64,000 nt of DNA from a bacterium 1XD42-54 (GTDB lineage Bacteria > Bacillota > Clostridia > Lachnospirales > Lachnospiraceae). Each line of letters begins with the position of its first letter. The first letter of the stretch is position 1. Under the pieces are notes generated by a model. The model searched no databases and was not told the DNA's origin. It was given only the letters and a program-made list of their open reading frames with translations. The DNA lies in assembly GCA_003612585.1 (NCBI GenBank), contig RAZH01000004.1, positions 62,001 to 126,000 of the forward strand, read 5' to 3'. Positions 1 through 64,000 of the stretch are shown here, one piece after another. The position numbers were made by a program, and so were the translations under genes.

Positions 1-845
1 GGCTCCATCAGACCTTTGACAATCGTATTTGCCTGAACGGGTCTTCCGTCGGCAATCGAGTAAACATCCGTCGTCGCTCCTCCAAGGTCGATAGCCGCAA
101 GCTCTCCGATTCCGGATTCGGATTCGGTTCCTTCTGCCAGAAGCTGCATAGCTGCCATCATAGCCGCCGGGGTCGGCATCAGGATACCCGAAATCAATTC
201 AGTGGCTTTGCTGAGGCCCTTTGCCTGAATAATTCTGTTTAAAAAAATCTGGCGTATTTCCTGTTGTGCCGGCTCAATATTCAGTTCATTAAATTTTGGC
301 ATTACATTTTCACAGACATGTGTTTCCCAGTTTTCCAAAAGCTCCTCACATTCATCCGCACAGTTGCGGTTACCGGCAATTACGACAGGACAGAACGGCT
401 CTGTCTGAGAAAGCTTTTTTGCGTTGCTCAAAATACATTTGCTGTTGCCGCCGTCTGTACCCCCCACCAGTAAAATCATATCAGGCCGACTTGCAGTAAT
501 CTCCGCAATATCTTTTTTTGTCAGCTCATAAGAATAGACCCGGATGACCTTCGCTCCTGCGCCAAGCGATGCCTGTCTCGCTGCTTCCGCTGTCAGCTCC
601 GGCACCAGACCGCTCGTTATCATCCGCAACCCTCCTGCTGCTGAAGAACACGCATAACGCTCTGCAAAATCCAGTTTTCCGGTTTTCTGTTCCAAAATAT
701 TCAAAGCTTTCTGAAGGCCTTCCCCGATGTCAGTCTGCACTGTCGTATAGCTGCTGGCGGTTCCAAGCAGCACTTCCTGCCCAACATCGACGGCAGTCAC
801 CTTCGTATATGTACTCCCAAAATCAATCAGCAATACCGGTTTCAT
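1..845 (-). CDS. mutL: Glutamate mutase reactivating ATPase MutL/GlmL, 3' part beyond the window
   Basis: The frame is open from the ATG at 845 to the window edge, giving the first 281 residues of a protein that is usually about 460 long. Residues 7-15 read DFGSTYTKV, the phosphate-1 motif of the actin/hsp70-like ATPase fold, and a second nucleotide motif, DLGGATTDV, lies near residue 255. This pattern and the position directly behind mutS identify the MutL family (PF13941), thought to reactivate or assist the adenosylcobalamin-dependent glutamate mutase in the cytoplasm. The start is preceded by GAGAGGG and lies 11 bp after the mutS stop, so the two are almost certainly co-transcribed. The gene is cut by the edge, not visibly broken. 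Confidence 0.87.
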   Translation of the reverse strand, partial: MKPVLLIDFGSTYTKVTAVDVGQEVLLGTASSYTTVQTDIGEGLQKALNILEQKTGKLDFAERYACSSAAGGLRMITSGLVPELTAEAARQASLGAGAKVIRVYSYELTKKDIAEITASRPDMILLVGGTDGGNSKCILSNAKKLSQTEPFCPVVIAGNRNCADECEELLENWETHVCENVMPKFNELNIEPAQQEIRQIFLNRIIQAKGLSKATELISGILMPTPAAMMAAMQLLAEGTESESGIGELAAIDLGGATTDVYSIADGRPVQANTIVKGLME

Positions 846-856
846 CGTACCCTCTC

Positions 857-1291
857 TTATTCCTCATATTCTTCGGGAGGCTGCACGTTCAAATCCTCAT
901 ACAGTGCCTCGATTGTTGTTTCAGGTGGTGTGCCCGGTCCAAATACACGGTCAAAGCCCATCGCCTTAAAGCGTTTTTCCACTTCATCAAAAACCTGTTT
1001 TCCGACTACGATGTTGCCGCCCACGTAGAGCAAAATGCCTTCAAGCCCCGCCTCATTACATTTTTCACGCATACCGCGGCAGTCCAGCTCTCCATGCCCA
1101 TACAGAGAAGAAACCACGATTGCATCAGCATTCGCTTCAATTGCCGCATTGATATACTCTTCCTGCGACACCATTACTCCAAGGTTGACACAGTTAAATC
1201 CCGCACCAGTAAATGCATGATACAAAATCTTATTGCCAACCGCATGAACGTCAGCGCCGATGACGCCCATGACTAAAGTTTTCTTTTCCAT
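857..1291 (-). CDS. mutS/glmS: Methylaspartate (glutamate) mutase, B12-binding subunit S
   Basis: This 144-residue protein is the small sigma subunit that binds the corrinoid of glutamate mutase, which interconverts L-glutamate and threo-3-methylaspartate. The signature is near the N-terminus: [15 protein letters not shown] carries the DxHxxG motif whose histidine replaces the dimethylbenzimidazole ligand of cobalt. VSSLYGHGE and [10 protein letters not shown] follow the usual B12-binding Rossmann pattern. The length is close to the usual 137. mutL follows after 11 bp; the catalytic E subunit would be expected beyond the left edge but is not visible. Glutamate fermentation through methylaspartate is the likely setting. 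The symbol is that of the mutase, not of the DNA mismatch repair protein. Confidence 0.95.
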
Positions 1292-1319
1292 AGCACACCT
1301 CTTATTGTTTTGTATGAAT

Positions 1320-1340
1320 AGTTATAATTGAACTATAACT
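1320..1340. promoter_or_regulatory. Palindromic operator candidate at the mutS start site
   Basis: AGTTATA-N7-TATAACT is a perfect 7-bp inverted repeat that begins only 3 bp downstream of the -10 box and so covers the expected transcription start. That position suits a repressor. Which protein binds is unknown. Confidence 0.45.
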
Positions 1341-1342
1341 TT

Positions 1343-1371
1343 ATACTAATATATGATTCAATAGGTGTCAA
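1343..1371 (-). promoter_or_regulatory. Promoter of mutS-mutL
   Basis: On the minus strand TTGACA (1366-1371) and TAGTAT (1343-1348) are separated by exactly 17 bp, a good vegetative sigma-A promoter. Transcription would start near 1336 and leave a leader of about 45 nt before mutS. Confidence 0.7.
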
Positions 1372-1608
1372 TATTTTTTTGAAACTTTTATTTTTTCTGT
1401 ATTTACTGTATATTTTCCTCTTAAATTATTGGAATAATCTTTTTAAATTGATATAGTACAAATAGAAATTATTAAAAAAAGTAGTTTGATAGCAATAACC
1501 ATTCGTAGATAAATGAATCGATTCCACCTATCAGATACATGCGTTTCAACCTCCGACAAGAATGCCCCTCCCAGGCTGCTGCCGTTTTCATTTCCTTTGC
1601 CGGAACCT

Positions 1609-2016
1609 TTATAAATAGGTCGGATTTTCATTAGGCTTACCATGCTGTATCTTACCAAAGTAGAGATAGTTGCTCAGGAACTTATAGGAATCATATGGCT
1701 CATCCTCGAGGCCCAGATAATACTTAGTAAACAGGAAACCGCCTGTTCTATTCTTGGTATTCAGAGAACCGATGGCACTTGCGCTATTCTTCTCCACATT
1801 GTTATGTACAGCGATTACGCTCTGAGGATTGGACGAATATTCCTTACCACGAGCAATAACATACATCTCATTGTACTTTTCCCATCAGCCGCGGCGCTTC
1901 GGCGCTTCTGCTAGTGCCTGCGCATCGGACGCCTGATAGCCAACCTGAGCTGTGTAACTGCGTACCTCTGACTGGAAGGACTCATTCAGCAAATCGGAAA
2001 CTGCCAGATAAAAGCA
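1609..2016 (-). pseudogene. Decayed gene fragment with an in-frame stop, family not recognised
   Basis: One minus-strand frame reads like protein from 2016 to 1609 but carries a TGA at 1885-1887 and begins right after a TAA at 2017-2019, with no start or ribosome-binding site. The part before the TGA includes LAVSDLLNESFQSEVRSY; the part after it includes WEKYNEMYVIARGKEY and ends PNENPTYL. The composition and the shared frame on both sides of the TGA suggest a truncated, inactivated gene. An 85-residue frame that starts with ATG at 1866 could be read as a gene but lacks a Shine-Dalgarno. I do not recognise the family. Between 1292 and 2236 I see no intact gene. Confidence 0.4.
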
Positions 2017-2177
2017 TTATTTCCGGACTAATTCGTATTATACATAACATAATTCATAATTTTATATTGTGACAAAACTCAGACAAAATTGGATAGAATT
2101 TAGATATCTTTGACTCAATCAAAGCCTACTATTCGTTTAACGGATGGTTTTTTTACAATTCTCGCCAAATCAGAATT

Positions 2178-2224
2178 AAAAAAACAGCCGGAAGAAAGTA
2201 TTTAACTCTCTTCCAGCTGTTTTT
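2178..2224 (-). terminator. Terminator of the esterase-like gene
   Basis: Just past the stop at 2237 the minus strand has arms ACAGCTGGAAGA and TCTTCCGGCTGT (one G-U type mismatch) followed by a run of seven T. This is a typical intrinsic terminator. Confidence 0.85.
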
Positions 2225-2236
2225 CATGATTTTATA

Positions 2237-3676
2237 TTACTCAGATAAAACATAAGGTGCTTCATTCACCTGTGCATACATCCAGTCAAGCACTGTCGCA
2301 TTGGTGTATGCTCCATTCCATCCCCAGTGAGCTGCATAGCAAACGGAACCCGGAATGAAAGAAGTCATCATATCATTGGCTCCCATTGCTTCTGCTGCTG
2401 CAATCTGATCCAGAGCCAGCTGATCTGCCGCTGCGCCTCGCAGCTGTCCATTCCACATCAGTTCGCCTTCTTCTCCGTAACCATCATAAACAGGTATGCC
2501 ATACTTTTCCTGTACATCTGCCGCACTGATTGCCAGACGCTCACCCTTTAACCAGGTATCAATGCCTTCTGCCGCTGTTCTGGAATTGTCTTCATAACCA
2601 GTGAACCACCAGCAAGGCATTTCTTCAAAGAACATGGCCATCTTTTCTGCTGCTACTTCTCTATCCTTATATATTGTATACGGATCATATGCTGTGGACA
2701 TCTGAGCAGCAAACAGATCCATATGCGCCTCCATCATAGAAAGCATCGGTTTTGCACCGGAAGCCAGACCTACTGCATAGATACGGGAGGTATCTACATT
2801 GTAATCTGAGATAATTTTCTCAATGATACCGAAATATTTCTGCTGAAGCGGGCTTGTCGCAAAGTCCATATTTCCCCAGCCTCCTTCCGGATCACTTGCA
2901 CATGCCAGAGTTACAACAAAGGACGGATTCTTTTCCTGATTTTCAGGCATTCCCCATACAACACAGTCCGGATGTGTAAACAATGCTCCACGGTATTTTC
3001 CTGTCCAGTCAGAGTAACCGTAATCACCTGCGGAAAAATGTACCACCAGCGGAAGGTCTGCCAGATTTGCGTCTTTGGCATCATATCCTTCCGGAATATA
3101 CAGCAGATATCCGATATTTTCATAGTCAAAATATGTAAAATCATCTGTTCCTATACAAATTTCATTTGTTGTGGAAACAAAACAGCTATGATCCCCTACC
3201 GGAGCAGATGCCGGAATAATTGCGCCCGAGCAGGTTTCAATATCATTTACCTGATAGAACTGGAATTCCGGAATCTGATCCCTACGATTTGCAGTCGGGT
3301 TGAACGTAACGTAGGAAGTATAAGAGAAGTAGTTCTCGCTCTCCAGGCCCAGATTCAGGAACACGTACTTTCCTTTCACCTGCACATCATCCTTCTTGCC
3401 ACTGTTATTTACATATACGGATACAATATCACGGTCGTTCGCCAGCATATACGTCACCGTTCCAGGATACTGCATATTCTGCGGAACGGAAATTGCCGGA
3501 ATCTCCTCTGAGTACTCCAGTCTCAGCGCGGTTACCGTCTCACCCCACTCCAAAACCTCAGTTACAATGCTCGCCTCCACCAAATGAGGCCCCTGTTCTT
3601 CTGCTTCTGATGCGCATACATTCATTCGCAGAGCAAACATCAGCACAAACATAACCATCCATCTAAAACGCTTCAT
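2237..3676 (-). CDS. Secreted alpha/beta-hydrolase, esterase-like, with altered nucleophile motif
   Basis: This 479-residue protein has a signal peptide (basic start, hydrophobic core, cleavage near CASEAEE at 21-27), an Ig-like N-terminal domain to about residue 150 and a C-terminal alpha/beta-hydrolase domain. IGYLLYIPEGYD (188-199) begins the hydrolase fold, and AHWGWNGAYTN with DWMYAQ (449-470) is the usual histidine region of secreted PHB-depolymerase/feruloyl-type esterases. The nucleophile elbow reads RIYAVGLASGAK, where relatives have GLSMGG, so alanine 305 stands where the serine should be and serine 306 is one place late. It may be an inactive binding protein or use a shifted serine. 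AGGAGG precedes the start; the gene is monocistronic with its own terminator. Confidence 0.72.
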   Translation of the reverse strand: MKRFRWMVMFVLMFALRMNVCASEAEEQGPHLVEASIVTEVLEWGETVTALRLEYSEEIPAISVPQNMQYPGTVTYMLANDRDIVSVYVNNSGKKDDVQVKGKYVFLNLGLESENYFSYTSYVTFNPTANRRDQIPEFQFYQVNDIETCSGAIIPASAPVGDHSCFVSTTNEICIGTDDFTYFDYENIGYLLYIPEGYDAKDANLADLPLVVHFSAGDYGYSDWTGKYRGALFTHPDCVVWGMPENQEKNPSFVVTLACASDPEGGWGNMDFATSPLQQKYFGIIEKIISDYNVDTSRIYAVGLASGAKPMLSMMEAHMDLFAAQMSTAYDPYTIYKDREVAAEKMAMFFEEMPCWWFTGYEDNSRTAAEGIDTWLKGERLAISAADVQEKYGIPVYDGYGEEGELMWNGQLRGAAADQLALDQIAAAEAMGANDMMTSFIPGSVCYAAHWGWNGAYTNATVLDWMYAQVNEAPYVLSE

Positions 3677-3718
3677 TTTTTCCTCCTGCTATTTTATTTT
3701 TTGTCTTTTGACCAATTT

Positions 3719-3724
3719 ATTATA
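3719..3724 (-). promoter_or_regulatory. -10 box of the esterase-like gene
   Basis: A perfect TATAAT stands 43 bp upstream of the start codon on the minus strand. The -35 region is poor, so an activator or an extended element may be needed. Confidence 0.45.
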
Positions 3725-3835
3725 GCAATTTTCCACGTTTTTGAGATTTATCAAAATTTGCGTTTAGATTGTAAATTTTTGTTCTTCGAATAAATGCTGC
3801 CCTCAAATTTTTCAGCTGTTGTTTCTGATTCGGTT

Positions 3836-4813
3836 TTATAAATATCTTGCCGTTTGTACGCTCTCGATTTTCTCCTGTACATTTAAAAGGGAACCACCGT
3901 CGATCTGATAATTATAACGGATCACTGTTTTTCCCTGTTGTTCTGCTTTGCGGATCGCATCTCCTTCTGTACGGTTGCAGAACAGAAGGTAATCGTTCGG
4001 AACAATAATGACATCTTTGTATTCAAGGAAGACCTCAAGCTGTACCATGCTTCCAAACAGATACGTCTCCACATTTTTGCAGGACAGCTCCAGATTTTGC
4101 ATACTTCCGCGGATAATGTTGGAATATGTCTCACTTGCACAGACAATACCAACAGATTTTCCGCTGATTAAAGCCATTTTGGCCACGGTTGGACCACTTG
4201 GCGCTGTCACAACCTGAATCAGCTTCTCTTTATTCGATACAACGCTGCCAAGCTGCGCTGCATGTGTGGAAGTTGTGACAATCAGATCAGCAAAATCATC
4301 CATAACGAATGGTTTCTTTAAAGCATCTGACAGAAGCAGCTTATGTGCTTCGATATTCGGAAAAACGGAAATCTGATTGATGATATTCGCCAGGGTTTCC
4401 GGATTGCAGTCAATAAAAATAATGCAGACATTATTATCGCGCTCCATCCGTTCACGAAGCTTCAGATTGAAAAACATCTGAATTTCCTGGTGCGAAAAGG
4501 AAAGGGCCTCCATTTCATCCAGAAGGTCTTCAATTGCGGCGATTGCCCGGGCTTTGGAGCTGCTGTTTTGTGTGGCTAGCTCCTGTACAAAGGTACCTCT
4601 CCCACGGGTCATTTTGAGCATGCCTTTTCGTTCCAATTCTTCATAGGCATGTTTTACAGTTCCCCGGGCAATACCTGTCTGTTCTGCCAGTTCGCGAACC
4701 GTAGGCAATTTCTGACCTGATGGAAGCTCACCGTTTTGTACTTTATCTGTAATCTGGCTCACCAGCTGCTGATAAATAGAAACGGAACTATTTTTATCAA
4801 TGAAAAAATTCAT
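3836..4813 (-). CDS. GntR-family transcriptional regulator with an unassigned C-terminal domain
   Basis: Residues 1-75 form a clear GntR winged helix: SVSIYQQLVSQITDKV, LPSGQKLPTVRELAEQTG and the recognition region GIARGTVKHAYEELERKG. The remaining 250 residues are alternating alpha/beta, with VCIIFIDCNPETL and DLIVTTSTHAAQL, and match neither the FadR, HutC, MocR nor the short YtrA pattern that I know. The start at 4813 is preferred because GAGGG precedes it; a frame extension to 4867 has no good ribosome-binding site. The gene stands between two secreted-protein genes; whether it controls either, or the distant mutS operator, cannot be told from sequence. Confidence 0.8.
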   Translation of the reverse strand: MNFFIDKNSSVSIYQQLVSQITDKVQNGELPSGQKLPTVRELAEQTGIARGTVKHAYEELERKGMLKMTRGRGTFVQELATQNSSSKARAIAAIEDLLDEMEALSFSHQEIQMFFNLKLRERMERDNNVCIIFIDCNPETLANIINQISVFPNIEAHKLLLSDALKKPFVMDDFADLIVTTSTHAAQLGSVVSNKEKLIQVVTAPSGPTVAKMALISGKSVGIVCASETYSNIIRGSMQNLELSCKNVETYLFGSMVQLEVFLEYKDVIIVPNDYLLFCNRTEGDAIRKAEQQGKTVIRYNYQIDGGSLLNVQEKIESVQTARYL

Positions 4814-4885
4814 ACTATCACCCTCTGGATCAATTTTCCTTTCCTGCATATAAAAAGGCTTTTTCATGTATATGCTCTTACATAA

Positions 4886-4923
4886 ATGCTCTCAATGCCA
4901 CGATTCTGAAGCATTGAGAGCAT
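4886..4923. terminator. Perfect 13-bp hairpin between the DUF1002 gene and the GntR gene
   Basis: ATGCTCTCAATGC and GCATTGAGAGCAT are perfect inverted repeats around a 12-nt loop. On the minus strand the hairpin starts 12 bp after the DUF1002 stop, but only a weak T-rich stretch follows, so it may terminate partially or stabilise the mRNA end. Confidence 0.55.
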
Positions 4924-4934
4924 GCTGATACCTA

Positions 4935-6914
4935 TTATCGTACCGTTATCGTATAATCAATCGTATTCAGCAGATTGCCATCTACCGCATCATAAAATGC
5001 TACCTGGAAAGTAGTCTTTCCTGCTGCATAAAAGGTTGCATTAAAAGAACCGGAAGCATAGAATTCTGTAGTGTCAAAACCAACCATATTCGGATCTGTA
5101 TTTTGAATGACTGCATAAGTGGCCGGCGTACCATCCATCATAATCTGGCCGGACGCAGTAGTTCCTGCTGTAATACCGGCAGATGTTTCGGATTTGTCAA
5201 TATAGAAACCATACTCTGTTGTCTGAATGGTCCAATATGGCTCAGAAAGAGCTTCTGAGTGTGCGCTGCCATCGGTTGTCATAAGTGAATCCTCTGAGAG
5301 CGTTACGTAGTAATTGGATGCCTGACCGAGTGGCTTGCTCAGATACACTGTGATCTTTGTACCTTCTGTCCAGCTCTTTTCCATCAACTCTTCGGAAGTC
5401 ATTGGCTGAATGAGAACTTTGGATGTATCATCGAATTCTACTGTTTCAAGTACAGAATAATCAGCAGAATTATTTACGGAAAGGGAACCTGTACCGGCTG
5501 TAATATCTGTTCTTGGAAGATAGATATTCAGCTCATTCTGGCCGGCAAAATAGGATGCATAGTTGTTTTCCGCAGATGTCATAGGGGCAAATACCATTTC
5601 TGACGTATAAATTGGCTGAGCAGTCTCATCCGGCGTCTCAACACCGATATCAAAGCCTCCGTCCAGCACACCGTCATCCGTATTCGGAAGTTCCGCGTCC
5701 GGAGCCTGTGTTTCCGGTTCAAGTGTAATTTCGCCGTCCGGAATCGGAGCCTCTGTATCCGGGTTCAGCGTGATCTCGCCATCAGTAGCCGGGGTCTCTG
5801 TATCCGGATTCAGTGTGATCTCGCCATCAGTAGCCGGGGTCTCTGTATCCGGATTCAGTGTGCTTCCACTGCCATCTGTAGCCGGAATCTCAGGATTCGG
5901 ATCACTGTAGGAGTCTGAATTGAAAATCTCAAATCCGCTGCTCGGGTCCGTCTGTGCAGGAGCTTCCGTTTCCGGAACAGTCGTCGGATCTGTCGCGTCA
6001 ATAATCACGCCGCCGCCAAGCGCATCATCGTTTGTCTGATTCAAAATACTGTCAGGAGCTGCTGTCTGAAGCGTCTCTGTTTCATCCTCTTCCGGATCAG
6101 ACTCCTCGTACTCTTCATCGCCTTCCTGCTTTGCAAGAAGATCGTTCATATTGGATTCCACTCTTTCAAGTGTCTCCTTCATCTGCTCGTAATCATAATC
6201 CTGCTGAGCAATCTGGGTGAGAAGATCTCTGAGCATCTCGCGGTCTTCTTCACTGAGACTGATGTTTTGCTCGTCTGCTACTTCGTTAATAATAATATCA
6301 ATGTCATTGTCGCTGATGACATCTCCCTGTATTACCTGCTTTTTGCTTTCATTAACGATTTCTGTTGCCTGAATCTGACCAATATTGTTTGCAATGTTGG
6401 TTGTAGTGATCAGCTCTTTTGTGGCAACTTCTTTTTTGGTCGTGTCGAGGTTGATGCCTACGGCTGTTTCGTATGCCATAATAATACCGGTGAGTGCTCC
6501 AGTACCGGATACTTCAAACGGAGCTGCCGCAAGTACATCACAGTTCACAACACCAGATGTGGAAAGGGTGGTGGCAATCATATTACTCGTAACCCATGAG
6601 AGGTTTGCTGTCTTTACCTGAATACCGCCTGAGTTTGTCGGACTGACAAGAGCACAGCTATATGTACGTGTGCCAATCTGCTCAAGCGGAACGTAAGATC
6701 CGAGATGGTTTCTTTCATCCTGATTTGTAATGGTAAGTGTCTGGATATTCTGACCATTTACACCAAAATAATTTAAAATGGCTGTTCTCTGCTGGTCATT
6801 CAGATCTGCTCCCAGAGTCAGCACTTTCCGACCGTCTGCATAAACAGATGTAGACGGAACAGCTGCGGCCAGGCAGATTACGCTGGTAAGCACTGCTAAA
6901 AATTTTCTTTTCAT
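4935..6914 (-). CDS. Secreted DUF1002 protein with a repetitive Pro/Asp/Thr-rich linker
   Basis: This protein of 659 residues starts at 6914, where GGAGAG precedes the ATG; the open frame to 7013 is only upstream sequence. A signal peptide (MKRKFLAVLTSV start, cleavage near SVYADG) leads into a DUF1002 region (about 28-260) like that of Bacillus YpuA. Then come an acidic stretch, a linker containing four tandem units of the type TPATDGEITLNPDTE, and a C-terminal region of about 220 residues that looks like beta-sandwich (Ig-like) domains. It is presumably exported and surface-held. Its function is not established. The divergent neighbour is lexA. Confidence 0.75.
   Translation of the reverse strand: MKRKFLAVLTSVICLAAAVPSTSVYADGRKVLTLGADLNDQQRTAILNYFGVNGQNIQTLTITNQDERNHLGSYVPLEQIGTRTYSCALVSPTNSGGIQVKTANLSWVTSNMIATTLSTSGVVNCDVLAAAPFEVSGTGALTGIIMAYETAVGINLDTTKKEVATKELITTTNIANNIGQIQATEIVNESKKQVIQGDVISDNDIDIIINEVADEQNISLSEEDREMLRDLLTQIAQQDYDYEQMKETLERVESNMNDLLAKQEGDEEYEESDPEEDETETLQTAAPDSILNQTNDDALGGGVIIDATDPTTVPETEAPAQTDPSSGFEIFNSDSYSDPNPEIPATDGSGSTLNPDTETPATDGEITLNPDTETPATDGEITLNPDTEAPIPDGEITLEPETQAPDAELPNTDDGVLDGGFDIGVETPDETAQPIYTSEMVFAPMTSAENNYASYFAGQNELNIYLPRTDITAGTGSLSVNNSADYSVLETVEFDDTSKVLIQPMTSEELMEKSWTEGTKITVYLSKPLGQASNYYVTLSEDSLMTTDGSAHSEALSEPYWTIQTTEYGFYIDKSETSAGITAGTTASGQIMMDGTPATYAVIQNTDPNMVGFDTTEFYASGSFNATFYAAGKTTFQVAFYDAVDGNLLNTIDYTITVR
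5701..5883 (-). repeat. Four tandem 45-bp coding units in the DUF1002 protein linker
   Basis: Units begin at 5701, 5746, 5791 and 5836. The units at 5791 and 5836 are identical over their first 27 bp, the unit at 5746 is close and the one at 5701 is more diverged. All stay in frame and encode a 15-residue Pro/Asp/Thr-rich linker, a site prone to copy-number change. Confidence 0.9.
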
Positions 6915-6984
6915 ATACTCTCCTCGCTTTCTGAGCTTTCTCTTTTCTGTGAGCCGATTGGCAAAAGCCCCGCTCTTAGGAAAG

Positions 6985-7013
6985 ATTATAACACCAGTTG
7001 TCTGGTAAAACAA
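6985..7013 (-). promoter_or_regulatory. Promoter of the DUF1002 gene with a palindrome in its spacer
   Basis: TTGTTT (7008-7013) and TATAAT (6985-6990) are 17 bp apart on the minus strand. The spacer holds ACCAG-N4-CTGGT (6993-7006), a small inverted repeat that could be an operator. Confidence 0.6.
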
Positions 7014-7052
7014 GAAAACAAAATGTATGGAATTATTAACCTTTTATTAAAG

Positions 7053-7110
7053 GAAACATTTGTTTGCTTTTTTTTGAAAGATATGATATACTGAGGGAAA
7101 CATATGTACG
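7053..7110 (+). promoter_or_regulatory. lexA promoter with two SOS-box-like operators
   Basis: TTGCTT (7064-7069) and TATACT (7087-7092) with 17-bp spacing form the promoter. GAAACATTTGTTTGC (7053-7067) overlaps the -35, and GAAACATATGTACG (7097-7110) sits at the start site. Both resemble the Gram-positive LexA site GAAC-N4-GTTC, so autorepression is likely. Confidence 0.65.
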
Positions 7111-7122
7111 GGAGGAAATACC

Positions 7123-7740
7123 ATGTCCGATAGAAAAATTACAGCAAAGCAGGAAGAGATTCTGGCATATATAAAAAATGAAATTCTCAAGCGGGGGTTT
7201 CCGCCTGCAGTACGTGAAATCTGTCAGGCAGTAGGCCTGAAATCGACTTCATCTGTGCACTCCCACCTGGAGTCACTTGAGAAAAACGGTTATATTCGCC
7301 GGGACCCCACTAAGCCGAGAGCGATTGAGATTTTGGATGATTCGTTCCAGATGGTACGACGAGAAATGGTCAATGTGCCGATTATAGGTACCGTTGCTGC
7401 CGGCCAGCCAATTCTGGCTGAGCAGAATATTGAGGGCTATTTCCCTGTACCATCTGAACTCATGCCGAATGCGCAGAGCTTTATTTTAAAAGTAAAAGGC
7501 GAGAGCATGATAAACGCAGGCATTCTCAACGGAGACAGCGTCATTGTGCAGCGGCAGTCCACCGCACGCAACGGTGAGATGGTCGTAGCTCTCGTAGAAG
7601 ATTCTGCGACGGTCAAAACCTTTTATAAAGAGGACGGATATTACCGTCTTCAGCCGGAAAATGACACGATGGAGCCTATTATCGTAGAGGATTGTCAGAT
7701 TCTTGGAAAGGTATTCGGAGTCTTTCGATTTTTTAATTAA
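7123..7740 (+). CDS. lexA: LexA, SOS repressor
   Basis: This 205-residue protein represses SOS genes and cleaves itself when RecA filaments form on damaged DNA. Residues 1-70 are the winged helix ([33 protein letters not shown]). The S24 peptidase domain has the Ala93-Gly94 scissile bond in GTVAAGQP, the nucleophile Ser128 in KGESM and the general base Lys165 in SATVKTF. All catalytic positions are intact and the length is normal. GGGAGG precedes the ATG, and two SOS-like boxes flank the promoter. It is one of the few plus-strand genes here and ends at a terminator shared with the opposing rplU operon. Confidence 0.97.
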
Positions 7741-7743
7741 AGC

Positions 7744-7796
7744 AAAAAAACGGAACTGCCACAATCTGATGTTATGATGTGACAGTTCCATTTTTA
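7744..7796. terminator. Bidirectional terminator between lexA and the rplU operon
   Basis: GGAACTGCCAC (7752-7762) pairs with GTGACAGTTCC (7779-7789) with one mismatch. An A run on the left and a T run on the right serve both convergent transcripts. Confidence 0.9.
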
Positions 7797-7801
7797 GTTA
7801 T

Positions 7802-8602
7802 TTATGCCTGGAATCTCTTCAATAATCCTTCCAGCAATGCCTTTGGCATTGCGATATGGAATCCTGCCGGATTCAGCATATATCCGTTGGAATCTTTAAT
7901 TAAAAGCTTGGAAAGCTCTGCGAATGGCACAGACAGAGCCTTAAAACGATTGTCCTTGTTGAACTTGGCAAGTTCTGTGGCGTCCGTAAAAATCGGCTGC
8001 ATAATCTCTTCTTTTTGATTCTTGAGAATCGGCAGCTTGTATTTTCGATTCTGAAGCTTCTCCGTATCACTCTCGGGCCCTTCAAGCAGCTCGATCGGTA
8101 CGATATAGCGACTCTTTACCAGATTGGCGGCAAATTCTTCTTCCAGCTCTTTCAGATTTTCTTTTTCTTCGTTCGGAACCGGCCGTGCTGCTTCCTGCAT
8201 AAAATACAGACCGGTAAGCTGAAGCTGTTCATTCTGAAGCGGCTGCTGTTCTTTTGGAAGCTTGGAAAAATCCGGTTTGCGGATAAGCTCAGAAAGCTCC
8301 AATGTTTCTTTACCGCCCTCTCCTACAAGTACAAGCTCGTTTACGCCAATTGTATAGAGCATGGAAAAGAATCCAAGGAAACTTGGGTTTAGGTATTTCA
8401 TTCCTTTTAACAGAACCTTTTTTTCCGTGTATGGCTTCGCAAATTCCTGAAGCTGTGCTTCATCGTCAAAAATCCATACCTGGTCATTGAAGGTCTCCGG
8501 ATCACATACTACGAGGGGCATATTTGTGTAAGCACAGTATGCGACAATCATGCTCTCTTTTTTCTGGATGCTTTTAATTAAAAATGTTTTATCCATAGCC
8601 AT
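7802..8602 (-). CDS. SseB N-terminal domain protein
   Basis: This 266-residue cytoplasmic protein has no signal peptide or membrane segment. MPLVVCDPETFNDQVWIF (29-46) followed by EFAKPYTEKKVLLKG and a second region with LLIKDSNGYMLNPAGF near the C-terminus resembles the SseB family (PF07179), first noted in E. coli for serine sensitivity but without a proven biochemical role. AGGAG precedes the start. It is the last gene before the terminator at 7744 and follows rsfS after 13 bp, so it belongs to the end of the rplU operon. Confidence 0.65.
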   Translation of the reverse strand: MAMDKTFLIKSIQKKESMIVAYCAYTNMPLVVCDPETFNDQVWIFDDEAQLQEFAKPYTEKKVLLKGMKYLNPSFLGFFSMLYTIGVNELVLVGEGGKETLELSELIRKPDFSKLPKEQQPLQNEQLQLTGLYFMQEAARPVPNEEKENLKELEEEFAANLVKSRYIVPIELLEGPESDTEKLQNRKYKLPILKNQKEEIMQPIFTDATELAKFNKDNRFKALSVPFAELSKLLIKDSNGYMLNPAGFHIAMPKALLEGLLKRFQA

Positions 8603-8615
8603 TTCTTTTCTCCTG

Positions 8616-8978
8616 TCATTCGTTTAATTCATCAATGGTGGTTTGTTTGCCGTCGCACCAGATGCGTTCCAAATCATAAAACAACCTGTTTTCCGAATCA
8701 AAAACATGCACGATAATATCGCCGAAATCCTGTAAAATCCAGTTTGCCGTGCGGTACCCTTCCGTCTGTTTTGCCGGATAACCAGCTTTGTGGAGCGCCT
8801 CATCTACATTGTCTGCAAGTGCTTGTACCTGATTACGGTTTGTTCCGGAAGCAATAATAAAATAATCCGCCAGAACAGAAACTTCCTCGATATTGATAAT
8901 TTTAATATCGACTGCTTTTTTATCCTCAAGCGCGTGGTATGCAATACGCGCCATTTTTTTGGCTTTCGAATCTGTCAT
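8616..8978 (-). CDS. rsfS: Ribosomal silencing factor RsfS
   Basis: This 120-residue protein binds ribosomal protein L14 and blocks joining of the subunits when nutrients are short. KAVDIKIINIEEVSVLADYF, IIASGTNRNQVQALAD and GYRTANWILQDFGDIIVHVF are the conserved blocks of the family (DUF143/Iojap). The start at 8978 is set by a perfect AGGAGG seven bases upstream; an extension to 9002 would overlap yqeK. Only one base separates it from the yqeK stop, the usual order in Firmicutes. Confidence 0.95.
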   Translation of the reverse strand: MTDSKAKKMARIAYHALEDKKAVDIKIINIEEVSVLADYFIIASGTNRNQVQALADNVDEALHKAGYPAKQTEGYRTANWILQDFGDIIVHVFDSENRLFYDLERIWCDGKQTTIDELNE

Positions 8979-8979
8979 G

Positions 8980-9570
8980 TTATGCCTCCTTTTTTTCGAC
9001 AAGCTCTTTATAATAATTATATGCTACAATGGTCTGATTATCAAGACAGCTTTTTTCTTTTTCGAGATACATAATGGTATCGCGCATAGTCAGATATACA
9101 GCGCGATCAATATCCCGAAATGCCAGAGAACGGATTTCAGGAAGATTGGCGGCTTTGTTCCGCATTGGCTCTATATAATCTGCAATAAAAATAATCTTTT
9201 CCAGTAGTGTCATTTCTGCTTTTCCGGTTGTGTGGAATTCAATCGCGCTGAGGATCTCCGGATCTTCTACATGATATTTTTCTCTTGCAATGTATGCACC
9301 GATACGTGCATGTAAAAGATAGGGGGATTTCTGCTCGATTTCAGAGACCGGAATGTTTTTCTGCGCACACAGCTTTAGTTTTTTTGTGTTTGGAATACAT
9401 TTTGCGCAGTCGTGGAGAAGGCCAGCCACCTGAGTGCGCTCGATATCCTCCCCATGGCACATTGCGAGTGAGGCGGCCGTGTACATCACTCCGAGCGTAT
9501 GATGAAAACGCATTTCATCAATATATTTTTTCAATTTTTTCTGCATTTTCACGAGATTATAATTGGACAT
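8980..9570 (-). CDS. yqeK: HD-domain hydrolase YqeK (Ap4A hydrolase)
   Basis: This 196-residue enzyme of the HD superfamily is known in Bacillus and relatives to split diadenosine tetraphosphate symmetrically into two ADP. Metal ligands are visible: MRFHHTLGVMYTA, the GLLHDCAK motif with the HD pair, YLLHARIGAYIA, EFHTTGKAEMTLLEKI and IFIADYIEP. Length and order (nadD-yqeK-rsfS) are typical. GAGG precedes the ATG. It is placed with nadD, hinting at nucleotide housekeeping under stress. Confidence 0.93.
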   Translation of the reverse strand: MSNYNLVKMQKKLKKYIDEMRFHHTLGVMYTAASLAMCHGEDIERTQVAGLLHDCAKCIPNTKKLKLCAQKNIPVSEIEQKSPYLLHARIGAYIAREKYHVEDPEILSAIEFHTTGKAEMTLLEKIIFIADYIEPMRNKAANLPEIRSLAFRDIDRAVYLTMRDTIMYLEKEKSCLDNQTIVAYNYYKELVEKKEA

Positions 9571-9605
9571 GATACCTCATCCTTTGCGCATAATAATTGT
9601 TGAAA

Positions 9606-10235
9606 TTATTCAGTATCCTGATAGATCTGTTTTATTTTTATATAGTCTAATACCGGATCTGGCACAAAATATCTGACAGACCGTTTCTGACGCAGGCACT
9701 CTCGAAGCTTCGTGGAGGATATATCAAGATTTGGTGTGCCAAGTAGAAAGATTCTGGAACCAAACTTTGCATGAAGCTCTTTCATTTTTTCCTGCATTTT
9801 TTCTGTTTCAAGCTGATCACGGACTGCAACTAAAAGAATACAGCTGGCACTGATGAGTTCCGGATGTTTCCAGCTGTCAAATGACATCAGGGAATCAGCA
9901 CCCATAATAAAATAGTAATCTGTATCCGGGTGCTTTTCTTTCATAAGGCGCAGCGTTTCGCAGGTGTAGGTAAAACCATTTCTGAGCATTTCCTCACAGT
10001 CCAAGGTGAAATGTGGGTTATCGCGAATTGCAAGCGCCGTCATATCCAGACGTTCCTGGTCAGAGGCGCCATCGTGTCGATGTTTTTTGTGAGGAGGATT
10101 GCCGGAAGGAAGAAAAAGCACTGACTCAAGCTGAAACTGCTCATACGCGCATTCCGCCAGAATCAGATGTCCGATATGAATTGGATCAAAGGTTCCTCCC
10201 ATAATACCGATACGGTGTCTTATTTCAGAATTCAT
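9606..10235 (-). CDS. nadD: Nicotinate-nucleotide adenylyltransferase NadD
   Basis: This 209-residue enzyme joins nicotinate mononucleotide and ATP to give deamido-NAD. The nucleotidyltransferase motif GGTFDPIHIGHL is at 14-25, PSGNPPHKK lies near 43-51, and ISSTKLRE near 173-180 is the C-terminal ISSTxxR motif. The length is normal. GAGGAAG precedes the ATG. A 54-bp gap separates it from yhbY, and it is followed by yqeK. Confidence 0.96.
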   Translation of the reverse strand: MNSEIRHRIGIMGGTFDPIHIGHLILAECAYEQFQLESVLFLPSGNPPHKKHRHDGASDQERLDMTALAIRDNPHFTLDCEEMLRNGFTYTCETLRLMKEKHPDTDYYFIMGADSLMSFDSWKHPELISASCILLVAVRDQLETEKMQEKMKELHAKFGSRIFLLGTPNLDISSTKLRECLRQKRSVRYFVPDPVLDYIKIKQIYQDTE

Positions 10236-10289
10236 GTGACTTCCTCTTACAGATTTGCTGTACGACCGGTAAATTTAGGCTGGCAGCTT

Positions 10290-10595
10290 TTATTTTTTTC
10301 CCGCTTTTGGCAACTCAATTTTTTTCTTATTCTCTTTGCCTTCTTTGTACAGAACAATTTTCTTTCCTATAACCTGAACAACCTGAGCATGAGTCCGTTC
10401 TGCCACTGTCTGGGCCAGTTCGTTCGGGTCGTCCAGACAGTTCTGAAGTACGCTGACCTTAATCAACTCCCTGGCATCCAGTGCTTCCTGTATAGCAGCT
10501 GTATTTTCAGGCGTAAGACTGGACTTTCCTATCTGAAAAATAGGGTCCATTGTCATAGCGAGACTTTTTAAATATGCGCGTTGTTTGCTTGTCAT
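10290..10595 (-). CDS. yhbY: YhbY-family ribosome assembly RNA-binding protein
   Basis: This 101-residue protein is a single CRM domain (KH-like fold), which binds pre-50S particles. MTSKQRAYLKSLAMTMDPIF, QIGKSSLTPENTAAIQEALD, RELIKVSVLQN and VQVIGKKIVLYK follow the family pattern, including the GxxG-type loop region. AAGGAGG precedes the ATG. It lies 20 bp after obgE, another large-subunit assembly factor. Confidence 0.93.
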   Translation of the reverse strand: MTSKQRAYLKSLAMTMDPIFQIGKSSLTPENTAAIQEALDARELIKVSVLQNCLDDPNELAQTVAERTHAQVVQVIGKKIVLYKEGKENKKKIELPKAGKK

Positions 10596-10615
10596 GATAT
10601 CCTCCTTCGCGCTTT

Positions 10616-11908
10616 CTACTCTTTATAATAATCAAATTGAAGTCCATACATTTTTACAGTATCTCCGTCCTCGATGCCGAGCATTTCTAACTGTTCCAGA
10701 ATTCCAAGGTCTTTGAGGAAGTTCTGGAAAAACCGGAATCCCTTTTCTGACTCAAGATTTGTATATCCGAGCATCTTTTCAATCCGCGGCCCTTCCACGA
10801 TATAAACACGCGCTTCCTCCTCGGATTTTTGTACAGTAAACGGCAGATTTTCTCCGACGAGTTGTACTTCGGGATCGTATTCCTGCTCAAATACAATCCT
10901 CTCCTGTGGAAGCTCACGAAGCATTTGCTGTACATGGTATAACAGCTCTTTCAGGCCCTGGCCACTGACCGCCGAAATGGCGAATACCGGAATTCCCTGC
11001 GGTTCAAACACTTCCCGCAGCCGCTGTACCGGATCTTCCTCTTCGCTGTAAATGGCGTCAATTTTGTTGGCGGCGATCACCTGAGGCCGCTTGGCGAGTT
11101 CTTCTTTGTAGGCTTCCAGTTCTGCATTGATTTTTAAGATATCATCAACCGGATCGCGTCCTTCCACGGAAGCTGCATCTACCATATGAATCATGACACG
11201 CGTCCGTTCAATATGCCTCAGAAATTCATGGCCAAGCCCGACACCTTCGGAAGCTCCTTCGATCAATCCCGGAATATCCGCAATCACAAAACCGCCGCCA
11301 TCCAGATCGACAACACCGAGGTTCGGCGAAAGTGTCGTAAAGTGATAATTGGCAATCTTGGGAGTTGCGTTCGTAACTCTCGATAGAAGTGTGGATTTTC
11401 CAACATTCGGAAAACCGACAAGGCCGACATCTGCAATCACTTTCAATTCAAGAAAAACTTCCAGCTCTTTGGATTCCTGGCCCGGCTGTGCATATTTGGG
11501 TGCCTGCATGGTGGAGGTTGCGTAATGCATGTTTCCGTTTCCACCACGGCCGCCTGTCAAAATGATCTGGCGTCTGTTTTCTCCGGACATGTCGGCAATC
11601 ACCTGACCGCTTTGCGCTTCTTTGATTACCGTACCTTCCGGCACTTTCAAAATGATATCTGAGCCATTTTTGCCGTGGCATCTGCGTTTGCCGCCCTCCT
11701 GGCCATCCTGTGCCGAAAATTTTCTGCGGTGTCGGAAATCAACGAGTGTATTCAAACCATCATCCACTTCAAAAATAACGTCTCCGCCTTTTCCTCCGTC
11801 ACCGCCATCCGGGCCGCCATCCGGCACGAAAAGCTCTCTGCGGAAGCTGACATGCCCGTCTCCGCCCTTTCCGGAACGTATGATAATGCGCGCTCTGTCT
11901 GCAAACAT
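10616..11908 (-). CDS. obgE: GTPase ObgE, 50S assembly and stress factor
   Basis: This 430-residue protein has the glycine-rich Obg fold (GKGGDGHVSFRRE, GGPDGGDGGKGGDVIF), a GTPase domain with the P-loop GFPNVGKST, G3 DIPG and G4 NKID, and a C-terminal OCT domain. It assists 50S assembly and links GTP and ppGpp levels to growth and sporulation. The start at 11908 (AGGTGAC upstream) gives the canonical MFADRARI N-terminus; the frame to 11986 overlaps an intergenic hairpin. rpmA-obgE order is conserved across bacteria. Confidence 0.97.
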   Translation of the reverse strand: MFADRARIIIRSGKGGDGHVSFRRELFVPDGGPDGGDGGKGGDVIFEVDDGLNTLVDFRHRRKFSAQDGQEGGKRRCHGKNGSDIILKVPEGTVIKEAQSGQVIADMSGENRRQIILTGGRGGNGNMHYATSTMQAPKYAQPGQESKELEVFLELKVIADVGLVGFPNVGKSTLLSRVTNATPKIANYHFTTLSPNLGVVDLDGGGFVIADIPGLIEGASEGVGLGHEFLRHIERTRVMIHMVDAASVEGRDPVDDILKINAELEAYKEELAKRPQVIAANKIDAIYSEEEDPVQRLREVFEPQGIPVFAISAVSGQGLKELLYHVQQMLRELPQERIVFEQEYDPEVQLVGENLPFTVQKSEEEARVYIVEGPRIEKMLGYTNLESEKGFRFFQNFLKDLGILEQLEMLGIEDGDTVKMYGLQFDYYKE

Positions 11909-11970
11909 CGTGTCACCTGCTTTCTGGTAAAGATTTACTCCTTTATTTTTAGTACTTTCTGATAAAGCGA

Positions 11971-12001
11971 AGGCTTCAAACCACATGCGGATTTGAAGCC
12001 T
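11971..12001. promoter_or_regulatory. Hairpin between rpmA and obgE
   Basis: AGGCTTCAAA and TTTGAAGCCT form a perfect 10-bp stem with an 11-nt loop, beginning 8 bp after the rpmA stop on the minus strand. Only a broken T-rich stretch follows, which suits partial termination or mRNA processing that keeps obgE below the ribosomal proteins. Confidence 0.5.
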
Positions 12002-12008
12002 GCGAAAA

Positions 12009-12296
12009 TTATTCTGCTGCTACCGGATGTACAGAAACCTGTTTTCTGTCTCTTCCTTTTCTTTCAAATCGAACAACGCCGTCTACTGTAGCAAATAAAG
12101 TATCATCACCGCCACGTCCGACATTCAGACCCGGATGGATCTTTGTTCCGCGCTGTCTGTAAAGAATATTTCCAGCTTTTACGAACTGTCCGTCTGCTCT
12201 CTTTGCTCCAAGTCTCTTGGATTCGGAATCTCTGCCGTTCTTAGTAGAACCAACTCCCTTTTTATGAGCGAAGAACTGAAGGTTCATCTTTAACAT
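12009..12296 (-). CDS. rpmA: Ribosomal protein L27 with cleavable N-terminal extension
   Basis: This 95-residue L27 lies at the peptidyl-transferase centre of the 50S subunit. The first nine residues, MLKMNLQFF, precede [19 protein letters not shown], the usual mature N-terminus; in Firmicutes this extension is removed by the cysteine protease Prp, whose gene is directly upstream. [20 protein letters not shown] is the family core. The start lies 2 bp after the prp stop. Confidence 0.98.
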
Positions 12297-12298
12297 AG

Positions 12299-12628
12299 TT
12301 ACACCTCCTCAACTCTTAAGGTAATATATTCATTTCCGTAATCAGCCTCAATGTTCCTGATTCCAAGAACAAGGCTGTCCATCAGCAGGGATACTTTTTC
12401 GCCCGGCTCTTCCGGAAAATAAATCCGGAGAAAGCCGCCGTCCTCTGCCTGCTCCAGCTCGTACGCATCTTCGGTAAAACACGAAATGGAATTTACCGCA
12501 TTAATGGTAAGAGCAGAAACCGCAGCACAGATAATATCATCTTCATCCATCGCTGCATATCCGGCATGACCGGCACTCTCAAAACCCCTGTACTGATCTC
12601 TGGATTTCCACACTGTGAATTGAATCAT
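12299..12628 (-). CDS. prp: Ribosomal-processing cysteine protease Prp
   Basis: This 109-residue protease removes the N-terminal extension of L27. The catalytic pair is visible as His21 in SAGHAGYA and Cys34 in [11 protein letters not shown]. The length is normal. It sits between rplU and rpmA, the standard Firmicutes order, and the extension on the adjacent L27 agrees with an active enzyme. The ribosome-binding site is weak, which fits low expression relative to the ribosomal proteins. Confidence 0.95.
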
Positions 12629-12677
12629 GTCAATTAGCTCTTTTCAATCAAAAATTAATCATTTAAGCATTAATTTT

Positions 12678-12983
12678 TTAAGCATTGATCTTTTCAATTT
12701 TAACCTGTGTGTACTGCTGTCTGTGACCGTTTTTCTTGTGGTAACCGGTTTTTCTCTTATACTTGTAAACGATGACTTTCTTCGCTTTGTCATTCTTGAC
12801 AACGGTTGCGGTAACGGTTGCGGCTGCAACATCTGCGCCAACCTTCAGTGCGTCATCTTTTACTGCAAGTACCTGGTCAAAAGTAACAGTTTCACCAGCT
12901 TCAACACCCAGCTTTTCTACGTTAACGATATCGCCTTCGGCTACTTTGTACTGTTTACCACCTGTTGCAATAATTGCGTACAT
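12678..12983 (-). CDS. rplU: Ribosomal protein L21
   Basis: This 101-residue 50S protein starts [18 protein letters not shown] at 12983, with AGGAGG seven to eight bases upstream. [20 protein letters not shown] is the conserved C-terminal block. The open frame to 13073 covers the leader and is not coding. It is the first gene of a nine-gene operon that runs to sseB. Confidence 0.98.
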
Positions 12984-13057
12984 ATGGCACCTCCTGTTTA
13001 TCATTACTCGCCAAATTCGGTGGTCCGAGGACACTTGTACCTCTTTGTGCGGCATAC
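12984..13057 (-). promoter_or_regulatory. Probable L21 autoregulatory leader
   Basis: The leader from the predicted start near 13057 to rplU is about 74 nt, contains pairing segments such as GTGTCCTCGGACCACC, and stands where Firmicutes carry the L21 leader element. I match it by position and general look, not by a covariance model. Confidence 0.45.
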
Positions 13058-13063
13058 TTAAAT

Positions 13064-13092
13064 AAAATAGCATATATTGTAGGCAGAGTCAA
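13064..13092 (-). promoter_or_regulatory. Promoter of the rplU operon
   Basis: TTGACT (13087-13092) and TATTTT (13064-13069) stand 17 bp apart on the minus strand, just after the end of the bile salt hydrolase-type gene. Confidence 0.7.
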
Positions 13093-13120
13093 TGTTTTTT
13101 CAAAGAAACAACAGGATTTT

Positions 13121-14098
13121 TTAATTTCTCCATGCAATCTGCTGCGTTTTTTCCAGAGGATATTCGAGAAGGCAGCTCTGATCAAGGTCAACCCAACGCA
13201 GACATACTGCATTGATTTGATTGTTATAGTATGTTTTGTAGTAATTGATGCCTTCATCACAATCCATACAGCAGGAATAAGTTGTTGTAAGACATTTTTT
13301 GTCCTGATTATAAACACTGCCCCGCACCATAGATACATTGTCTAAAATATGAAAAAATTGTGCGACACTGCTCTCTTCATCACTTTCACAGGAAGAATTC
13401 ATTTTCAGAAAGGCCGCTTTGACAAAACGGGAAGCCGGAGAAAAGTCTCCAGGCAGACCGATTCCACCAAACCCCTGTCCAAACGGGCACAAATCGAGTG
13501 CAGTACTGAAACAATTTTCCGGATATCCGGAGCTGATGGCAAGATATTGACGGAGATTGAGCATTTGAAAACCGAAAGGCGGATTATTTGTCATAACGCC
13601 GACCGGGTTTTCATAAACCTGCATCCCATCCTTGGTACATTCCAATACAATAGAATCGTTCCGGTCTGCGATATGCCAGTGCAGCGGTGACAGGGGAATA
13701 TCTTCCCGAAACGGTATGTCAATCAGATGCATCTCTTTGATTTGTTCGCGAATTTCAGCTACACTGCTGCAACGCCCGAGCAGCCAGGGGGCCAGCTCAA
13801 ATGGAGAAATATTATTTTTAAAAGGTTCTTCTTTTTTCGGATAGTAAGCATTGTCTGGAAAGTTCAAACCTGCAATACAGACGCCCTTTTCATTCATGGC
13901 ATCTGCGTATAAAGGATAACCGTCAATAACAGAAGCCATACCAATCATTGCATAATGACTGTGCAGAACACCTGCTTTGCGAAAGACAAACGGAAAATGT
14001 CGCGGCGTAATGACAACCCGTTCATTAAATGAATATTCGAGATCAAGATTTCGGCCAAAATAGAAATGTCCTGTTTGCAATGTAAGACTTGTACACAT
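13121..14098 (-). CDS. Choloylglycine hydrolase family (bile salt hydrolase / penicillin V acylase)
   Basis: This 325-residue N-terminal nucleophile hydrolase begins MCTSLTL, so Cys2 becomes the catalytic residue after methionine removal. Family residues are visible: FGRNLDLEY (Arg16, Asp19), the asparagine of AGLNFPDN, the Asn pair of MTNNPPF and the arginine of SRFVKAAF. Bile salt deconjugation in the cytoplasm is likely for a gut organism, but amidase substrates cannot be told from sequence alone. The start at 14098 has AGGAGG six bases upstream; the frame to 14251 would put 51 residues before the cysteine and block activation. No signal peptide is present. Confidence 0.9.
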   Translation of the reverse strand: MCTSLTLQTGHFYFGRNLDLEYSFNERVVITPRHFPFVFRKAGVLHSHYAMIGMASVIDGYPLYADAMNEKGVCIAGLNFPDNAYYPKKEEPFKNNISPFELAPWLLGRCSSVAEIREQIKEMHLIDIPFREDIPLSPLHWHIADRNDSIVLECTKDGMQVYENPVGVMTNNPPFGFQMLNLRQYLAISSGYPENCFSTALDLCPFGQGFGGIGLPGDFSPASRFVKAAFLKMNSSCESDEESSVAQFFHILDNVSMVRGSVYNQDKKCLTTTYSCCMDCDEGINYYKTYYNNQINAVCLRWVDLDQSCLLEYPLEKTQQIAWRN

Positions 14099-14236
14099 AA
14101 AATACCTCCTGTAAATGCTATGTACGGCAGATGGCGTTTCAACGCACCACAACTTCGGTATTTTTTCCCTGTCTGAAACAGAATTTTTTCCTACTGGTAT
14201 CAGTATATGCAAAATCAGTAAAATAATTAATAAAAT

Positions 14237-14273
14237 ATGAAGATATCGCACAAATGGATTCGGATATCTTCAT
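14237..14273. terminator. Terminator after the RNase G gene
   Basis: ATGAAGATATC and GATATCTTCAT form a perfect 11-bp stem, followed on the minus strand by ATTTTATT. It closes the transcript that includes the RNase G gene. Confidence 0.75.
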
Positions 14274-14281
14274 AAAAATTT

Positions 14282-15592
14282 CTATTTTGGAACCGCACAT
14301 TCACGGCAACACTGTGCCAGAGATTTTTCTTTTTTCTTCCGTGTAATTTCTACCAGGGACAGTTTTGTCATATCGACAAGACAGGCTGGAATCGGATCTT
14401 TTCTGAGTTCATTTTCCAGCAGAGAAAGAAGCGTCTTTTTAGAAGTCTCTTCTTTCATATTAATAAAATCAATAATTATAATTCCGCTGATATTTCGCAG
14501 TCGGAGCTGTCGTGCAATTTCTATGGCTGCCTGAAGATTGATTTTTAAAAAAGCATCCTCTGTTTTTTTCCCGCCCTCAAATTTCCCCGTATTCACGTCA
14601 ATTACGGTCAAAGCCTCGGTTGGCTGAATCACAAGATATCCGCCACTGTCCAGCCAGACTTTTTCGCGCAGTGCCTGCTCCAGGCGGTGTTCGAGCGAAT
14701 ACAGTTTCTGCATCGGAAGCATGCGGTCCTCATACCGTACCAGTCTGCCCAAATCCCCTGGCTGATGGTGGGTGAGATATTCACTGATTTCCGAATACAG
14801 CTTTTCATTGTCTGTCAGAATCTGCTCTGCATCAGAATCGTAGAGATCAGCCAGTCTGGAAAGGTAGGAAGGAGGTGTACTGGAGAGACAGGAAAAACAA
14901 GTGCGAAATTTTGCCTGAGACAGGAGTGTTTCATAACGCTCCCGCAAAGCTGTAAGTTCTGCCACAATTTCCCGTTCAGAGGCGGAACCTGCATTCGTCC
15001 GGACAAGCCAACCGAATGGTCTGCGCTGGTGTTCTGAATTTTCCAGCTCAGAATGTTGCGATGTGCCACTGTGTTCCAGCTCGGAATATGGTGATCCGTC
15101 ATCGTACCCTGCTCCTTGAAGATGCAAGACGGTTTTGTTGTTTTCCCAGTATTCCACGAAATTCCGAAGCTGTTCCCTGCGCTCTCCCGGCAGCTTTGCC
15201 GATACGGATATTGCCGTATTCCCGGTAGTCAGAAGTACATATTTTCCATGGAACGTCAGATTGGTTGATACGGACGGATACTTTGTCTTAATTCCTTCAC
15301 GGGATACCTGAACCAAAAGCTCATCTCCGGCCTGTGGCAGACGGGAGGCTCCTTTTTTTGTATAAATGGGAGATTGCATATCCTTGAGCGCCAGATGACA
15401 AACCTGCCCTGGTGCAATTTCAATGAAAACTGCCCCGATATTTTTTGCTATATTTTTGATTCTCCCGATATAAATATTGCCGAGAAGCCCAGCCGTTGCA
15501 TCCGGGTCACAGTGGATTTCAACTGTTTTTTGGCCATGCAGCAAAAATGAAAATACGCCGCCCTGCATCCGGGTAATCAGATACTGTTTCAT
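14282..15592 (-). CDS. rng: Ribonuclease E/G family endoribonuclease
   Basis: This 436-residue protein cleaves single-stranded RNA in rRNA maturation and mRNA decay. An S1-like region begins at GLLGNIYIGRIKNI, and the DNase I-like catalytic core carries VIDVNTGKFEGG and IIIIDFINM, the two metal-binding aspartate motifs. An insert with SELEHSG and HSELENSEHQ is low-complexity. The C-terminus ends soon after LVEITRKKKEKSL with a few cysteines (QCCREC), so it is a short RNase G type. The start at 15592 is preferred because GGAG lies nine bases upstream; 15607 is possible. Confidence 0.9.
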   Translation of the reverse strand: MKQYLITRMQGGVFSFLLHGQKTVEIHCDPDATAGLLGNIYIGRIKNIAKNIGAVFIEIAPGQVCHLALKDMQSPIYTKKGASRLPQAGDELLVQVSREGIKTKYPSVSTNLTFHGKYVLLTTGNTAISVSAKLPGERREQLRNFVEYWENNKTVLHLQGAGYDDGSPYSELEHSGTSQHSELENSEHQRRPFGWLVRTNAGSASEREIVAELTALRERYETLLSQAKFRTCFSCLSSTPPSYLSRLADLYDSDAEQILTDNEKLYSEISEYLTHHQPGDLGRLVRYEDRMLPMQKLYSLEHRLEQALREKVWLDSGGYLVIQPTEALTVIDVNTGKFEGGKKTEDAFLKINLQAAIEIARQLRLRNISGIIIIDFINMKEETSKKTLLSLLENELRKDPIPACLVDMTKLSLVEITRKKKEKSLAQCCRECAVPK

Positions 15593-15658
15593 ATATTTTT
15601 TCTCCATTTTATGGTAAATTGTACGACGTTGCCAGACGACGGAATTTCCTGGTTCTCA

Positions 15659-16366
15659 TTATTTGATTTCTGTTCCAAGCGCACCAAGCGCTGTCAGTTT
15701 TGGTCTTCCCTCCGGGCCAATATCTGCATATACTTCGCATCGGTGAATTTCGTATGCGAACGGTTCAGGAACGATGCCAAGCGTTTGCAGATAGGTATCC
15801 ATGACCAGCTCCGGCTTCAGGTTTGCAGTGCTGCCAGAAGCAAGCTTCATAAACACAGTTCCGCTATTTACCGACATCTGATAAATCATAGGCCGAATGT
15901 CCACTTCTTTTTCAGATTTTTTTGTTTTTTTCATCACTAAAATAGATTTTTGAGCAAAAAAATGCGAGATATCAGACTGCCAGTCCATGCGAGGCTCATG
16001 CCCCTTTCGGAAACGCAGTTCATAGTCAGCCGCTGCCACCAGTGTCATGGCTTTGCTGGCTTTTCCTTCCGGTATCTGGTAAAAGCCGGTTACACGGATT
16101 CCTTCTACACCGACGCGGTTCAATGCGTCGATCGCTTCTGAGGAAGAAATCGGCGTTTTGATTTCAATATCCATATATTCGCCGTCGCTTGTCAAACCGA
16201 CTCCCAAAGGCGAAGCAAATGACATGACCATATGGGGGCTAAGTCCTTCCGTATATACAATGTCAATTCCGGCCCTTCGGATTGCTTTCTGAAAATAACG
16301 CATAACGTCCAGATGACCGATGAATTTCATAATGCCATATTTTGAAAATTTAATTCTTACTTTCAT
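15659..16366 (-). CDS. TIGR03936-type radical SAM-associated protein (DUF2344)
   Basis: This 235-residue protein starts MKVRIKFSKYG at 16366 and has IGHLDVMRYFQKAIRRAG, YTEGLSPHMVMSFASPLGVG and GEYMDIEI, the pattern of DUF2344. In clostridia it regularly follows the B12-binding-type radical SAM gene, as here, and in some bacteria the two are fused. The role is unproven; RNA modification has been suggested by neighbourhood with RNase G and ribosomal genes. The frame to 16561 overlaps the upstream gene and is not needed. Confidence 0.85.
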   Translation of the reverse strand: MKVRIKFSKYGIMKFIGHLDVMRYFQKAIRRAGIDIVYTEGLSPHMVMSFASPLGVGLTSDGEYMDIEIKTPISSSEAIDALNRVGVEGIRVTGFYQIPEGKASKAMTLVAAADYELRFRKGHEPRMDWQSDISHFFAQKSILVMKKTKKSEKEVDIRPMIYQMSVNSGTVFMKLASGSTANLKPELVMDTYLQTLGIVPEPFAYEIHRCEVYADIGPEGRPKLTALGALGTEIK

Positions 16367-16437
16367 CTCAGAGTTCCCTTTCCAAGGATTTTCTGTTCCG
16401 TTTTTTAGATCGCAGAAGTGTGCAAAATATATTTTTA

Positions 16438-18318
16438 TTAAAATGTAGCGCTGCCCGTCTTTGTTTCTATGCAGATACCAGTCTGATACGTTCCGGCTCC
16501 GCAGCCTGAACACTGCATACGGCAGTTCGGCGTTACCAGTTCCTGATGGGCGGTCTGCCATTCTTTTTTCAAAAATGTTTTTGTCACTCCAATATCAATG
16601 AAATCCCACGGGAATATTTCATCAAGTTCCCGTTTTCTCACCGTATAAAAATCCATCTGGATGCCGCAGGTTTCAAAAGCCTGAAGCCACCTGTCATAAT
16701 TCCAGTATTCGGTCCACGCATCGTACAGTGCGCCCTGGCGGTACGCTTCCAGAATCACGCTGGAAATTTTGCGGTCTCCTCTTGCGAATACTCCCTCGAG
16801 CAGAGTCACGTCTGCCTGGTGCCAGTTATAGCGAATGCTTTTCTGATTCAGCATCTCTTTGATCTCGTGGTTCACTGTTTTGGCAAAGCCGAGGTAATCT
16901 CCCGGCTGATGCATCTGCGCCCACTGGAAGGGGGTGAATGGTTTCGGGACAAAGAACGATGTGCTTACTGTGATCTGACACTTTCCGTTCCGTTCCTCTT
17001 TTGGAATTTCATAGTATTTTACTGCAATCGCATTTGCCAGATGTGCAATCGCTTTCCGGTCCTCTTCTGTTTCCGTTGGCAGTCCGAGCATAAAATACAG
17101 CTTGACCTTATTCCAACCGCCATGGAACGCTTTATCGGCGCCATCCAAAATCACTTCCTCTGTGAGCCCTTTATTGATGACGTTGCGCAGCCTCTGAGAA
17201 CCCGCTTCCGGTGCGAAAGTCAGACTGCTTTTCCGGACATCCTGCACTTTGCTCATAACGTCCAGGGAAAATGCATCAATTCGGAGTGACGGAAGGGAGA
17301 TATTGATATTCTGATCACGGAACTCGTCGATCAGGAAATTCACAATTCCCGGCAGATCACTATAGTCGCTGGAGCTTAAGGAACTCAGGGAAATTTCCTC
17401 ATGGCCTGTGCTTTTCAACATCTGGTATGCATGCTCTTTCAGGACTTCTAATGTACGTTCCCGCGTCGGACGGTATAGCATCCCTGCCTGACAGAACCGA
17501 CAGCCACGGATACAGCCGCGCTGGATTTCCAGAACCACACGGTCCTGCGTGACCTTGATAAACGGTACTACAGGAGCCTCCGGATAGGGAGCCTGTGTCA
17601 GTTCTGTCACAGCCTGCTTTTTGATCACAGCAGGAATTCCAGGAACCTTTGGCTCAAAAGAACCGATGGTACCATCTTCTTTGTAAGTCACCTCATACAG
17701 CGACGGCACATAGATGCCTGGAATCTGTGCAGCTTTTTTCAGGAAATCGTTCCGCGTTTCCCCGGCTTTCCGGCTTGTCTGATACAGATCAAGAAGTGCG
17801 TCATAGACGGTTTCGCCTTCGCCAATATAAAACAGATCAAAAAATTCAGCCAAAGGCTCCGGATTGTATGCACATGGCCCGCCGCCGATGACCAGAGGAT
17901 ATTCCTCGCCGCGCTCCGCAGCCAGAAGCGGGATTTGCGCCAGATCAAGAATTTGTAGAACATTGGTGTAACACATTTCGTATTGAAGTGTGATTCCCAG
18001 AAAATCAAAGTCTTTTATCGGGTCCTGAGATTCAAGCGCAAACAGCGGGATTTTTTTCTCCCGCATTACTTTATCCAGATCTACCCACGGAGAATAGACG
18101 CGTTCACACCAGACATCCTCTCTGCGGTTGAACATATCATAAAGAATCTGGATGCCGAGGTGCGACATCCCAATTTCATAAACGTCCGGAAAGCACATCG
18201 CAAAACGAATGGCTATCTTGTCTTTGTCTTTCATAACGGAATTTACCTCCCCGCCAATATAGCGGGCAGGCTTTTCCACAGACAGTAAAATTTCATCACT
18301 TAATGCTAGTTTTCTCAT
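16438..18318 (-). CDS. TIGR03960 radical SAM protein with B12-binding-like N-terminal domain
   Basis: This 626-residue protein has an N-terminal B12-binding-like Rossmann domain (MCFPDVYEIGMSHLG, YPLVIGGGPCAYNPEP) and a radical SAM barrel with the cluster motif CIRGCRFC. GYIGEG-like LFYIGEGE and FAPEAGSQRLRN are also family features. It belongs to the YgiQ/TIGR03960 group, whose substrate is unknown. AAAGGAAACGG precedes the start, and the next gene, 71 bp away, is its constant partner. Operon membership with the his genes is inferred from direction and short gaps. Confidence 0.9.
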   Translation of the reverse strand: MRKLALSDEILLSVEKPARYIGGEVNSVMKDKDKIAIRFAMCFPDVYEIGMSHLGIQILYDMFNRREDVWCERVYSPWVDLDKVMREKKIPLFALESQDPIKDFDFLGITLQYEMCYTNVLQILDLAQIPLLAAERGEEYPLVIGGGPCAYNPEPLAEFFDLFYIGEGETVYDALLDLYQTSRKAGETRNDFLKKAAQIPGIYVPSLYEVTYKEDGTIGSFEPKVPGIPAVIKKQAVTELTQAPYPEAPVVPFIKVTQDRVVLEIQRGCIRGCRFCQAGMLYRPTRERTLEVLKEHAYQMLKSTGHEEISLSSLSSSDYSDLPGIVNFLIDEFRDQNINISLPSLRIDAFSLDVMSKVQDVRKSSLTFAPEAGSQRLRNVINKGLTEEVILDGADKAFHGGWNKVKLYFMLGLPTETEEDRKAIAHLANAIAVKYYEIPKEERNGKCQITVSTSFFVPKPFTPFQWAQMHQPGDYLGFAKTVNHEIKEMLNQKSIRYNWHQADVTLLEGVFARGDRKISSVILEAYRQGALYDAWTEYWNYDRWLQAFETCGIQMDFYTVRKRELDEIFPWDFIDIGVTKTFLKKEWQTAHQELVTPNCRMQCSGCGAGTYQTGICIETKTGSATF

Positions 18319-18357
18319 ATTCCGTTTCCTTTTGCAAGTTGCAATTTTGCAGTATAA

Positions 18358-19995
18358 TTACCCCTTAATCCGCAGCGCCTCAATGTTTCTTGTCTCTGCG
18401 CCATTCGTACGGGACATCCACGTGACAATTACTACCTGGCCCTCAGAAAGGTTGTCTCCCATCTCCATGTCCGTATTTTCTATGAAGAACGTGCGGTAAA
18501 GTCCATCAGAACCGCTCAGCTCAAGCACAGACGGGGTGCATGATACAATGACGCCTTCCACTGATACAGAACGTGCTTCGTCAGCGTCATCGTGAATCGT
18601 GTTGTTTCTGATCAGGGAAGCTGTGTAGGGCACACCGGCCCCTGTGTAGTAAACCTCTATCCAGTCGCCGGTATAGATGGTATCTTTCAAATTCATAACA
18701 GCATAAGTTGTATTGAAAATTGCAGTACCAAGGCCATCATCCCGCTGGATGGTAAGTGTGCCAAAGGACGCATCTGTCACGATTCCGGTCAGATAGCCGT
18801 TCTCCACATACGTATCAGAAACCGGCTCTGACCAGGACAGATAGTCTGCATAAACGTACCCGATGTGTCCGTTGTACTTCACGCGAATCCAGTTATTGTC
18901 TGTCATACCAGTGATCTCAATCCCCTGTCCTTTTTGCAGCGTACCAAGAATCAGTCCGTCCGAAGAATACGTATCGCGGACATTGACCGCAGCCGTTGCG
19001 TACATGGTACCGCTTCCGTCAGAAGTGCGTACCGGCTTACGGGTACTGGTATAATCGCCCCAGATATATCCGGTAGCGCCGTTATACTGTATCTGAATCC
19101 AGCCGTCACTCGTATACCCTGTCTCTGTCACACCACTTCCTGCCGTAAGACCGCCCAAAATCACAGCGCTCAGGCTTCCTGCCGCCCGGACATTAACGTC
19201 AGCTGTCACATAAATAGTACGTTGCAAAGGAGTAATTGTTGCAACAGGCTTCTCGGGCTGTATCTTCTGATAGGAAGAAAGATCCGGAAGCTCAACGGAA
19301 ACCGCCTGACCATTCTGTCTGAACTGTGCTTCTGTCTGAACCATAAATGTTTCCTGATTATCGCCATTCATGACCGTATAGATCATCTGAATGGTTCTCC
19401 GGATTACATTTCCCTGTGCATTTGTCTGCATGGAGCCCTGCAACCCGTCAATCACGATTCCCTGGCTTCCGCCGGAACCTTCAAGAAGCCGCTTGGAATA
19501 GTCGCCGAGTGTTTCTGCTGTTGCTGCAAAATAATAGGTGACATTACCGTCAGGGGCCGTCTCAGAATACAGCATCCGCAGATAATTACTCGTCATATTC
19601 ATATAAATCTCTGAATTGATCATATCCCAGATGGCAGTACGGTCCATTTCACGTTTTTGTTCCTTACCGGAAACAGTCGTATAGTAATATCCATTCTGAT
19701 AATAGCTTTTTGTCGTACCCTCATCCGTATCTACCTGAATTTCCGCTTTCAAAGAACTGCCTTTCATACCGGAAACTTTCAGATTCACCGTTTTGTTTGC
19801 AGAGATGTTTGTGCTGGAAGAAACTGTTTTTTCTTTCAGTACTACATCCAGACCATCAAGAGCATCCTGCCCCTGCACAGCTGTGTTGTAAGCCGCTTCC
19901 ACGCCCGGCTCAAAAGCAGCCTGTGTGAAAACAGTACAGGACGTGACGGTCAAAAGAACGCTAAGTAAACATGCTGCCGCTTTTTTCAGTCTCAT
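18358..19995 (-). CDS. Predicted lipoprotein with two bacterial SH3 domains
   Basis: This 545-residue protein has a signal sequence that ends in a lipobox (VTSC), so the cysteine at about residue 20 should be lipidated and the protein held outside the membrane. After a unique region of about 250 residues come two SH3_3 domains (VTADVNVRAAGSLSAV and ATAAVNVRDTYSSDGL begin them), each with the YGATGYIWGDY-type end. Binding to peptidoglycan is probable. The start at 19995 follows AAGGAGGGAA; the frame to 20025 overlaps hisIE. It lies 16 bp after hisIE although it has no evident histidine role. Confidence 0.75.
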   Translation of the reverse strand: MRLKKAAACLLSVLLTVTSCTVFTQAAFEPGVEAAYNTAVQGQDALDGLDVVLKEKTVSSSTNISANKTVNLKVSGMKGSSLKAEIQVDTDEGTTKSYYQNGYYYTTVSGKEQKREMDRTAIWDMINSEIYMNMTSNYLRMLYSETAPDGNVTYYFAATAETLGDYSKRLLEGSGGSQGIVIDGLQGSMQTNAQGNVIRRTIQMIYTVMNGDNQETFMVQTEAQFRQNGQAVSVELPDLSSYQKIQPEKPVATITPLQRTIYVTADVNVRAAGSLSAVILGGLTAGSGVTETGYTSDGWIQIQYNGATGYIWGDYTSTRKPVRTSDGSGTMYATAAVNVRDTYSSDGLILGTLQKGQGIEITGMTDNNWIRVKYNGHIGYVYADYLSWSEPVSDTYVENGYLTGIVTDASFGTLTIQRDDGLGTAIFNTTYAVMNLKDTIYTGDWIEVYYTGAGVPYTASLIRNNTIHDDADEARSVSVEGVIVSCTPSVLELSGSDGLYRTFFIENTDMEMGDNLSEGQVVIVTWMSRTNGAETRNIEALRIKG

Positions 19996-20011
19996 AGAGG
20001 TTCCCTCCTTT

Positions 20012-21325
20012 TTATCTGCGAGCAAGCTCCTGTGTGATATCCTCCCAGGATACGCCGCGCTCTGCCATCAGAACCATTATATGATAAAGGAAATCAGAAA
20101 TTTCATACTTGATCTCCTCGGGATCTGGATTTTTAGCTGCAATAATAATTTCCGTTGCCTCTTCTCCTACTTTTTTCAGAATCTTGTCAATTCCTTTTTC
20201 AAAGAGATAATTTGTATAGGAACCTTCTTTTGGATGAACCCTACGGTCAAGAATTACCTGAAATACCTCTTCAAATACTTTAAGCGGATTTGTATCGTCG
20301 AATTCTTTTTTCAAAATTGTCCGGTAAAAACAACTGCGGTTTCCGGTATGGCAAGCCGCACCCACCTGAAATACCTTGGCGAGCAGCGTATCCTGGTCGC
20401 AGTCGATGCTGAGTTCTTTCACATACTGGAAATGCCCGGAAGTAAGCCCCTTTACCCATAATTCACTGCGGCTCCGGCTCCAGTAGGTCATGCGCCCTGT
20501 TCGTACAGTCGTTTCAAATGCTTGCTGATTCATATAGGCAACCATCAAAACCTCCTGCGTCTTATAATCCTGAACAACGACAGGAAGCAGTCCGTCCGTT
20601 CCGGTCTTGATATCTGACCAGGAAAGAGACGCCTCAAACGTGTTCACCGGGATGTCTGCAACGCGTAGCGCATGTTTCATTGACATAAGATCCGGAAGCG
20701 TTTCCGTGTGCATAAAATCAGAAAGGCCGAGCCCGGATATCTGCGGAAGTGCAAGAATACGCTTCAATGACTCTTCTGTATACGCTTCCTTTATATAGTA
20801 TACGGTAAATAGATGATCTGTTTCCTGCTCTGTCAGCTGATCCATAAGAATTGTATCGAGTGCAAGAGCCTCCAGCATAACAATGCCTCCCAGAACCGTA
20901 GTATGGGCGACAGCCTCCAAAAGTGCTTCCTTGGTTCTTGTGCATGCCAGAATCTTTTCCACACCAAAACGGCTGGACACTTCGTGTGCCAACCGAACGT
21001 TTTCTTCTTTTGCAAAATTCAGGAACACTTTCCGACAGCCGGCATAAAGCAGTTTTTTTACATCCTCCATCCGGCGGATATTTCCCCCTCCATACAACGG
21101 AATATCCACAGTCCTTGCAATTTCTTTCATCAGCGCAATATTTTCTTCGTGTTCACTGTCTCCTTGTGACAGATCAAAAACGAGCAGCCCGTCTGCGCCG
21201 GCATTGTCATAAGCTGCCGCCAGGCGCAGTGCATCTCCGTCTTCTATCATGGTATGATCTTTCAGGCCAGTCACCGCTTTTTTGTTTTTCAGATAAAGCG
21301 GTACCAGCAATTCTTTATAGCTCAT
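20012..21325 (-). CDS. hisIE: HisIE fused to an N-terminal HisA/HisF-like domain
   Basis: This 437-residue protein joins three parts. Residues 1-225 resemble the (beta/alpha)8 barrel of HisA/HisF ([39 protein letters not shown]). Residues 228-335 are phosphoribosyl-AMP cyclohydrolase with the zinc motifs DCDQDT and [13 protein letters not shown]. Residues 345-437 are phosphoribosyl-ATP pyrophosphatase ([26 protein letters not shown]). The two C-terminal activities are histidine steps 2 and 3. In the barrel the two catalytic aspartates of HisF appear absent (VPLYLKNKK and KILACTRTK at the expected sites), so it is probably structural or regulatory. GGGAG precedes the start. Confidence 0.88.
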
Positions 21326-21406
21326 GCTGTTCTCCCTGCACTCTTTCTATTTATGCCATCCTATTCTTGATTGCATCCAAATATTTTGTTTCAGATATAC
21401 TTTTTA

Positions 21407-21427
21407 TGGTATAGCTTTACTATACCA
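21407..21427. repeat. 8-bp perfect inverted repeat between hisB and hisIE
   Basis: TGGTATAG-N5-CTATACCA lies in the 124-bp gap, the longest inside the his run. It is not followed by a T run, so an operator or a mild processing hairpin is more likely than a terminator. Confidence 0.45.
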
Positions 21428-21449
21428 CATCTATTCCCAAAAATCTTCC

Positions 21450-22037
21450 CTAAATAATTCCTTTTGTCGAAAGGACGTCTGTAATGCGCGTATCAAAACT
21501 TACAGCCTCATCAAGCGCCTTGGCAAAGGCTTTAAACATGCCCTCCGCCATGTGATGGCTGTTCCCGTTCTCCAGCATTTTAAAATGGAGATTCATTGCA
21601 GCGGAATAGGAAACGGCATAAAAAAATTCACGAACCATTTCCGTATCCATGGACCCGATTCGTTCTGACGGAAATACGGCATCGGAACGATAATATGGGC
21701 GGCCGCCAAGGTCGAGCGCGCACAGCACAAGAACTTCGTCCATGGGAAGAAGTTTGCTGCCGTAACGCCGGATTCCTTTTTTGTCCCCCACAGCCTCCCG
21801 GATTGCCTGGCCAAGCACAATTCCGGTGTCCTCGATCGTATGATGACAGTCTACATGCAGATCGCCGCTGACTTTTATTTCCAGATCAAACAACCCATGA
21901 CGGGCAAATCCCTCCAGCATATGATCAAAAAAGCCGATACCGGTCTGAATCTGATACTGCCCGCTTCCGTCCAGATTCAACCGAACTGAAATCTGTGTTT
22001 CTTTTGTATTTCTTACTATTTCACAAATCCGTTCCAT
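21450..22037 (-). CDS. hisB: Imidazoleglycerol-phosphate dehydratase
   Basis: This 195-residue enzyme removes water from imidazoleglycerol phosphate in histidine synthesis. The metal-binding motifs are intact: FFDHMLEGFARH, DLHVDCHHTIEDTG, MDEVLVLCALDLGG and GNSHHMAEGMFKAFA. It is the monofunctional form without a histidinol-phosphatase domain. AGGAGG precedes the ATG, and it follows hisD by 21 bp. Confidence 0.97.
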   Translation of the reverse strand: MERICEIVRNTKETQISVRLNLDGSGQYQIQTGIGFFDHMLEGFARHGLFDLEIKVSGDLHVDCHHTIEDTGIVLGQAIREAVGDKKGIRRYGSKLLPMDEVLVLCALDLGGRPYYRSDAVFPSERIGSMDTEMVREFFYAVSYSAAMNLHFKMLENGNSHHMAEGMFKAFAKALDEAVSFDTRITDVLSTKGII

Positions 22038-22058
22038 ATGATCCTCCTGCTCTGATTG

Positions 22059-23363
22059 CTATGATTCCGCCTCTTCTTCGAAACGAACCCTGATGGAATT
22101 TGCGTGTGCGGTCAGCTGCTCTGCCTCGGCAAATGCAATGATATCTTTATGAATCGGCTTCAGGGCCTCGCGTGAATAATACACAATGCTGGATTTCTTT
22201 ACAAAATCATCGACGGAAAGCGGTGAGAAAAATTTGGCCGTACCGTTTGTTGGAAGTATATGATTCGGCCCGGCAAAATAGTCTCCAAGCGGTTCGCTGC
22301 TGTATTCTCCGATAAAAATCGCTCCTGCATTGCGGATTTTTGTCATGACCTGGAATGCATCTTTTGTTACAATCTCCAAATGCTCCGATGCAATTTCATT
22401 CACAGCGTCAATCGCATCCGCAAGGCTGTCTGCCAGTAAAATAAACCCGTACTGATCCAGCGATTTCCGGATAATTTCCGCTCTGGAAAGCGTTTTCAAA
22501 AATCCGTCAATCTCCTCGGAAACTTGCTTTGCAACCTGTTCGCTGGTTGTTATAAGAATTGCGGAAGCCATCTCATCATGCTCTGCCTGTGAAAGCAGGT
22601 CGGCGGCAACGTAACGCGGATTTGCCGTTTCATCTGCCAGTACCAGGATCTCACTCGGTCCTGCAACGGAATCTATGCTGACATTTCCATAGACTGCCTT
22701 TTTTGCCAGCGCCACATAAATATTTCCGGGGCCTGTAATCTTGTCTGCTTTCGGAATACTCTCTGTGCCGTATGCCAGCGCTGCAATGGCCTGCGCCCCT
22801 CCTACTTTATAAATCTCATCCACACCGGCTTCGTGTGCCGCAACAAGCGTGGATGCCGGTACCTTTCCGTCCTGACCTGGCGGCGTAGTCATCACAATGC
22901 GCTCCACACCGGCTACTTTTGCGGGCACAACATTCATCAAAACAGAAGACGGATACACTGCTTTTCCTCCCGGAACGTAAACACCAACCGTTGCAAGGGG
23001 CGTAATTTTCTGTCCCAACATGGTTCCGTTCTCCGAACTGTCAAACCAGCTGCATTTTTTCTGCTTCTCGTGGTAGCTGCGGATATTGACAAGCGCCTTG
23101 CGTATTGTCTCCAGCAGCGTCTGGTCTACGTTTCGATACGCTTCCTCGATTTCTTCCTCCGTCACGCGCACCGTTTCTGCTGTAACCGTAATACCGTCAA
23201 ACTGCTTTGTATAGGCAAAAACTGCTTCATCGCCCTGTTCTCTTACGTTTTGGAGAATCGTATTTACACGCGCTTCAAATCCCTGGTAATTCGCAGGGCT
23301 TCTCTTCAGAAGCTGGTCCAGAATGTTCTTTTTTGTCTCATCGGTTAACCGGACAACTTTCAT
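22059..23363 (-). CDS. hisD: Histidinol dehydrogenase
   Basis: This 434-residue zinc enzyme oxidises histidinol to histidine in the last two steps. PGGKAVYPSSVLMN, KVGGAQAIAALAYGTE, GPGNIYVALAKK and the C-terminal region LPTNGTAKFFSPLSVDDF are conserved blocks. QAEHDEMASAILIT contains the Gln/His substrate and metal ligands. The length is normal. AGGAGGAA precedes the ATG, three bases after the hisG stop. Confidence 0.97.
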   Translation of the reverse strand: MKVVRLTDETKKNILDQLLKRSPANYQGFEARVNTILQNVREQGDEAVFAYTKQFDGITVTAETVRVTEEEIEEAYRNVDQTLLETIRKALVNIRSYHEKQKKCSWFDSSENGTMLGQKITPLATVGVYVPGGKAVYPSSVLMNVVPAKVAGVERIVMTTPPGQDGKVPASTLVAAHEAGVDEIYKVGGAQAIAALAYGTESIPKADKITGPGNIYVALAKKAVYGNVSIDSVAGPSEILVLADETANPRYVAADLLSQAEHDEMASAILITTSEQVAKQVSEEIDGFLKTLSRAEIIRKSLDQYGFILLADSLADAIDAVNEIASEHLEIVTKDAFQVMTKIRNAGAIFIGEYSSEPLGDYFAGPNHILPTNGTAKFFSPLSVDDFVKKSSIVYYSREALKPIHKDIIAFAEAEQLTAHANSIRVRFEEEAES

Positions 23364-23366
23364 GAC

Positions 23367-24038
23367 TTATTCCTCCTGTGCAATCACACGGTTTAATTTT
23401 GACAAAAGACCGGTGATTCGTTCATTTTCCATCCGCATGCTGACCGGATTCACGACAACGCGCGCGGAGAGCGGGCAGATTTCTTCTAATACCACAAGTC
23501 CGTTTTCTTTTAAAGTAGAGCCTGTCTCTACTATATCCACAATGACCTCCGAAAGCCCAACAATGGGTGCGAGCTCAATCGAACCATTCAGCTTGATGAT
23601 CTCCACGGTCTGATTTTTCTGATTGTAAAAATAATCCTTTGCAATATGCGGATATTTAGTTGCCACGCGGATGAGTTCCTGACCGCGCAGCTTTTCACGC
23701 GCAGATTCCGGCCCGCATACGCACATCCGGCATCTGCCAAAACCAAGATCCAGAACCTCGTATATTTTTCTGCCTTCCTCCTGGATGGTGTCGCGTCCCA
23801 CTATTCCGATATCTGCTGCTCCATATTCCACATAAGTCGGTACGTCCGGACCTTTGGAGAGGAAAAACTTCAATTTTAATTCTTCATTCACAAAAATCAG
23901 TTTCCGGGAATCCGGATCTTTCATTTCTTCACAGGAAATGCCGATCTGTTCGAACAGTTCCATTGTCTTTTTTGCAAGACGCCCTTTTGTAAGGGCAAAT
24001 GTCAAATATCTTGGATTGTTATTTCCTTCACTGCTCAT
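23367..24038 (-). CDS. hisG: ATP phosphoribosyltransferase, short form (needs HisZ)
   Basis: This 223-residue catalytic subunit starts histidine synthesis by joining ATP and [37 protein letters not shown] and the PRPP loop [17 protein letters not shown] are clear. It lacks the C-terminal regulatory domain of the long form, which fits the adjacent hisZ. AAAGGAG precedes the ATG. Confidence 0.96.
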
Positions 24039-24058
24039 AGTTCTGACTCCTTTGCCTA

Positions 24059-25237
24059 TTACAATTCTACAACGAGCGTACAGTTTTGTGCTTTGGCATA
24101 AGCCCTGCAGTCCGTTCTGCTGCGTTCTGCCGATACACGCACCAGTTCTACATCAATTCCTTTTTGGCGAAGCTGCGATGCTTTGGCGATCGCTTCTGCC
24201 TGTTTTTCATTTTCGTAGATTATCATACAGTGACTTCCGGCAATGTCCTGCTCCACATTCTGTCTTGAGAGCGCGCTGAGTAACTGATCTACAACAGCCA
24301 CAAAACCGACAGCCGGCGCGTGCTTTCCGAAATGTCCGAGGAGTCCGTCATATCGTCCGCCCTTGATCACGGCATCTCCGGTGCCAAAGGTATAGCCTCT
24401 GAAAATGATTCCGGTGTAATACATATAGCGGCTCAGCATTCCGAGATCAAACGAAACGTATTTGGATACTCCGTATAGCTTAAGCGTCTCCCAGATACTG
24501 CGCAGATAACAAATTGCATCGAGTGCGCCTGCGCAGTCTGTCAGCTCCTCTGCCCGCGCAAGGGCATCTTCTGTTCCAAAAAGACCGGTCAGGGAAGAAA
24601 ATGCCGTCTTTTGCTGTTCACTTATATTCTGGCCGGATAAAAGCTTCTGGACGCCAAAGGTATTTTTATTTGTAATCAGTTCTTTCAGCTCATCCGTCAG
24701 ACTTGCCGAAAATCCTGCTTCCGATACGAGCGCCTGGAAAAATCCGACATGGCCGATGCTGATCTGAAACTCCTGAAGGCCTGCTGACAGGAGCATCTGA
24801 ACAACAAGCGCGATCACCTCAGCGTCTGCATCTGCGCTTTTATCCCCGATCAGCTCTCCGCCGATCTGAGTCGTCTCTTTTAAACGCCCCTGATAACTGG
24901 AATTGTTGACAAAGGTATTTCCAAGGTAGGTGAGACGTATCGCCATATTTTCGTTGAGAAAATATTTGGCTGCAGCCCGCGCCACAGATGGCGTAAAATC
25001 AGGACGCAGTACCAGAGTTTCTCCCTCGCGGTCAAAAAATTTGTACAGCTCCCTGGAGGGAATCGTACCAATCTCTTTGCTGAATACGTCAAAATATTCA
25101 AACGTCGGCGTCTCAATGTCACGATAACCATACGACTTGATCACTGTATGGAGCTTTTGCTGCAACGCAAGCTTCTGCTCGCACTCTGCGCTGTAAATAT
25201 CACGGACACCTTCCGGTGTATGTAAAATTTTCTGCAT
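24059..25237 (-). CDS. hisZ: ATP phosphoribosyltransferase regulatory subunit HisZ
   Basis: This 392-residue protein resembles class II histidyl-tRNA synthetase but lacks tRNA charging; it forms the octameric complex with short HisG and carries histidine feedback. [44 protein letters not shown] and [14 protein letters not shown] are the class II motifs. The start at 25237 has AGGAAG upstream. The frame stays open to 25462, but that stretch contains the promoter. It is the first gene of the his operon here. Confidence 0.95.
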
Positions 25238-25352
25238 AAACAAATTCTTCCTTTCCGGCAGGACTGTCTTATAGCAAGAATCACAGTTAAAAACAGTTCT
25301 GTATGCGTGTTCTTCTTTTCTATTTCTTGTTTTTATATGTATCGCTAATACT

Positions 25353-25372
25353 TTATCACTTCGCAGTGATAA
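25353..25372. promoter_or_regulatory. Leader hairpin upstream of hisZ
   Basis: TTATCACT-TCGC-AGTGATAA is a perfect 8-bp stem with a four-base loop about 22-40 nt into the predicted transcript. There is no T-box core and no histidine-rich leader peptide, so its role is unclear. Confidence 0.5.
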
Positions 25373-25400
25373 TTCACTACCATACAAAAACATTGAACAA

Positions 25401-25429
25401 ATTATAAGAGATAGCTCCTGTAATGTCAA
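25401..25429 (-). promoter_or_regulatory. Consensus promoter of the his operon
   Basis: TTGACA (25424-25429) and TATAAT (25401-25406) are 17 bp apart on the minus strand, a perfect sigma-A match. It begins just past the end of recU, and leaves a leader of about 157 nt before hisZ. Confidence 0.88.
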
Positions 25430-25439
25430 GCAATAATAT

Positions 25440-25979
25440 TTACGGCTCATCCCGCTCGTCAAGATCTCTCTGGAGCGTTTCCAGATACGGTACCAGAATG
25501 CCTCCCTGGGGATGGATATAGTAATCCTGATCGAGCTCCATATAACGAAAGCTTTTGCGTCCGCCCTCCTGCGCCCTGTTCCAGAATCGCATCATGTGCC
25601 GGTACGGCAGATAAAAAAGCTCATTTCGCATGCTAAAAAAAAGAATCAGAAATGCGATTCCACCCTGCTTTTCAAACTGTGTCATAAACTCAACCTGATG
25701 CGGATGGATATTCTGCAAAGCAAACGTATCAATCGTACATTCTTTTGCATCAAAACAAACCGGAATTCCCTGGACCACACCGATATAGTCCACGGTACTT
25801 TTCTGTTCAAAATAAGCCAGCGTAATATGGCGGCTGTCTTTGTCGATTTTAATCGGAGTAATTGGAGTCGGAACCTTCTGGATCAGCGCCAGACCTTTTT
25901 CCAGATATAGTTCATTCGTGCGGTTGATCAGCTCTTCCAGCGTGGAGCCGCGCAGACCGCGTGTATTCCACGTAGCCAT
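25440..25979 (-). CDS. recU: Holliday junction resolvase RecU
   Basis: This 179-residue endonuclease resolves four-way junctions. STVDYIGV, IPVCFDAKECTIDTFAL and NIHPHQVEFMTQFEKQGG carry the type II restriction-like metal-binding residues, and NTRGLRGSTLEELINRTNEL is the N-terminal block. It is slightly short of the Bacillus length of about 200. GAGG precedes the ATG seven bases upstream. It closes the downstream end of the RelQ-RsmF-YgiQ-RluA run; the his promoter follows within a few bases. Confidence 0.93.
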   Translation of the reverse strand: MATWNTRGLRGSTLEELINRTNELYLEKGLALIQKVPTPITPIKIDKDSRHITLAYFEQKSTVDYIGVVQGIPVCFDAKECTIDTFALQNIHPHQVEFMTQFEKQGGIAFLILFFSMRNELFYLPYRHMMRFWNRAQEGGRKSFRYMELDQDYYIHPQGGILVPYLETLQRDLDERDEP

Positions 25980-25994
25980 AATGGTACCTCGTTT

Positions 25995-27023
25995 TTACTT
26001 TTCTTCTTGATTCATTTTTCTCGATTCCAGATAAACTATATCATATATAGCCGGCAGCTCTGCGGAAAAAACCTGACCGGACAGATAGCCAAGCGCTCCG
26101 TCCATTTCAGGAAACTCAAGGCGGAAGGCATGGAGCAGCTGTCCGTAAAGATTATATTTTTTCCGGTAAAACCGATTCAGCGTTTCATCCCCGTATTTGG
26201 CATCTCCGAGAATCGGATGTCCGATAGAGGCAAGATGCGCGCGAATCTGATGGCTGCGTCCTGTGATCAGATGCACTTCCAGCATGGTCAGCCCCTGTGC
26301 GGAACTGATTACACGATACTGCGTCTCAATCGGCTTGTCCTCTTCTGTGCGCGGCGTCTGCGAAATTGTGACACGATTGGATGCAGTGTCTTTTGTCAGA
26401 TATCCTTTTAAGTGCTGCTCTCCTGTCATGGTTCCTTTCACAATACACCGGTAATATTTGCGCACCAGACGCTCTTTTAAGAGGCGGCTCATTGTCTGCA
26501 ATCCAATCAGGCTTTTTCCGGCAATGACGAGTCCGGAGGTATTCCGGTCCAGACGGTTGCACACAGCCGGATGAAAAAGCTGAAGCGCGTCCTGGGTAAT
26601 ACTTCCGTTTTCCAGAAGATATACCGTCAGATATTCAACCAGTGAAACGTCCTGCGGCTTTGCTTTTTGAGAAAGCATACCGGCTGGTTTGTTGATCAGA
26701 ACAATATGCTGATCTTCATATATAATCTTCAACTGGCAGTGCGCTCTTTCCAATGCTGCGGTTTTTCTCATTTTTGTAGAGGATTTTACCGGCTGAGGCT
26801 GTACGCCCTGGAATTTTACAATGGTATCTTCGGAAAGAAAGAGTTTCACCTCATCCCCGACACAAAGCAGTTCTTTGCCCTGCGCTTTTTTTCCATTCAG
26901 CGTAATGTTTTTCTTTCGCATCATTTTATACAGAAAGCTTGCCGGAGCCTCCCTGAGATACTTTCCAAGCAGCTTGTCGAGTCTCTGGCCAGATTCATTT
27001 TCTGTGATTTTAATCTCTCTCAT
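25995..27023 (-). CDS. RluA-family 23S rRNA pseudouridine synthase
   Basis: This 342-residue enzyme has an N-terminal S4 domain (GQRLDKLLGKYLREA) and the catalytic motif CNRLDRNTSGLVIAGKS with the key aspartate, where most members read HRLD. The RHQIRAH-like GRSHQIRAHLASIGHPILGD block is typical of RluC/RluD types. It should convert uridines in large-subunit rRNA. The two neighbours recU (15 bp) and the membrane protein (11 bp) are close on both sides. Confidence 0.92.
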   Translation of the reverse strand: MREIKITENESGQRLDKLLGKYLREAPASFLYKMMRKKNITLNGKKAQGKELLCVGDEVKLFLSEDTIVKFQGVQPQPVKSSTKMRKTAALERAHCQLKIIYEDQHIVLINKPAGMLSQKAKPQDVSLVEYLTVYLLENGSITQDALQLFHPAVCNRLDRNTSGLVIAGKSLIGLQTMSRLLKERLVRKYYRCIVKGTMTGEQHLKGYLTKDTASNRVTISQTPRTEEDKPIETQYRVISSAQGLTMLEVHLITGRSHQIRAHLASIGHPILGDAKYGDETLNRFYRKKYNLYGQLLHAFRLEFPEMDGALGYLSGQVFSAELPAIYDIVYLESRKMNQEEK

Positions 27024-27034
27024 TTCCCACCGTC

Positions 27035-27643
27035 CTACAGGGAAATCGCGAGCAGTGTATGATAAATCAGCTCTTCCCTTGATAAATCCGGATATCGTTC
27101 ATCGGGTGTAAACGAAATATCTTCCCGATAATGTCCCTGTTTCTGGCAGATCTCGGATGCCCTCTGGCAATATTTTTTTAATTCTGTCATAACTTTCACC
27201 TGCGCAGACGGATAGCCATTGATGGTCAGAATTTTGGAAATGTGCTTTTCCAGGTAAGCGGTGTCTGCTTTTTCATCCGGCGTGTAGCATACAACCTGAT
27301 CGCCGCAGACAAGCAGCGCATTGACCGGCGTGGTGTGCTCATAAGCAGTAAATACCAGTTCGTAGCCGGATACCAGATTTCCGTTAGCCTTTTTTGCCGC
27401 TTCATAGGTAGCGGTGTCTATTGATTTTTGCATCATAATCATAATCAGCCCGACCAGTGATTTGCAGGCAGGAAGACAGCCCAAAATAGCAACAAAGGTA
27501 AAAAGATTCAGCTTTGTTTTTGTCTGTATATATCCGGTCACATAAATAACCAGCGGTATCAGGAACAGAATAAACGTAATCAGGAAGGTTTTCTTTTTCT
27601 GGTATTTGATATAACCATAGGTTCCTTTTTTTACTTTCTTCAT
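27035..27643 (-). CDS. Two-helix membrane protein, unknown function
   Basis: This 202-residue protein has a lysine-rich start, then two hydrophobic spans near 20-38 (FLITFILFLIPLVIYVTGY) and 45-70 (LFTFVAILGCLPACKSL on), leaving a cytoplasmic or extracellular tail of 130 residues. I do not recognise a domain. AAGGATGA precedes the ATG. It lies 4 bp after the YgiQ gene and 11 bp before the pseudouridine synthase, so co-expression is likely; a function cannot be inferred from this. Confidence 0.6.
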   Translation of the reverse strand: MKKVKKGTYGYIKYQKKKTFLITFILFLIPLVIYVTGYIQTKTKLNLFTFVAILGCLPACKSLVGLIMIMMQKSIDTATYEAAKKANGNLVSGYELVFTAYEHTTPVNALLVCGDQVVCYTPDEKADTAYLEKHISKILTINGYPSAQVKVMTELKKYCQRASEICQKQGHYREDISFTPDERYPDLSREELIYHTLLAISL

Positions 27644-27647
27644 GAGG

Positions 27648-29585
27648 TCATCCTTTCTTCTTTTTATGAACGTTTCGTATGGTTTTCTTTCTGGCTTTGG
27701 ACGATTTCTCAGGTAGTGCAGTGTGTTTCTTTCTCATAGTTCCACTTTCTTTTGGTCCTGTCCCGGGGACGTGTATCTCCTGGTTTTGCTGCCTGCGCGG
27801 TCGAATCAGGCATTTCGGGCCAAACCCAATCAGATCCTCACGGCCTGCAAGTTTCAGTGCTTCTTCGACCATCGCATAATTTTCAGGCTTTCTGTATTGG
27901 ATCAGCGCGCGCTGAAGCGCCTTATAATGCGGATTCTTTTCCACATACACAGGCTTCATCGTGCGCGGGTCAAGACCAGTGTAATACATGCACGTTGAGA
28001 TTGTGGATGGCGTCGGATAAAAATCTTGTACCTGTTCCGGCATAGATCCAAGCTCCCGCAGATAACAGGCAAGCTGAACGGCCTCTTTCATAGAGCATCC
28101 GGGATGTGAAGACATCAGATACGGCACAAGGAACTGATTCATCTTGTATTCCCGGTTCAGCCGGTGATATTTTTCTGTAAATTTAAGATAAACACTGTGA
28201 GGCGGTTTCCCCATCGTGTGAAGTACAGAATCTGCCACATGCTCCGGCGCAACTTTGAGCTGTCCACTGATGTGATGCTTCACAAGTTCCCGAAAAAATG
28301 TATCGTTCTGGTCTGCCAGAAGATAATCAAACCGAATTCCGGACCGGATAAATACTTTTTTTACTCTCGGAAGCGCACGGAGCTTTCTCAGAAGCTCCAC
28401 ATAATCGCTGTGGTCTGCACGCAGGTTTTTACACGGCGAAGGGAACAGGCACTGCCGATCCCGGCAGACGCCCCTGGTAAGCTGCTTTTCACAGGACGGC
28501 TGACGGAAATTAGCCGTAGGCCCTCCTACGTCATGAATATAGCCTTTAAAATCAGGTTCTTCCGTCATAGCCGCCGCCTCCTGCAGAATGGATGCATGGC
28601 TGCGTGTCTGGATGATACGCCCCTGATGGAAGGTGAGCGCACAGAAATTGCAGCCACCAAAACAGCCACGATTGCTGACGAGGCTGAATTTTACTTCCGA
28701 TATGGCCGGAATCCCGCCTGCTTCGTCATACATCGGATGCCACGTTCTGCAATATGGCAGGTCATACACATCGTCCATTTCCTGTGTTGTAAGTGGTTTT
28801 GCCGGAGGATTCTGTACCACATACACCGTTCCGTATGGCTCGACAAGCCGCTGCCCGGTAAACGGATCTGTGCTGCAATATTGCCGGTAAAAGCTTTCTG
28901 CATAGTTTCGTTTTTCCCTGCACAATGCTTCGTAATCCGGCAAAAGAACGTAATCATAAACCTGTTCCAGATGTTTGGTCCGGTAACAGGTCCCATCCAC
29001 AAAGGTGATATCGGAGATTGCCATCCCAGAGCGCAGAGCGTCTGCAATCTCTACAATAGAACGTTCCCCCATACCGTAAGAAATCAGATTTGCTCCGCTG
29101 TCCATCAAAATAGAACGCTTCAGAGAATCTGACCAGTAATCATAATGCGCCAGACGGCGCAGACTTGCCTCAATCCCGCCTGCAATAATCGGAACATCCT
29201 TATATGCCCGGCGGATCAGATTGCAGTATACAACGACTGCGTAATCCGGCCGCCGCCCCATGACGCCGCCAGGCGTGTAGGCGTCTGTTTTGCGGTGTTT
29301 TTTCGACACAGAATAGTGATTTACCATGGAATCCATGTTTCCGGCCGTTACCAAAAAGCCGAGCCGCGGTTTTCCAAGCGCTTTTACACTCTCCACGTCC
29401 TTCCAGTCAGGCTGTGCCAGAATGCCGACCGTGTAGCCATGAGCTTCCAGAACCCGGCTGATTACGGCATGTCCAAACGACGGATGATCTACATAGGCGT
29501 CGCCTGTCACATATACAAAATCAAGCTGTTCTATCCCCCGCTTCTGAAGCTCTGCCATAGTTGTCGGAAGAAATCTTCTGTTCAT
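27648..29585 (-). CDS. YgiQ-family radical SAM protein
   Basis: This 645-residue protein contains the radical SAM cluster motif NRGCFGGCNFCALTFHQGR after a large N-terminal domain (GDAYVDHPSFGHAVISRVLE, GGIEASLRRLAHYDYW). APEHVADSVLHTMGKP and the Lys/Arg-rich tail are typical of the family (UPF0313). The substrate is unknown. The start at 29585 has GGAGG upstream, giving the canonical MNRRFLPTTM N-terminus. Confidence 0.93.
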   Translation of the reverse strand: MNRRFLPTTMAELQKRGIEQLDFVYVTGDAYVDHPSFGHAVISRVLEAHGYTVGILAQPDWKDVESVKALGKPRLGFLVTAGNMDSMVNHYSVSKKHRKTDAYTPGGVMGRRPDYAVVVYCNLIRRAYKDVPIIAGGIEASLRRLAHYDYWSDSLKRSILMDSGANLISYGMGERSIVEIADALRSGMAISDITFVDGTCYRTKHLEQVYDYVLLPDYEALCREKRNYAESFYRQYCSTDPFTGQRLVEPYGTVYVVQNPPAKPLTTQEMDDVYDLPYCRTWHPMYDEAGGIPAISEVKFSLVSNRGCFGGCNFCALTFHQGRIIQTRSHASILQEAAAMTEEPDFKGYIHDVGGPTANFRQPSCEKQLTRGVCRDRQCLFPSPCKNLRADHSDYVELLRKLRALPRVKKVFIRSGIRFDYLLADQNDTFFRELVKHHISGQLKVAPEHVADSVLHTMGKPPHSVYLKFTEKYHRLNREYKMNQFLVPYLMSSHPGCSMKEAVQLACYLRELGSMPEQVQDFYPTPSTISTCMYYTGLDPRTMKPVYVEKNPHYKALQRALIQYRKPENYAMVEEALKLAGREDLIGFGPKCLIRPRRQQNQEIHVPGTGPKESGTMRKKHTALPEKSSKARKKTIRNVHKKKKG

Positions 29586-29606
29586 ATTTATTTCCTCCAT
29601 CTGTCT

Positions 29607-30296
29607 TTAGGGAGTCTCTGCGAGCGCCTCATATGTACCGTCCGCAATTTCATCATACGATCTGATATAATAATCTGCCAGGCGCCGGATTTCCTGCTTT
29701 AGATGGGCCGAAAAAGCATCTTCTACGGCACATACTTTCATTCCCGCATTTTTGCCTGCCAGAATCCCCTCTGGGATATCCTCAAACACGAGACAATCCT
29801 GTGGCTGTACACCGAGCGATCTGGCTGCCAGCAGGTAAACATCCGGCGCAGGCTTGCCTTTTGGCACATCACAGGAAATCGTAATGCTGTCAAAAAAATC
29901 AGCAACATGATTGGAACGCAGGCATGCCGTAATCAGTTCCCGGCTGTTGCTGCTTGCAATCCCAAGAGGGATTTTCGCCGCTCTTAGCTCTTGCAAAAAT
30001 GCCGCTGCTCCGGACTTTAAGGTGACATGTTTTGCATACTGCTCATACGCCAGACGATTCCATTCTTTTTTGATCTCATCAAGTGACTCTGGAAGCTGAA
30101 AACGTTTTTTGAAATACTCGGCGGTCTCGGTAAAGCTCATGCCGGCAATGTCATCCTGCAAATCCTCCGGAAGCGTCTGTCCGTATCTGCCTAGATACTC
30201 AATATCAATATCAGTCCAGACCCACATAGAATCCATCAAAGTTCCATCCAGGTCAAAAATAACAGCATTTATTCCGGTTAACATTTCTGTCAGCAT
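29607..30296 (-). CDS. HAD-superfamily phosphatase, beta-phosphoglucomutase-like
   Basis: This 229-residue hydrolase carries all HAD motifs: I in VIFDLDGTLMDS, II in GIASSNS, III the lysine of KGKPAPDVYLLAA and IV in CLVFEDIPEGILAGKNAGM. The Glu-Asp of motif IV and the cap inserted after motif I mark the beta-phosphoglucomutase/phosphatase subfamily. A sugar or nucleotide monophosphate is the likely substrate, not defined. AGGAGG precedes the ATG at 30296. Confidence 0.88.
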   Translation of the reverse strand: MLTEMLTGINAVIFDLDGTLMDSMWVWTDIDIEYLGRYGQTLPEDLQDDIAGMSFTETAEYFKKRFQLPESLDEIKKEWNRLAYEQYAKHVTLKSGAAAFLQELRAAKIPLGIASSNSRELITACLRSNHVADFFDSITISCDVPKGKPAPDVYLLAARSLGVQPQDCLVFEDIPEGILAGKNAGMKVCAVEDAFSAHLKQEIRRLADYYIRSYDEIADGTYEALAETP

Positions 30297-30322
30297 CTTT
30301 TCTCCTCCTGTTTCTGGCCCCA

Positions 30323-31039
30323 TCAAGGCTGCAGAAGCTTGTCTTTTTCATCCTGTGTCAGTTCTCGCCACATTCCTGGCGCAAGCGCTTCATCCAACGC
30401 AATTCCCGCCATGGAAATCCGCTTCAGATATAAAACCTGACCGCCGCGGGCTGCAAACATCCGCTTGATCTGATGAAATTTTCCTTCACGCAAGGTAACT
30501 TCAGCCTCGGAAATTTCACCGGATTTTAAAATATGAAGCCGTGCAGGCAGTGTGGGTTTCTTTTCCCCGATTTCCATGCCTTCTGCAAAAGCAGTCACAT
30601 CCTCTTCCGAAAGAGAACCGTTTACCCGGACAAAATACGTCTTTTCTACATGATATTTCGGAGAAAGCATACGATGGGCCAGGTCTCCGTCATTCATCAG
30701 AATAACCAGGCCTTCCGTATCAATATCAAGCCGCCCCACCGGAAACAGCTCTTCCTTACGCGGATGGTCGATATAATCCAGAACCGTTTTCTGCAAGCGG
30801 TCTGAAGTAGCTGTAATACACCCGCCTGGTTTGTGAAGCATCAATGCCACAAAACTTTCGTATTGCAAAAGCTTTCCCTGATATGTAATCTGATCTTTTT
30901 CCGAATCAATTTTCTGTTCCGGTTTTTTTACCGTTTCACCGTTTACCTGCACCATCCCGTTTTTCAGGTACTTTTTTACCTCACTTCTTGTTCCGACGCC
31001 GGCCTGGGTCAGAAACCTGTCCAAACGTATCATTTCCAT
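30323..31039 (-). CDS. rsuA: RsuA-family 16S rRNA pseudouridine synthase
   Basis: This 238-residue enzyme has an S4 domain (IRLDRFLTQAGVGTRSEVKK) and the catalytic block FPVGRLDIDTEGLVILMNDG with the aspartate of RLD. EGKFHQIKRMFAARGGQV is the usual C-terminal signature. E. coli RsuA modifies U516 of 16S rRNA; related members act on 23S. It is three bases from the RsmF-like methyltransferase, an RNA-modification pair. Confidence 0.9.
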   Translation of the reverse strand: MEMIRLDRFLTQAGVGTRSEVKKYLKNGMVQVNGETVKKPEQKIDSEKDQITYQGKLLQYESFVALMLHKPGGCITATSDRLQKTVLDYIDHPRKEELFPVGRLDIDTEGLVILMNDGDLAHRMLSPKYHVEKTYFVRVNGSLSEEDVTAFAEGMEIGEKKPTLPARLHILKSGEISEAEVTLREGKFHQIKRMFAARGGQVLYLKRISMAGIALDEALAPGMWRELTQDEKDKLLQP

Positions 31040-31042
31040 TGT

Positions 31043-32479
31043 CTACTGAAGCCTCCAGCCGGGATAATATTTATTTCTGACACTTCCGTTTACGTATTTT
31101 CCCCATCCAAGGCCAAAGCCATCTACACAGATGAGTATCCATCCTTTTTGTTTCTGCGCTGCCTCTTCTTCTGTGGTCAGCTCCAGCGTTTCTCCCTTCA
31201 GATACCGAAGTACCCTTGTGTCTGAAGCACTTAAATTCAAAACACAGGGAAAGGAGGATGCGTCAAGCAGCATCGCGAGAGCCTGGGAAGGTTCAAAACG
31301 TTTGCTTTTGAAAGTTCCGAGAAGGATTCCGGTGCGTAGATATCGAATCTTTTGCGGCAAATGGTATGGCGGCAGTAGGAAACACTGTTCTCCAAGCTGT
31401 GCAAAAACAAAGCTTTTTTGAAATTTTTCCGGCAACTGCTGCAAAAAGTCTCTTACTTCCTCTGGTATTTTACTGTGATTTTTACGCAGCTCACTCTCTG
31501 AATACAATGCAAGAGACGCATTTTCTGTATGCTTTTTTGTATGAGATTCCGTTGTCTGGTTGCTCTGTATTTCCGCTTCCGTCAAAGCGGAACGCTTTCT
31601 CATAAGCGCAAAAAAATGGCCTTCTCCTTTGATCTTATGCGGCCAGAGTCGAATGCTCTTTTCACATGGCGCTTTCCCGGATGAAAATCCGTCCGTCAGC
31701 TCAGGCTGTACCAGTTCCAGCTCCGGGTATCGCAAAAGCACGGCAGCGACTGTTTCTTCATCCTCGGCCTCTGAGAAGGTACACGTTGAATAGGCAAGCA
31801 GCCCGCCCGGCTTTAGCATCTGCACCGCACAGTCAAGAATCTCCAGCTGTAAAGGTATGTATGTCTCGGGCCCCCGTTCCTCCCATGCTTCCATGAGGGA
31901 ATGATCTTTGCGGAACATTCCCTCTCCGGAGCAAGGCGCATCCACCAGAATCTTATCAAAGCAACAACCAAACTGTTCCAGTAGTTTCTGAGGGGTTTCC
32001 GCTGTGATACAACAGTTGGCAGAACCCCAGACAGCAAGGTTTTTCACAAGCGCTTTTGCTCTGCTGGCGCTGACGTCATTTGAAATCAGAAGTCCGCTTC
32101 CCTGAAGCCTTGATACCAGTTCCGTTGATTTTCCACCCGGTGCTGCGCACAGATCGAGTACAATATCTCCTTCTTCGATGGGAAGTCTCGCAGCCGGCAG
32201 CATGGCGCTTGGTTCCTGGACGTAATAAAGTCCTGCAAAATAATACGGATGTTTGGTTGCATGTTCGTCTTTGTGATAGTAGAAGCCGTTTTCGCACCAT
32301 GGTACTGGTGACAAGTGAAATGGTATCTTTGATAAAAAATCTTCTACGGATATTTTTCCGGTATTTACCCGGATTCCACTGTATTCTTCATCGGAAAAAC
32401 AAGCCAGAAAAGAATCAAATTCCTCTCCGAGCTGTTTTTTCATCCGATCCATAAAAGTCTTCGGAAGTACTGGTATCAC
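31043..32479 (-). CDS. RsmB/RsmF-type rRNA 5-methylcytosine methyltransferase
   Basis: This 478-residue protein methylates cytosine in rRNA. The SAM site VLDLCAAPGGKST is followed by the catalytic motif VDAPCSGEGMFR and the second cysteine motif YSTCTF. The C-terminal 180 residues resemble the PUA-like tail of RsmF. The start is GTG at 32479, directly after the RelQ stop, with GGAGGAAACG upstream. The length agrees with RsmF (about 450-480). Confidence 0.92.
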   Translation of the reverse strand: MIPVLPKTFMDRMKKQLGEEFDSFLACFSDEEYSGIRVNTGKISVEDFLSKIPFHLSPVPWCENGFYYHKDEHATKHPYYFAGLYYVQEPSAMLPAARLPIEEGDIVLDLCAAPGGKSTELVSRLQGSGLLISNDVSASRAKALVKNLAVWGSANCCITAETPQKLLEQFGCCFDKILVDAPCSGEGMFRKDHSLMEAWEERGPETYIPLQLEILDCAVQMLKPGGLLAYSTCTFSEAEDEETVAAVLLRYPELELVQPELTDGFSSGKAPCEKSIRLWPHKIKGEGHFFALMRKRSALTEAEIQSNQTTESHTKKHTENASLALYSESELRKNHSKIPEEVRDFLQQLPEKFQKSFVFAQLGEQCFLLPPYHLPQKIRYLRTGILLGTFKSKRFEPSQALAMLLDASSFPCVLNLSASDTRVLRYLKGETLELTTEEEAAQKQKGWILICVDGFGLGWGKYVNGSVRNKYYPGWRLQ

Positions 32480-33295
32480 TTACGTTTCCTCCATTGAGAA
32501 GGACTGCGCCCGGTAGCCCTCCGCGATAATATCCAGCTCTCTGCCAAAGCGATTCAGCTGGTCAATGTCATTCAGTTCGTAAATGCGATAAAATTCATCC
32601 TGGATTTTCAGTACCTCCCGCTCATTGGCGATTCCGTATAGATTCTGAAGATTATTCAGAATATCAGAGACCAGCTTTGTATGTATTTGGAAGGAATTCT
32701 GGGCATCCATAATCTCACTGCGCACAAAGGACATTTCATTGTCAAGCGCAATAATTGCATTTGCCGCATTCATCAGTTTTTCACGGATATGATCCGGGAT
32801 ATTTTTCTTGTATTTATACTGTAAGGAGTGCTCGATGGTAGACCAAAAATTCATGGCCAGCGTGCGGATCTGAATCTCGACTTTTATCTTCCTGCTTCCC
32901 TGCAACGTCTGTACCTCATAATGGACGATCATATGATAGCTGCGGTATCCGCTGTCTTTCATATGATTGATATAATCGCGCTCCTTGATAACTTCCATGT
33001 CCGTTCGCCTGCGGATAATTTCCACAACCTTTTCAATATCCTCGACAAACTGACAGATGATGCGGACGCCGGCTATATCGACAAGCTTATCTTCAATCTC
33101 GCTGATGTAAATTCTTTTCTTCTGTGCTTTATCCAAAATACTAGCAATTGTTTTTACGCGTCCCGTTACCTGCTCAATCGGGCAGTACTGCCCCTGGTTC
33201 CGGTGTTCTTGCATCAAATGCTCAAATTTTACAATGAGCTCTTTTACCGCCAGATCATATGGAGTCAATATCTCACGCCATAACTGTATTTCCAT
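32480..33295 (-). CDS. relQ: Small alarmone synthetase, RelQ-type
   Basis: This 271-residue protein has only the (p)ppGpp synthetase domain (PF04607): VTGRVKTIASILDKAQKK, DIAGVRIICQFVEDI, RDYINHMKDSGYRSYHMIVH and KVEIQIRTLAMNFWSTIEH. The hydrolase, TGS and ACT domains of full-length Rel are missing. Such small synthetases raise pppGpp during cell-wall or oxidative stress. A TTGCAA-N17-TATTAT promoter precedes it, GGAGG stands before the ATG, and the RsmF-like gene starts one base after the stop. Confidence 0.93.
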   Translation of the reverse strand: MEIQLWREILTPYDLAVKELIVKFEHLMQEHRNQGQYCPIEQVTGRVKTIASILDKAQKKRIYISEIEDKLVDIAGVRIICQFVEDIEKVVEIIRRRTDMEVIKERDYINHMKDSGYRSYHMIVHYEVQTLQGSRKIKVEIQIRTLAMNFWSTIEHSLQYKYKKNIPDHIREKLMNAANAIIALDNEMSFVRSEIMDAQNSFQIHTKLVSDILNNLQNLYGIANEREVLKIQDEFYRIYELNDIDQLNRFGRELDIIAEGYRAQSFSMEET

Positions 33296-33369
33296 AGGTT
33301 ACCTCCAGTCGGACTGTGTCCGCATCACTTACCCGGTGATCCCGGAATCGTGGTTAGCCTTAAATAAAT

Positions 33370-33398
33370 ATAATAACATATTTATACACAAGTTGCAA
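33370..33398 (-). promoter_or_regulatory. Promoter of the RelQ-RsmF-RsuA run
   Basis: TTGCAA (33393-33398) and TATTAT (33370-33375) stand 17 bp apart on the minus strand. The leader to the ATG at 33295 is about 68 nt. Besides this promoter the gap 33296-33473 holds nothing else that I can see. Confidence 0.65.
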
Positions 33399-33473
33399 TG
33401 AATCGTTTACACCTCAATACAGGCCTAAATCTTCTTAAAAATAATTTTTAACCAATTACTTGTTGCCGGTATT

Positions 33474-34307
33474 TTACAAATATTGCCGCACATAATTCAA
33501 AATCCAGTAAGGATTCACACTGAGTTCCTCGTACTCCTCTGTGCAAATATAAATCCCAAGATGCAGGTGTACATCGAATTTTCCCCTGGTTCCCTCCGGA
33601 CCGTAGCCGGTATCTCCCATTTTGCCAAGGACGGTTCCGGCCGTGACCACATCTCCTTCCTGAAAATCACGGCTGTATTGGTCAAGATGTGCATAATAAA
33701 AATAACCGCCGGAAGGACTTCTTATTCCAATCCGCCAGCCTCCCTTTTCCAGCCATCCGACTTTTTCGACAACTCCGTCCGTCATACTGACAACCGGATA
33801 ATGGCCTGGTATATTTTCGGAAGGCATTAAATCAGTCCCCTCATGGCCACGTTTTCCACCATAATTTCGTTCAAACATCCAACTGTTTTCAAATGTAATA
33901 TCATTTGACGGAACCGGAAAACATTCAATATCATTCCAGATTGCGCCATATGCAGATGCAAGTTTTTCATAACCTTCACTGTTGTATTTCAGCATCTGAT
34001 ACTTCCATTTAAGATACGCGGATTCATCCAAGCCGTATTCTCCTGAAAAGGGATGTCCCGGTGAAATACAGTTCCCGATCAGCATCAGTTCTCCGGGTGT
34101 CAACTGAGAGTTCTGTGACAGCTCAAAAAAAGGCTGCAGTTCCATTTCTGCCAGCCGCTGTTCACGAAACGAGGAAGCATCCGGCGCCACATAGGTCAGC
34201 CTGATTGCGATACTCTGCTGATATATAATTTGTGAAAGCCAGGAGGAAGTCAGAAACAACAGAAAGATCAACAGAAGGTAATGCAGAAATTGTTTGAAAT
34301 TTTTCAT
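33474..34307 (-). CDS. M23-family metallopeptidase, membrane-anchored
   Basis: This 277-residue protein has one N-terminal hydrophobic segment (about 8-28, YLLLIFLLFLTSSWLSQI) that anchors it outside, and a lysostaphin-type domain: KRGHEGTDL (HxxxD), DQYSRDFQEGDVVTAG and VHLHLGIYI (HxH). The zinc ligands are complete, so it should cut peptidoglycan or act in spore-wall remodelling. GGAG precedes the ATG. It is divergent from ylbJ across a 120-bp gap. Confidence 0.85.
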   Translation of the reverse strand: MKNFKQFLHYLLLIFLLFLTSSWLSQIIYQQSIAIRLTYVAPDASSFREQRLAEMELQPFFELSQNSQLTPGELMLIGNCISPGHPFSGEYGLDESAYLKWKYQMLKYNSEGYEKLASAYGAIWNDIECFPVPSNDITFENSWMFERNYGGKRGHEGTDLMPSENIPGHYPVVSMTDGVVEKVGWLEKGGWRIGIRSPSGGYFYYAHLDQYSRDFQEGDVVTAGTVLGKMGDTGYGPEGTRGKFDVHLHLGIYICTEEYEELSVNPYWILNYVRQYL

Positions 34308-34427
34308 TGCCAGGTACTCCGAAAAGGCTTCCTTCTATATATATGAACGGGCACAGACAGATAGACCATGTATATTCTTGCTTGTTTCCTACATATGTTA
34401 AAAGGACATGATCTTTTGAGGTTTGCC

Positions 34428-35360
34428 ATGCTCCTGCCAGGCCTTTTTATTTTCTTTCTCTATCTTCTCTTTTTTCCGGAAAACGCACTGGAAAGTACGC
34501 GTGCCGGACTGCTTTTATGGTATCATTCTGTACTTCCTGTATTGTTTCCTTTTATGCTGGTAAGCAGCCTCCTTCTGAAATTTGGTCTGATGGAACATGT
34601 CCCGGCCAGACTGACCAGGCCCTTTGAGAAAATTCTTGGTGTGAGTGTACACGGAGCATTTGCAGTATTAATTGGTTTTCTCTGTGGCTTTCCCATGGGA
34701 GCAAAAATAACTTCCGATCTTCAGGCAGAGGGAAAAATAAGTGAACGTGAAGCACATTATCTGTATGGTTTCGTCAATAATGTGAGCCCGGCTTTTCTTT
34801 TGTCGTATGTTTCTGTCAGTCAGATGGGGCTTCCGCAGTATAAATTACTTTTTTTGATGAACATTCTCGGTACCGCGCTGCTTTATGGATATGTTACCTC
34901 AAAAAACCTCAGAAAGGGCCATTCCGTGTCGCAGCCTGTTGTTCTTCATGCACTTGACCTTGCCGGAACCTATGAGATCATTGACAGCTGTATCTATTGC
35001 GCTGTTCTAAATACCGTAAAACTGGGCGTTTATATAACGGTATTTAAAATTATAAGCGATGCGGTCCTTGCTGTTCTCCCTTCCGGTAATCCGATCCTTC
35101 TGTTTCTTGGCGCATCCATTGAAGTGACCGGAGGCGTTCATCTGCTTGCTGTCTCACAGTTGTCCGTACATGTAAAATTTGTTCTGGTAAATGCACTCTG
35201 TGCATTCGGCGGACTGTCTGCTCTGGCACAGACCGTTTCCATTGCCGGACTGAAAGAAAAAACACTTTTTTATTATATAAAAAGCAGGGTAATGATTACC
35301 CTGCTCACGATCGCTTTTTCAATTTTTTCGATTCTATTCCTGAGGATCTTCCGGCTCTGA
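34428..35360 (+). CDS. ylbJ: Sporulation integral membrane protein YlbJ
   Basis: This 310-residue protein with about eight hydrophobic segments contains the nucleoside-recognition-like pattern LIGFLCGFPMGAKITSDLQAEG and FVNNVSPAFLLSYVSV. In Bacillus YlbJ is needed for cortex assembly and is transcribed in the mother cell under sigma-E. The start at 34428 has GAGG seven bases upstream; the frame to 34368 has no ribosome-binding site. Its 3' end overlaps the convergent coiled-coil gene by 27 bp. In Bacillus it also neighbours coaD and rsmD, as here. Confidence 0.87.
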   Translation: MLLPGLFIFFLYLLFFPENALESTRAGLLLWYHSVLPVLFPFMLVSSLLLKFGLMEHVPARLTRPFEKILGVSVHGAFAVLIGFLCGFPMGAKITSDLQAEGKISEREAHYLYGFVNNVSPAFLLSYVSVSQMGLPQYKLLFLMNILGTALLYGYVTSKNLRKGHSVSQPVVLHALDLAGTYEIIDSCIYCAVLNTVKLGVYITVFKIISDAVLAVLPSGNPILLFLGASIEVTGGVHLLAVSQLSVHVKFVLVNALCAFGGLSALAQTVSIAGLKEKTLFYYIKSRVMITLLTIAFSIFSILFLRIFRL

Positions 35361-35927
35361 CGGCACAGAAGTATAACTTGACGGCGCTACCTGCGGTGAA
35401 AGCTCTGCACGGTTTTTGCTGACAATATCGTAACAGGACTGAATGGAATTAATAAAATTATTATATTTACTGCCGGCAGCTTCGATGGAATGGCTCATGA
35501 TCTTCTCAAGATTGTCCAGCATCTCGTCTGTATAGTGAATCGCGCTCATACGGATGTTGTTGGAATCTTCCGTGGCTTTGTCCATAATCTCCTGTGCCTG
35601 TGCATTCGTCTGTTCAATCAGCTGATTAGACTGTTGCAAAGCCACCTGCATCACTTCGCTCTCGCTCACGATCTTCTGCGCCTGCGCCTGTGCTTCTGCG
35701 ATGATGTTATCAGCCTTCGTCTGTGCATCTTCCAAAATAGCATCCTTATTGCTGATAATCTTCTGGTAACGCTTAATTTCATCCGGTGTTTTCATCCGAA
35801 GTTCTCTGAGAAGTTCCTCCAATTCCTCTTTATTTACCACAATCTTTGTGGACGAAAGAGGCTGAAATTTACAGCTGTCGATAAATTCCTCAATTTCTTC
35901 AATAATCTGTTCAATCCTGCTGCTCAT
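35334..35927 (-). CDS. Coiled-coil protein, DivIVA-like, unknown function
   Basis: This 197-residue protein begins MSSRIEQIIEEIEEFIDSC and is dominated by a coiled coil from about 35 to 135 (RYQKIISNKDAILEDAQ, ADNIIAEAQAQAQKIVSE) with an acidic tail ending in PSEPEDPQE. The spacing of Ala/Gln heptads resembles DivIVA and V-type ATPase stalk proteins, as it is often labelled, but I see no diagnostic motif. AAGGAG precedes the ATG. It stands directly downstream of coaD and converges on ylbJ, overlapping by 27 bp. Confidence 0.7.
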   Translation of the reverse strand: MSSRIEQIIEEIEEFIDSCKFQPLSSTKIVVNKEELEELLRELRMKTPDEIKRYQKIISNKDAILEDAQTKADNIIAEAQAQAQKIVSESEVMQVALQQSNQLIEQTNAQAQEIMDKATEDSNNIRMSAIHYTDEMLDNLEKIMSHSIEAAGSKYNNFINSIQSCYDIVSKNRAELSPQVAPSSYTSVPSEPEDPQE

Positions 35928-35946
35928 AGTGCTCTCTCCTTATTAA

Positions 35947-36450
35947 TTATACTTTACTTATACCCTTCTTCTTTTGTTCAATTTTGCGGTAGACAAGCTC
36001 TGCAATAGAAAATGGAACAAAGCCTGATATGTCTCCTCCATACCACGCCACTTCTTTGACGATTGTTGAGCTTATGTACGCATAGTTCAGTTCTGTTGCA
36101 AGAAACAGTGTATCTACGGTATGATCAATGCTCCGGTTTGTCTGAGCCATCTGCAATTCATATTCAAAATCAGTTACGGCACGAAGTCCTCTGACGATGA
36201 AAGAAGCCTCACATTTTCTGACAAATTCAACAGAAAGACCGGAAAAAGACTCTACCCGGACATTCGGAATATGGCTGGTCACATTCTCTAACATTTTAAC
36301 ACGTTCCCCAACGGAAAACAACGGTGTTTTCACATTATTGTTCAGTACACCGACCACCAGCTCGTCCACCATTGCTGCTGCACGCTCGATGATATCAAGA
36401 TGACCTTTTGTCACAGGGTCGAAACTTCCGGGATATACCGCACGCTTCAT
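35947..36450 (-). CDS. coaD: Pantetheine-phosphate adenylyltransferase
   Basis: This 167-residue enzyme makes dephospho-CoA from phosphopantetheine and [24 protein letters not shown] has the TxGH nucleotide motif, [15 protein letters not shown] and [20 protein letters not shown] are conserved, and [16 protein letters not shown] is the C-terminal ISSTxxR-like motif. It overlaps the rsmD stop by 4 bp (ATGA), so the two are translationally coupled. Confidence 0.97.
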
Positions 36451-37019
36451 GAACGCTCCCCTTCCAGTATTTTTAAAAAAACATGCATGTTTGTCTTATA
36501 TTCTTTTACACGCACCACTTCAAATCCCAACTGTGATGCATAAGAAAAATCAGTACCGAGCGACGCCTCTGCGATAAACAGTGTTTCCTGATTGACAAAG
36601 GTCGGCCGATGCATGGAAAAATATTCTAAAACATCCCGTTCCAGATTTTTTCCGTAAGGCGGGTCCATAAACACGATCTGATATGGCGCCTGTCCGGCCA
36701 TTCTGGAAAAAGCAGAAAATACATCACATTGCAGCAAATCTGCCTGTGCATCCAGATGCGTAAAGGTCAAATTCTCCCGAATACATTGTGCCGCCGCTTT
36801 ATTCTGTTCAATAAAGCAGGCATGAACCGCTCCACGACTTAAGGCTTCTATCCCGATCCCTCCGCTTCCACTGAAAATATCCAGAAAACGGCATTCATAT
36901 ATATCATTTTGCAGTATATTAAACAGAGTCTCTTTGATTCGGTCTGTGGTTGGCCTTGTATCCATTCCAGGCACTGTCTTAAGCGGAAGTCTCCGCGCTG
37001 TTCCAGCTATAACTCTCAT
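36447..37019 (-). CDS. rsmD: 16S rRNA (guanine966-N2)-methyltransferase RsmD
   Basis: This 190-residue enzyme methylates G966 in 16S r[32 protein letters not shown] and the SAM loop [19 protein letters not shown] precede the catalytic [18 protein letters not shown] stands before the ATG. rsmD-coaD is a near-universal pair in Firmicutes. Confidence 0.97.
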
Positions 37020-37258
37020 ATATCATCCTTAATGTATAGACTATTCTGAATTATTATAAAGATTCCTACGAATCATGTCAATACGGAACAGACATTCTGC
37101 CGATTCACGTTTTTTTCATGAAAAAAAGAATGAAAACAATTTGCAACAATTTCCAGTTTATATCTTTCACAGTTGCATATACTAGAAGTGCAGTAAAGAA
37201 CTGCATTAAAAAAAATCGACAGATAAAAAAAGAACTGAAAACAAAGGAGGCGTTTGAT

Positions 37259-37501
37259 ATGTCATCAACAAACACAACAGCAGTACCGGAAGCAAAGAGT
37301 GCATTAGACCGTTTTAAATTTGAAGTAGCAAATGAACTGGGTGTGCCGCTTACAAACGGCTACAACGGAAACCTGACATCCAAGCAGAATGGTTCTGTTG
37401 GCGGATATATGGTAAAGAAAATGATCGAGGCGCAGGAGCGTCAGATGTCCGGTAACACTCAGATGTCCGGAACTACTCAGACATCCGGCACGATGATGTA
37501 A
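37259..37501 (+). CDS. Alpha/beta-type small acid-soluble spore protein
   Basis: This 80-residue protein coats and protects DNA in dormant spores. LDRFKFEVANELGV contains the GPR protease site, and GYNGNLTSKQNGSVGG with MVKKMIEAQE is the usual C-terminal block. After it comes a tail of three short Met/Ser/Gly/Thr repeats (QMSGNT, QMSGTT, QTSGTM) that ordinary SASPs lack. AAAGGAGG precedes the ATG. The frame to 37118 is upstream sequence. CATATACTA about 90 bp upstream resembles a sigma-G -10, though no good -35 was found. Confidence 0.9.
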   Translation: MSSTNTTAVPEAKSALDRFKFEVANELGVPLTNGYNGNLTSKQNGSVGGYMVKKMIEAQERQMSGNTQMSGTTQTSGTMM

Positions 37502-37566
37502 CTTTCTTAAAGTACAAAAAAGAAGCAGTCACAACAGGGCTTTTAAATTAAAAGTTATGCTGTGAG

Positions 37567-37608
37567 AAAAAGACGGAGCAAATACTTCCTGTATCTGCCC
37601 CGTCTTTT
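37567..37608. terminator. Bidirectional terminator between the SASP gene and the DUF6465 gene
   Basis: AAAAAGACGGAGCA and TGCCCCGTCTTTT form a stem of 12 pairs with one mismatch, with T runs on both sides, so it serves both converging genes. Confidence 0.85.
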
Positions 37609-37625
37609 CAGTGTCAGGAAAAGGA

Positions 37626-38063
37626 TTAGATACCAATGCTTCCTGTCACATCGTTATTCAACACATAATAAACCATGTTCTCTTCCGGCTTCACATAAAG
37701 CGTTACGGATTTCAGGTCCCCCGTTTTCTGCTTCATATCTTTCGTCCAGATTTCTTTTACGCGCTTCATCAAGTCGTTCTGATTGATCTCTTTCCCAAGA
37801 TACTGAAGATAGACCGTTTCCTTTACTGCTGCTTTTTTGGCCGGAGCTGCTTTTTTTGCTGCTACCGCCTTCTTTGCCTCAGTTTTTACTTCCTCCGCCT
37901 TTTTTTCCATAATCTCTGCTGCTCCGGCTACTGTTTCTGTGGCAGCTTTCACTGCTTTGCGTGTCACTTTTCTGGCTGTCTTAGGCGCTTCCTTTACTTC
38001 GGCAACTACCTTCTCCGCAGTTTCTTTTGCTGCAATTTCTGCATCTTTTACGATTTTCTTCAT
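37626..38063 (-). CDS. DUF6465-type protein, Ala/Lys-rich, histone-like
   Basis: This 145-residue protein has an N-terminal region rich in Lys and Ala (KAVAAKKAAPAKKAAVKE) that resembles eukaryotic H1 tails and other bacterial nucleoid proteins, then a compact domain with VYLQYLGKEINQNDLMKR and LYVKPEENMVYYVLNND. I place it in DUF6465 by the C-terminal pattern, a family seen in Lachnospiraceae. Nucleoid binding is inferred from charge only. AGGAGGG precedes the ATG. From 38064 to 38353 I see no gene or clear signal. Confidence 0.6.
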   Translation of the reverse strand: MKKIVKDAEIAAKETAEKVVAEVKEAPKTARKVTRKAVKAATETVAGAAEIMEKKAEEVKTEAKKAVAAKKAAPAKKAAVKETVYLQYLGKEINQNDLMKRVKEIWTKDMKQKTGDLKSVTLYVKPEENMVYYVLNNDVTGSIGI

Positions 38064-38353
38064 TCTAAAAATCCCTCCTGAAAGTGAAGCTTACGACTTC
38101 TCTGCATTTCCTTTTTTAGTATATGCGCAAACTCAGCTTAATTCTTTCCTTTGAATCATAAACCAAAAACGGGAGCAGTGCAAGTCAAAAATACGGACGA
38201 TTCCATCAAAACTTCGTGACATATAGCCAAAACAAAAGGGACAAAATTGGTCATTATTGCCAATGATTTTGCCAATATAAACCAGATCATATCAGAAACA
38301 GCATCCCGATAATGAACACAGGCAAATCTCCGCGCAACAGGCAAGATCCGGAA

Positions 38354-39820
38354 TCAAATACGTTCCATAATCGGTTCTGTTGTCACCTGAAGGCCAAGCT
38401 TGCGCAGCGTACTCAAATCCACCTTGGAAAGTCTGGTAGAACAATGAAGCTGGCATCCGCGAAGCATGGGGATGCAGTCGAGTGCACGCTGCGCCATCGC
38501 GCTTTCTGCGGCGCTGATCGAAAGTGCGATCAACGTCTCATCCGTATGAAGGCGCGGGTTTCTGCTTCCAAAATACTGAGTCTTCAATTTCTGAATCGGC
38601 TCAAGCGCTTTTGCCGAAATCAGAAGATGCTCATGTTCAATACCGGCCAGTTTTTTTAATGCATTCAAAAGAACGGCAGAACAAGGTCCGAGTAGCTTTG
38701 AAGTCTTTCCGGTCACGATACCTCCGTCAGCCAGCTCAATCGCTGCCGCACTTCTCTGCAGCCGGTCTGCCAGTTCATTGGCCTCCTTTGCACATGGTCG
38801 GTCCTTTGGTGTCATACCGAGCTGCTGCAGGAGGAATTCAATTTTAAACAATTCGTCATCAGTCGCTTCCATGTCAGCTTTTCGAAGCATGGATTCGTAG
38901 TAACGCCTTATAATCTCCTGCTTTGACGCCTCACAGCAGGCCTCATCATCAACAATACAGTACCCCGCCATGTTGACTCCCATATCTGTGGGAGAATTAT
39001 AGGGGCTTTTTCCGAAAATACGCTCAAACATTGCATAAAGAACCGGGAAAATCTCAATATCCCTGTTATAATTTACCGTAGAGATCCCGTAAGCGCTCAG
39101 ATGAAAGGAATCTATCATGTTTACATCATTCAAATCCGCAGTTGCTGCTTCATAAGCAAGATTGACCGGATGGGAAAGTGCAAGATTCCAAACTGGAAAA
39201 GTCTCAAATTTTGCATAGCCGGCGCGTATTCCACGTTTGTGCTCATGATAGAGCTGAGAAAGGCAGGTGGCCATTTTTCCACTTCCCGGTCCCGGGGCTG
39301 TCACGACAACGAGCGGACGGGTTGTTTTGATATAGTCGTTCTTTCCATAACCCTCTTCACTTACAATCAGAGATATGTTTTTCGGATATCCTTCGATTTT
39401 ATAATGGCAGTAAACCGGAATTCCCTGATTCTCAAGTTTGGTTTTAAAGGAAATAGCCGTTCCCTGATTATGGTATCTGGTCAGAACAACACTGCCAACG
39501 TAAAGTCCGTGGGAGCGGTAAATTTCAATCAAACGCAATACATCGAGATCGTAGGTAATTCCAAGATCTGCACGAACTTTGTTTTTTTCAATGTCTTCTG
39601 CGTTAATAACGATGATAATCTCAGCCTGCTCCCGGAGCTGTAACAGCATCTGAAGTTTACTGGAAGGCGCAAATCCCGGAAGAACCCGGGAAGCATGATA
39701 ATCGTCAAACAGCTTTCCGCCAAATTCCAGATAAAGCTTGTTGTCAAACATGGAAATCCGTTCTTTGATCTTTTCAGATTGCATTTGCAGATACTTTTGG
39801 TTATCAAATCCTGTTTTCAT
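38354..39820 (-). CDS. DUF1846 domain protein
   Basis: This 488-residue protein has the DUF1846 layout: FDNQKYLQMQSEKI near the start, the P-loop-like TAPGPGSGKMATCLSQ in the middle, and FGGKLFDDYHASRVLPGF and PTDMGVNMAGYCIVDDE as further conserved blocks. The family resembles nucleotide-binding proteins, but the reaction is unknown. The start at 39820 has GAGGTAC upstream. It is divergent from mgsA, with 212 bp between them. Confidence 0.82.
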   Translation of the reverse strand: MKTGFDNQKYLQMQSEKIKERISMFDNKLYLEFGGKLFDDYHASRVLPGFAPSSKLQMLLQLREQAEIIIVINAEDIEKNKVRADLGITYDLDVLRLIEIYRSHGLYVGSVVLTRYHNQGTAISFKTKLENQGIPVYCHYKIEGYPKNISLIVSEEGYGKNDYIKTTRPLVVVTAPGPGSGKMATCLSQLYHEHKRGIRAGYAKFETFPVWNLALSHPVNLAYEAATADLNDVNMIDSFHLSAYGISTVNYNRDIEIFPVLYAMFERIFGKSPYNSPTDMGVNMAGYCIVDDEACCEASKQEIIRRYYESMLRKADMEATDDELFKIEFLLQQLGMTPKDRPCAKEANELADRLQRSAAAIELADGGIVTGKTSKLLGPCSAVLLNALKKLAGIEHEHLLISAKALEPIQKLKTQYFGSRNPRLHTDETLIALSISAAESAMAQRALDCIPMLRGCQLHCSTRLSKVDLSTLRKLGLQVTTEPIMERI

Positions 39821-39963
39821 TCTGTACCTCGTTTTTAATTTTGTCTCATAAATTGGATACGGTTTTGGCCACCGCATCCTACTCTCTGACAGTATACGAC
39901 ATTTTTAACAGAATAGCCATCGCTTTCTTTCAGTCATTATTCCTAAAAAAAGCAAAATAATTA

Positions 39964-39991
39964 TTGATTTTTTAGAAATTTCTGATATACT
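39964..39991 (+). promoter_or_regulatory. Promoter of mgsA
   Basis: TTGATT (39964-39969) and TATACT (39986-39991) are 16 bp apart. Transcription would start near 39998, about 35 nt before the ATG. Confidence 0.6.
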
Positions 39992-40032
39992 TAATATGTA
40001 TAAATTTGGTTCAATATATTTTGAAAGGTTTG

Positions 40033-40446
40033 ATGAAAATGAATATCGGTTTTATCGCACACAACAACAGAAAAACTCTGATCGAAAATTTCTGTCTCGC
40101 ATACAAGTATATTCTTTCAAAGCACAGGCTCTATGCGACAGGAACTACGGGACGGAGAATTGAAGACGTTACAAATCTGAAGGTTTACAAATTCCTTCCG
40201 GGAAGCGTTGGCGGCGACAAGCAATTCATTGATATGATCGAACGAAACTGTATGGATATGGTCATCTTCTTCTACAATCCGCTGGAGACAAGTCCAAATG
40301 CGCCTGATATTTACGCGATCACCCGCTGTTGTGACGAATACAACATCCCCATTGCAACGAATATTGCAACCGCAGAATCTCTTGTTTTGGGGCTTGCACG
40401 CGGAGATCTTGACTGGAGGCTGAATATCCGCTCGGATGATTTTTAA
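40033..40446 (+). CDS. mgsA: Methylglyoxal synthase
   Basis: This 137-residue enzyme turns dihydroxyacetone phosphate into methylglyoxal, a bypass of lower glycolysis. ATGTTGRRIEDVTNLKV, GSVGGDKQFIDMIE and NIPIATNIATAESL are the family motifs, and Asp62 of GGDKQ is the general base. The second conserved acidic site, Asp in the DPL motif of E. coli and Bacillus (FFWDPL, FLRDPL), is Asn82 here (FFYNPL). Activity could be lowered. AAAGG precedes the chosen ATG; 40039 is a possible start. Confidence 0.9.
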   Translation: MKMNIGFIAHNNRKTLIENFCLAYKYILSKHRLYATGTTGRRIEDVTNLKVYKFLPGSVGGDKQFIDMIERNCMDMVIFFYNPLETSPNAPDIYAITRCCDEYNIPIATNIATAESLVLGLARGDLDWRLNIRSDDF

Positions 40447-40499
40447 GTGTGAACTCTGCAATGTCTTAAATATAAAAAATAAAAACGCACAAACAAAAA

Positions 40500-40539
40500 C
40501 AGGCAAAGCACTTTTTAACAACAAAAAATGTTTTGCCTG
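40500..40539. terminator. Terminator shared by mgsA and recG
   Basis: CAGGCAAAGCA and TGTTTTGCCTG form a 10-pair stem with one mismatch. The minus-strand side is followed by a T run and the plus side only by a weak one, so it acts mainly on the recG transcript. Confidence 0.7.
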
Positions 40540-40546
40540 CTTCTAT

Positions 40547-42604
40547 TTATAAATTCAGATGGTCACTCTGATGCCGGATGAGAAGGTCAAAATGCGTGCG
40601 CAGTCTCTGATGTCCTGGCTCTTTCAACTCAGGGTCCTCTGAAAGAATGATTCCTGCCGCTTCGTTGGCCTGCTGAAGCGCCTCCGCATCCGTATAGATA
40701 TCCGCAAGTGTAAAATCCAGCATACCACTTTGTCGTACGCCAAACAAATCTCCCGGCCCGCGCAGCTGCATATCACGGTTTGCAATTTCAAAACCATCGT
40801 TTGATTTGCACAGAATATCAAGCCGCTCCCGGATCGCTTTTCCTTCTATTGCATGCAGAAAAATGCAGTATGACTGATCGCAGCCTCTGCCAACGCGTCC
40901 ACGCAGCTGATGAAGCTGCGCAAGTCCGAAGCGCTCTGCATTTTCAATCATCATCACTGTCGCGTTCGGTACATTGACCCCCACTTCTACGACTGTCGTT
41001 GATACAAGCACCTGAATTTCATTTGCAAGAAAACGGCCCATGATCTCATTTTTCTGAGAAGGCTTCATTTTTCCATGCAGATATTCCACGCATATTCCAT
41101 CCGGAAGTTCACGCCGAAGCACTTCTGTGTAATTAATCACATCTTCTGCCTCAATCGCTTCACTTTCATCTACCATCGGACAGATCACATATGCCTGATG
41201 GCCCTGCGCTACCTGATTTTTTATAAATTCGTATGCCTTTTTCCGGTATCCTGTATTTACCACGCAGTTTTTAATCGGCAGGCGGTTCGCCGGCATCTCA
41301 TCAATGACCGATATATCCAGATCACCGTACAAAATTACGGCAAGCGTCCTCGGAATCGGCGTGGCGCTCATAACGATAGTATGCGGCATTTCTCCTTTCA
41401 TGGAAAGCAGCTCCCGCTGCCTTACGCCAAACCGGTGCTGTTCGTCTGTAATCACAAGCGCCAGATTTTGATAAATCACTTTTTCCTGGATCAGCGCATG
41501 TGTACCAACGACAACGGATGCCTCTCCGGATGCAATTTTAGCATAAGCCTCCCGTTTTTGCTTTGCAGTCATAGAACCGGTGAGCAAAACAACTTCAAAA
41601 GAGAACCCATTTTTTGCAAACAGCTCCTGCAATGAGGTATAATGCTGCCTTGCAAGCACCTCGGTCGGCACCATCAATGCACCCTGATATCCGCTGTCCG
41701 CAGCCATCAGAAGTGCAAGAATTGACACGATGGTCTTTCCGGAACCGACGTCTCCCTGAATCAGCCTTGCCATCACAGTATCTCCGGTCATTTCCTGTTC
41801 CATTATGTTCCAGACCCGAAGCTGTGCGTTTGTCAGTTTATAAGGAAGATTGTTGAGCAAAACCTGTGTTTTTTCACTTTTTTTAATCTGAAAGTGATTT
41901 GCCGCTTTTTCCCGGACAGATTTCAGACTCCGAAGCTGCAGAATAAAAAAGAAGAATTCATCAAAAACAAGCCGTTTCCTTGCCAGCAGCATAGCATGAT
42001 AGTCTTTCGGAAAATGTATCTGTTCAATTGCAAAATTATATTCTGAAAGCTGATAGCGGCTGCGAATCTCTTCCGGCAGATAATCCGTCAGTAAAGATTT
42101 GTGCGCAAGGACCTGACGCACTGCTTTTTGAATCATCTGGCCTGTTAACCCTTTGACAAGCGTATAAATGGGCAAAAGTGCTCCAGAAAGTCCTTTGTAT
42201 TGTTCTACATGAAAAACAGCCGGCTGCTCCATGAGCAGCCGATTGCCTTTTGTTTTTATTCTTCCCCGGAATATGTAGGGAACTCCGCTTCGAAGCTGGT
42301 TTTTTAAGAACGGCATATTGAACCAAGTTGCCGCCATGACCTCATTTCCATCACTGCATAATGCGGTGGAAATAGAAAGCCCGCGAATGTACCGTGTGGC
42401 AGGAGGCGCTGTAAGCTGCACAGCCACAGCTGCCACCTCTCCCTCTGATAGTGCGCGAATTTCTTTTGGTGGTTCGTAAGCTTCATAGGTTCTGGGATAA
42501 TGTGTAATCAAATCTCTTAAATTTTCAATGCCGGTTTTCTGAAAAACCTGCTTCGTCTTTTCCCCGATCCCTTTCAGGCAATCGAGGGAGTCCTCTAATT
42601 CCAT
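40547..42604 (-). CDS. recG: ATP-dependent DNA helicase RecG
   Basis: This 685-residue helicase reverses stalled replication forks and Holliday junctions. An OB-like wedge domain (SEGEVAAVAVQLTAPPAT on) precedes the helicase core with GDVGSGKTIVSILALL, DEQHRFGVRQRELL and MSATPIPRTLAVILYGD, and the C-terminal part RGRVGRGCDQSYCIF. The length is normal. AGGATACG precedes the ATG, 9 bp after fakA, and the gene ends at a terminator. Confidence 0.96.
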   Translation of the reverse strand: MELEDSLDCLKGIGEKTKQVFQKTGIENLRDLITHYPRTYEAYEPPKEIRALSEGEVAAVAVQLTAPPATRYIRGLSISTALCSDGNEVMAATWFNMPFLKNQLRSGVPYIFRGRIKTKGNRLLMEQPAVFHVEQYKGLSGALLPIYTLVKGLTGQMIQKAVRQVLAHKSLLTDYLPEEIRSRYQLSEYNFAIEQIHFPKDYHAMLLARKRLVFDEFFFFILQLRSLKSVREKAANHFQIKKSEKTQVLLNNLPYKLTNAQLRVWNIMEQEMTGDTVMARLIQGDVGSGKTIVSILALLMAADSGYQGALMVPTEVLARQHYTSLQELFAKNGFSFEVVLLTGSMTAKQKREAYAKIASGEASVVVGTHALIQEKVIYQNLALVITDEQHRFGVRQRELLSMKGEMPHTIVMSATPIPRTLAVILYGDLDISVIDEMPANRLPIKNCVVNTGYRKKAYEFIKNQVAQGHQAYVICPMVDESEAIEAEDVINYTEVLRRELPDGICVEYLHGKMKPSQKNEIMGRFLANEIQVLVSTTVVEVGVNVPNATVMMIENAERFGLAQLHQLRGRVGRGCDQSYCIFLHAIEGKAIRERLDILCKSNDGFEIANRDMQLRGPGDLFGVRQSGMLDFTLADIYTDAEALQQANEAAGIILSEDPELKEPGHQRLRTHFDLLIRHQSDHLNL

Positions 42605-42613
42605 AGTCGTATC

Positions 42614-44311
42614 CTATTCTGCTGAAATAATATAATAGTAAATCGGCTGGCCGCCGAAATTCAATTCGATATCAAAATCTCCGTACTGCTCTTCCAATTT
42701 GTCGCGCAGTACCTGTGCTTCTTCCTCACCGATATCTTCTCCGTAATAAATACTGATCAGCTCTGTGTCATCATCCACCATCTGAGCAACCGTATCAAGC
42801 GCCACCGCATTGATTTCTTTGCCAACAGATAAAATCGCATGATCACCGACGCCCATAATATCTCCGGCATGGATGGTCTTATCATCTATGTGTGTGTCTC
42901 TGACAGCATACGTAAGCTGTCCTGTTTTCACACGGGCAATCTCTTCTTCCATGACCGCCGCATTTTCCTCTGCGGACTTCTCCGGTACATAGTTGATGAC
43001 TGCCGTAATTCCCTGCGGAATGGTCTTTGTAGGAATCACAATGATATTTTTGTCCTCCGTCAGTTCTTTCGCCTGATTGGCTGCAAGAATAATATTTTTA
43101 TTGTTCGGAAGAATGAAAATATTATCTGCGTTTACTTTTTCGATTGCATTCAGCATATCCTCTGTACTCGGATTCATCGTCTGGCCGCCTTCAATCAGAT
43201 AATCCACACCAAGATCCCGGAAAATATCAGCAATTCCCTCGCCGATGGAGACAGAAATAAAACCGGTTGCTTTGCGCTGCGTGCTTTCAGCCTTTGCCGG
43301 AGCTGTCCGGGCTGTATCAGCTGCAGCCTGCTTCTCTGCTTCTTTGATTACTTTTTCCTGATGCTCCTCACGCATATTGTCAATTTTCATTTTGGTCAGA
43401 GAACCGTAGGTCAGCGCTCTTTGAATTGCAAGCCCCGGATCATTTGTATGCACATGAACCTTCACAATGTCGTCATCCGATACAACTACGATAGAATCGC
43501 CGATGGATTCCAGAAACGCCTTAAAGTCAAGCTCTGTATTCTCTGTGTACTCTTTTTCGAGCATAATGATAAATTCTGTACAGTAACCGAATTTAATATC
43601 AGCTGTAGAAATCTCTGACGACTGTGTGCTCGAAGCAACCGGCGCACCTGACTGCGCTTTTGTATCTTCAATCAGGTAGTTTACTTCTTTTCCTGCAAAC
43701 GCATCAGCGGCGCCCTTTAGTACCTGCAATAGTCCCTGGCCACCGGAATCTACCACACCCGCTTCTTTCAGGACTGGAAGCATCTCCGGTGTCCGATTCA
43801 AGACTTCTTCTGCCCTCTTTATCACTTCTGAAATCAGCACGTCCAGTGTTGTGTCCGGATTTTCTTCCAACAGTTCCACTGCACGGTCAGCAGCGCCTCT
43901 GGCAACGGTAAGAATCGTTCCTTCTTTTGGTTTCATAACAGCCTTGTAAGCTGTCTCTACTGCTTTTTGAAATGCAGCTGCAAGCGTTGCCGCATTGATT
44001 TCCCGTTCTTCCTTAATGACCTTCGTAAAGCCTCTGAGCAGCTGGGATAAAATAACGCCTGAATTTCCTCTCGCACCGCGCAGTGAACCGGAAGAGACGG
44101 CCTTTGCAAATGTCTCCATCGTAAGCGTTTCGAGTGCAACTACCTCACGCGCTGCGGACATAATCGTAAGAGTCATATTGGTACCTGTATCTCCGTCAGG
44201 AACCGGAAAAACATTCAGCTCGTTAATCCACTCCTTTTTTGACTCCAGATTTTGGGCACCGGCCAGAAACATTCTGGCGCAAAGAGATGCATCTATCGTA
44301 TTTATACTCAC
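42614..44311 (-). CDS. fakA: Fatty acid kinase catalytic subunit FakA (DAK2 domain)
   Basis: This 565-residue protein (formerly YloV) has the nucleotide-binding DAK2 domain NVFPVPDGDTGTNMTLTIM with SGSLRGARGNSGVILSQ and VDSGGQGLLQVLKG, followed by a FakB-like C-terminal region. It phosphorylates fatty acids carried by FakB so they can enter phospholipid synthesis. The start is GTG at 44311, since AAGGAGG lies eight bases upstream; the TTG at 44332 would overlap that site. The Gls24 gene before it overlaps in the 14 bases around its stop. Confidence 0.92.
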   Translation of the reverse strand: MSINTIDASLCARMFLAGAQNLESKKEWINELNVFPVPDGDTGTNMTLTIMSAAREVVALETLTMETFAKAVSSGSLRGARGNSGVILSQLLRGFTKVIKEEREINAATLAAAFQKAVETAYKAVMKPKEGTILTVARGAADRAVELLEENPDTTLDVLISEVIKRAEEVLNRTPEMLPVLKEAGVVDSGGQGLLQVLKGAADAFAGKEVNYLIEDTKAQSGAPVASSTQSSEISTADIKFGYCTEFIIMLEKEYTENTELDFKAFLESIGDSIVVVSDDDIVKVHVHTNDPGLAIQRALTYGSLTKMKIDNMREEHQEKVIKEAEKQAAADTARTAPAKAESTQRKATGFISVSIGEGIADIFRDLGVDYLIEGGQTMNPSTEDMLNAIEKVNADNIFILPNNKNIILAANQAKELTEDKNIIVIPTKTIPQGITAVINYVPEKSAEENAAVMEEEIARVKTGQLTYAVRDTHIDDKTIHAGDIMGVGDHAILSVGKEINAVALDTVAQMVDDDTELISIYYGEDIGEEEAQVLRDKLEEQYGDFDIELNFGGQPIYYYIISAE

Positions 44312-44324
44312 TGGTAGTTCCTCC

Positions 44325-44681
44325 TTAATCAATCACTCTGACGCCTTCAACAAACATGTTGATTTTCTCGACTTCCATACCGGTAAATTCTTCTACACGA
44401 TATTTTACATTTCCAAACAGATTGTCTGCTACAGCAGAAATACTGACACCGTAAGATACGATAACATGAAAATCTATTGTAATTCTGTTTTCCTCAATCC
44501 GGACACTCAGACCGCGTTCAAGGCTGTCTCGTTTGAGAAGCCTAACCAGTCCGTCTTTCATATTAACAATCGCCATACCTACAATACCAAAACATTCTAC
44601 TGCAACACTGCCTGCATAGGTAGCGATCACACCAGGATCGATCACGATCGATCCAAGCTCATTGCTCATACGTCCTTTCAT
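44325..44681 (-). CDS. Asp23/Gls24 envelope-stress protein
   Basis: This 118-residue protein belongs to the Gls24/Asp23 family (PF03780). GSIVIDPGVIATYAGSVAVE, CFGIVGMAIVNMKDG and FHVIVSYGVSISAVADNLF are the conserved blocks. It is usually next to fakA in Firmicutes and may be a scaffold for envelope or lipid metabolism. GGAGG stands nine bases before the ATG at 44681; the open frame to 44753 covers the promoter leader. It starts the Gls24-fakA-recG run. Confidence 0.92.
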   Translation of the reverse strand: MKGRMSNELGSIVIDPGVIATYAGSVAVECFGIVGMAIVNMKDGLVRLLKRDSLERGLSVRIEENRITIDFHVIVSYGVSISAVADNLFGNVKYRVEEFTGMEVEKINMFVEGVRVID

Positions 44682-44792
44682 AAACAAGAACCTCCATCTA
44701 TTTATTGTCTCGTTAATCACAATGTACTTCTGAGGATAAAAGCCTGGCATCAAAATGGCACAAAACTCCCTGTCATGCCCTGCTCTCTACGT

Positions 44793-44820
44793 ATTCTAAC
44801 AGAAAAGCAGGCGCTTGCAA
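44793..44820 (-). promoter_or_regulatory. Promoter of Gls24-fakA-recG
   Basis: TTGCAA (44815-44820) and TAGAAT (44793-44798) on the minus strand, 16 bp apart. It is divergent from the rpmB promoter. Confidence 0.65.
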
Positions 44821-44871
44821 AGATAGTTTTTTCCAATTATTAAAATAATTTATGATTTTCGCATTTTCCGC

Positions 44872-44900
44872 TTGCAAAATATTGTTATATCTGGTAGAAT
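44872..44900 (+). promoter_or_regulatory. Promoter of rpmB
   Basis: TTGCAA (44872-44877) and TAGAAT (44895-44900) with 17-bp spacing on the plus strand, about 55 bp before the start codon. Confidence 0.7.
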
Positions 44901-44960
44901 AATCGTGCTGTGAGTCTATATCGTGAGGGTAGACTTAATTTATTTCAAGGAGGTGCGGTC

Positions 44961-45146
44961 ATGGCTAAATGTGCTATTTGTGATAAAGCTGTTCATTTCG
45001 GAAACAATGTGAGTCATTCTCATAGAAGAAGCAACAAAATATGGAAAGCCAATATCAAACATGTAAAAGTTAAGGTTAATGGTGCTGCTCAGAAGATGTA
45101 TGTTTGTACTTCTTGTCTGAAATCCGGCAAAGTTGAACGAGCTTAA
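44961..45146 (+). CDS. rpmB: Ribosomal protein L28, zinc-binding form
   Basis: This 61-residue 50S protein starts MAKCAICDKAVHFGN with AAGGAGG upstream. The two CxxC pairs (CAIC near the start and CTSC near the end) make it the zinc form, which in some Firmicutes is replaced by a zinc-free copy under zinc starvation. NVSHSHRRSNKIWKAN is the family core. It is monocistronic and closed by a strong terminator. Confidence 0.97.
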   Translation: MAKCAICDKAVHFGNNVSHSHRRSNKIWKANIKHVKVKVNGAAQKMYVCTSCLKSGKVERA

Positions 45147-45182
45147 TCATGTTTTATGCGTGGAATTCAAAATGATTTTATA

Positions 45183-45243
45183 AGATGTCCCGTCATATGA
45201 AATTTCAGATTTTGAAGTTTGATATGACGGGGCATCTTTTTTT
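45183..45243 (+). terminator. Terminator of rpmB
   Basis: AGATGTCCCGTCATAT (45183 on) pairs with ATATGACGGGGCATCT with one G-T pair, then seven T. It is one of the strongest terminators in the window. Confidence 0.92.
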
Positions 45244-45274
45244 CAAAAACCCTTTTTTCAGAACCCGTATCATA

Positions 45275-45331
45275 GGAAAATGGACAAATCAAGGGGCGAT
45301 TTTTTATAGCCCACCGTTTTTGTCCATTTCC
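45275..45331. repeat. Imperfect 13-bp inverted repeat downstream of the small membrane protein
   Basis: GGAAAATGGACAAA (45275-45288) pairs with TTTGTCCATTTCC (45319-45331) with one unpaired base and a 30-nt loop. No T run follows on the minus strand, so it may protect or terminate inefficiently. Confidence 0.45.
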
Positions 45332-45393
45332 GTGATCTGTTCGCAGTTCAGATTCCAACTCTATGCTACGAGCATTTATATAGTTTCCTACAC

Positions 45394-45531
45394 TTAACAT
45401 ACAAAAAGATTATATCCGAGCAGCAACAGAAAAAGTATCAACAGTATACTGAAAAAGATACTTTCAATAAACAGTTCGATTACCATTCCCACCGCGATCC
45501 AGAATAACGTATAGCCGATCAGCCTGCGCAT
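45394..45531 (-). CDS. Small two-helix membrane protein, 45 residues, unknown
   Basis: A minus-strand ATG at 45531 opens a 45-residue frame that ends in TAA at 45394. It starts MRRLIGYTLFWIAVGMVIEL and continues with ESIFFSILLILFLLLLGYN, giving a positive N-terminus and two hydrophobic helices with a glutamate pair between. AGGAAAAG precedes the ATG with nine bases between. It follows the GerW gene by 46 bp in the same direction and may share its transcript. I do not recognise a family. Confidence 0.6.
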   Translation of the reverse strand: MRRLIGYTLFWIAVGMVIELFIESIFFSILLILFLLLLGYNLFVC

Positions 45532-45577
45532 ATGATACTTTTCCTTTTCTTATTATCATATGCAGCGATGCATGATT

Positions 45578-45988
45578 TTAGAAAGTTGTCTCTTCTTTGG
45601 AAGCATTATGAATTGCCTCATCCACATTGGGGTTGGTCTTTGGCTCTGATTCCGTGCTCCTTCCGGCTGCGAACTTATTTACAAAATCAGGAACCATATC
45701 AAGAATTTTCGTCACACTGTCCTGATTTTTTACATTGACCAGCTTTGTCGTTCCATTTTGAATTACAAGAACTGCGCTTGGAGAAATTTTACCACCCATT
45801 CCTCCACCGCCATTGTTTTTTCTTTCTTCGGTTTTTGCGGAAGCTGCGACACCAAAAGAAACGTCCACAAGCGGAAGAATGATCGTCTCACCAACCGTGA
45901 CCGCATCTCCGACCACCGTTTTGGTTGTAATAAAATTCTCCATTCCTTTAAATAATGATTCTACCGTATTCTGAAAATTTTCAGCCAT
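45578..45988 (-). CDS. ytfJ: GerW/YtfJ-family sporulation protein
   Basis: This 136-residue protein belongs to the YtfJ family (PF09579), which in Bacillus is needed for L-alanine-triggered germination and is made in the forespore. FITTKTVVGDAVTVGETIIL and PLVDVSFGVAASA, a glycine cluster NNGGGGMGGKISPSAVLVIQ and IDMVPDF-like KILDMVPDFVNKF are the family blocks. AGGAG precedes the ATG at 45988. The upstream neighbour is the DUF2953 gene, the same pair as ytfI-ytfJ in Bacillus. Confidence 0.92.
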   Translation of the reverse strand: MAENFQNTVESLFKGMENFITTKTVVGDAVTVGETIILPLVDVSFGVAASAKTEERKNNGGGGMGGKISPSAVLVIQNGTTKLVNVKNQDSVTKILDMVPDFVNKFAAGRSTESEPKTNPNVDEAIHNASKEETTF

Positions 45989-46035
45989 ATTTTTTCTCCT
46001 CTCATCTGACCCTATATTTTGAAAATTACCAATCA

Positions 46036-47115
46036 TTACACTCGTTTTTTCAAATACCGGATGATTCGCCGCAGCTTTTTATCCCGAAATGCTTTCCATG
46101 CAGCATATACAAGATGGCACATGCGGATTCTTCCCCGAACATCTATCTGCGTCTCAAAAACTACTTCATCGAACGTCGGCTGTATCAAAAAATCATCTGC
46201 TTTGGCCGGAAGGATTAAATACAAAATTCCTGTCAAATATGCAGTAATCATAGGATCTCCGGTACCGAAATGCATAAAGCCTTTGATTCTGCGCGGTTTA
46301 TAATGATGCAACAGATATTTTACATATCCGGCAGCATTTCCAAAAACTTCCCGCGCCTCCAGCTCTTCCATAAGTTTCAAAGTCTGCCCTGGTTTCGCGA
46401 CGATACTGCCGATTTTCGACCACAACCGCCGAAATACGTTTATCGTTTGCCGTATTTTTTCCGGCAGGGAAGATAAAAAAACAATTAAAGCTCTGATATT
46501 TCCGTAAATGATTTTAATAAAATCCCGGATTTTCTGCCAAAGGGACCCTTTTTTATCTTCTGATCTATCTTCTATATCCTCTGCCTTTGAAAGAAACGTA
46601 TCAGCTGTATGATCTATTTTAGAAACAAATGTCTCTGGCGTATTGCTATTGTTTGAAATCGGTGTTTCTATAGCATCCTTCTTTTCCAAACTGAAAGTCT
46701 CTGTGGTATCGTCTGTCTCCGAAATCAGCGTTTCTGTCAGATTAATGGATTTCGAAACAACCTCTGCTTCCTTTTTCTGTGATCTGTATTTGCGTTGTTG
46801 TCTTTGCTGTTTCGTCCTTTTGCGTTTTTGAGCTTTGCGAACCTTTTTATTTCCAGGAATAGGCAACCGCATTCCGAACAGCCGAATGGCCAGCAAGAAT
46901 CTCCTGGAATGATCTACGGAAAAAGTCACACTAACCACACGAAACAACCAGCTTATTTTTACTTTGCCTTCTGTCCTGCCTGCCTGCTTTTCCGCTTGTA
47001 CCTGATATCGGACAGAACAGAAAAGAACTACAAACAGCAAGACCAGAAGAAACAGGAGCAGGAATCCCAGAAGAATCCCGATCACTTTTAGTATACCCAG
47101 AATAATGTGCAGCAT
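46036..47115 (-). CDS. DUF2953 membrane-anchored protein (YtfI-like)
   Basis: This 359-residue protein has an N-terminal transmembrane segment (about 8-33, GILLGFLLLFLLVLLFVVLF), then a cytoplasmic or external domain starting VRYQVQAEKQAGRTEGKVKI. A lysine-rich stretch and a Ser/Thr/Glu linker with repeats such as TETFSLEKK, PETFVSKID and ADTFLSKAE lead to the DUF2953 domain (LEAREVFGNAAGYVKYLL, FGTGDPMITAYLTGIL). It is paired with ytfJ as in Bacillus, and its role is unknown. AGGAGAAT precedes the ATG. Confidence 0.82.
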   Translation of the reverse strand: MLHIILGILKVIGILLGFLLLFLLVLLFVVLFCSVRYQVQAEKQAGRTEGKVKISWLFRVVSVTFSVDHSRRFLLAIRLFGMRLPIPGNKKVRKAQKRKRTKQQRQQRKYRSQKKEAEVVSKSINLTETLISETDDTTETFSLEKKDAIETPISNNSNTPETFVSKIDHTADTFLSKAEDIEDRSEDKKGSLWQKIRDFIKIIYGNIRALIVFLSSLPEKIRQTINVFRRLWSKIGSIVAKPGQTLKLMEELEAREVFGNAAGYVKYLLHHYKPRRIKGFMHFGTGDPMITAYLTGILYLILPAKADDFLIQPTFDEVVFETQIDVRGRIRMCHLVYAAWKAFRDKKLRRIIRYLKKRV

Positions 47116-47155
47116 ATTCTCCTGTACCCTCTCTTAACTCAGTTATTTCCAAAAG

Positions 47156-47491
47156 TTACTGTTTCCTGTCAAATTTTGATATGGTACGTTCAAAATATCC
47201 TCGCAGATCTGCGCCGCCCGTCTGCCTAAATACCTCTTCTGTAATCTGCTGCAACAACTCCAGCATCTCCGCTCTCCCACAGCCAAGCCCGATAATCATA
47301 GGTACCATCCGTTTCTTGTACCAGAATTTTAAATTCCATGCCGGAATAATTTCAAGCTGATTTTTTTCTCCCAAAGGCAACGTGAGCAGATACGTATTAG
47401 CTGGAGTCTTCCCAGTTTCAAGCTTTCGAATCAAAACTTCTCTTTTCTTTTCTGCTTTTTTCCCCACATACAGGTTCGGATACCAGTTCAT
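47156..47491 (-). CDS. Conserved hypothetical protein, 111 residues
   Basis: This cytoplasmic protein begins MNWYPNLYVGKKAEKKREVL and contains LLTLPLGEKNQLEIIPAWNL and MIIGLGCGRAEMLELLQQIT. I do not recognise a family; the GLGCGRAEMLELLQ segment superficially recalls a nucleotide-binding turn but no motif is complete. AGAGGTAA precedes the ATG. It lies between the NUDIX gene and the DUF2953 gene, all on the same strand with short gaps. Confidence 0.55.
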   Translation of the reverse strand: MNWYPNLYVGKKAEKKREVLIRKLETGKTPANTYLLTLPLGEKNQLEIIPAWNLKFWYKKRMVPMIIGLGCGRAEMLELLQQITEEVFRQTGGADLRGYFERTISKFDRKQ

Positions 47492-47562
47492 AGTTTACCT
47501 CTTCTATCTTAAAGTCTCAGATATTTTTTATTTTTATTTATTCTGACATCCTGTGTGTTTAA

Positions 47563-47599
47563 AATGCCGACATTCCGCAACAGGCGAAATCCCGGCATT
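47563..47599 (-). terminator. Terminator after the NUDIX gene
   Basis: AATGCCGGGATTTCG and CGGAATGTCGGCATT pair with a few mismatches, followed on the minus strand by a T-rich stretch (TTTTAAAC). Confidence 0.6.
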
Positions 47600-47605
47600 C
47601 AGTGG

Positions 47606-48058
47606 TCAAAAGTATTTTTTGCTTCCCCAGAGATTATTCTTTTTCAAATTCAGATACTCACTGTAGGCTTTTTCCAAAATCATCTTCTCGTTTGTAAATT
47701 TCAGAAGATGGTACGCCTCGTGATACTTATAATACCCTGAGTCAATAAAATACTCCTCTCGCTGTGGTTTGCTGTAATAGCTGTCTGCCATCATCAGATA
47801 CCAGTGGACATCCTTCGCTACGGTATCTTCCGGAACATTAAACGTATACTGGCTCTTGCCGATATATTTAATGATGGAAGCCCGAACGCCAGTCTCCTCT
47901 AATACCTCCCTGGCAGCCGTCTCCTGGAACTCCTCGCCTTCCTCTACCGTACCCTTCGGCAGCACCCAGCCTTCATACTTGTTTTTATAGCTCTTGTACA
48001 AAACAAGTATCTTCCCCCTGAATATCACCACACCGCCACAGCTTGTTGCCTCAATCAT
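47606..48058 (-). CDS. NUDIX hydrolase
   Basis: This 150-residue hydrolase has a complete NUDIX box, GTVEEGEEFQETAAREVLEETG in pattern, split here as GTVEEGEEFQE and TAAREVLEETG, with glycine, arginine and three glutamates in place. GWVLPKG precedes it. The substrate is not defined; the family ranges from dinucleotide polyphosphates to oxidised nucleotides. AGGAGGGATT precedes the ATG. The preceding gene on the transcript is the PBP, 92 bp away. Confidence 0.9.
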   Translation of the reverse strand: MIEATSCGGVVIFRGKILVLYKSYKNKYEGWVLPKGTVEEGEEFQETAAREVLEETGVRASIIKYIGKSQYTFNVPEDTVAKDVHWYLMMADSYYSKPQREEYFIDSGYYKYHEAYHLLKFTNEKMILEKAYSEYLNLKKNNLWGSKKYF

Positions 48059-48150
48059 TGCAATCCCTCCTGTTTGCGTTGTGCCACAAATGACTGCAAA
48101 CAGTATAACTCTTTTTCACAGATCACGCAACAGGAAATAAATTCGCCTGA

Positions 48151-49695
48151 TTAATATCCAAAAATATTGTAATACATTTCAAAAATTTTAGCAGCAATCG
48201 GTACAGCCGTTTCACTTCCGGTTCCACCGTTTTCTGCAATTACGGCAACTACCAGATCCGGGTTCTCCACATTTGAAAAGCCTACAAACCAGGAATGCGT
48301 ACCTACGCTGCCATTTGACACATACTCTGCAGAGCCGGTTTTACCGGCCACTGAAAAATTATACCATGCAAGCGAAGAAGCCGTACCATTGTTTACTGTC
48401 TCCTGCATATACTCAGTCAGAAACCGCGCTTCTTCCGTCGTCATAAGCCGCTTATACTTGGAAGGGCTTGTCTTTGACACCGTGTCCCCGTCATACGTCT
48501 CAATCCGTTCTACACAGTATGGGCGCATCATAATTCCGCCATTTGCGACCGTTGCAGTTAAAAGCGCCATATGAAGCGGTGTTACAAGCGTTTCACCCTG
48601 GCCGATCGCTGTTGTCATCTGATCCCCGTAGGAATCATTTGCCTCAAGATTAAACTGTGAGGTACTGTGCTGCATCGGGGCTGGAAGGGTCCGATTGAAT
48701 AAAAATTCCTCGCAAAGTGAACGGAAATCCGTATTATCCAAATCCATCCCGATCGATGCAAAAGCAGTGTTGCATGAATGGGCAAAAGCACTCTTCAGGT
48801 CTTCTGTCCCATGCACCTTGCTGTTATTACAGTTAATCGTAACATTATCTACCGTGATTTTGGAGGTACAATCATATTGGAATCCGCGAAATTCCCCCGG
48901 CTTCTGACGCATATACGCCAAGGTTGTGAGAATTTTAAAAGTCGATCCCGGCGGGTACAATCCCTGGGTTGCCCTGTTTAAAAGTACACTGCTCGTATTG
49001 TCTGTGACAAGACTTTCCCATATTTGCGCAATGGAGTTCGGATCAAAATCAGGTTTGGAAACCATAACCAAAATTCTGCCTGTATCTGGTTCCAATGCAA
49101 CCACCGCTCCATTATAAGAACCAAGCGCTTCATAGGCCGCGTTCTGTAATGCTGCATTCAATGTAACAACCACAGAATCTCCACGCATCTTTTCATTTTT
49201 TGATTCATCTTTAAGCTGCGTCAGCACAGAAGCATGGCACGATAGCAAATCTGAATTACAGCTTGCCTCCAGGCCAGACCTTCCATTGGAAGAATACCCT
49301 ATAACGTGTGAAAAAACATTAGCGTACGGATATACACGCGTTTCTTCACCGCTTTCTGACACCTCTGTTTTTGCCAAAACGCTTGCGTCCGAGGATATAA
49401 TAGAACCACGGATATATTTGTCAATATTTGCATCCTGTTTTGTATTATAAGAACTGGAATTCAGCTCATCAGCCTTGAAAACATTCAAATAGGAAAGATA
49501 CCCAATCATCAGTAAAAAAAGAAATACAAAGGTATACGTCACAATACCAAGTTCCGTGTTGCGGCCCTTTCCCGTTACAGGCTCAGGCTCCTGCTCAAAG
49601 TAAACTTCCTTTACCCTGAGCGGTATTTTTTTCCCACTGTGTGCCTTTTCCGTTTTATCTGTATGGTGTATCGTATCCGTCGTACTCGAACTCAT
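48151..49695 (-). CDS. Penicillin-binding protein, class B transpeptidase
   Basis: This protein, 514 residues from 49695, has one transmembrane segment (about 51-73, IVTYTFVFLFLLMIGYLSYL) and a transpeptidase domain with the active-site Ser251 in PPGSTFKI, SCN at 307-309 and KTG at 452-454. It should cross-link peptidoglycan with the FtsW-type polymerase upstream. The frame stays open much further, to 50058, as an Arg/Thr-rich stretch that overlaps the FtsW tail. AGGAACG precedes 49695, but GGAGG also stands eight bases before an in-frame ATG at 49998. The start is therefore uncertain; 49695 still overlaps the FtsW stop by 41 bp. Confidence 0.85.
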   Translation of the reverse strand: MSSSTTDTIHHTDKTEKAHSGKKIPLRVKEVYFEQEPEPVTGKGRNTELGIVTYTFVFLFLLMIGYLSYLNVFKADELNSSSYNTKQDANIDKYIRGSIISSDASVLAKTEVSESGEETRVYPYANVFSHVIGYSSNGRSGLEASCNSDLLSCHASVLTQLKDESKNEKMRGDSVVVTLNAALQNAAYEALGSYNGAVVALEPDTGRILVMVSKPDFDPNSIAQIWESLVTDNTSSVLLNRATQGLYPPGSTFKILTTLAYMRQKPGEFRGFQYDCTSKITVDNVTINCNNSKVHGTEDLKSAFAHSCNTAFASIGMDLDNTDFRSLCEEFLFNRTLPAPMQHSTSQFNLEANDSYGDQMTTAIGQGETLVTPLHMALLTATVANGGIMMRPYCVERIETYDGDTVSKTSPSKYKRLMTTEEARFLTEYMQETVNNGTASSLAWYNFSVAGKTGSAEYVSNGSVGTHSWFVGFSNVENPDLVVAVIAENGGTGSETAVPIAAKIFEMYYNIFGY

Positions 49696-51466
49696 CCCAC
49701 GTTCCTGCGTATCCGTCGTCTTCGAACGCTTCCGGGTTTCCTGCGTATCTGCCGTCTTCGTACGTTTCCGGCCTTCTTGCGTATTTGTTGTGCGCGTTCG
49801 TGTTCTGCGAGCCTGGGTATCCTTCCTGTCGGAATGCATCGCGCATTCCTCCGTATCCCTCATCCGCGTACGTGTTTTCCGCTCTTCCATATCCGCTGTC
49901 TGTGTACGTCTCCTGTTTTCTTCCGGGTTTCGGTCGTCCATACGCATTCTGCGGGTCTTCGTATTGGTTTTGTCTGTATGGTCCCTGTTCCCTGCCATAT
50001 CGGTTTCCTCCATATCTGTCATATGATGCATTCGGATCTTCATATTCATGTTCGGCATATTCGCCCGTATAGGCTATGTTTTCACCATACGCGCCATAAT
50101 AGCCTCCATTTTGCTGCTGATAAAGCTGTTGTTCCTGTAACATGCGCTTTTGCTCGCTTTTTACTTCTTCATCCCGCTGCAGCATATACAGTCCTTGCAC
50201 GATAGAAAACATAATTAATGTGCTGAGTACGGAACTGCCGCCATAGCTGACGAGCGGAAACGTCACTCCAGTCAGTGGAATCAGCTTAATCCCGCCTCCT
50301 ACAGTCAGAAACACCTGTGCCGCGTACGTGGAACCAAGTCCAACTGCCACCAGACGATAAAAACGGTTCGTGAGCTGCATAGATATATTTACAAACATAA
50401 TAAAACAGCTCATACACACGAGAATCAGGCAGATACTGAAAATACTGCCAAGTTCCTCTGAAATTGCAGAAAACATCATATCCTGTTCCACAAAAGGAAT
50501 GGCGCCTGGTGATCCCTGTCCAAGACCTGTGCCAAACCATCCTCCGGCGCTGATTGCAAACAGTGACTGGCAGATCTGATAACCGCCACCTTGATAATCT
50601 TGAAACGGGTCCTGCCATGCCTCAACTCTGACACGCACATGGTTAAAAAGAAAATAAGCGCCGACCGCAGCCACTGAACCAGACAAAATCCCTGCCAACA
50701 CATAAAAGGGATTCTTCGTAGAAACAAACAGCATCACCAGATACGTAATAAAAAAGATCAATGCACTTCCCAGGTCTTTTGATACTACCAGAATCAGGAC
50801 ATGGAGCGCTGCTAGTCCTGTTGCAATTACAATGCGCCGGAAATCTCTGGCGTGAGTCAGAAGCCCTGCAATCGCAAACACATAGATAATTTTGACAAAT
50901 TCCGAGGGCTGAATCGAAATCCCGCCTATGGTAAATGACAGCTTTGCCCCATACGTTGACCGGGCGGCAATCGCCACAAGGGCAAGCAAACCAATCCCTA
51001 CCAAGGTATACAGCCAGTACATTTTTGTAATAAAACGCAGTTTTCGAATAATAACCGGAATTAACAACGCAACTACAGTAGCAAACACGGCAATCTTAAA
51101 CTGCTTGATGCTCTGATCGTAGGACAGCCTCGTAATCATAATAAAGCCCACACAGAGCAGCATACACATATTATTGATCACAAGCCTCGATGCAAGCGGG
51201 TAAAGGTTTTTAAACAGTACCAGAACCGCTGCCAGATAGATTACCTGTGCACCATAAAAAAGAAGCACCGTTGTCTCTGAGATGTTCAGAAACAATACCA
51301 TAAACGCCACAAAATGCATCATAAACATAAGCATATTCTGCCGCATAAAAAGGTATTCTCTGGCCTCATCATCCTTTTTGTGAAATACTGTATAGCTTTG
51401 AAACGTATACAGGGCCATCAGAATAATAATAAGATATTTTGAAACCTGAATGATAAGATTCGTCAT
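49655..51466 (-). CDS. FtsW/RodA/SpoVE-family peptidoglycan polymerase
   Basis: This 603-residue protein has about ten to twelve hydrophobic segments over the first 430 residues, with the SEDS signatures LSFTIGGISIQPSEFVKI, VVSKDLGSALIFFITYLVML, GAIPFVEQDMMFSAISEELG and LTGVTFPLVSYGGSS. A cytoplasmic tail of about 170 residues follows that is rich in Tyr, Gly, Asp and Arg (EDDGYAGTWDEFEYDGYD is part), with repeated YGG and YAG motifs; this is unusual for the family. It is paired with the PBP, which fits a polymerase-transpeptidase complex for division or sporulation. GGGGAG precedes the ATG. Confidence 0.92.
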   Translation of the reverse strand: MTNLIIQVSKYLIIILMALYTFQSYTVFHKKDDEAREYLFMRQNMLMFMMHFVAFMVLFLNISETTVLLFYGAQVIYLAAVLVLFKNLYPLASRLVINNMCMLLCVGFIMITRLSYDQSIKQFKIAVFATVVALLIPVIIRKLRFITKMYWLYTLVGIGLLALVAIAARSTYGAKLSFTIGGISIQPSEFVKIIYVFAIAGLLTHARDFRRIVIATGLAALHVLILVVSKDLGSALIFFITYLVMLFVSTKNPFYVLAGILSGSVAAVGAYFLFNHVRVRVEAWQDPFQDYQGGGYQICQSLFAISAGGWFGTGLGQGSPGAIPFVEQDMMFSAISEELGSIFSICLILVCMSCFIMFVNISMQLTNRFYRLVAVGLGSTYAAQVFLTVGGGIKLIPLTGVTFPLVSYGGSSVLSTLIMFSIVQGLYMLQRDEEVKSEQKRMLQEQQLYQQQNGGYYGAYGENIAYTGEYAEHEYEDPNASYDRYGGNRYGREQGPYRQNQYEDPQNAYGRPKPGRKQETYTDSGYGRAENTYADEGYGGMRDAFRQEGYPGSQNTNAHNKYARRPETYEDGRYAGNPEAFEDDGYAGTWDEFEYDGYDTPYR

Positions 51467-51469
51467 ATA

Positions 51470-53965
51470 TTACTCTACTCCCCTTTTGAAGTGTCCTCGC
51501 GTACCGGCTGGCATCTCATCGCACATACCGTTCCCGGAAAACAACAGCCTGTGATACTGCTTTAATATCTGCCTTGTCTCCTCAGCAGATTCTATGGTAA
51601 AAGATAACCGCACAAAAGCCAAGGACAATTCTTCTATCTCCTTGCGGTACCCGCCAAGCTGAAGCGGAATGCTGTTGTATATCGTATTACAACAAAACGC
51701 ACATCGGTTTTGCACAGGAAAGCGCACCTTTTTTCGATCTTCCAGCAAAAGAAATCCAGGTACTTTTGTGCAACCAAATATATTTTTCTGTACACACTGC
51801 GCGGATTGCATCAAAGGCTGATAGCCGTATACAATCAGTTCCCGGCCCGCACGACCCGACTGCTTCAGCTCCCGTACATTCAGTTCCGAGGACATCACAG
51901 TTCTCTCAACGCCGTATGTATGCAGAAACTTTTCTGCCCGGTGATTGTAGGAATACAGATTGTCATCCGCAACAAGCACCGCACCACAATCGGCCTTCCG
52001 GATATAAGCCCTGAAATAAGAAAGTTCATCTATCGTATGAACAAGAAATCCATCCAGCATTGCCATTAGCCTGCGCATCACCGGATGTTCAAAAAAAGAA
52101 CGCTCCTGATAACGATAAATGGGAGGACAATTTAAAAAACAGCGCATCCCCGCAGATTTTACAGACTGAATCATCTCTGAGAGATTTGTAAATGCTGTGT
52201 GCAGTTCTGCCTCATTTCCGAAAAGTGTGGTATCCAAATACAGCGTGTCCACTGCAATATCCTGTGACGCTTCGAGAACTGCCATCAGTTGCACGCGGCT
52301 CATAACAGAGATATTCAGTGCATATCCCGTCGTTTCCAAATCAGAAGTCTTCTTCTGCAACGTGTTCCTTTCTTTTGGAATATTCGCTTTTTGCGGTACA
52401 CACCCGGGGGCTTTACGCCGCGCTGACGCCAACATCTGCTCTTGCAGCTGCAAAAGTCCTTCTCTTCTCAGTTCATTCAATGCCCGGACAGTCACAAACA
52501 GGCCGTCCTCCATCCAAAGATCAAGAGAATCAAATACAAATGGCGTATTTCCCGTTTTCATCATCTGTTTTCGCACTTGTTCTGGAGTGGTTGGCTGGTT
52601 CGTTGCAGGTTCTGCAATTTCTGCGCAAACGGTAGTGGAAAAATGCCCAATTTCTACCTTTAGTATAGCAGGTGAATGCTCAAAAATCCTTAATTCACCC
52701 TTAATTTTTTCTTTATTATCTCTTTTTATATATGAACCAGACAACTCCTGCAACAATTTTTCATTTTTTGTCCGGTATAGAATACTTCCAGGCTTTATAG
52801 AAGGCCCCTGCCTCCTGATCTGAAACAAAGAGCCCTCAGCCGTATTCTCCGTCAGCGTCATTGAGCTTCCGTCCGGAAGTTCCAGAACATCGCCTCTGTG
52901 AAGTTCCTCAGCAGCTATCGCAGAAACAGTATTTTTACCGATATTTTTTATTCTGGCGGCCTGTGTCCCCTGATGATTCGGACGTGCCAGTGCCATCATG
53001 GACTTGCCATTATGCAAATGATAATACCCTTGTGAAAATCCTCCGCGATTATACAAATCCAGAAGAATTTCTCTGTCTTCCTTTGATACACAGAAATTTC
53101 TGTCGCCCTGTTCCTGATACAGATCAATATATTTGCGGTAAATGTGCACAACACCGGCCGCATATTCAGACCGTTTCATGCGTCCCTCTATTTTCAGAGA
53201 CGCAATTCCAGCCGAAAGCAGTTCCGGAATCAGATCAACCGTGCACATGTCTTTCATGCTGAGTGCATACAAAGGCTGCTCATGTTTCCCCTCATATTTC
53301 GTGTTCCGGCTGTTACGGAACTGCTCCGCAGTCGGATAACCTGTACTATCTCCGTTTCCTATGACGCGATATGGAAGCCGGCATGGCTGTGCACATCGGC
53401 CTCTGTTCCCACTGCGGCCACCGATCATACTGCTCATCAAACATTGACCCGAATAGGAATAGCACATTGCTCCGTGAATAAAGGTCTCAACCTCCAGCCC
53501 TGTCTCGTCTACAATTCTCCGTATTTCATCAAGAGAAAGTTCTCTTGCCGGTACTACCCTCGTAAAACCGGCCTCTTTTAAAAGCTGTGCGCCATCCACA
53601 CCGGTCACAGTCATCTGCGTACTGGCGTGAAGGTCCAGTCCTGGAAAGTATTCCTTCAAAAAGTGAGCCACACCAAAATCCTGCACAATCACACCGTCCA
53701 GACCTGCTCTGTAGTACGGCAACAAATAGTCATACAGTTTATTCTCAAGCTCCTCTTCTTTTAACAGAGTATTCACAGTCATGTAAAGCTTTCGTTCACG
53801 AAGGTGGCAGTAATCAATTCCCTGCAAGAGAAGCTCCTCGTCCGGATTCTCCGCATATGCTCTGGCACCAAACATCGTACCTCCAATATATACCGCATCT
53901 GCCCCGGCATTTACCGCAGCGCAAAGTCCTTCATAAGAACCAGCCGGCGCCAGTAATTCAACCAT
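51470..53965 (-). CDS. U32-family peptidase, RlhA-type
   Basis: This 831-residue protein starts MVELLAPAGSYEGLCAAV. GVIVQDFGVAHFLKEYFPGL, HASTQMTVTGVDGAQLL, HGAMCYSYSGQCLMSSMIGG and GNRGRCAQPCRLPYRV are the U32 signature with its iron-sulphur-type cysteines. The C-terminal half has DUF3656 and a second U32-like repeat with NRCAFCCNTIYNS. E. coli RlhA hydroxylates C2501 of 23S rRNA, so RNA hydroxylation is a fair hypothesis. A GTG start at 54001 with AGGAAAAAGG upstream is an alternative; 53965 is used because it matches the family start. Confidence 0.9.
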   Translation of the reverse strand: MVELLAPAGSYEGLCAAVNAGADAVYIGGTMFGARAYAENPDEELLLQGIDYCHLRERKLYMTVNTLLKEEELENKLYDYLLPYYRAGLDGVIVQDFGVAHFLKEYFPGLDLHASTQMTVTGVDGAQLLKEAGFTRVVPARELSLDEIRRIVDETGLEVETFIHGAMCYSYSGQCLMSSMIGGRSGNRGRCAQPCRLPYRVIGNGDSTGYPTAEQFRNSRNTKYEGKHEQPLYALSMKDMCTVDLIPELLSAGIASLKIEGRMKRSEYAAGVVHIYRKYIDLYQEQGDRNFCVSKEDREILLDLYNRGGFSQGYYHLHNGKSMMALARPNHQGTQAARIKNIGKNTVSAIAAEELHRGDVLELPDGSSMTLTENTAEGSLFQIRRQGPSIKPGSILYRTKNEKLLQELSGSYIKRDNKEKIKGELRIFEHSPAILKVEIGHFSTTVCAEIAEPATNQPTTPEQVRKQMMKTGNTPFVFDSLDLWMEDGLFVTVRALNELRREGLLQLQEQMLASARRKAPGCVPQKANIPKERNTLQKKTSDLETTGYALNISVMSRVQLMAVLEASQDIAVDTLYLDTTLFGNEAELHTAFTNLSEMIQSVKSAGMRCFLNCPPIYRYQERSFFEHPVMRRLMAMLDGFLVHTIDELSYFRAYIRKADCGAVLVADDNLYSYNHRAEKFLHTYGVERTVMSSELNVRELKQSGRAGRELIVYGYQPLMQSAQCVQKNIFGCTKVPGFLLLEDRKKVRFPVQNRCAFCCNTIYNSIPLQLGGYRKEIEELSLAFVRLSFTIESAEETRQILKQYHRLLFSGNGMCDEMPAGTRGHFKRGVE

Positions 53966-54111
53966 AATTTTTCTTTCAGGGAATGCTACATTTTGCAACA
54001 CCCTTTTTCCTTTCTCCCAAATATCACTCTAATATGAAAAACGACTGCAACATCTCCATATCTTCTTTTTCCGCGAAACAAAAGTATATGCAAATCATTG
54101 CAGCCGGACGC

Positions 54112-54522
54112 TTAACGTTTATTCTGATTTTTCAGCCGGGTATCCAGCTGAATATTCTCTTTTTGTAACTGAACATTTTTTTCCTGAAGCAACTGTGCTT
54201 CCTTCTCTGCATTCTCCAGCTTAATCTGCGCTGTGATCAGTTCATGTTTAAAATCATACAGCTCTTTATCTTTTTCAGAGAGCTCACGTTCCAGCTCCTC
54301 CACCTTTTTTTTCATCTTAAAATAGTCGTCTGCCGTATTCAGATTCAGCAGAATATTTCTGAGATCCGGGGAAAGTCTGACATACCCGTCCATATTTTTA
54401 AGCTCTGAAATCTTTGCATTCAGGTATGTTGCAACACGCTGCAGGTACTCCTCGCTCTCATAGCCGCTGAGCGTATAAATTTTTCCGGCTATGATTACCT
54501 GTGTGGTATTTTTGGATGACAT
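54112..54522 (-). CDS. zapA: Cell division protein ZapA
   Basis: This 136-residue protein has the ZapA globular head (TTQVIIAGKIYTLSGYESEE, VATYLNAKISELKN) and a long C-terminal coiled coil (VEELERELSEKDKELYDF, AEKEAQLLQEKN). It bundles FtsZ filaments at midcell. AAAGGAAG precedes the ATG. It precedes the U32 gene and the FtsW-PBP pair, so this run mixes division and envelope genes. Confidence 0.9.
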   Translation of the reverse strand: MSSKNTTQVIIAGKIYTLSGYESEEYLQRVATYLNAKISELKNMDGYVRLSPDLRNILLNLNTADDYFKMKKKVEELERELSEKDKELYDFKHELITAQIKLENAEKEAQLLQEKNVQLQKENIQLDTRLKNQNKR

Positions 54523-54587
54523 ATAGGAACTTCCTTTCCATTTATCTTCAGACTTAAAACTTCTTACATTACCAAAACTAATACAAC

Positions 54588-54725
54588 AGACTCGAGAAAA
54601 TGTTACACATTTTCCCTCGTTAAGATATGCTTCGCATATTTTACATTACAAAACCTCTACAATTAGACTCGAGAAAATGTTGCACATTTTCCCTCGTTAA
54701 GATATGCTTCGCATATCTTATATTA
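54588..54725. repeat. Two 61-bp direct repeats with 77-bp period, each with two hairpins
   Basis: Copies begin at 54588 and 54665 and share about 58 of 61 bases. Each holds a CTCGAGAAAATGT stem pairing with ACATTTTCCCTCG (a two-base bulge) and a second stem AAGATATGC pairing with GCATATCTT. They fill the gap between ruvB and zapA. The hairpins could end the ruvAB transcript, or they may be a repeat family seen elsewhere in the genome. Confidence 0.85.
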
Positions 54726-54752
54726 TAAACAAATTATACATAATTACAACAA

Positions 54753-55745
54753 CTATTTCTCGCGGCCCAGATGTCTGTAGGCAAAATCGGTCACTACCCT
54801 GCCCTTGGGAGTCCGATTGAGAAAACCGTTTTTGATCAGATATGGCTCATATACGTCTTCTATTGTACCGGAATCCTCTCCAATGGCAGCTGCAAGTGTT
54901 TCGAGTCCTACCGGCCCGCCTCCGAATTTATCAATCATAAGCTCCAAAATTCCCCGGTCAATACGGTCCAGGCCATAACGATCTACTTCCAGCAGATCAA
55001 GTGCTTCTGACGCAATGGCCCCTGAAATACTTCCGTCATAGCGCACCTGTGCGTAATCTCTGACACGCTTCAGCATACGGTTGGCAAGACGCGGCGTGCC
55101 GCGCGAACGGCGCGCTATCTCAAGTGCGCCTCTGTTATCCATGCATACCTCCAATACCTGAGCAGAGCGAAGCACGATTGTCTGTAACTCTTTTTCAGAA
55201 TAATACTCCAGATGGTTTACCACACCGAAACGGTCGCGCAAAGGAGCGGACAGCATGCCTGCCCGAGTCGTTGCTCCGACCAGAGTAAAATGCGGCAGAT
55301 CCAGGCGTATCGAACGGGCAGCCGCCCCTTTTCCAATCATAATGTCAATCGCAAAATCTTCCATGGCGGGATAAAGTACTTCCTCAACCTGACGGTTTAA
55401 ACGATGTATTTCATCCACAAACAGAACGTCTCCCTCCTGAAGGTTATTGAGGATTGCTGCCATTTCTCCCGGTTTTTCAATTGCCGGTCCAGACGTGATT
55501 TTTATGTTGACCTCCATTTCATTTGCCACAATACAGGCAAGCGTTGTCTTTCCAAGTCCGGGCGGACCGTAAAACAAAACATGATCCAGAGAATCTTTTC
55601 GTTGCTTTGCCGCCTCTATAAAAATCTTTAGCGTACTTTTTACTTTTTCCTGTCCAATATAATCCTTCAGAAGCTGCGGACGAAGTCCGGTCTCCAGCCG
55701 AATATCTTCTTCCGTCGTATCTGTTGTGATAATTCTTTTTGCCAT
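54753..55745 (-). CDS. ruvB: Holliday junction branch migration ATPase RuvB
   Basis: This 330-residue AAA+ motor works with RuvA and RuvC/RecU. The P-loop [18 protein letters not shown], Walker B with [19 protein letters not shown], sensor [18 protein letters not shown] and the winged-helix end [13 protein letters not shown] are intact. It follows ruvA by 16 bp with GAGGG before the ATG. There is no ruvC in this stretch; recU at 25440 may supply resolution. Confidence 0.97.
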
Positions 55746-55761
55746 ATACTTTTTCCCTCAA

Positions 55762-56379
55762 TTATAAAAATGCCATCTGCTTCAGTGCAAGCTTCAGAAT
55801 CGTCTCAGTGTCCATATCTTCTGTAAGGTCTGCTTTGCTTACCGCCTTCAGTGCATCGCTGTTTGAATACCCAAGTGCAGTAAGCGCCTGAATTGCTTCT
55901 GCTTTTGCTGCGGAAGCCTCACTGCCCGAAACATGCGCGGCTTCTGTATGTTGTATCTTTTTTTCAAATGCATCTTCCAGACTCAGCTTGTCTTTTAGTT
56001 CCAAAATCAGTTTTTTGGCTGTCTTGGCTCCGATGCCAGGCGCCTTTGCGATCGTCTTCGCGTCATCCGAAAGAACCGCAAAACGCAAATCATCGGCTGT
56101 CAAAACAGACAAAATCCCAAGCGCCGCTTTCGGCCCGATGCCGTTTACTGCAATCAGAAGCCGATACATCTCCAGGTCATCCTGTGTAAGAAAACCAAAG
56201 AGCTGCATCGCGTCTTCCTTGACATTCATATATGTATAAATCCGTACTTCTTCGCCTCTCCCCGGCATCTCCTGCGCATCCCGCCCGGAAATAAAAATCT
56301 GAAACCCGATGTGGTTTACATCTAGCACCACTTTCGTTTCCGTCACTTCTTCTACAATCCCCTGTACATATGCAATCAT
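55762..56379 (-). CDS. ruvA: Holliday junction protein RuvA
   Basis: This 205-residue protein holds the four-way junction for RuvB. The OB-fold start MIAYVQGIVEEVTETKVVLD, two helix-hairpin-helix motifs (LLIAVNGIGPKAALGILS and AKAPGIGAKTAKKLILEL) and the small C-terminal RuvB-binding domain (ALTALGYSNSDALKAVSKA) are present. The start at 56379 has GAGGAAGG upstream, giving the usual N-terminus. Hep/Gx transporter and NusG-II genes precede it. Confidence 0.96.
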   Translation of the reverse strand: MIAYVQGIVEEVTETKVVLDVNHIGFQIFISGRDAQEMPGRGEEVRIYTYMNVKEDAMQLFGFLTQDDLEMYRLLIAVNGIGPKAALGILSVLTADDLRFAVLSDDAKTIAKAPGIGAKTAKKLILELKDKLSLEDAFEKKIQHTEAAHVSGSEASAAKAEAIQALTALGYSNSDALKAVSKADLTEDMDTETILKLALKQMAFL

Positions 56380-56451
56380 TCTTTTTCCTTCCTCTTTGAA
56401 CTTCTGTTCGATAAACACAAAATTTATTCAAAATAATTTGCAACCACTTTG

Positions 56452-56985
56452 CTATTTGCACGATTCTTCTAATGAATTTATCCCTGATTCATCCAATATC
56501 TTTGCCGGAATCCGCTTTACAACCTCCTGGCTCACCACACCGACAACCACACCCGCCATAGCACCGGAAATCAATAAGACCGGCAGATAGTACAGAACAG
56601 ATAGATTTTCAACAAGCAACATAGCGATCAGTAGCTGTGCGATATTATGCGATATCCCGCCTGCAATACTGGTGCCAACAATGGAAAAAATATCTGTTTT
56701 TTTCACCAGAATCATAACGGTCAGACTAAGCAGTGCCCCTCCCAGACTATATAAAACAGAAGCAACATTTCCAAACAGGATTCCGGTCAGAACAATCCGA
56801 ATCACGGCTGTCAAAAAAGCTGCCTGATAGCCCATCAGGTATAAAACCGACAAAGAGATACTGTTCGCTATTCCGATCTTCACACCCGGTATTCCTCCCA
56901 GAAAAGGAAAAAGTGATTCGATATAACCAAGAATCATAGCCAAAGCTGTAAAAATGCCCAAATATGCGATTCGATTTGCTCTCAT
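56452..56985 (-). CDS. Gx transporter family membrane protein
   Basis: This 177-residue protein has five or six hydrophobic helices. It belongs to PF07456, once labelled heptaprenyl diphosphate synthase component I and now often called Gx transporter. GIPGVKIGIANSISLSVLYL and ILFGNVASVLYSLGGALLSL are family blocks. The substrate is unknown. It lies 24 bp after the NusG-II gene, a conserved neighbour in Clostridia, with GGAGGG before the ATG. Confidence 0.85.
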   Translation of the reverse strand: MRANRIAYLGIFTALAMILGYIESLFPFLGGIPGVKIGIANSISLSVLYLMGYQAAFLTAVIRIVLTGILFGNVASVLYSLGGALLSLTVMILVKKTDIFSIVGTSIAGGISHNIAQLLIAMLLVENLSVLYYLPVLLISGAMAGVVVGVVSQEVVKRIPAKILDESGINSLEESCK

Positions 56986-57009
56986 CTTTCCCTCCGGCTT
57001 TTTGCCTTA

Positions 57010-57411
57010 TTAAGATACAATGACATCCGGCTGTTCTTCCTGGCTTTCTTTATCTTCCTCAACCTGCACAACAACACGATGGGGCAGACAGACAATCATT
57101 TCTCCCTCTGTCTGAATAATACCCTGATGCTCACACAGATGATCCGGGCAGTCAGAAAAGATCATCCAGACTTTATGATCCTGAATCCTGATACGATTTC
57201 CAGTGCCGATCCAGATCTCCTGGTTTTTTGACAAAGGAAACGCTCCGTAAGCTCTGCCATCCTTCTCTACCACAACAAGTGCTCCATCCTTTTGAAAAAA
57301 AGAACGGGCCGCAAGCAAAATAATAGCAGCGGTAATGACAGATACACCTAATATAATATCTGCTTTTTTCACGCTAAACCCTTTCCTACGCTTATTTTCT
57401 GTAGGTTCCAT
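57010..57411 (-). CDS. NusG domain II protein, membrane-anchored
   Basis: This 133-residue protein has a single transmembrane helix near 17-35 (ADIILGVSVITAAIILL) and a NusG domain II (PF07009) with AYGAFPLSKNQEIWIGTG, DHKVWMIFSDCPDHLCEHQG and MIVCLPHRVVVQVE. The domain is the N-utilisation factor-like OB fold without the transcription NGN domain. In Clostridia it travels with the Gx transporter. The start is ATG at 57411; the TTG two codons earlier has no better site. Confidence 0.8.
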   Translation of the reverse strand: MEPTENKRRKGFSVKKADIILGVSVITAAIILLAARSFFQKDGALVVVEKDGRAYGAFPLSKNQEIWIGTGNRIRIQDHKVWMIFSDCPDHLCEHQGIIQTEGEMIVCLPHRVVVQVEEDKESQEEQPDVIVS

Positions 57412-57525
57412 GTACAATCATCGCAAAATCTTTTGAACTCAATTTCTCAAATGATTTATTCCGATTACCCGGCACAACTTATCATCTATCCTGTTTTGCA
57501 ATTACTTTCTGCATTTTAACATAAG

Positions 57526-57565
57526 AAAAGGATAAAATCAATCATACGTTCGATTTTATCCTTTT
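57526..57565. terminator. Perfect bidirectional terminator after the SleB-type gene
   Basis: AAAAGGATAAAATC and GATTTTATCCTTTT form a perfect 14-bp stem with a 12-nt loop. The T run on the minus strand ends the SleB-type transcript. Confidence 0.85.
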
Positions 57566-57579
57566 CTTTGAAATTGTTC

Positions 57580-58836
57580 TTAACGCTTCCATACTTCAAA
57601 AAATACGTGATCCCCAATCTTCTGATATTCAGAAACAAGACCAAGACTTGTGTATGCCGGCAGTGTCATAAAAAACAGACAATCAAACGGCTTCTTTTTT
57701 CCATCCAGCTGCAAATAGATATCGGTACCTGCCGCCCGGCAGGCCTCAAATCTTGCGATGACTGTTCTGGCCGCCTTTTTCGATTCCGGATCAACCAGAG
57801 CCGGATTTTTCAGTGCCCGTGTAAGACTTCCGTCTCTCGCAGGAGCAAACTGCATGTCCTGATAAACAACCTCACGCAGCACATCTGGGAACAACGGACT
57901 GTATAAGCGATTCAAAAGCACAAGCCCGACAGCCACCTTTCCGGTATAGGACTGATTTCCGGATTCACAGTATATAATCGTGGCAAGAAGTGTTTCATCG
58001 TCTGTGAGCGGATCCGTAAAATACTCGTTATGTACCTTGACACCTGCGGTTGGCTTTGGAGCTCCATTCTCAGAAACCTCTGTTCCGATACCATTTCCGT
58101 CAAACTGATACGTTTTTCCTTCAATTGTCAGTTTTACATTGACTGTTTTCTTGTAGGTTTTGGGATCGAAGTAATAATAATCGGTACCTATTTTCTGTAA
58201 TCCAATACACGCCTTTGTATTGCTTCCAAGATAACAGTCATCCTTCCAGGTATTTTTCAAACGGAGTCCGGTTTTGCCTACATAGTAGCGGCCAATCCAT
58301 TTGTTTTTTACCATGGCCCCATCTGCGCCGTAGTAATAGTATTTTCCATTTGTCTTGACCCATTTATTTTTTACCATGCGACCGTGCTTGGACTCAAAAT
58401 AATAGATCTTCTTGTTGTAGGTCAGTCGGCCCTTCTGAACTGCTCCGCGTTTGTCAAAGGCGTATGTATATCCATTTGGAGCCTTTTTCATGCCATTCGC
58501 GTACACGGCACCATTGGAGCCTGCATAATACATATTATTCTTGTATTTAATCCATTTATTTTTTACTAGCACACCGGTCTTTTTAAAGTAATACCATTTC
58601 TTTCCTTTGTAGAGCCAGCCTGTCTGACGGACTCCCTTGGAATTGACATAGTAAGACTTTGACCCTTCTTTGATCCACTTTTTCTTTACCTTTTTTCCTT
58701 TTAAATAATAGGAATAGGTGCCATTCGAATTCTTTTTCCAGCCTGCTTCTGCACGGACACTCATACAGGAAAACATGAGTAAAAACAATATGACTGTAAC
58801 AAATAGCATCCGTCTGTTCCTGTGTTTCGTAACCAT
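57580..58836 (-). CDS. Secreted spore cortex-type hydrolase (SleB domain) with repeats
   Basis: This 418-residue protein has a signal peptide, then repeats of the choline/glucan-binding kind (YSYYLKGKKVKKKWIKE, WYYFKKTGVLVKNKWIK, YYYGADGAMVKNKWIG) from about 33 to 230, and a C-terminal SleB (cell-wall hydrolase 2) domain around residue 285. ATIIYCESGNQSYTGKVAVG carries the catalytic glutamate. The arrangement suggests a germination or outgrowth lytic transglycosylase held on the wall by the repeats. The start at 58836 follows AGAGGAG. Confidence 0.85.
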   Translation of the reverse strand: MVTKHRNRRMLFVTVILFLLMFSCMSVRAEAGWKKNSNGTYSYYLKGKKVKKKWIKEGSKSYYVNSKGVRQTGWLYKGKKWYYFKKTGVLVKNKWIKYKNNMYYAGSNGAVYANGMKKAPNGYTYAFDKRGAVQKGRLTYNKKIYYFESKHGRMVKNKWVKTNGKYYYYGADGAMVKNKWIGRYYVGKTGLRLKNTWKDDCYLGSNTKACIGLQKIGTDYYYFDPKTYKKTVNVKLTIEGKTYQFDGNGIGTEVSENGAPKPTAGVKVHNEYFTDPLTDDETLLATIIYCESGNQSYTGKVAVGLVLLNRLYSPLFPDVLREVVYQDMQFAPARDGSLTRALKNPALVDPESKKAARTVIARFEACRAAGTDIYLQLDGKKKPFDCLFFMTLPAYTSLGLVSEYQKIGDHVFFEVWKR

Positions 58837-58892
58837 CACTTTCTCCTCTGGAACTTAATAATTTCGATTTGTTTTCGTAACATTTGATTCAT

Positions 58893-58921
58893 ATTATATG
58901 ATAAATATTACACTATGTCAA
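58893..58921 (-). promoter_or_regulatory. Consensus promoter of the SleB-type gene
   Basis: TTGACA (58916-58921) and TATAAT (58893-58898) lie 17 bp apart on the minus strand, a perfect vegetative-type match even though the product looks like a germination enzyme. The rest of the gap 58840-59047 holds nothing else clear. Confidence 0.8.
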
Positions 58922-59047
58922 ACAAAACCTGGCGCAAAATGAAACAATTATGTACAAAAAACCATATTTTGTTACATTTTGCGCGTACCGCTTAATAAAA
59001 TTGCCGGGTTGCAGGCTGTTTATGGTTACTATACAAAAACAATATGA

Positions 59048-60517
59048 TTAGAATATGATGCAGATAATTCTTCCCTTAGATTCATTCACAATTTTTTTCA
59101 TCGTATCCTGAAGGCGCTGCTGACTTTCTTCACCAATTGAGGAAAGTTTTGCCTGAATCCCGTCTTCTACCATCTGTTCAATAGATTTTCCAAAAATCAG
59201 CGTGTTCCAGGCTCCTTCTTCAGAATTTTCATTCTCCCGCATGTAATTAATCAGATCTTCGGCCTGAGATTCACTCCCCACAATCGGTGCGATTTCAGTC
59301 TCAATATCCGCACGGATCAGATGAATCGAGGGTGATGTAGCTTTGATCTTTACGCCATATTTATTTCCCTGTCGGATGACCACCGGCTCATCCATCTGAA
59401 TTTCTTCTTTCAGCGGCGTGATCACGCCATAACCGGTCTGTCTCACTGCATTTACTGCGCTGGCTACTGCTTCATATTCTTTTTTCAGGGCTGACATCTC
59501 CCTGACGATGGAAATCAGCTTGTATTCGCTTGCTATTTCCGTCCCTGTCATCTCGCTCAGCACCTGATAATACAGTGAATCCTGCATCTGGATATCAATC
59601 TCTGCATTTCCGTTTGACAGGTCGACCGCTTCAAGCTTTGCTTTTTTGATAAATTCGCTGTTTACGCCGAGCGAGTCCGCATAAATATCCCGTACCGTAT
59701 GAAGCTTTTGCATTGCATTCTTTGCAGCTGCAAATAGATCCTGTTTCAGCCAATGGCCATTTTCCAGTGTTTCCGTCCACTTGGGAATCTGAAATACAAC
59801 CCTGGTAAGCGGAAATTCCAGCAAAAATTCTTCAAATACAGTCTGAATTTCTTTTGTTCCAATCTGTTCACAGTTCAGGATCATACTGGAAACGCCATAT
59901 GTATCATTCAGATACGCAGATGCCGCCCGTGCTTCTTCACTGTAAGGCTTTGCGGAATTCAAAATCACAAGAAACGGTTTCCCGAGCTGCTGAAGCTGTG
60001 TAATCGCTTCTTTTTCTGCCTCAAGAAAACTTTCCCTTGGAAGGTCTCCGAAGCTTCCATCCGTAGTAATTACAATCCCCACGGTTGCATGATCTGTAAT
60101 TACTTTCTGTGTTCCCATTCTGGCTGCCTCGCCAAACGCCATAGGCTGTTCCTGCCATGGTGTTTTGACCATACGTGGTACACCATTCTCTTCTGTTCCC
60201 TCGGCTCCCGGCACAAGAAATCCGACACAGTCCACCATTCGTAATTTCATAACGGTGCCATCCCCTATTGCAATCTGTGCGGCTTCTCTCGGAATAAATT
60301 TGGGTTCTACTGTCGTCACTGTCTTTCCGGTTGCACTGGCAGGCATCTCATCTTTTGCCCGGTCATGTTCCTGTCCTTCAAGCTCCGGCAGTACCAAATG
60401 CTCTACTACTTTTCTCACAAAGGTAGATTTCCCTGTCCGCACAGGGCCTACGATGCCCACGTAAATATCGCCGCCTGTCCTCGTCTGAATATCCTTGTAT
60501 AAATCAAATTTTTCCAT
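59048..60517 (-). CDS. spoIVA: Spore coat morphogenetic ATPase SpoIVA
   Basis: This 489-residue protein forms the basement layer of the spore coat by ATP-driven polymerisation at the outer forespore membrane. The Walker A motif GPVRTGKST is at 24-32, TVEPKFIPREAAQIAIGDG and VDCVGFLVPGAEG follow, and the C-terminal end IIF is the normal hydrophobic tail. The length matches Bacillus (492). The ATG at 60517 is used; the TTG at 60520 is only its upstream codon. AGGGGG stands before the ATG and lies inside a perfect hairpin. Expression under sigma-E is expected. Confidence 0.96.
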   Translation of the reverse strand: MEKFDLYKDIQTRTGGDIYVGIVGPVRTGKSTFVRKVVEHLVLPELEGQEHDRAKDEMPASATGKTVTTVEPKFIPREAAQIAIGDGTVMKLRMVDCVGFLVPGAEGTEENGVPRMVKTPWQEQPMAFGEAARMGTQKVITDHATVGIVITTDGSFGDLPRESFLEAEKEAITQLQQLGKPFLVILNSAKPYSEEARAASAYLNDTYGVSSMILNCEQIGTKEIQTVFEEFLLEFPLTRVVFQIPKWTETLENGHWLKQDLFAAAKNAMQKLHTVRDIYADSLGVNSEFIKKAKLEAVDLSNGNAEIDIQMQDSLYYQVLSEMTGTEIASEYKLISIVREMSALKKEYEAVASAVNAVRQTGYGVITPLKEEIQMDEPVVIRQGNKYGVKIKATSPSIHLIRADIETEIAPIVGSESQAEDLINYMRENENSEEGAWNTLIFGKSIEQMVEDGIQAKLSSIGEESQQRLQDTMKKIVNESKGRIICIIF

Positions 60518-60524
60518 CAAAAGA

Positions 60525-60559
60525 CCCCCTGCATATACTGGTTAAATATATGCAGGGGG
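60525..60559 (-). promoter_or_regulatory. Perfect 13-bp hairpin over the spoIVA ribosome-binding site
   Basis: CCCCCTGCATATA (60525-60537 on the plus strand) pairs with TATATGCAGGGGG (60547-60559) around a 9-nt loop. The GGGGG of one arm is the Shine-Dalgarno of spoIVA, seven bases from the ATG, so folding would hide it. The loop and the stem hold no T run, so it is not a normal terminator. Confidence 0.75.
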
Positions 60560-60640
60560 AATGGACCTCAGAACGCTTTTAAAGAAATTTCTTCAATCAT
60601 ATGAAAACGAAGACATTTTTGCCTGTATGGTAGCTTGCTT

Positions 60641-60696
60641 TCTAAAATGAAAAGGCGTAGCCTTTCTTTGCATTGCGGACTGCAAAAGGCTACGCC
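60641..60696 (-). terminator. Strong terminator closing the cobalamin riboswitch transcript
   Basis: GGCGTAGCC (60688-60696, minus strand) pairs with GGCTACGCC (60654-60662), with inner TTGCA/TGCAA pairs in the loop, and is followed by TTTTCATTTT. This is a canonical intrinsic terminator that no coding gene precedes on that strand. Confidence 0.88.
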
Positions 60697-61090
60697 GGTC
60701 GTACAGATCAGCTTGCGGAACGTCATCTGTACGCAGCTCCGAAGGCTTACTTTTATAAAAAGCTGATGCCAGCCAGAGCACAAGGAGGTATGTTTGTGTA
60801 TATCTCCATTGCCTTGAGACAACATTCCATTTTTTCTTTGTCTGACTAACCCAATACAGACAACCGGCAGCCAGCCGGTGCGGAGTGTTTTGCTTTACTC
60901 GGAAGCACTTCTCTCATATCAAGCAGGTTTCCTGGCTCACAGATCATCGCCTGCTTCTCCTTCTCGCGCTCATTGGGTACGCAATGGACTTTGAAGCTCA
61001 CTCCCTGTATACAGTGACCGGATCGCTCAGGCATCGCACCTGATTCCCTTTTCAGATAAACTGCACTTGATACGGCAATTTCTCATTACA
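60654..61090 (-). ncRNA. Candidate noncoding transcript under a cobalamin riboswitch
   Basis: From the promoter at 61098 the transcript would run through the aptamer, then about 260 nt with no convincing ORF, to the terminator at 60654. Within it are stem ACCGGC/GCCGGT near 60870-60880 and the 9-bp perfect hairpin CGTACAGAT/ATCTGTACG (60700-60733). The frames of 85 and 62 residues overlap these stems, have poor starts and match no family that I know. A B12-controlled small RNA is the interesting reading; the wreck of a lost B12 gene is the plain one. Confidence 0.4.
60917..61072 (-). promoter_or_regulatory. Cobalamin riboswitch aptamer
   Basis: On the minus strand the P1 arms TATCAAG (61066-61072) and CTTGATA (60917-60923) pair perfectly. 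Between them lie AAGGGAATCAGGTGCGATGC, then CACTGTATACAGGGAG, and finally the B12 box GAGCCAGGAAACCTGC. These match the conserved core of the AdoCbl/MeCbl riboswitch in order and spacing. The aptamer lies 18 nt after the predicted transcription start. No B12 synthesis or uptake gene follows on this strand before the terminator. Confidence 0.88.
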
Positions 61091-61097
61091 CGCTAAA

Positions 61098-61126
61098 AAT
61101 ATAGCACGGTTTCTGAAAATCGTCAA
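61098..61126 (-). promoter_or_regulatory. Promoter of the cobalamin riboswitch transcript
   Basis: TTGACG (61121-61126) and TATATT (61098-61103) are 17 bp apart on the minus strand. It lies only 45 bp after the folD stop, so the riboswitch has its own strong promoter independent of folD. Confidence 0.78.
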
Positions 61127-61171
61127 CCGTTTTGTGCCTTGTACACGGTCAGGCACAGCTATTCCGTTGCA

Positions 61172-62026
61172 TTACAGTCCTGCTTTTTTTGCAGCTGCAT
61201 CTACTACATGGCTTACAAGTACAGAAGTCGTAACACTGCCTACGCCACCCGGAACCGGTGTGATTGCATCTACAATCGGTTCTACCGCAGCGTAATCCAC
61301 ATCGCCGCAAAGCTTGCCCTCTGCGTTAACGTTGATACCTACATCAATGACCACCTGACCAGGTTTCACGTACTCAGCGCCAACTACGCCTGCACGGCCT
61401 GCGGCAACGATGATGATATCTGCCTCTTTTGCAACTGACGGCATATCTACTGTTCTTGTATGACAAACAGTAACGGTCGCATTTTTCTTGATCAGCATCA
61501 TGGCTGCCGGTTTCCCTACTACAAGACTGCGGCCAATTACAACCGCTTTCTTTCCGGTACAGTCGATTTCATAGTGATCAAGAATTTCCATACAAGCCTG
61601 AGGTGTGCATGGCGGGAAACCAATTGCCTTTCCAGTAAATACACCGGACATGGAACCGTCTGTCATACAGTCTACGTCCTTTGCCGGATCAAGCGCATTC
61701 TCAATCACGCTCTGATCCAGGTGCTTCGGAAGCGGACGGAACAGAAGTACGCCGTGAATTGCGTCGTTCTTGTTTACATCATCAATAACTTTCAGAAGCT
61801 CTTCCTGAGAAACATCACCCGGAAGAAGAATTTTTTCACATGCAACACCGAGTGTTTCACAGCGTTTTGTAGCGCCTCTCTCATAAGAAATATCACTTTC
61901 ATTTTCTCCGACACGAATGATTCCAAGCGTCGGTTTGATTCCTTTTGCCTCAACCTCTGCTACCTTTGCTTTGATTCTTTCGTTCAAAGCAGCGGTAACC
62001 TCTTTACCAAGTAACTGTTTTGCCAT
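61172..62026 (-). CDS. folD: Methylenetetrahydrofolate dehydrogenase / methenyl cyclohydrolase FolD
   Basis: This 284-residue bifunctional enzyme makes and reduces methenyl-tetrahydrofolate in the methyl branch of the Wood-Ljungdahl pathway. The N-terminal active-site block is GVLLFRPLPKHLDQ, a near relative of the usual LPLPxH motif, and PCTPQACMEIL and VVIGRSLVVGKPAAMML are the NADP-fold signatures. SD GGAG precedes the ATG at 62026. It stands 44 bp after fchA, which encodes a further cyclohydrolase. Confidence 0.96.
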   Translation of the reverse strand: MAKQLLGKEVTAALNERIKAKVAEVEAKGIKPTLGIIRVGENESDISYERGATKRCETLGVACEKILLPGDVSQEELLKVIDDVNKNDAIHGVLLFRPLPKHLDQSVIENALDPAKDVDCMTDGSMSGVFTGKAIGFPPCTPQACMEILDHYEIDCTGKKAVVIGRSLVVGKPAAMMLIKKNATVTVCHTRTVDMPSVAKEADIIIVAAGRAGVVGAEYVKPGQVVIDVGINVNAEGKLCGDVDYAAVEPIVDAITPVPGGVGSVTTSVLVSHVVDAAAKKAGL

Positions 62027-62070
62027 TGTTTTGCTCCTTTCATCCGCGGTCATCCAAATCCGCAGTTTCT

Positions 62071-62700
62071 CTATTTCAGACGTCCAAGTACGCTCTCAAA
62101 AATTTCATCAGCCATCGGCGGATATTTCGCCAGCATTGCATCCGCTTTTGCATTCAGCTCTTCTGCATATTCTCTGTTTGCCATGGATTTTGTATTAATA
62201 TAAACATTCAGACTGGCTCCCATCAGAGCTGCCTTGCAAAATGCAGCGCCCACGCCTGCATCACTGATTGCTAACGCAGAACCCTTTGCGGCAAACTCTT
62301 TGATCAGTTCGATTGCCTCACAGCATTTCTCCATGATCTCCATCGGAACAGAGCATGCATCCTTCAGAACAATCTCCATCACACGAGCTTTCTCTGCCTT
62401 TTCTTCTTCCGTTGCCCTCGGCATTCCGTATGCCTTGGAAAGCGGCTCAAATACTTCCGCATCACGCTCTACCAGGGTCAAAAGCTCTTCCTGAAGCTTA
62501 TCGCATTTTGCCTTCAGTTCATACATCTCTGCTTCAACATCAGCGTACTTCTTCTTGCCAACGGTCAGGCTTCCCACCATATTTCCAAGCGCGGTGCCCA
62601 CTGCGCCAACCAGTGCCGATGCGCCGCCGCCGCCCGGAACCGGAGCCTTAGAAGCAAGTACTTCAACAAATTCATTACATGGTACTGTTGAAAATCCCAT
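62071..62700 (-). CDS. fchA: Methenyltetrahydrofolate cyclohydrolase / formiminocyclodeaminase FchA
   Basis: This 209-residue protein belongs to the cyclodeaminase/cyclohydrolase family (PF04961). LASKAPVPGGGGASALVGAV is the conserved N-terminal loop, and AISDAGVGAAFCKAALMGAS is a second signature. In acetogens it hydrolyses methenyl- to formyl-tetrahydrofolate or the reverse, next to FolD. AAGGAG precedes the ATG. The DUF3786 gene lies upstream, separated by a 193-bp gap that holds a perfect 21-bp inverted repeat. Confidence 0.92.
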   Translation of the reverse strand: MGFSTVPCNEFVEVLASKAPVPGGGGASALVGAVGTALGNMVGSLTVGKKKYADVEAEMYELKAKCDKLQEELLTLVERDAEVFEPLSKAYGMPRATEEEKAEKARVMEIVLKDACSVPMEIMEKCCEAIELIKEFAAKGSALAISDAGVGAAFCKAALMGASLNVYINTKSMANREYAEELNAKADAMLAKYPPMADEIFESVLGRLK

Positions 62701-62814
62701 TTATTCTATCTCCTTCTAAATTTTTTTAATTTCCAAATCATTCACAAACACAATAACACCTATTTTTATGATAAAATATGTTATAATTTGTAAATTATTA
62801 TCGAAGTCAGCTCC

Positions 62815-62879
62815 CTGGCAGAATACCTGTCCGCGAGGTGACTTCTTTGTCGGAACCCCGCGGACAGGTATTCTGCCAG
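62815..62879. repeat. Perfect 21-bp inverted repeat between DUF3786 and fchA
   Basis: The arms 62815-62835 and 62859-62879 are exact reverse complements with a 23-nt loop. The left arm starts CTGGCAGAATACC and ends GTCCGCG. On the minus strand it begins 15 bp after the DUF3786 stop. No T run follows, so it is not an ordinary terminator. It is the longest perfect inverted repeat I see in the window. Confidence 0.9.
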
Positions 62880-62893
62880 AGGGCGTCCGATCA

Positions 62894-63529
62894 TCACACA
62901 CTCTTCATTGTCCCAATCACCACATCGCAGGCGACAACAAGATCTTCCGCGTGAAAAGCTGCCGGGAAATTGTCGCTGAACAGAATCTGAGAAGACGGCG
63001 GAAATTCTTCGTCTCCACCCCATATCTGAAACCGAATAAAAAATCCGTCAAACAGCTCAACCTCATATCCGGCATCTCCGGCCTTGATGGGCTTTGCATG
63101 CATTTTCTCAAACGCAGAACAAAATGCATCAATTCTACTCCCGTAGGAGAATGCCAGCCGCGCCATACACCGACCGCTGAACTGTCTGTAGTACACTTCT
63201 CCCCACGGAACCTCGCGATAGGTCAGAAACTTTCCTGTTCCGGGAACCTGGCAGCCGTGGGTCAGAAAACGTATCATCAGAATCTGCGCCGCCGTAATCG
63301 AAAGTAACGGACAAAAACCATCCTCCTCCTGCGTCCGGACAACGGAAAATTCAGGAAAAGAAACTTCATACTCTTTTCCAAGAAAACGGACAAGAAAGCA
63401 CTTTTTTTCTTCCAGATAAGGAAATCCCGTACGCCTGGAAATCTCAGAAGGATTCATGCTCCGGTATTCTTCTTTGTAGTGTTCAAAGGGGACGCGTTCC
63501 TTGTTGTCCTTTTCGTATTCGATATTCAT
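62894..63529 (-). CDS. DUF3786 protein, Wood-Ljungdahl-associated
   Basis: This 211-residue protein belongs to DUF3786, often found next to acetyl-CoA synthase and corrinoid genes in acetogens and other anaerobes. FPYLEEKKCFLVRFLGKEY, QILMIRFLTHG and FFIRFQIWGGDEEFPPSSQI are visible blocks; HGCQVPG and a few other cysteines recur. The role is unknown; corrinoid or nickel-enzyme maturation is a guess from neighbourhood. AAGGAGAC precedes the ATG. It follows the AcsV-like gene by 42 bp. Confidence 0.85.
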   Translation of the reverse strand: MNIEYEKDNKERVPFEHYKEEYRSMNPSEISRRTGFPYLEEKKCFLVRFLGKEYEVSFPEFSVVRTQEEDGFCPLLSITAAQILMIRFLTHGCQVPGTGKFLTYREVPWGEVYYRQFSGRCMARLAFSYGSRIDAFCSAFEKMHAKPIKAGDAGYEVELFDGFFIRFQIWGGDEEFPPSSQILFSDNFPAAFHAEDLVVACDVVIGTMKSV

Positions 63530-63571
63530 GTTTGTCTCCTTGCTCTGTCAGATCTATTGCATTTCCATAAT

Positions 63572-64000
63572 TTATTTCATTTCCAATGAGGGAAATAATC
63601 CTGCATCCGTATGCGGCAAGAAACAGCAAGCCACAAATTCATCCATATACGTCGGCTCATTGCTGAGCTCCAGATACGTCATATTGTGAGCAACCTCAGC
63701 CACCTTTTCCTCTGCCGAGACAGAATACAGCATCGTATAAGCACCGGACAGGGATGAATTTCCAATATATAAAAACTTTTCCAACTCAATATCCGGGAAC
63801 ATACCTATGCTCACTGCATTTTTCATATTGATACCACTTCCGATTCCGCCCGCAACAAGCACACGATCAATCATACTCACGTCGAAATCAAGCGATTGCA
63901 GCATCACACGGATTGCTGAGAAAATAGCGCCTTTTGCACGGATAAAGTTATCAATATCCACCTCGGTCAGCTCAATATCCTTAACCGATGCCGCTTCTTC
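63572..64000 (-). CDS. AcsV-like ASKHA corrinoid-activation protein (DUF4445), 5' part beyond the window
   Basis: The frame is open from 64000 to the stop at 63572; 142 residues of the C-terminus are visible. NFIRAKGAIFSAIRVMLQS and VAGGIGSGINMKNAVSIGMF are conserved in the RACE/AcsV family, ATP-driven reactivators that reduce the cobalt of the corrinoid iron-sulphur protein of the Wood-Ljungdahl pathway. DKVLVAGG-type MIDRVLVAGG is the adenosine motif of the ASKHA fold. It is cut by the edge. The N-terminal 2Fe-2S domain should lie beyond it. Confidence 0.87.
   Translation of the reverse strand, partial: EEAASVKDIELTEVDIDNFIRAKGAIFSAIRVMLQSLDFDVSMIDRVLVAGGIGSGINMKNAVSIGMFPDIELEKFLYIGNSSLSGAYTMLYSVSAEEKVAEVAHNMTYLELSNEPTYMDEFVACCFLPHTDAGLFPSLEMK

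What the first reader, a model, noticed from the sequence alone, without database searches (positions are those of the whole stretch)
60641..61126. Orphan cobalamin riboswitch with its own promoter and terminator but no coding gene
Seen: a 17-bp-spaced promoter, a complete cobalamin aptamer (60917-61072) with perfect P1 arms and B12 box, about 260 nt without a credible ORF, a 9-bp hairpin and a strong terminator. Known: cobalamin riboswitches normally control B12 synthesis, transport or B12-independent isozymes, and in a few Firmicutes (Rli55/EutX-type) they control small RNAs that titrate a regulator. Inference: this is either a B12-gated small RNA next to spoIVA and the Wood-Ljungdahl genes, or the stub of a lost gene. 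Position beside a corrinoid pathway makes the first more tempting.
Basis: partly seen in the sequence, partly recalled or inferred. Interest (0 to 1): 0.75.

Follow-up and report, generated by a model that had tools for sequence, protein, structure and literature searches.

The report
B12-sensing small RNA near acetogenesis genes
A vitamin-B12 sensor in a gut bacterium heads not a gene but a conserved small RNA, and a strongly conserved stretch of that RNA matches the start signals of genes for a B12-carrying acetogenesis protein, so it probably lowers those genes when B12 is scarce.

Summary
A complete cobalamin aptamer (RF00174, 95 bits) lies at 61085-60905 (-), after a promoter and before an intrinsic terminator, with no gene between. 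It is not the stub of a lost gene: the RNA after the aptamer is conserved in 42 of 47 genomes of the genus and was not convincingly found outside it (limited sensitivity). The body looks non-coding and has two helices valid in all 26 aligned sequences. Its segment UACCUCCUUGUG is a perfect 12-nt complement of the Shine-Dalgarno region of acsD, a corrinoid-protein subunit gene in the Wood-Ljungdahl cluster that ends just upstream. The matching acsD flank occurs in 37 of 40 genus genomes, against 2 of 28 outside. Some lineages show two-sided changes that keep pairing; others show mismatches. Best reading: a B12-gated trans-acting sRNA that lowers AcsD, and often AcsC, translation when corrinoid is scarce. 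Transcription, B12 response and repression are untested. The logic resembles AspocR and Rli55/EutX; body, target and pathway differ. New variant of a known kind.

The parts
61098..61126 (-). promoter: TTGACG (61126-61121), 17 nt, TATATT (61103-61098), TG before the second hexamer
   Evidence: comparable promoter matched in 31 of 41 sequences of relatives
60905..61085 (-). cobalamin riboswitch aptamer (RF00174), complete
   Evidence: 95 bits, E 2.2e-22, model 1-189/189
60829..60904 (-). linker after the aptamer: a conserved GCUU..AAGC hairpin region, then hairpins of variable sequence (one at 60879-60863); no conserved intrinsic terminator recognised here
60700..60828 (-). conserved sRNA body
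   Evidence: alignment A2 and model R1; 42 of 47 genus genomes
60817..60828 (-). 5' strand of the 12-bp helix (GGAAUGUUGUCU)
   Evidence: pairs with 60728-60717 in 26 of 26 rows at all 12 positions
60779..60790 (-). proposed seed UACCUCCUUGUG, complementary to the acsD Shine-Dalgarno region
60717..60728 (-). 3' strand of the 12-bp helix (AGAUGACGUUCC); eight of its bases lie in the loop of the hairpin below (possible pseudoknot), four in its stem (competition)
60700..60733 (-). hairpin CGUACAGAU-loop-AUCUGUACG, loop holds UUCCGCAA
60644..60696 (-). intrinsic terminator: 12-bp stem, inner hairpin with loop GUCCGCAA, T-run
   Evidence: T-run in 30 of 30 transcripts
61172..62053 (-). folD, last gene of the Wood-Ljungdahl cluster upstream
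   Evidence: FolD family; scores below the equivalog cut-offs
62071..62700 (-). fchA, methenyltetrahydrofolate cyclohydrolase
   Evidence: 204.7 bits, cut-off 275
62894..63529 (-). DUF3786 protein
63572..64000 (-). 3' end of acsV (corrinoid activation protein); acsE, acsC, acsD, acsB, cooS lie beyond the window at C29:127.6-136 kb
59048..60520 (-). spoIVA, downstream neighbour, beyond the terminator
   Evidence: TIGR02836

Best explanation
The unit encodes a B12-responsive, trans-acting small regulatory RNA of about 450 nt. SHOWN: complete cobalamin aptamer, promoter-like and terminator sequences, genus-wide conservation of the non-coding body, two conserved helices, and complementarity of its segment UACCUCCUUGUG to the Shine-Dalgarno (SD) region of acsD and, in many species, acsC (the two subunits of the corrinoid iron-sulfur protein). 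INFERRED: when corrinoid is scarce the riboswitch lets the sRNA be made or become active, as cobalamin riboswitches usually switch off with ligand; the seed then covers the acsD/acsC SD and lowers translation of a protein that would be useless without its cofactor. How ligand binding is passed on (early termination, processing or refolding) is not resolved; I found no conserved terminator in the linker.
For: Body in 42 of 47 genus genomes, one match each. Sequences of 12-nt complement CACAAGGAGGTA in 47 genomes: 49 sites, of which 25 are the sRNA itself, 9 are acsD and 15 others; of six of these others inspected one is cooS of the same cluster. In the window genome the only exact site besides the sRNA is acsD. 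Of 74 start regions in C29:62001-139000, acsD and acsC rank second and third by duplex energy. Flank [CT]A[CT][AG]AGGAGG: acsD 37 of 40 in the genus, 2 of 28 outside; acsC 20 of 40 against 1 of 28. Using each genome's own sRNA, contiguous pairing with acsD is at least 10 in 18 of 18 genomes (mean 10.7; acsC 9.3, acsB 7.0, acsE 6.7, acsV 5.8) and 8-14 in the 38. Two-sided changes keep pairing in G017 (A-U), G019 and G022 (U-A), G018 and G020 (U-A, and A-U in G020); acsC position 5 is paired in 36 of 38, as G-C in 13 and A-U in 11. The sRNA follows the cluster in most species; in G041 and G023 it lies beside cobalamin synthesis genes instead.
Against: No expression, ligand or repression data. 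The core AAGGAGG pairs with CCUCCUU in any strong SD, so only 3-5 flanking bases carry the signal. Own-versus-other seed permutation is weak: p 0.06 for acsD, 0.005 for acsC, and not corrected for relatedness; the genus-versus-outgroup contrast could rest on few events. Mismatches: acsD position 2 in 6 of 38, position 3 in 4, position 4 in 3, and downstream position 1 in 15. acsC pairs 8 or fewer in many genomes. spoIVA leaders also score well (mean 9.7, range 6-13, n 18), as does fchA in some. In one search a choloylglycine hydrolase-family gene ranks first. The seed is not predicted to be clearly open: mean unpaired 0.39 for CCUCC against 0.35 for the whole. CAYAAGGAGG is not enriched in the genome (22 sites, 37 for the reversed pattern). 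The sRNA also occurs in 3 of 6 genomes with neither AcsB nor AcsD detected, though these are 78-90% complete.
Confidence: 0.55

Rival explanations
1. B12-gated protein sponge: the three hairpins that present CCGCAA in their loops bind and titrate an RNA-binding protein, as Rli55 and EutX titrate EutV.
For: Similar loop motifs recur: CUCCGCAA in the variable stem of many species, UUCCGCAA in the 34-nt hairpin, UCCGCAA in the terminator loop. One ANTAR protein exists in the genome.
Against: The window's own variable stem lacks the motif. The window transcript holds no ANTAR-type hexaloop hairpin; per transcript 13 of 30 have none, 10 one, 5 two, 2 three (the A1/G4 rule is recalled). The motif would not explain the acsD match.
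Confidence: 0.15
2. Trans-acting anti-SD sRNA with other or many targets; acsD and acsC are partly coincidental. UACCUCCUU mimics the 16S rRNA anti-SD and could pair with many strong SDs.
For: ACCUCCUU equals the usual 16S anti-SD (recalled). Other start regions score well: choloylglycine hydrolase, cooS, fchA, spoIVA.
Against: acsD is the most consistent of the 13 cluster and neighbour genes compared, and its flank differs in outgroups.
Confidence: 0.2
3. Cis element: a long B12-regulated leader of the downstream gene spoIVA.
For: spoIVA is downstream in 17 of 20 stretches.
Against: A strong terminator ends the RNA (30 of 30). Other genes intervene in G011, G005, G028, G007, G046, and G041, G043, G023 have no spoIVA nearby. 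No known B12 link of spoIVA (recalled).
Confidence: 0.04
4. Remnant of a B12-controlled gene, or a small protein gene.
For: Open frames of up to 85 aa occur by chance on the transcript strand.
Against: Body conserved without frame: spacer lengths spread over all residues modulo 3 in 41 sequences; longest sense frames vary from about 10 to 79 aa.
Confidence: 0.03

Closest known systems
AspocR (Listeria B12 riboswitch-controlled antisense RNA to pocR)
   Same: Cobalamin riboswitch at the head of a non-coding RNA that acts by base pairing in trans and is thought to block translation initiation without B12 (passages of review PMC8079631).
   Different: AspocR is antisense to its neighbour over a long stretch and B12 terminates it early; here the pairing is a short SD-directed seed to genes several kb upstream, the body is a compact structured RNA, and no early terminator was recognised.
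Rli55 / EutX (B12 riboswitch-controlled sRNAs that titrate EutV)
   Same: B12 riboswitch plus stand-alone sRNA that restrains a B12-dependent pathway when B12 is absent (passages of PMC7602753).
   Different: Their effector part is an ANTAR binding site; none recognised in the window transcript. Pathway here is Wood-Ljungdahl, not ethanolamine.
LhrC family sRNAs (Listeria)
   Same: sRNAs that pair directly with the ribosome binding site to inhibit translation (passages of PMC8079631).
   Different: No riboswitch, other sequences and targets, multicopy; here single copy and headed by an aptamer.
Ordinary cobalamin riboswitches of this genome (L002, L003)
   Same: Same Rfam family.
   Different: Those two precede what I read as ABC-transporter substrate-binding genes (translations, no family search).

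Membership tests
Cobalamin riboswitch RF00174 | covariance-model score over the gathering threshold | tested here: met
   95 bits against 31.5
Cobalamin riboswitch RF00174 | binds cobalamin | not testable with these tools
   needs in-line probing or binding assay
B12 riboswitch-controlled sRNA (AspocR/Rli55/EutX kind) | riboswitch heads a conserved non-coding transcript with its own promoter and terminator | tested here: met
   (sequence only)
B12 riboswitch-controlled sRNA (AspocR/Rli55/EutX kind) | B12 changes the amount of full-length RNA | not testable with these tools
   needs Northern blot or term-seq with and without B12
Rli55/EutX | ANTAR binding site in the effector part | tested here: not met
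   none in the window transcript; 13 of 30 transcripts none, no conserved pair noted (criterion recalled)
AspocR | antisense to an adjacent regulator gene | tested here: not met
   antisense strand frames are not consistently present among relatives; neighbours are folD and spoIVA
SD-directed trans-acting sRNA | conserved complementarity to the ribosome binding site of a distant gene | tested here: met
   acsD and partly acsC, with the mismatching lineages listed there
SD-directed trans-acting sRNA | changes translation of that gene | not testable with these tools
   needs reporter assay
Any Rfam family for the sRNA body | match to 60500-60925 | tested here: not met
   only BtsR1 at 16.3 bits (gathering 66), E 1.1, and that in the spoIVA leader

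The most novel reading that the evidence does not exclude
One RNA senses corrinoid and directly silences the corrinoid iron-sulfur protein, coupling vitamin B12 supply to acetogenesis in a genus of gut Lachnospiraceae; its pseudoknotted body with repeated CCGCAA loops is a new RNA family that also binds a second, unknown partner.
Probability: 0.25. Interest if true: 0.85.

Novelty: new variant of a known kind. Interest (0 to 1): 0.72.

Why it matters
Few riboswitches are known to control sRNAs instead of genes. If true, this adds a third B12-controlled regulatory RNA design and the first that I know of aimed at the Wood-Ljungdahl pathway (my searches and 77 of an open-access library found no report; subscription journals and preprints are not covered). 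It would tie B12 exchange in the gut to acetate formation and gives a directly testable seed-target pair.

Tried and rejected
Remnant gene or small protein: rejected by conservation without frame. ANTAR sponge: no consistent hexaloop pattern. Second contact through UUGCGG in the acsD leader: seen 48 nt upstream in G000 and G037, but within 100 nt upstream in only 3 of 40 genus genomes and 0 of 28 others, so dropped. Sequestering of the seed by the linker loop GGGUA/GGGGAA: looked at by eye, not consistent. Relatives outside the genus: model hits in G058 (27.9 bits, inside a coding gene that I read as a glycosyltransferase, no family search) and in G189, G429, G111 (about 20 bits, no aptamer nearby) judged chance. 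The wide search scored only 8 candidates per genome with strict filters, the follow-up 105 in 33 genomes, so weak relatives could be missed.

Rows left out of counts: the 26-row alignment A1 uses 26 of the 30 loci (three cut by contig ends, one without the 3' part); the outgroup control uses the 28 best of 49 non-genus AcsD hits; one search uses the 38 genomes with both a seed and an acsD leader; one search covers 34 stretches from 25 or fewer genomes per gene.

Full report
The aptamer is real. One Rfam family matches the window at the gathering threshold: RF00174 at 61085-60905 (-), 95 bits, full length. A promoter-like site precedes it and a strong terminator ends the transcript at about 60644. 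The genome carries three such aptamers; the other two precede what I read as ABC-transporter binding-protein genes.

It is conserved as a unit. The 486-nt sequence finds full-length or near full-length relatives in the genus. A covariance model of the 129-nt body (R1) hits 42 of 47 genus genomes, once each, and 24 of the 25 that are at least 90% complete and at most 5% contaminated. In 34 of 34 body sequences a B12-box-like AGGAAACC lies upstream, and Rfam confirmed the aptamer beside the body in every body-bearing relative that I gave it: L004 and L005 and seven of eight loci, the eighth being L040, which is a chance hit without a body. Outside the genus 397 family genomes gave no convincing hit (two belong to the genus, one hit lies in a coding gene), nor did 28 AcsD-bearing outgroup genomes; both searches are filtered. 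Two of the four folD-spoIVA loci (L006, L007) carry neither aptamer nor body, so the place is not universal.

Context. In 16 of 20 stretches the unit lies between folD or fchA and spoIVA; in one more spoIVA follows but the upstream side was not seen; in G043, G023 and G041 it lies elsewhere. Beside it in G041 and G023 are cobalamin synthesis genes (CbiG, CbiJ, corrin methylases). Other genes stand between terminator and spoIVA in G011, G005, G028, G007 and G046. The gene cluster upstream is a Wood-Ljungdahl cluster: cooS, acsB, acsD, acsC, acsE, acsV, a DUF3786 protein, fchA, folD.

Anatomy of the body. In 26 aligned sequences (A1) the invariant blocks are GGAATGTT[G/A]TCTC, GGCAA, TACAC, TACCTCCTT, GTACAGA and TTCCGCA; one further genome (G016) has AACCTCCTT. 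RNAalifold proposed, and a count confirmed, a 12-bp helix 60828-60817/60728-60717 paired in 26 of 26 rows at all 12 positions, with one-sided changes only. The 9-bp hairpin 60733-60700 overlaps it: eight bases of the helix lie in its loop, four in its stem, so a pseudoknot or a switch is possible. These are the only helices of 7 bp or more valid in all rows (12 and 7 bp); in 60 column shuffles the longest was 4. The terminator shows two-sided changes at many pairs. Spacer lengths are not conserved modulo 3.

Target. UACCUCCUU suggests SD pairing. Of 74 start regions on C29:62001-139000, a choloylglycine hydrolase-family gene with a bulged duplex came first, acsD second and acsC third. acsD reads CACAAGGAGGTA, the exact complement of UACCUCCUUGUG. 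In 47 genomes that 12-mer occurs 49 times: 25 in the sRNA itself, 9 at acsD, 15 elsewhere; the reversed control pattern occurs 30 times (the assignment is my comparison with the positions). Of the 15, six were inspected and one is cooS in G019.

Control outside the genus. The SD core AAGGAGG is shared, but the flank [CT]A[CT][AG]AGGAGG is found at acsD in 37 of 40 genus genomes and 2 of 28 outside, at acsC in 20 of 40 and 1 of 28. Mean contiguous pairing with the window seed is 11.1 against 8.0 for acsD and 9.8 against 7.3 for acsC (Mann-Whitney p 1e-10 and 2e-7, not corrected for relatedness). The three genus exceptions at acsD (G017, G018, G020) are lineages whose sRNA changed too: AACAAGG with CCUUGUU, AUCAAGG with CCUUGAG or CCUUGAU; G019 and G022 have UACAAGG with CCUUGUA. 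That these are independent events is inference; no tree was built.

Results against. Seed permutation among genomes gives p 0.06 for acsD and 0.005 for acsC. Mismatches occur: position 2 in 6 of 38, position 3 in 4, position 4 in 3. spoIVA leaders average 9.7 and fchA 8.9 in pairing. The seed is predicted only slightly more open than average (0.39 against 0.35). Of 61 control SDs with an AGGAGG core, 7 reach 11 or more: 2 are acsD and acsC of the window genome, 3 are antisense to the sRNA itself, 2 are fchA. Co-occurrence: AcsB or AcsD was found in 41 of 47 genomes, the sRNA in 39 of those 41 and in 3 of the other 6 (Fisher p 0.011); physical linkage and incomplete assemblies can explain it.

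Mechanism. Cobalamin riboswitches as a rule switch expression off with ligand (established knowledge; for AspocR, Rli55 and EutX see the passages). By that rule the sRNA would act when corrinoid is low and cover the acsD and often the acsC SD. Shown: sequence conservation and complementarity. Inferred: transcription, direction, repression. Not resolved: how ligand binding is relayed, and what the repeated CCGCAA loops do.

Literature. Searches combining the riboswitch with Lachnospiraceae, Wood-Ljungdahl, acsD, orphan riboswitch, spoIVA or Clostridia returned no report of this RNA (listings). Two surveys of new bacterial RNAs (PMC11109978, PMC8632094) do not mention cobalamin, Lachnospir-, spoIVA or Wood-Ljungdahl in their main text (term search only). 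PMC8079631 and PMC7602753 were seen as passages only.

Noticed in passing
window 60525-60559 (-): A 15-bp hairpin directly before spoIVA whose 3' arm (GCAGGGGG) may itself be the ribosome binding site; related sequence precedes spoIVA in several relatives.
   Followed up: no
window 13121-14098 (-): Choloylglycine hydrolase-family gene (bile-salt hydrolase type) whose start region gave the strongest, bulged duplex with the sRNA segment.
   Followed up: partly
sRNA hairpin loops, window 60733-60700 and 60696-60644: CCGCAA recurs in two or three hairpin loops across the genus; unexplained.
   Followed up: partly
L040 (G058:C8) around 1501-1622: About 26 nt of same-sense similarity between the 34-nt hairpin and a coding gene of another genus; probably chance.
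   Followed up: partly
L024 1-129 (G043): A second cobalamin aptamer, cut by the end of the stretch, about 1.4 kb from the sRNA's own aptamer.
   Followed up: no
G000:C11:168980-169129: The genome's single ANTAR-domain match, 190-aa frame; its RNA targets are unknown.
   Followed up: no
acsD leaders, L089-L128: Many species have a stem-loop just upstream of the acsD SD, followed by a YRTGTAAACAC-like stretch.
   Followed up: no
L006, L007: Two relatives whose folD-spoIVA gap lacks both the aptamer and the sRNA.
   Followed up: no
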